Source: Chloroflexota bacterium
Lineage (GTDB): Bacteria; Chloroflexota; Dehalococcoidia; DSTF01; JACRBR01
Reading direction: 5' to 3'
NCBI GenBank assembly: GCA_021813085.1
Contig: JAKAMA010000039.1
Span: 1-11,514 of the forward strand
DNA length: 11,514 bases
In this document: in pieces, positions 1-11,514 of the stretch
How positions within the stretch are numbered: the stretch's first letter is position 1
Layout: every line of letters begins with the position of its first letter
Made by a program: the position numbers and the translations under genes
Notes under the pieces: model-generated
Databases searched by the model: none
What the model saw: the letters and a program-made list of their open reading frames with translations, nothing else
Told to the model about the DNA's origin: nothing

Positions 1-168
1 GCGGACCGCGCGGGCGACCACCTGCACATCGAGTTCGCGCCGCCGTACCGGACGCGTGACAAGCTCAAGTACCTCGCCGGCATCGAGACCGGCGCCGGGA
101 CGTTCATCAACGACACGGCCCCCGAGGACACGGCGCGCGCCCTGCGCGCAGCGGCGCCCGCGACGTGA
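1..168 (+). CDS. galT: galactose-1-phosphate uridylyltransferase, C-terminal end (partial)
   Basis: The reading frame is open from the first base of the window to a TGA at 166-168 and gives the last 55 residues of a protein. The segment begins around HLHIEFAPPYRTRD and continues KLKYLAGIETGAGTFIND. This resembles the C-terminal region of bacterial GalT, where a His-x-His-type strand is followed by the conserved stretch about yeast-like 'ETGAGTFIND'. GalT exchanges UMP between UDP-glucose and galactose-1-phosphate in the Leloir pathway. The catalytic HPH motif lies upstream of the window and cannot be checked. The stop overlaps the GTG start of galK by four bases (GTGA), so the two are probably translationally coupled. 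The identification rests on this tail and on the galK neighbour, so it is good but not absolute. Confidence 0.85.
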   Translation, partial: ADRAGDHLHIEFAPPYRTRDKLKYLAGIETGAGTFINDTAPEDTARALRAAAPAT

Positions 169-1349
169 GCGCGGCGCGCGTCGATGCGCTCGCCGCCGCC
201 TTCCGGCGCGAGTTCGGCCGCCCGCCGGAGGGCGTCAGCGAGGCGCCGGGCCGCGTCAATCTGATCGGCGAGCACGTCGATTATAACGACGGGCTCGTGC
301 TGCCCTTCGCGGTCGAGCGCAGCGTGCTCTGCGCGTGGGCGCTGCGCGATGACACGGCCGTCCGGGCGTACGCCGCCGACTTCGACGAGCGCTCGGTCTT
401 CGCCCTCGGCGCGATCGCGCGCGAGGCGGCCGGGGCGTGGGGCAACTACGTCCGCGGCGTCGTCGCGGCCCTGCGGGATGCCGGTCACGCGATCTCCGGC
501 CTCGACCTCGCCCTGACCGGCGATGTGCCGTCCGGCGCGGGGCTGTCGTCGTCCGCGGCGGTTGAAGTATCTGTTGCCGGTGCCCTCAGGGACGCGTTCG
601 GGCTAGCGCTGTCCGACCCCGGCCTTGCGCTGCTCTGCCAGCGCGCCGAGAACGAATTCGTCGGCGTGCAGTCCGGCATCATGGACCAGTTCGCGTCCGT
701 GCTCTCGCATCGTGACGCGGCGCTGCTCGTCGACTGCCGGACGCTCGCGCATCGCGACGTGCCGCTGCGGCTCGCGCGGGCGGGGCTCGCGGTCGTCATC
801 ACGGACAGCGGTGTGCGCCGCGCGCTGCTGTCGAGCGCCTACAACGACCGCAGGCGGGAGTGCGCGGAGGCCGTCATCCGCCTGCGCGACGTGCTCCGGC
901 GCCCGGAGCTTGCCTCGCTGCGCGATGTCTCGCTCGACGAGGCTGCGGCGCTGGCGGACGACAGCGACGACGTGCCGCTGCGGCGTGCGCGTCACGTCGT
1001 CAGCGAGATCGCGCGCGTCGCCGCCGCGGCCGAAGCCCTCGAACGCGACGACTTCACCATGCTCGGGCGGCTGATGGTGGAATCGCACCTGAGCCTGCGC
1101 GACGACTACGCGGTGAGCACGCCCGAGCTGGACCTGCTCGTCGCGCTGGCGACGGCGCAGCCGTACGTCGCCGGCTCGCGGCTCACCGGCGCCGGCTTCG
1201 GCGGCTGCACCGTCAGCGTCGTGCAGGCGGACGCGGCCGGCCGCTTCGCGCGCGACGTCGTCGCGCCGTACGAGGCGCGCACGGGCCACCGCGCCACGAC
1301 CTACCTGACCTCGCCGCAGGACGGCCTCCGTACCTGGCGGCTCGTGTAG
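165..1349 (+). CDS. galK: galactokinase
   Basis: Galactokinase phosphorylates alpha-D-galactose with ATP to galactose-1-phosphate, the substrate of GalT just upstream. The 394-residue product has the usual length and all three GHMP-kinase signatures. The galactokinase box GRVNLIGEHVDYNDG is at residues 29-43, the ATP-binding loop GDVPSGAGLSSSAA at 119-132, and the C-terminal glycine motif LTGAGFGGC at 340-348. GIMDQFAS at 171-178 supplies the expected catalytic Asp (D174). The start is a GTG at 165 that overlaps the galT stop; it places the galactokinase box at the normal distance from the N-terminus, and no Shine-Dalgarno site is obvious, which fits coupling to galT. The stop TAG leads directly into a 22-bp perfect palindrome. 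Nothing in the sequence looks damaged. Confidence 0.97.
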   Translation: MSAARVDALAAAFRREFGRPPEGVSEAPGRVNLIGEHVDYNDGLVLPFAVERSVLCAWALRDDTAVRAYAADFDERSVFALGAIAREAAGAWGNYVRGVVAALRDAGHAISGLDLALTGDVPSGAGLSSSAAVEVSVAGALRDAFGLALSDPGLALLCQRAENEFVGVQSGIMDQFASVLSHRDAALLVDCRTLAHRDVPLRLARAGLAVVITDSGVRRALLSSAYNDRRRECAEAVIRLRDVLRRPELASLRDVSLDEAAALADDSDDVPLRRARHVVSEIARVAAAAEALERDDFTMLGRLMVESHLSLRDDYAVSTPELDLLVALATAQPYVAGSRLTGAGFGGCTVSVVQADAAGRFARDVVAPYEARTGHRATTYLTSPQDGLRTWRLV

Positions 1350-1370
1350 GGGCGCAAGGCCTTGCGCCCC
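1349..1370. repeat. 22-bp perfect palindrome at the galK stop
   Basis: The bases GGGGCGCAAGG followed by CCTTGCGCCCC form a perfect 11+11 palindrome that begins on the last base of the galK stop codon. In RNA it would fold into a strong hairpin. There is no T-tract behind it, so it is not a standard intrinsic terminator, although it may protect or end the gal message. A degenerate relative lies at 1412-1434 in opposite orientation, which suggests a dispersed palindromic repeat family. Confidence 0.75.
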
Positions 1371-1411
1371 GGTGCGGGGGCGGACGCCCGCGCGTCCCCG
1401 ATCCGTCGCGT

Positions 1412-1434
1412 GGGCGCAAGGCCTGTGCCCCTAC
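1412..1434. repeat. second, degenerate copy of the GGGCGCAAGGCC palindrome
   Basis: The segment GGGCGCAAGGCC followed by TGTGCCCCTAC is, on the opposite strand, nearly the same as 1346-1370 (both start GTAGGGGC and contain AGGCCTTGCGCCC). The two copies stand about 40 bp apart as an inverted pair with a G+C-rich segment between them. No gene is visible here. Confidence 0.55.
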
Positions 1435-1507
1435 GGTGCAACGCCATCCCTGCCGCTGGCCGCCGTCGTCCCATCCTGAACCTGCGCCGGCGGCGGGCAG
1501 ATTCGGC

Positions 1508-1521
1508 GGGGGGGGGGGGGG
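1508..1521. repeat. homopolymer run of 14 G
   Basis: Fourteen consecutive G lie about 160 bp before the archaellin-like start codon. Runs of this length slip during replication and also during sequencing, so the exact length in the genome is uncertain. Confidence 0.9.
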
Positions 1522-1669
1522 TCGCAGGGCCTCGTCAGGGCGCGGGAATGAGCTCGCGATCTCGGGGCTAAAGCCTGGGCTAACCCCGCCGACAATCCCT
1601 AGGAAGTTCACCTACGAGTCCCTCGTGGGCAGGGGCACAGCAGGCCGCCGGGGGGCGGCCGCGCGAATC

Positions 1670-1675
1670 AGGAGG
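1670..1675 (+). promoter_or_regulatory. Shine-Dalgarno site of the archaellin-like gene
   Basis: AGGAGG lies six bases before the ATG at 1682. It is the strongest ribosome binding site in the window and decides the start within a long open frame that runs in from within galK. Confidence 0.85.
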
Positions 1676-1681
1676 TTGGCT

Positions 1682-2257
1682 ATGAGGGCGTTGCGCAGGC
1701 TCCTCGGCCGGTTCGGGGAGGAGCGGGGCATCACCGGCCTCGAGACGGCGATCATCCTCATTGCGTTCGTCGTCGTGGCGGCTGTCTTCGCGTTCGTCGT
1801 GCTGAGCACCGGGCTCTTCAGCTCGGAGCGTGGCAAGGAGGCCGTCTACGCCGGCCTGGCGAAGACGCGCGGGACGATGGAGCTGTCGAGCGGCGTCATC
1901 GCCAACTCGAACGGCACGAACGTGACGACGGTCCAGTTCGACATGACGCTGGCGGCGGGCGGTGATTCCGTGAACCTGGACCCGGCCGCAACCACGAACC
2001 GCACGGTGATCAGCTACATCGACGCCAGCAAGGTGATCAACAACCTGGCGTACACGGTGACGCCGATCACCGGCAACGCCAACAAGCTGCTCGAGCCCGG
2101 CGAGCTGCTTGAGATCTCGATCGACCTGGCGGGCGCCGGCCTGACGATCGGCCCGAACACCATGTTTTCGCTCGAGGTGAAGCCGCCGACCGGCTCCTAC
2201 CTCGTGATCCAGCGCACGACGCCGCCCGCGCTCGCGACGGTGATGGAGCTGAACTAG
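1682..2257 (+). CDS. archaellin-like (archaeal flagellin type) filament subunit
   Basis: The 191-residue product has the hallmark N-terminus of an archaellin. A short basic leader (residues 1-16, RRLLGRFGEERG) ends in Gly, followed by ITGLETAIILIAFVVVAAVF from residue 17, with the expected Glu at mature position 5. About 30 hydrophobic residues follow, then LFSSERGKEA. A class III prepilin peptidase would be expected to cut after RG; the hydrophobic helix would form the filament core. The remainder is polar, beta-rich and Thr/Asn-rich, with N-x-T sites, like the outer domain of archaellins, and ends in SYLVIQRTTPPAL near the C-terminus. The start is fixed by AGGAGG six bases upstream. The frame is also open further upstream, but that part is a shadow of galK. 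No other archaellum gene (ATPase, FlaJ-like platform, FlaF/G, FlaK) is nearby, so it could be an orphan archaellin or another type IV pilin-like protein with an archaellin N-terminus. Confidence 0.85.
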   Translation: MRALRRLLGRFGEERGITGLETAIILIAFVVVAAVFAFVVLSTGLFSSERGKEAVYAGLAKTRGTMELSSGVIANSNGTNVTTVQFDMTLAAGGDSVNLDPAATTNRTVISYIDASKVINNLAYTVTPITGNANKLLEPGELLEISIDLAGAGLTIGPNTMFSLEVKPPTGSYLVIQRTTPPALATVMELN

Positions 2258-2561
2258 GGATCCCCCGGCTCTGCCGGACGGGCCTGAGGTGCAGGCAGGC
2301 GGGCGGCGCAAGCCGCCCTCTTGCTGCTCTCCCCCTGCCGGGCGACGCGAAGCCCGGACGGGCCTGTCGGCGTGGAGCATAGCCGCCCCGGCTGTGCGTC
2401 CGGCGAAGCCGGACCAATGCGGCGTGGAGCATAGCCGCCCCGGCTGTGCATCCGGCGAAGCCGGACCACTGCGGCACGGTGCCTCACCCGCAGGGCACGC
2501 CATCGTGGCCTCGGTCGCCAGCGGACGGCGCAAACACGCGCCCGGCGTGTCATCATGCGGC
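2258..2561. other. non-coding interval rich in short hairpins
   Basis: This 304-bp gap holds no gene I can support, although an open frame extends through it from the LOG gene without a plausible start. It contains a 52-bp tandem repeat and several short hairpins, including CCGGC-TCT-GCCGG at about 2264-2276 just behind the archaellin-like stop and GTCCGGC-GAA-GCCGGAC within the repeats. None has a T-tract. No clear promoter or Shine-Dalgarno site for the LOG gene is visible. Confidence 0.55.
2368..2471. repeat. two tandem copies of a 52-bp repeat
   Basis: The unit starting CGGCGTGGAGCATAGCC at 2368 recurs at 2420 with few changes (gcgtcc against gcatcc, accaatg against accactg). Each copy ends in a hairpin with a 5-7 bp stem and GAA loop (CCGGC-GAA-GCCGG). 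A further fragment of the same character (CGAAGCCCGGAC) lies just upstream at about 2347-2359. Confidence 0.85.
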
Positions 2562-3680
2562 ATGGCGATGAACAGCGACGCGCACCAGGACCCGCCGGCC
2601 GTGCCTGGCATCGAGCCGCTGGAGCCGGCGTCCCGGCGCCTGACGCCGACGCGTCAGCGCATGCGCCGCCGCACCGGCTCGGGTGACCGGGCGCTCGACG
2701 CGCAGATCCACGCGCTCGTCGAGTCGGCCGGCGCCGCCGATGCGGACCTCCTCGAAGACATCGTCGAGACGGCCTTCCGCATGGCGAAGGGCGCCAACCG
2801 CGGCGAGATGAAGCTGGTGAGCCGCTCGTTCCGCGAGCTGGGCCGCTCGTTCCGCATCTTCGCGCCGTACCGCGCGCGGCGGAAGGTGAGCATCTTCGGG
2901 TCAGCGCGCACGCTCGCGGGGCACGCCGAGTACGCGGTCGCGCGCGAGTTCGCGCGGCAGATGGCGGCACGCGGCTGGATGGTGATCACCGGCGCCGGCC
3001 CGGGCATCATGGCGGCGGGCCACGAGGGCGCCGGCGCCGAGAACAGCTTCGGCGTCGGCATCAAGCTGCCGACGGAGCAGAGCGCAAACGAGTTCATCGC
3101 CCGCGACCCGAAGCTCATCGACTTCAAGTACTTCTTCACGCGCAAGATCACGTTCATGAAGGAGTCGGACGCCTTCGCTCTGCTCCCCGGCGGGTTCGGG
3201 ACGATGGACGAGGCGTACGAGCTGCTCACCTTGATGCAGACCGGCAAGACGGCGATCCGCCCCGTCGTGCTGCTCGATACGCCCGGCGGCACGTACTGGC
3301 GCGAGTGGCTCGACTTCGTCCGCCGCCACGTCGTCGACAAGGGGCTCGTCTCGCCCGACGATATGGCGTTCTTCACGCTCGCGCCCTCGGTCGAGGACGG
3401 GATCGCCGAGATCGAGCGCTTCTACAGGAACTACCACTCGGCCCGCTATGTCGGCGAGCGGCTCGTGCTGCGGCTACGGCGCGCGCCTTCGCCGGCGCAG
3501 CTCGAGCGCCTCAACGGCGACTTCGCCGACATCGTCGCGGCCGGCAAGATCCAGCGGATCGCGGCGACCGCCGAGGAGGTGGCCGACGACGACTGCGTCG
3601 CCCTGCCGCGCGTCGCCCTGCGCGCGGACCACAACTTCGCCCGCATCCGCCAGCTCATCGACGCCCTCAACGAGATCTGA
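2562..3680 (+). CDS. LOG-family (TIGR00730-like) Rossmann-fold protein
   Basis: This 372-residue protein carries the LOG/YgdH signature. The Rossmann start is VSIFGSART at residues 109-117, followed by ITGAGPGIMAAGHEGA at 142-157, TRKITFMK at 193-200, and the diagnostic PGGFGTMDE at 209-217. Members of this family hydrolyse nucleoside 5'-monophosphates at the N-glycosidic bond; plant LOG and some bacterial homologues release cytokinins, and older annotation as 'lysine decarboxylase' is a misnomer. The product is longer than minimal LOG proteins (about 190 residues). It has a basic N-terminal extension of about 105 residues and a C-terminal tail of about 80 with predicted helices, which may affect specificity or oligomerisation. 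I chose ATG 2562, though ATG 2568 is equally possible; neither has a clear ribosome binding site, so a leaderless message is possible. The true nucleotide substrate cannot be read from the sequence. Confidence 0.9.
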   Translation: MAMNSDAHQDPPAVPGIEPLEPASRRLTPTRQRMRRRTGSGDRALDAQIHALVESAGAADADLLEDIVETAFRMAKGANRGEMKLVSRSFRELGRSFRIFAPYRARRKVSIFGSARTLAGHAEYAVAREFARQMAARGWMVITGAGPGIMAAGHEGAGAENSFGVGIKLPTEQSANEFIARDPKLIDFKYFFTRKITFMKESDAFALLPGGFGTMDEAYELLTLMQTGKTAIRPVVLLDTPGGTYWREWLDFVRRHVVDKGLVSPDDMAFFTLAPSVEDGIAEIERFYRNYHSARYVGERLVLRLRRAPSPAQLERLNGDFADIVAAGKIQRIAATAEEVADDDCVALPRVALRADHNFARIRQLIDALNEI

Positions 3681-3744
3681 CGCGTCTCTGAGCCCGCGCC
3701 GTACGGCCCGGCGCCGGTGTTCCGGTGCCCATTGCCGGAAGGGC

Positions 3745-3753
3745 TGCTAGACT
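3745..3753 (+). promoter_or_regulatory. possible extended -10 element for the hydrolase operon
   Basis: TGCTAGACT fits a TGnTAnnnT extended -10 hexamer about 58 bases before the dienelactone hydrolase start, in the 130-bp gap after the LOG gene. No good -35 hexamer sits at the usual distance. This is the only promoter-like element in the gap. Confidence 0.35.
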
Positions 3754-3810
3754 GCGCTCCGGGTGCGCCGAGCGCTGCGGTGGAGCGCCAATGCGGGAAG
3801 GAGCCGGCAT

Positions 3811-4485
3811 ATGCCAGGAGAGATGGTGTCATTCGCGAGCAACGGCGGCGAGGCGGGCGGCTACCTCGCTCGGCCGGCGTCGGGCCGGGGGCCCGGCGTG
3901 ATCGTCATCCAGGAGTGGTGGGGGCTGGTGCCGCACATCCGGGACGTCGCCGACCGCTTCGCCGGGGCGGGCTACCTGGCGCTGGCGCCGGACCTCTACC
4001 ACGGCCAGAAGACCACGGAGCCCGACGAGGCCGGCAAGCTGATGATGTCGCTGCGGATGGACGAGGCGGCGAAGGACATGGGCGGCGCCTACGAGTACCT
4101 GAAGGACCACAGCGCCTGCACGGGAAAGGTCGCCTCCGTCGGCTACTGCATGGGCGGCGGGCTCTCGCTCTACCTGGCCACCCTCAAGCCGCTCGATGCC
4201 TGCGTCGTCTACTACGGTGTGCTCCAGGGCGTGCAGCCCGACCTCTCGAAGCTCGCCGGGCCGGTGCTCGGGCACTACGCGTCGGACGATGCCTGGGCGA
4301 GCCCGCAGGTCGCGCACAGCCTGGAACAGCAGATCCGCGACGCCGGCAAGCACGCCCAGATCTACATCTACGAGGGCACCGACCACGCATTCTTCAACGA
4401 CACGCGCCCGGAGGTCTACAACAAGGCCGCGGCGGAGCTCTCGTGGGACCGCACGATGGCCTTCTTCCGCGAGCACCTGAAGTAG
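3811..4485 (+). CDS. dienelactone hydrolase family protein
   Basis: The 224-residue alpha/beta hydrolase has the dienelactone hydrolase pattern. QEWWGL at 34-39 carries the conserved Glu (E35), GYCMGGG at 111-117 presents the Cys nucleophile (C113), an Asp in ASDDAW at 157-162 is the likely acid (D159 or D160), and TDHAFFND at 190-197 provides the His (H192). The triad is therefore Cys-Asp-His, as in carboxymethylenebutenolidase, which opens dienelactone in chlorocatechol degradation. Many family members act on other esters, so the substrate stays open. ATG 3811 has GGAAGGAG a few bases upstream and places the first strand correctly; an in-frame ATG at 3763 gives an unconvincing basic extension and lacks such a site. 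It is the first gene of a tight + strand series, with only three bases to the next start. Confidence 0.93.
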   Translation: MPGEMVSFASNGGEAGGYLARPASGRGPGVIVIQEWWGLVPHIRDVADRFAGAGYLALAPDLYHGQKTTEPDEAGKLMMSLRMDEAAKDMGGAYEYLKDHSACTGKVASVGYCMGGGLSLYLATLKPLDACVVYYGVLQGVQPDLSKLAGPVLGHYASDDAWASPQVAHSLEQQIRDAGKHAQIYIYEGTDHAFFNDTRPEVYNKAAAELSWDRTMAFFREHLK

Positions 4486-4488
4486 CGC

Positions 4489-4951
4489 ATGGCCGAGGAG
4501 TGGCGGCGCGACGGCTACCTGGTCAGCACCGACCCGTCGAAGCTCGACCTGGACGTCGTGCACCGCTGGCTGTCGGAGTCGTCGTACTGGGTGCCGGGCA
4601 TCCCGTTCGACGTCGTGCGGCGCGGCGTCGAGGGCTCGCTGAACTTCGGGCTCTATGCCGAAGGCGGTGCGCGCACCATCGGCCTCGCCCGCATCATCAC
4701 CGACTTCGCGACGTTCGCGTACGTCTGCGACGTGTTTGTGCTGGAAGAGTTCCGCGGCCAGGGCCCTGGGCGTCTGGCTGATGGCGTGCGTCGCCGCGCA
4801 TCCGCGCATGCAGGGCCTCCGCCGCTGGATGCTGGGTACGAAGGACGCGCACACGCTGTACGAGAAGACCGGCTTCGGGCCCGTCGCCAACCCCGACCGC
4901 TGGATGGAGAAGGCCGACCCGGGCATCTACCGCCGTCCGCGGGACGGGTAG
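4489..4951 (+). pseudogene. GNAT family N-acetyltransferase with a +1 frameshift
   Basis: The frame starting at ATG 4489 encodes a GNAT acetyltransferase up to about residue 92 (IGLARIITDFATFAYVCDVF, then LEEFRGQG). The continuation LGVWLMACVAAHP through YEKTGFGPV to the stop TAG at 4949-4951 lies in the +2-shifted frame. Deleting one C from the run at 4764-4766 would restore a continuous 153-residue protein reading RGQGLGVWLM. The break falls inside the acetyl-CoA pyrophosphate-binding motif (Q/RxxGxG/A), so the protein is not functional as written. Uninterrupted, it would match small single-domain GNAT proteins that acetylate unknown amines. The coding quality on both sides is intact and shows no further decay, so a sequencing or assembly slip in a G/C run is as likely as a recent mutation. 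It begins three bases after the hydrolase stop. Confidence 0.85.
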
Positions 4952-5007
4952 CGCAGCCCGGACAGCGGGCGCACTTCGCCGGTCGGTTGTGACGCCGGTG
5001 GTCCGGC

Positions 5008-5015
5008 AGGAGAGG
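5008..5015 (+). promoter_or_regulatory. Shine-Dalgarno site of the oxidoreductase gene
   Basis: AGGAGAGG lies seven bases before ATG 5023 and confirms that start. Confidence 0.75.
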
Positions 5016-5022
5016 AACGACG

Positions 5023-5991
5023 ATGAAAGCTGCCGTGTACTACGAGACGGGCGCGCCCGAGGTCTTCCGGTACGAAGACGTACCGGACCCGCCGCTCCAC
5101 CCGAAGGGCGTGCTGATCGACGTGCAGGCGATTGGCATCGAAGGCGGCGACGTGCTCAACCGCGCCGGCGGCGCCATGACGTCGCAGCCGCATATCGTCG
5201 GCTACAACTGCGCCGGCGTCGTGCGCGAGGCCGGCGCCGAGGTCAGCGGCCGCAAGCCCGGCGACCGCGTGACGGCGCTGATGGCGAGCGGCTCGCACGC
5301 CTCGGTGGTCTCCGTCCCGGCGACGTCGACCTGGCTCGTGCCGGACGGCTGCGCGATCGAGCACGCGGCGTGCGTGCCCGTCTCGTGGGGGATGGCGCAC
5401 GACTGCCTGTTCGAGTTCGGCCGGCTGAAGGCGGGCGAGACGGTGCTCGTGCAGGCCGGCACCAGCGGCGTCGGCATCGCCTGCGTCCAGCTCGCGCATC
5501 GCGCCGGCGCGCGGGTGATCGCGACATCTTCGAGCGACGAGAAGCTCGAGCGGCTCCGGCAGTACGGCATGGACATCGGCGTCAACTACCGGAGCGGCGA
5601 CTTCGTCGATGCCGTGCGGAAGGCGACGGACGGGCGTGGCGTCGACCTCGTCGTCGACTCCGTTGGCGGCAGGACGCTCGAAGGCAGCATCCAGTGCGCG
5701 GGCTACCGCGGGCGGGTGATCACCGTCGGCAACGTCAGCCGCGAGGGCAAGACCATCGACATCAGCGCGCTGAGCGGCAACAACGCGTCGGTCACCGGCG
5801 TCTTCTTTGGTCTGGAGACGTTCCGGAGCCCGGGGCGCGTCGTGCCGATGCTGGACGGCCTCCTGCGCGACATCGCGCGGGGCGAGCTGAGGGTTGTCGT
5901 CGACCGCACGTACCCGCTGTCCGCCGCCGCGGCCGCGCACGCGTACATCGAGAGCCGCCAGGCGTTCGGGCGCGTGGTGCTGGTGCCGTGA
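5023..5991 (+). CDS. zinc-less MDR / quinone oxidoreductase-type NADPH dehydrogenase
   Basis: The 322-residue protein belongs to the medium-chain dehydrogenase/reductase superfamily, quinone oxidoreductase branch. The GroES-like catalytic half covers about residues 1-125 (MKAAVYYETGAPEVFRYEDV; PHIVGYNCAGVVREAG near 56-71; KPGDRV near 78-83). The nucleotide-binding Rossmann half follows, with AGTSGVGIACVQLA at 145-158 and VDLVVDSVGG further on. The Cys/His residues that hold catalytic and structural zinc in alcohol dehydrogenases are not in place, as in QOR proteins, which usually prefer NADPH and reduce quinones or other alpha,beta-unsaturated carbonyls. The true substrate is unknown. It is preceded by a good ribosome binding site, and its stop overlaps the GTG start of the next gene, so the two are probably made together. 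Confidence 0.92.
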   Translation: MKAAVYYETGAPEVFRYEDVPDPPLHPKGVLIDVQAIGIEGGDVLNRAGGAMTSQPHIVGYNCAGVVREAGAEVSGRKPGDRVTALMASGSHASVVSVPATSTWLVPDGCAIEHAACVPVSWGMAHDCLFEFGRLKAGETVLVQAGTSGVGIACVQLAHRAGARVIATSSSDEKLERLRQYGMDIGVNYRSGDFVDAVRKATDGRGVDLVVDSVGGRTLEGSIQCAGYRGRVITVGNVSREGKTIDISALSGNNASVTGVFFGLETFRSPGRVVPMLDGLLRDIARGELRVVVDRTYPLSAAAAAHAYIESRQAFGRVVLVP

Positions 5992-6779
5992 ACGCTGCTC
6001 CACGTACGGTTCTCTGTGAGGGCGAGGGCGTGCGCATCGCTTGCACGGTGCGCGGCGAAGGCCCGCCGGTCGTGCTCGTGCCGTCGCTCGGCCGCGGCGC
6101 CGGTGACTTCGACGACCTCGGCCGGCGGCTGGCCCAGGCTGGCTTCACCGCCGCCGCCATGGACTGCCGGGGCGTCGGCAAGAGCACGGGCCCGATGGAT
6201 CATCTGACGCTGCACGATTACGCGCGCGATGTCGCCCTGGTGATCGCGTGCATTGGCGGCGCGCCCGCCCACGTCGTCGGGCACGCGTTCGGCAATCGCG
6301 TGGCGCGCTGCGCCGCCGCCGATGCTCCGGCGCTGGTGCGCAGCGTCACGCTCCTCGCGGCCGGCGGGCAGGTCGAGCCGGACGCGGACGCCTGGCGGGC
6401 GCTCGCCCGCGTCTTCCGTGCGGACCTGCCCGATGCCGACCATCTCGCGGCCGTCGCGACGGCGTTCTTTGCCCCCGGCCACGACCCCGCGGTGTGGCGC
6501 GACGGCTGGTGGCCGGAGGCCGCCGCCGCGCAGCGCGCCGCGGTCGCCGCGACGGATCCGCACGACTTCCGGGGCGGCGGCGACGCGCCGATGCTGATCG
6601 TCCAGGGCCTTGGCGACCGGGTGGCCCCGCCGGCCAACGGCAGGGCCCTCCGCGATGAGTCGCCCGGCCGTGTGCGGCTGGTGGAGATCGCGGACGCCGG
6701 GCACGCGCTCTTGCCGGAGCAGCCGGAGGCGGTGGCCGCGGCGGTGCTCGACTTCCTCCGGCTGATCGAGGCCCGGTAG
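5988..6779 (+). CDS. alpha/beta hydrolase-fold protein with Ala at the nucleophile position
   Basis: This 263-residue alpha/beta hydrolase-fold protein starts at GTG 5988, overlapping the preceding stop (GTGA), which indicates translational coupling. It shows the early strand and oxyanion region PPVVLVPSLGRGAGDFDDLG at 26-45, MDCRGVGKST at 58-67, the nucleophile elbow VVGHAFGNRVA at 96-106, GLGDRVAPP at 208-216 with the acid Asp (D210), and DAGHALLPEQP at 237-247 with the catalytic His (H239). The elbow reads G-H-A-F-G, so the residue in the nucleophile slot is Ala100 (codon GCG) where Ser is usual. Acid and base are retained. From memory, a GHAFGN elbow occurs in other alpha/beta hydrolase-fold proteins, so this may be a lineage trait with a non-standard or non-hydrolytic activity. 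It is the last gene of the series starting at 3811. Confidence 0.9.
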   Translation: MNAAPRTVLCEGEGVRIACTVRGEGPPVVLVPSLGRGAGDFDDLGRRLAQAGFTAAAMDCRGVGKSTGPMDHLTLHDYARDVALVIACIGGAPAHVVGHAFGNRVARCAAADAPALVRSVTLLAAGGQVEPDADAWRALARVFRADLPDADHLAAVATAFFAPGHDPAVWRDGWWPEAAAAQRAAVAATDPHDFRGGGDAPMLIVQGLGDRVAPPANGRALRDESPGRVRLVEIADAGHALLPEQPEAVAAAVLDFLRLIEAR

Positions 6780-6889
6780 GCGAGGCACCGCCGGTAGTAT
6801 CGTCGTCGGCGGCAGTCGGCGCCAGACGCCGCACGTGGCCCCGCGTCGCGGGCGGCGCCCGTGCGCGCCGGATGCGGGGATCCCCGCGG

Positions 6890-6919
6890 TTGTCTCGGCG
6901 CCCGCGCCGCGCCTATACT
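6890..6919 (+). promoter_or_regulatory. sigma-70-type promoter of the T-box/ileS unit
   Basis: TTGTCT at 6890-6895 and TATACT at 6914-6919 are separated by 18 bases, close to the consensus of vegetative promoters. Transcription would begin near 6926, a few bases before the first T-box stem. The fit of promoter and riboswitch start supports both calls. Confidence 0.8.
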
Positions 6920-6925
6920 CCTCGC

Positions 6926-7194
6926 ACAGGCGAAGACGGAGCCGAGTACGCCGCCGAGCCGCTGCTGAGCGAATCCGGGTACGGTGCGAGCCGGATGCAG
7001 CGTCGGTGGCCGAAGATCCCTCCCGAGCCGGCGCGCGGAACCCCGGCGGGGCAGTAGGCGCGCCCGGAAGCCCACCGTTCCCAGGGCAGGGCGTGATCGC
7101 GCCCGGAATGAGTGCCCCGCCGAGAGGCGGGGAACAAGGGTGGTACCGCGGGTCGAACGTCGAGCCCGTCCCTTTCGTGGGGGCGGGCGTTTTG
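6926..7194 (+). ncRNA. T-box riboswitch leader, isoleucine-type, transcriptional
   Basis: This leader has the parts of a T-box in order. Stem I base: GGAG 6938-6941 pairs with CTCC 7020-7023. The specifier loop has AGTA at 6945-6948 on the 5' side and GAA at 7012-7014 on the 3' side, with ATC (Ile) at 7016-7018. Next comes an 8-bp helix, GCCGCCGA with TCGGTGGC, and then the distal arm 6961-7001 (GCTGC with GCAGC, AATCCGG with CCGGAT), carrying the conserved GAGCGA and GGTGCGAG loop sequences. A Stem III hairpin, CCCCGCC-GAGA-GGCGGGG, is at 7115-7132. The T-box core AAGGGTGGTACCGCG is at 7136-7150, where TGGT would pair with the ACCA end of uncharged tRNA; the T fits a discriminator A, as in tRNA-Ile. 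It ends in an intrinsic terminator. Uncharged tRNA-Ile should stabilise the antiterminator and switch on the downstream unit. The exact specifier register is my reading, but it agrees with ileS downstream. Confidence 0.93.
7164..7194 (+). terminator. intrinsic terminator of the T-box
   Basis: GCCCGTCCC at 7164-7172 pairs over nine bases with GGGGCGGGC at 7180-7188 (one T-G pair), followed by GTTTTGTT. The 5' arm overlaps the 3' arm of the alternative antiterminator, which uses AAGGG and GCGGG of the T-box core, as expected for mutually exclusive folds. The left inverted repeat of the DUF559 unit starts at the last bases of this T-rich tail. Confidence 0.9.
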
Positions 7195-7240
7195 TTACCT
7201 CACCCCCGGCCCCCTCTCCGACGAGTGGAGAGGGGGAGCA
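7194..7240 (+). repeat. left inverted repeat of the DUF559 unit
   Basis: It begins GTTACCTCACCCCCGG and contains CCCCCTCTCC, loop GACGAGT, GGAGAGGGGG, a perfect 10-bp hairpin stem. It is the inverted partner of 7749-7795 and of 7937-7980. Confidence 0.85.
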
Positions 7241-7330
7241 CGAGCCTTGCGGGTCCGCTGCGCCGCGGTCTGCGTCGCCGGCATCGGCGCGATCAAGGGT
7301 GATAGGGGGACGTCACGGGAAGGGTGCGTG

Positions 7331-7744
7331 ATGGGACGAGGTGAGACGACCCGCCCGAGGTGGAAGATCTCGCCGGAACTTCGGCGGCGGATGATGCTGG
7401 TCGCACGTGATCTGCGTGCGAGGAGCACGCGGGGGGAGGACCTGCTGTGGGAAGGACTGCGCAATCGGAGGCTTCTGGGCCGGAAGTTTCGGCGCCAGCA
7501 GCCGGTCGGGCCATTCGTCCTTGACTTCTACTGCAGCGAGGAGCGGCTCGCCGTCGAAGTGGATGGATTGGTGCACGGACAGCAGCGCGAGGCGGACGCT
7601 GAGCGGCAAGCGTTGCTGGAGACGCTCGGCATTCGCTTTGTGCGCCTGCGAGACGACCTGGTGCGGACCGACCTGCCGTCCGCGCTCCGCACCATCAGCG
7701 CGGCGTTTGGCGCAGCCGGCGAGCTTGCCACGCCGGATCGATGA
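7331..7744 (+). CDS. DUF559 domain protein (Vsr/PD-(D/E)xK-like endonuclease)
   Basis: The 137-residue product is a complete DUF559 protein. It has RSTRGEDLLWEGLRNRRLLG at 31-50, KFRRQQPVGPFVLDFYCSEE at 52-71, LAVEVDGLVHGQQ at 73-85, then ERQALLETLGIRFVRLRDDLV near 91-111. D65, E76 and D78 form the D...ExD pattern of the PD-(D/E)xK/Vsr nuclease fold, so the nuclease core looks intact. The family is very common, but its biological role is not settled. ATG 7331 has GGGAAGGG nearby and gives the normal length; GTG 7328 is an alternative. The gene lies between inverted repeats behind the ileS T-box and so is probably transcribed only when tRNA-Ile is uncharged. The last third of the coding sequence is duplicated at 7824-7932. 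Confidence 0.9.
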   Translation: MGRGETTRPRWKISPELRRRMMLVARDLRARSTRGEDLLWEGLRNRRLLGRKFRRQQPVGPFVLDFYCSEERLAVEVDGLVHGQQREADAERQALLETLGIRFVRLRDDLVRTDLPSALRTISAAFGAAGELATPDR

Positions 7745-7748
7745 AGGT

Positions 7749-7795
7749 AGCTCCCCCTCCCCGCCTGTCGGAGAGGGGGCCGGGGGTGAGGTAAC
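7749..7795 (-). repeat. right inverted repeat of the DUF559 unit
   Basis: Read on the minus strand it starts GTTACCTCACCCCCGG, identical to the left repeat for 29 bases. On the plus strand it ends GGGGGTGAGGTAAC, which places a GGTGAGG six bases before the ATG at 7798. Confidence 0.85.
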
Positions 7796-7797
7796 CC

Positions 7798-7932
7798 ATG
7801 CAACCAAAACTCATACGGCCGGACTTTGTGCGCCTGCGAGACGACCTGGTGCAGGCCGATCTGCCGTCCGCGCTCCGCACCATCAGCGCGGCGTTTGGCG
7901 CAGCCGGCGAGCTTGCCACGCCGGATCGATGA
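7798..7932 (+). pseudogene. chimeric 44-codon ORF: ileS start fused to DUF559 tail
   Basis: ATG 7798 opens a frame whose first 11 residues, MQPKLIRPDFV, match the ileS N-terminus MQPVPTRPDFV, and whose remaining 33 residues repeat the DUF559 C-terminus in its original frame to the TGA at 7930-7932. It arose from the tandem duplication. GGTGAGG at 7785-7791 would serve as a ribosome binding site, so it may be translated, but without the nuclease core or the synthetase domains it is unlikely to have an inherited function. It lies between the T-box and the real ileS start. Confidence 0.7.
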
Positions 7933-7936
7933 AGGT

Positions 7937-7980
7937 AGCTCCCCCTCTCCGCCTGTCGGAGAGGGGGCCGGGGGGTGAGG
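7937..7980 (-). repeat. third copy of the DUF559-unit repeat, carrying the ileS ribosome binding site
   Basis: AGCTCCCCCTCTCC, GCCTGTC, GGAGAGGGGGCC is the right repeat again, with a better stem than 7749-7795 and one extra G in the following G run. Its end, GGTGAGG at 7974-7980, sits three bases before ATG 7984 and is the only Shine-Dalgarno-like sequence for ileS. Confidence 0.85.
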
Positions 7981-7983
7981 TCC

Positions 7984-11343
<3,360 letters not shown>

Positions 11344-11352
11344 GAGACGCGC

Positions 11353-11514
11353 CTACGCAGCTCCCTCCCGGTGTTGCTGCATCATGAGGACCGGGCCGGG
11401 GACGACGTTGAAGTGCGTGCGTGCGTCCTCCTGGCCCTCGATGCGGGTGACGATCTCGTACGTGCCGGGCTTGTCGAGCAGCAGGGTCATGTTCACGGCG
11501 ATCTGCGCTCGAGA
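11353..11514 (-). CDS. C-terminal end of an unidentified protein (partial)
   Basis: Reading the minus strand from the window edge gives an open frame of 53 residues ending at a TAG (complement of 11353-11355). It contains QIAVNMTLLLDKPGTYEI, then VTRIEGQEDARTHFNVVPGP. Alternating hydrophobic residues and the 'KPGTYEIVTRI...FNVVP' pattern look like the end of a small beta-sandwich protein, of the type often left as hypothetical in these bacteria. I cannot name the family. It converges on ileS with only nine bases between the two stops. Confidence 0.75.
   Translation of the reverse strand, partial: SRAQIAVNMTLLLDKPGTYEIVTRIEGQEDARTHFNVVPGPVLMMQQHREGAA

Follow-up and report, generated by a model that had tools for sequence, protein, structure and literature searches.

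A DUF559 nuclease gene between inverted triplex-type repeats: a candidate unit of a REP/RAYT-like two-part system

Two described systems come closest to the locus considered here. One is REP/RAYT, in which the RAYT, a tyrosine (HuH) enzyme, acts on hairpins with a GTAG head (PMC8266576, in the excerpts available). The other is the PIT/TM_ECO repeats, triplex-forming repeats of E. coli that, according to the accessible portions of Holder 2015 (PMC4666352), were first described by Hoyne and Maher. Those portions present them as dispersed, intergenic elements that vary between strains and are built of a C-arm, a loop, a G-arm, a 3-nt spacer and a G-rich third strand. They form a stable triplex in vitro as judged by CD and NMR, and DMS footprinting saw no triplex in vivo; the same portions name no partner gene and record no mobility function found near the motifs. 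On the enzyme side, the relatives comprise YcjD of E. coli, Neisseria 3hrl, Caulobacter VsrA and I-Bth0305I, and the excerpts of the texts on these proteins tie none of them to a repeat. A search of the open PMC literature found no report linking DUF559 or ycjD to repeats.

The window, i.e., the whole 11,514-nt stretch of Chloroflexota DNA analyzed here, carries a DUF559 gene with a copy of a dispersed repeat on either side, in inverted orientation. In this arrangement lies its likeness to REP/RAYT, with which the initial annotation had compared it. The enzymes differ: the window protein, predicted to have a Vsr-like PD-(D/E)XK fold, gives no match to the HUH tyrosine transposase domain (Transposase_17). 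So do the repeats, since that of the window has a mirror tail and no GTAG head beside the palindrome in any of the three window units (by eye). Hence, by enzyme family and repeat head, the window system is not a member of REP/RAYT, even if it would work like one. On balance, we favor the reading that a single unit of a widespread two-part system is present in the window, in which a DUF559 nuclease is coupled to a flanking dispersed repeat; it is most likely a REP/RAYT-like pair made from a different enzyme and a different repeat. The features of the window that bear on this are:

6924..7176, + strand: T-box leader of ileS (RF00230, E 6.5e-15)
7194..7239, - strand: left triplex-type repeat, 46 nt, tail pointing outward from the DUF559 gene
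Parts of the left repeat, all - strand: C-arm 7227-7236, loop 7220-7226, G-arm 7210-7219, spacer CC, mirror tail 7198-7207
7331..7744, + strand: YcjD-like DUF559 (PF04480) nuclease gene, 137 aa
7636..7974, + strand: 188-bp tandem duplication, copies 7636-7786 and 7824-7974, 97% identity
7750..7795, + strand: right triplex-type repeat, inverted relative to the left, tail pointing outward from the DUF559 gene
Parts of the right repeat, + strand: imperfect C-arm 7753-7762, G-arm 7770-7779, spacer 7780-7781, mirror tail 7782-7791
7938..7981, + strand: third repeat copy, a product of the 188-bp duplication
7984..11343, + strand: ileS (isoleucyl-tRNA synthetase; tRNA-synt_1 E 2.8e-80, ORF 7975-11343), the downstream neighbor outside the element

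The unit occupies an intergenic spacer, with the T-box leader of ileS on one side and ileS itself on the other. The leader aligns to the entire RF00230 model (1-219 of 219) at 70.2 bits, under the gathering score of 93, and the Rfam scan at the gathering score returned no match; the T-run of its terminator stops directly 5' of the left repeat unit. The inverted repeats framing a single gene, with their 29 identical first bases at both ends, had already been recognized in the initial annotation and are real (the identical bases were recounted by eye); each repeat is 46 nt long rather than the 47 given there, and the two are 91% complementary and lie 510 nt apart. Both ends, each formerly described as a strong hairpin, fold as ssDNA, the left at -11.5 kcal/mol (z -1.9 against shuffles) and the right, which has mismatches in its C-arm, at -10.1 kcal/mol (z -0.4); of the two ends, the left repeat alone is set off from its shuffles. 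The best fold belongs to the third copy (-14.5 kcal/mol, z -2.5), which arose from the duplication of the 3' part of the DUF559 gene, the right repeat and an ileS-like start. This third copy, the T-box leader and the mirror tail, which makes the repeat more than a hairpin, extend the earlier description. In the host draft genome (2.5 Mb, 77% complete), in which one DUF559 gene was found, the repeat is commoner than chance would give: the 40 matches listed in a search with it include 19 more places beyond the window, and the hairpin pattern matched 21 times (two of these in the window by our own reading) vs 0 for a reversed control pattern.

The order of elements in these repeats, namely a C-arm, a loop, a G-arm, a spacer and a tail mirroring the G-arm, corresponds to the predicted design of an intrastrand purine triplex, and the pairings offered by the mirror tail match the triads that characterize purine-motif triplexes of the antiparallel type. 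In the 172 asymmetric arms that have a tail, the mirror fitted better in 143 and the direct copy in 4, with 25 ties, which rejects the alternative that the tail is a direct repeat of the arm serving as a second partner for the C-arm. With the tail filter off, the mirror was better in 156 of 398 distinct units, worse in 53 and tied in 189, and perfect mirrors outnumbered perfect direct copies by 111 to 15. The tail offset in the mirror/direct table was chosen by G positions alone, and the mirror table kept units with all or all but one of these positions matching; owing to this filter, the G row (G in 980 of 1012) is largely by construction and the A row is the informative one. Opposite an A of the G-arm, the mirror reading of the tail gives A 181, T 120, G 11 and C 10 (A/T in 301 of 322), as against A 118, T 56, G 92 and C 11 (174 of 277) for the direct copy. 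Of 147 units, 106 have a 3-nt spacer. In the window, the left unit scores 1.0 as a mirror and 0.4 as a direct copy, and the right unit shares its G-arm and tail while having an imperfect C-arm. The exact published TM_ECO pattern has 0 matches on either strand of the window, where the arms are shifted and the spacer is 2 nt relative to PIT/TM_ECO; judged by arm and tail design, the window repeats are a variant of the class II intrastrand triplex motif. The feature that is recognized may be the triplex instead of a plain hairpin.

Two other designs were set aside. The commonest arm types yield four G-runs; a G-quadruplex as the main design was rejected because AAAGGGGG arms with the tail AAGGGGGATT have too few G-runs and still obey the mirror rule, and Holder 2015 (PMC4666352, accessible portions) also argues against it from NMR. 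A transcription terminator was rejected because the copies on the two sides are inverted and, by eye, the printed copies showed no T-runs.

The window protein matches PF04480 at 98.3 bits (cut-off 20.6, E 3e-28), its sole other match being to MTES_1575 below the cut-off of that family. It keeps the invariant residues, including D65, D78, H82 and D89 (window protein numbering), as well as E76, which is invariant in alignment A3 and nearly so in alignment A1. Its structure model (pLDDT 87.7) matches 3hrl, I-Bth0305I and Vsr, and on this model the fold is assigned as a Vsr-like PD-(D/E)XK. Given the intact invariant residues and these fold matches, we expect an active nuclease. Tn7 TnsA is a weak fold match; it acts together with other Tns proteins, and a domain scan of nine window proteins found no transposition domain.

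The link between such genes and such hairpins extends far beyond the window. We collected 100 DUF559 loci from the class of the host which, with the window, gave 104 domains; PF04480 matches with E above about 1e-26 were left out, as was a match with an internal stop (G082). The underlying profile came from a seed in which minus-strand loci were translated forward, and the spurious opposite-strand hits that it gave were removed by keeping the better of overlapping hits. Removal of 9 domains in stop-to-stop frames longer than 330 aa and of 10 with less than 250 bp of flank left 85 testable genes. A wider set comprised the best 80 of at least 560 confirmed matches from a scan of public genomes, spanning 17 named phyla (42 loci from Pseudomonadota, 5 without a phylum), of which 4 with less than 250 bp of flank were dropped. 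Within 250 bp of the gene, C/G-rich (purine/pyrimidine) hairpins are present on both sides for 67 of the 85 class genes and for 67 of the 76 genes elsewhere (from the best 80 of at least 560), and at least one side has them in 82/85 and 76/76, respectively; 3 of the 85 class genes have none on either side, and 8 of the 9 long-frame domains set aside have them on both. The corresponding counts are 15 (both sides) and 250 (at least one) for 1178 random placements, and 5 and 48 for 230 mechanically called neighboring ORFs. If the mirror tail is required, both sides are occupied in 30/85 class genes and 38/76 elsewhere (68/161 together, the latter set again from the best 80 of at least 560) and at least one side in 57/85 and 60/76, against 0/317 + 0/240 = 0/557 and 8/317 + 8/240 = 16/557 control ORFs. 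Hairpin density reaches 8.4 per kb in the first 100 bp upstream and 9.5 per kb downstream, vs 0.33-0.71 per kb more than 500 bp from the DUF559 gene. The paired flanks are inverted in 32 of 39 unambiguous loci, a further 17 of 56 being mixed, and 51 of the best 80 of at least 560 loci have inverted-repeat scores of at least 40 (52 before removal of L223, which has a masked N run).

A further set of 80 loci from viral contigs was reduced to 63, with 5 off the typed list and the others dropped for less than 250 bp on a side. Here, 14/18 close relatives are flanked on both sides as opposed to 1/9 and 0/36 of the more distant ones; hence, the link appears to be confined to the YcjD-like subfamily of DUF559 relatives. 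The type of repeat also tracks the DUF559 tree, with 29 label changes over 104 labeled loci vs at least 41 in 300 shuffles and a nearest-neighbor agreement of 66% vs 33%. In our view, the DUF559-repeat association proposed in the initial annotation is established by these controls; neither an even spread of the repeat without enrichment at DUF559 genes nor a set of relatives all having the gene without the repeats was encountered.

The position of the nuclease gene between or beside repeats across phyla makes the nuclease a candidate handler or spreader of the repeat. We propose that the C-arm, loop and G-arm would fold into a hairpin, with the 3' mirror tail lying antiparallel in its major groove to form G.GC, A.AT and T.AT triads. 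This folded single strand could be exposed at replication forks or in repair, where the Vsr-fold nuclease would recognize it and nick at the edge of the folded repeat. Repair or recombination might then copy repeats to new or already occupied sites and, occasionally, the gene between two inverted repeats would be copied along. That the Vsr-fold nuclease both recognizes and spreads triplex repeats seems to us somewhat better supported than the alternatives taken together, and we infer cleavage and mobilization from the same pattern.

The co-occurrence of the two components bears on this proposal. Across 294 genomes of the class, those with DUF559 (n=89) have a median of 9 hairpins and those without (n=187) a median of 0; with one arm type searched, hairpins are entirely missing from 5 of the former and 96 of the latter, and 16 of the 187 have at least 20. 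The 18 genomes with weak matches only (best E above 1e-9), set apart, have a median of 0.5. Within the 19 families having both states (60 and 119 genomes; the 18 weak-match genomes and families without both states being omitted), none of 20,000 permutations reached the observed difference (P 5e-5), the medians being reversed in three families (f14, f20 and f33). The reversed control pattern is absent from most of the 294 genomes and occurs at most four times per strand. If the nuclease were instead a homing-type parasite, with repeats that spread by other means serving as an address at which DUF559 cuts and its gene is copied in by homologous repair, then the repeat number would not be expected to track DUF559 genome-wide and within families as it does. 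Moreover, the flanks in the window, as in most other printed flanks, are two whole inverted copies and not one repeat split by an insertion. On these two counts, we regard the homing reading as unlikely, while the best of the alternatives. Homing endonuclease genes interrupt their own cleavage site, often in an intron or intein; the unit here sits in an intergenic spacer.

The same co-occurrence would also fit a nuclease that clears triplex or hairpin obstacles and stays near repeats through chance duplications, with no mobilization. In favor of such an upkeep role, the TM sites of E. coli show instability (PMC4666352, accessible portions), and the SOS response in cells lacking the cytosine methylase ScmA is attributed to Caulobacter VsrA, itself a DUF559 protein (PMC12907096, in the excerpts available). 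An enzyme acting in trans, however, would not require its own gene to have repeats, mostly inverted, within 100 bp on both flanks, and we consider this role rather improbable. The repeats directly at the edges of DUF559 genes could alternatively be control elements, hairpins that weaken or terminate the transcription of a nuclease gene that may be harmful, with escaped copies spreading passively; this we regard as quite improbable given that the copies on the two sides of the gene mostly face in opposite directions at variable distances, and that an earlier study had seen neither promoter nor terminator activity in PIT motifs, per the accessible portions of Holder 2015 (PMC4666352). Finally, coincidence, whereby any intergenic gap gathers GC-rich palindromes, can draw on the background of about 0.3-0.7 hairpins per kb elsewhere in the same loci and on the 48/230 control ORFs with one on at least one side, but is refuted, and to us hardly credible, by the both-sides counts (5/230 and 0/557 control ORFs vs 67/76, from the best 80 of at least 560, and 68/161) and the rarity of the reversed pattern.

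The nuclease-repeat pairing that we favor can be followed into E. coli, where ycjD is a DUF559 gene located between sapF and fabI with TM repeats on its 3' side; the window protein shares 39 of 117 aligned residues with YcjD. In MG1655, an intact TM lies 168 bp downstream of ycjD with degenerate copies between, and the sapF-ycjD gap holds no TM, the palindrome upstream of ycjD being of another kind. In strain 118UI, the end of ycjD overlaps with one TM, behind which comes another in inverted orientation. At least 80% of the ycjD region is present in 3362 of 5426 genomes, and each of the three ycjD-lacking genomes inspected has an efflux operon in the sapF-fabI gap (cf. PMC12817139, in the excerpts available). 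The ycjD-positive genomes (n=37) have 12-26 TM matches with a median of 18, the ycjD locus itself included, vs 1-17 with a median of 3 in those without ycjD (n=23); these counts come from 60 rows spread over the ranking, and lineage or phylogroup confounds the link. The source of the E. coli triplex repeats had lacked an explanation, and the ycjD nuclease, that of K-12 included, is now the prime candidate. As a more tentative extension, the YcjD family could be the missing enzymes of intrastrand-triplex repeats, a pan-bacterial group that would recognize triplexes and drive the spread or exchange of the repeats and their own genes independently of REP/RAYT. If so, to our knowledge, this would be the first bacterial enzyme to be linked with an intramolecular DNA triplex. 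Triplex repeats might also account for many LTPGPLS-type reading frames in bacterial annotation.

Two observations on the E. coli locus stand apart from this. The sapF-fabI gap holds either ycjD with triplex repeats or the efflux operon (L351, L352-L354). At L351, a long palindrome (2548-2591) unlike the triplex repeats covers the annotated ycjD start, raising the possibility of self-regulation.

Comparison of the ileS locus in relatives speaks to movement or exchange. A congener (G148) has the T-box leader at 96.2% identity over 263 aligned nt, the first kb of ileS at 96.3% and the 0.9 kb on the left at 93.0%. Between the repeats, its DNA is 60% identical to the window, as against 58-62% for shuffled sequence; the two DUF559 proteins at this site are 41.5% identical, and the repeats are alike at 38/45 and 37/45 positions. 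Such unlike DUF559 genes between near-identical flanks mean that this one site saw either an exchange of the gene or two separate insertions of it. Among the family's 8 genomes searched (spacers inspected by eye), G180 and G085 have short ileS spacers without the unit; G222 and G016 have longer ones without DUF559, with a degenerate G-rich stretch kept in G016; and G051 has the unit at another position in the same spacer. In G202, an ileS of the window type was not found. Thus, the occupied and unoccupied sites that the initial annotation proposed to compare do exist, and at the unit-free sites of G180 and G085 the divergence is too great for any target duplication to be defined.

At three dispersed repeat loci of the host compared with its two congeners, the repeat is absent from G148 at two and degenerate at the third, one of the repeat-free loci retaining a short tail-like stretch; in G016, it is absent at two, and the third lies beyond the end of the match. 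Across genomes with several fetched DUF559 copies, to which this comparison is restricted, the closest pair is 43-62% identical in 16 of 19 and 82-92% in three, which makes signs of recent gene transposition rare. The earlier label of a candidate mobile element has as yet no support, considering the single gene copy found in the 77%-complete host genome, the mostly 43-62% likeness of copies within a genome and the lack of a definable target duplication.

Some further loci have features of their own. L081 has two tandem DUF559 genes, with domains 92% identical and matching upstream repeats, as in a recent duplication of the unit. At about 1500-1750 of L004 (G000 contig C257), a repeat and ~200 bp are missing from G148 between flanks 93-94% identical; by eye, this segment seems to lie inside a coding stretch. 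Elsewhere in the window, positions 2368-2471 hold two tandem copies of a 52-nt unit at 96% identity. Positions 860-2257 encode an archaellin-type domain (PF01917, E 3.4e-25, frame residues 290-451) in what is apparently a bacterial genome. Positions 9987-10200 comprise two 100-nt direct copies (91%) and a GC palindrome inside the ileS frame, 5' of the anticodon-binding domain, i.e., a repeat insertion in an essential gene, of which the G148 version seems different by eye.
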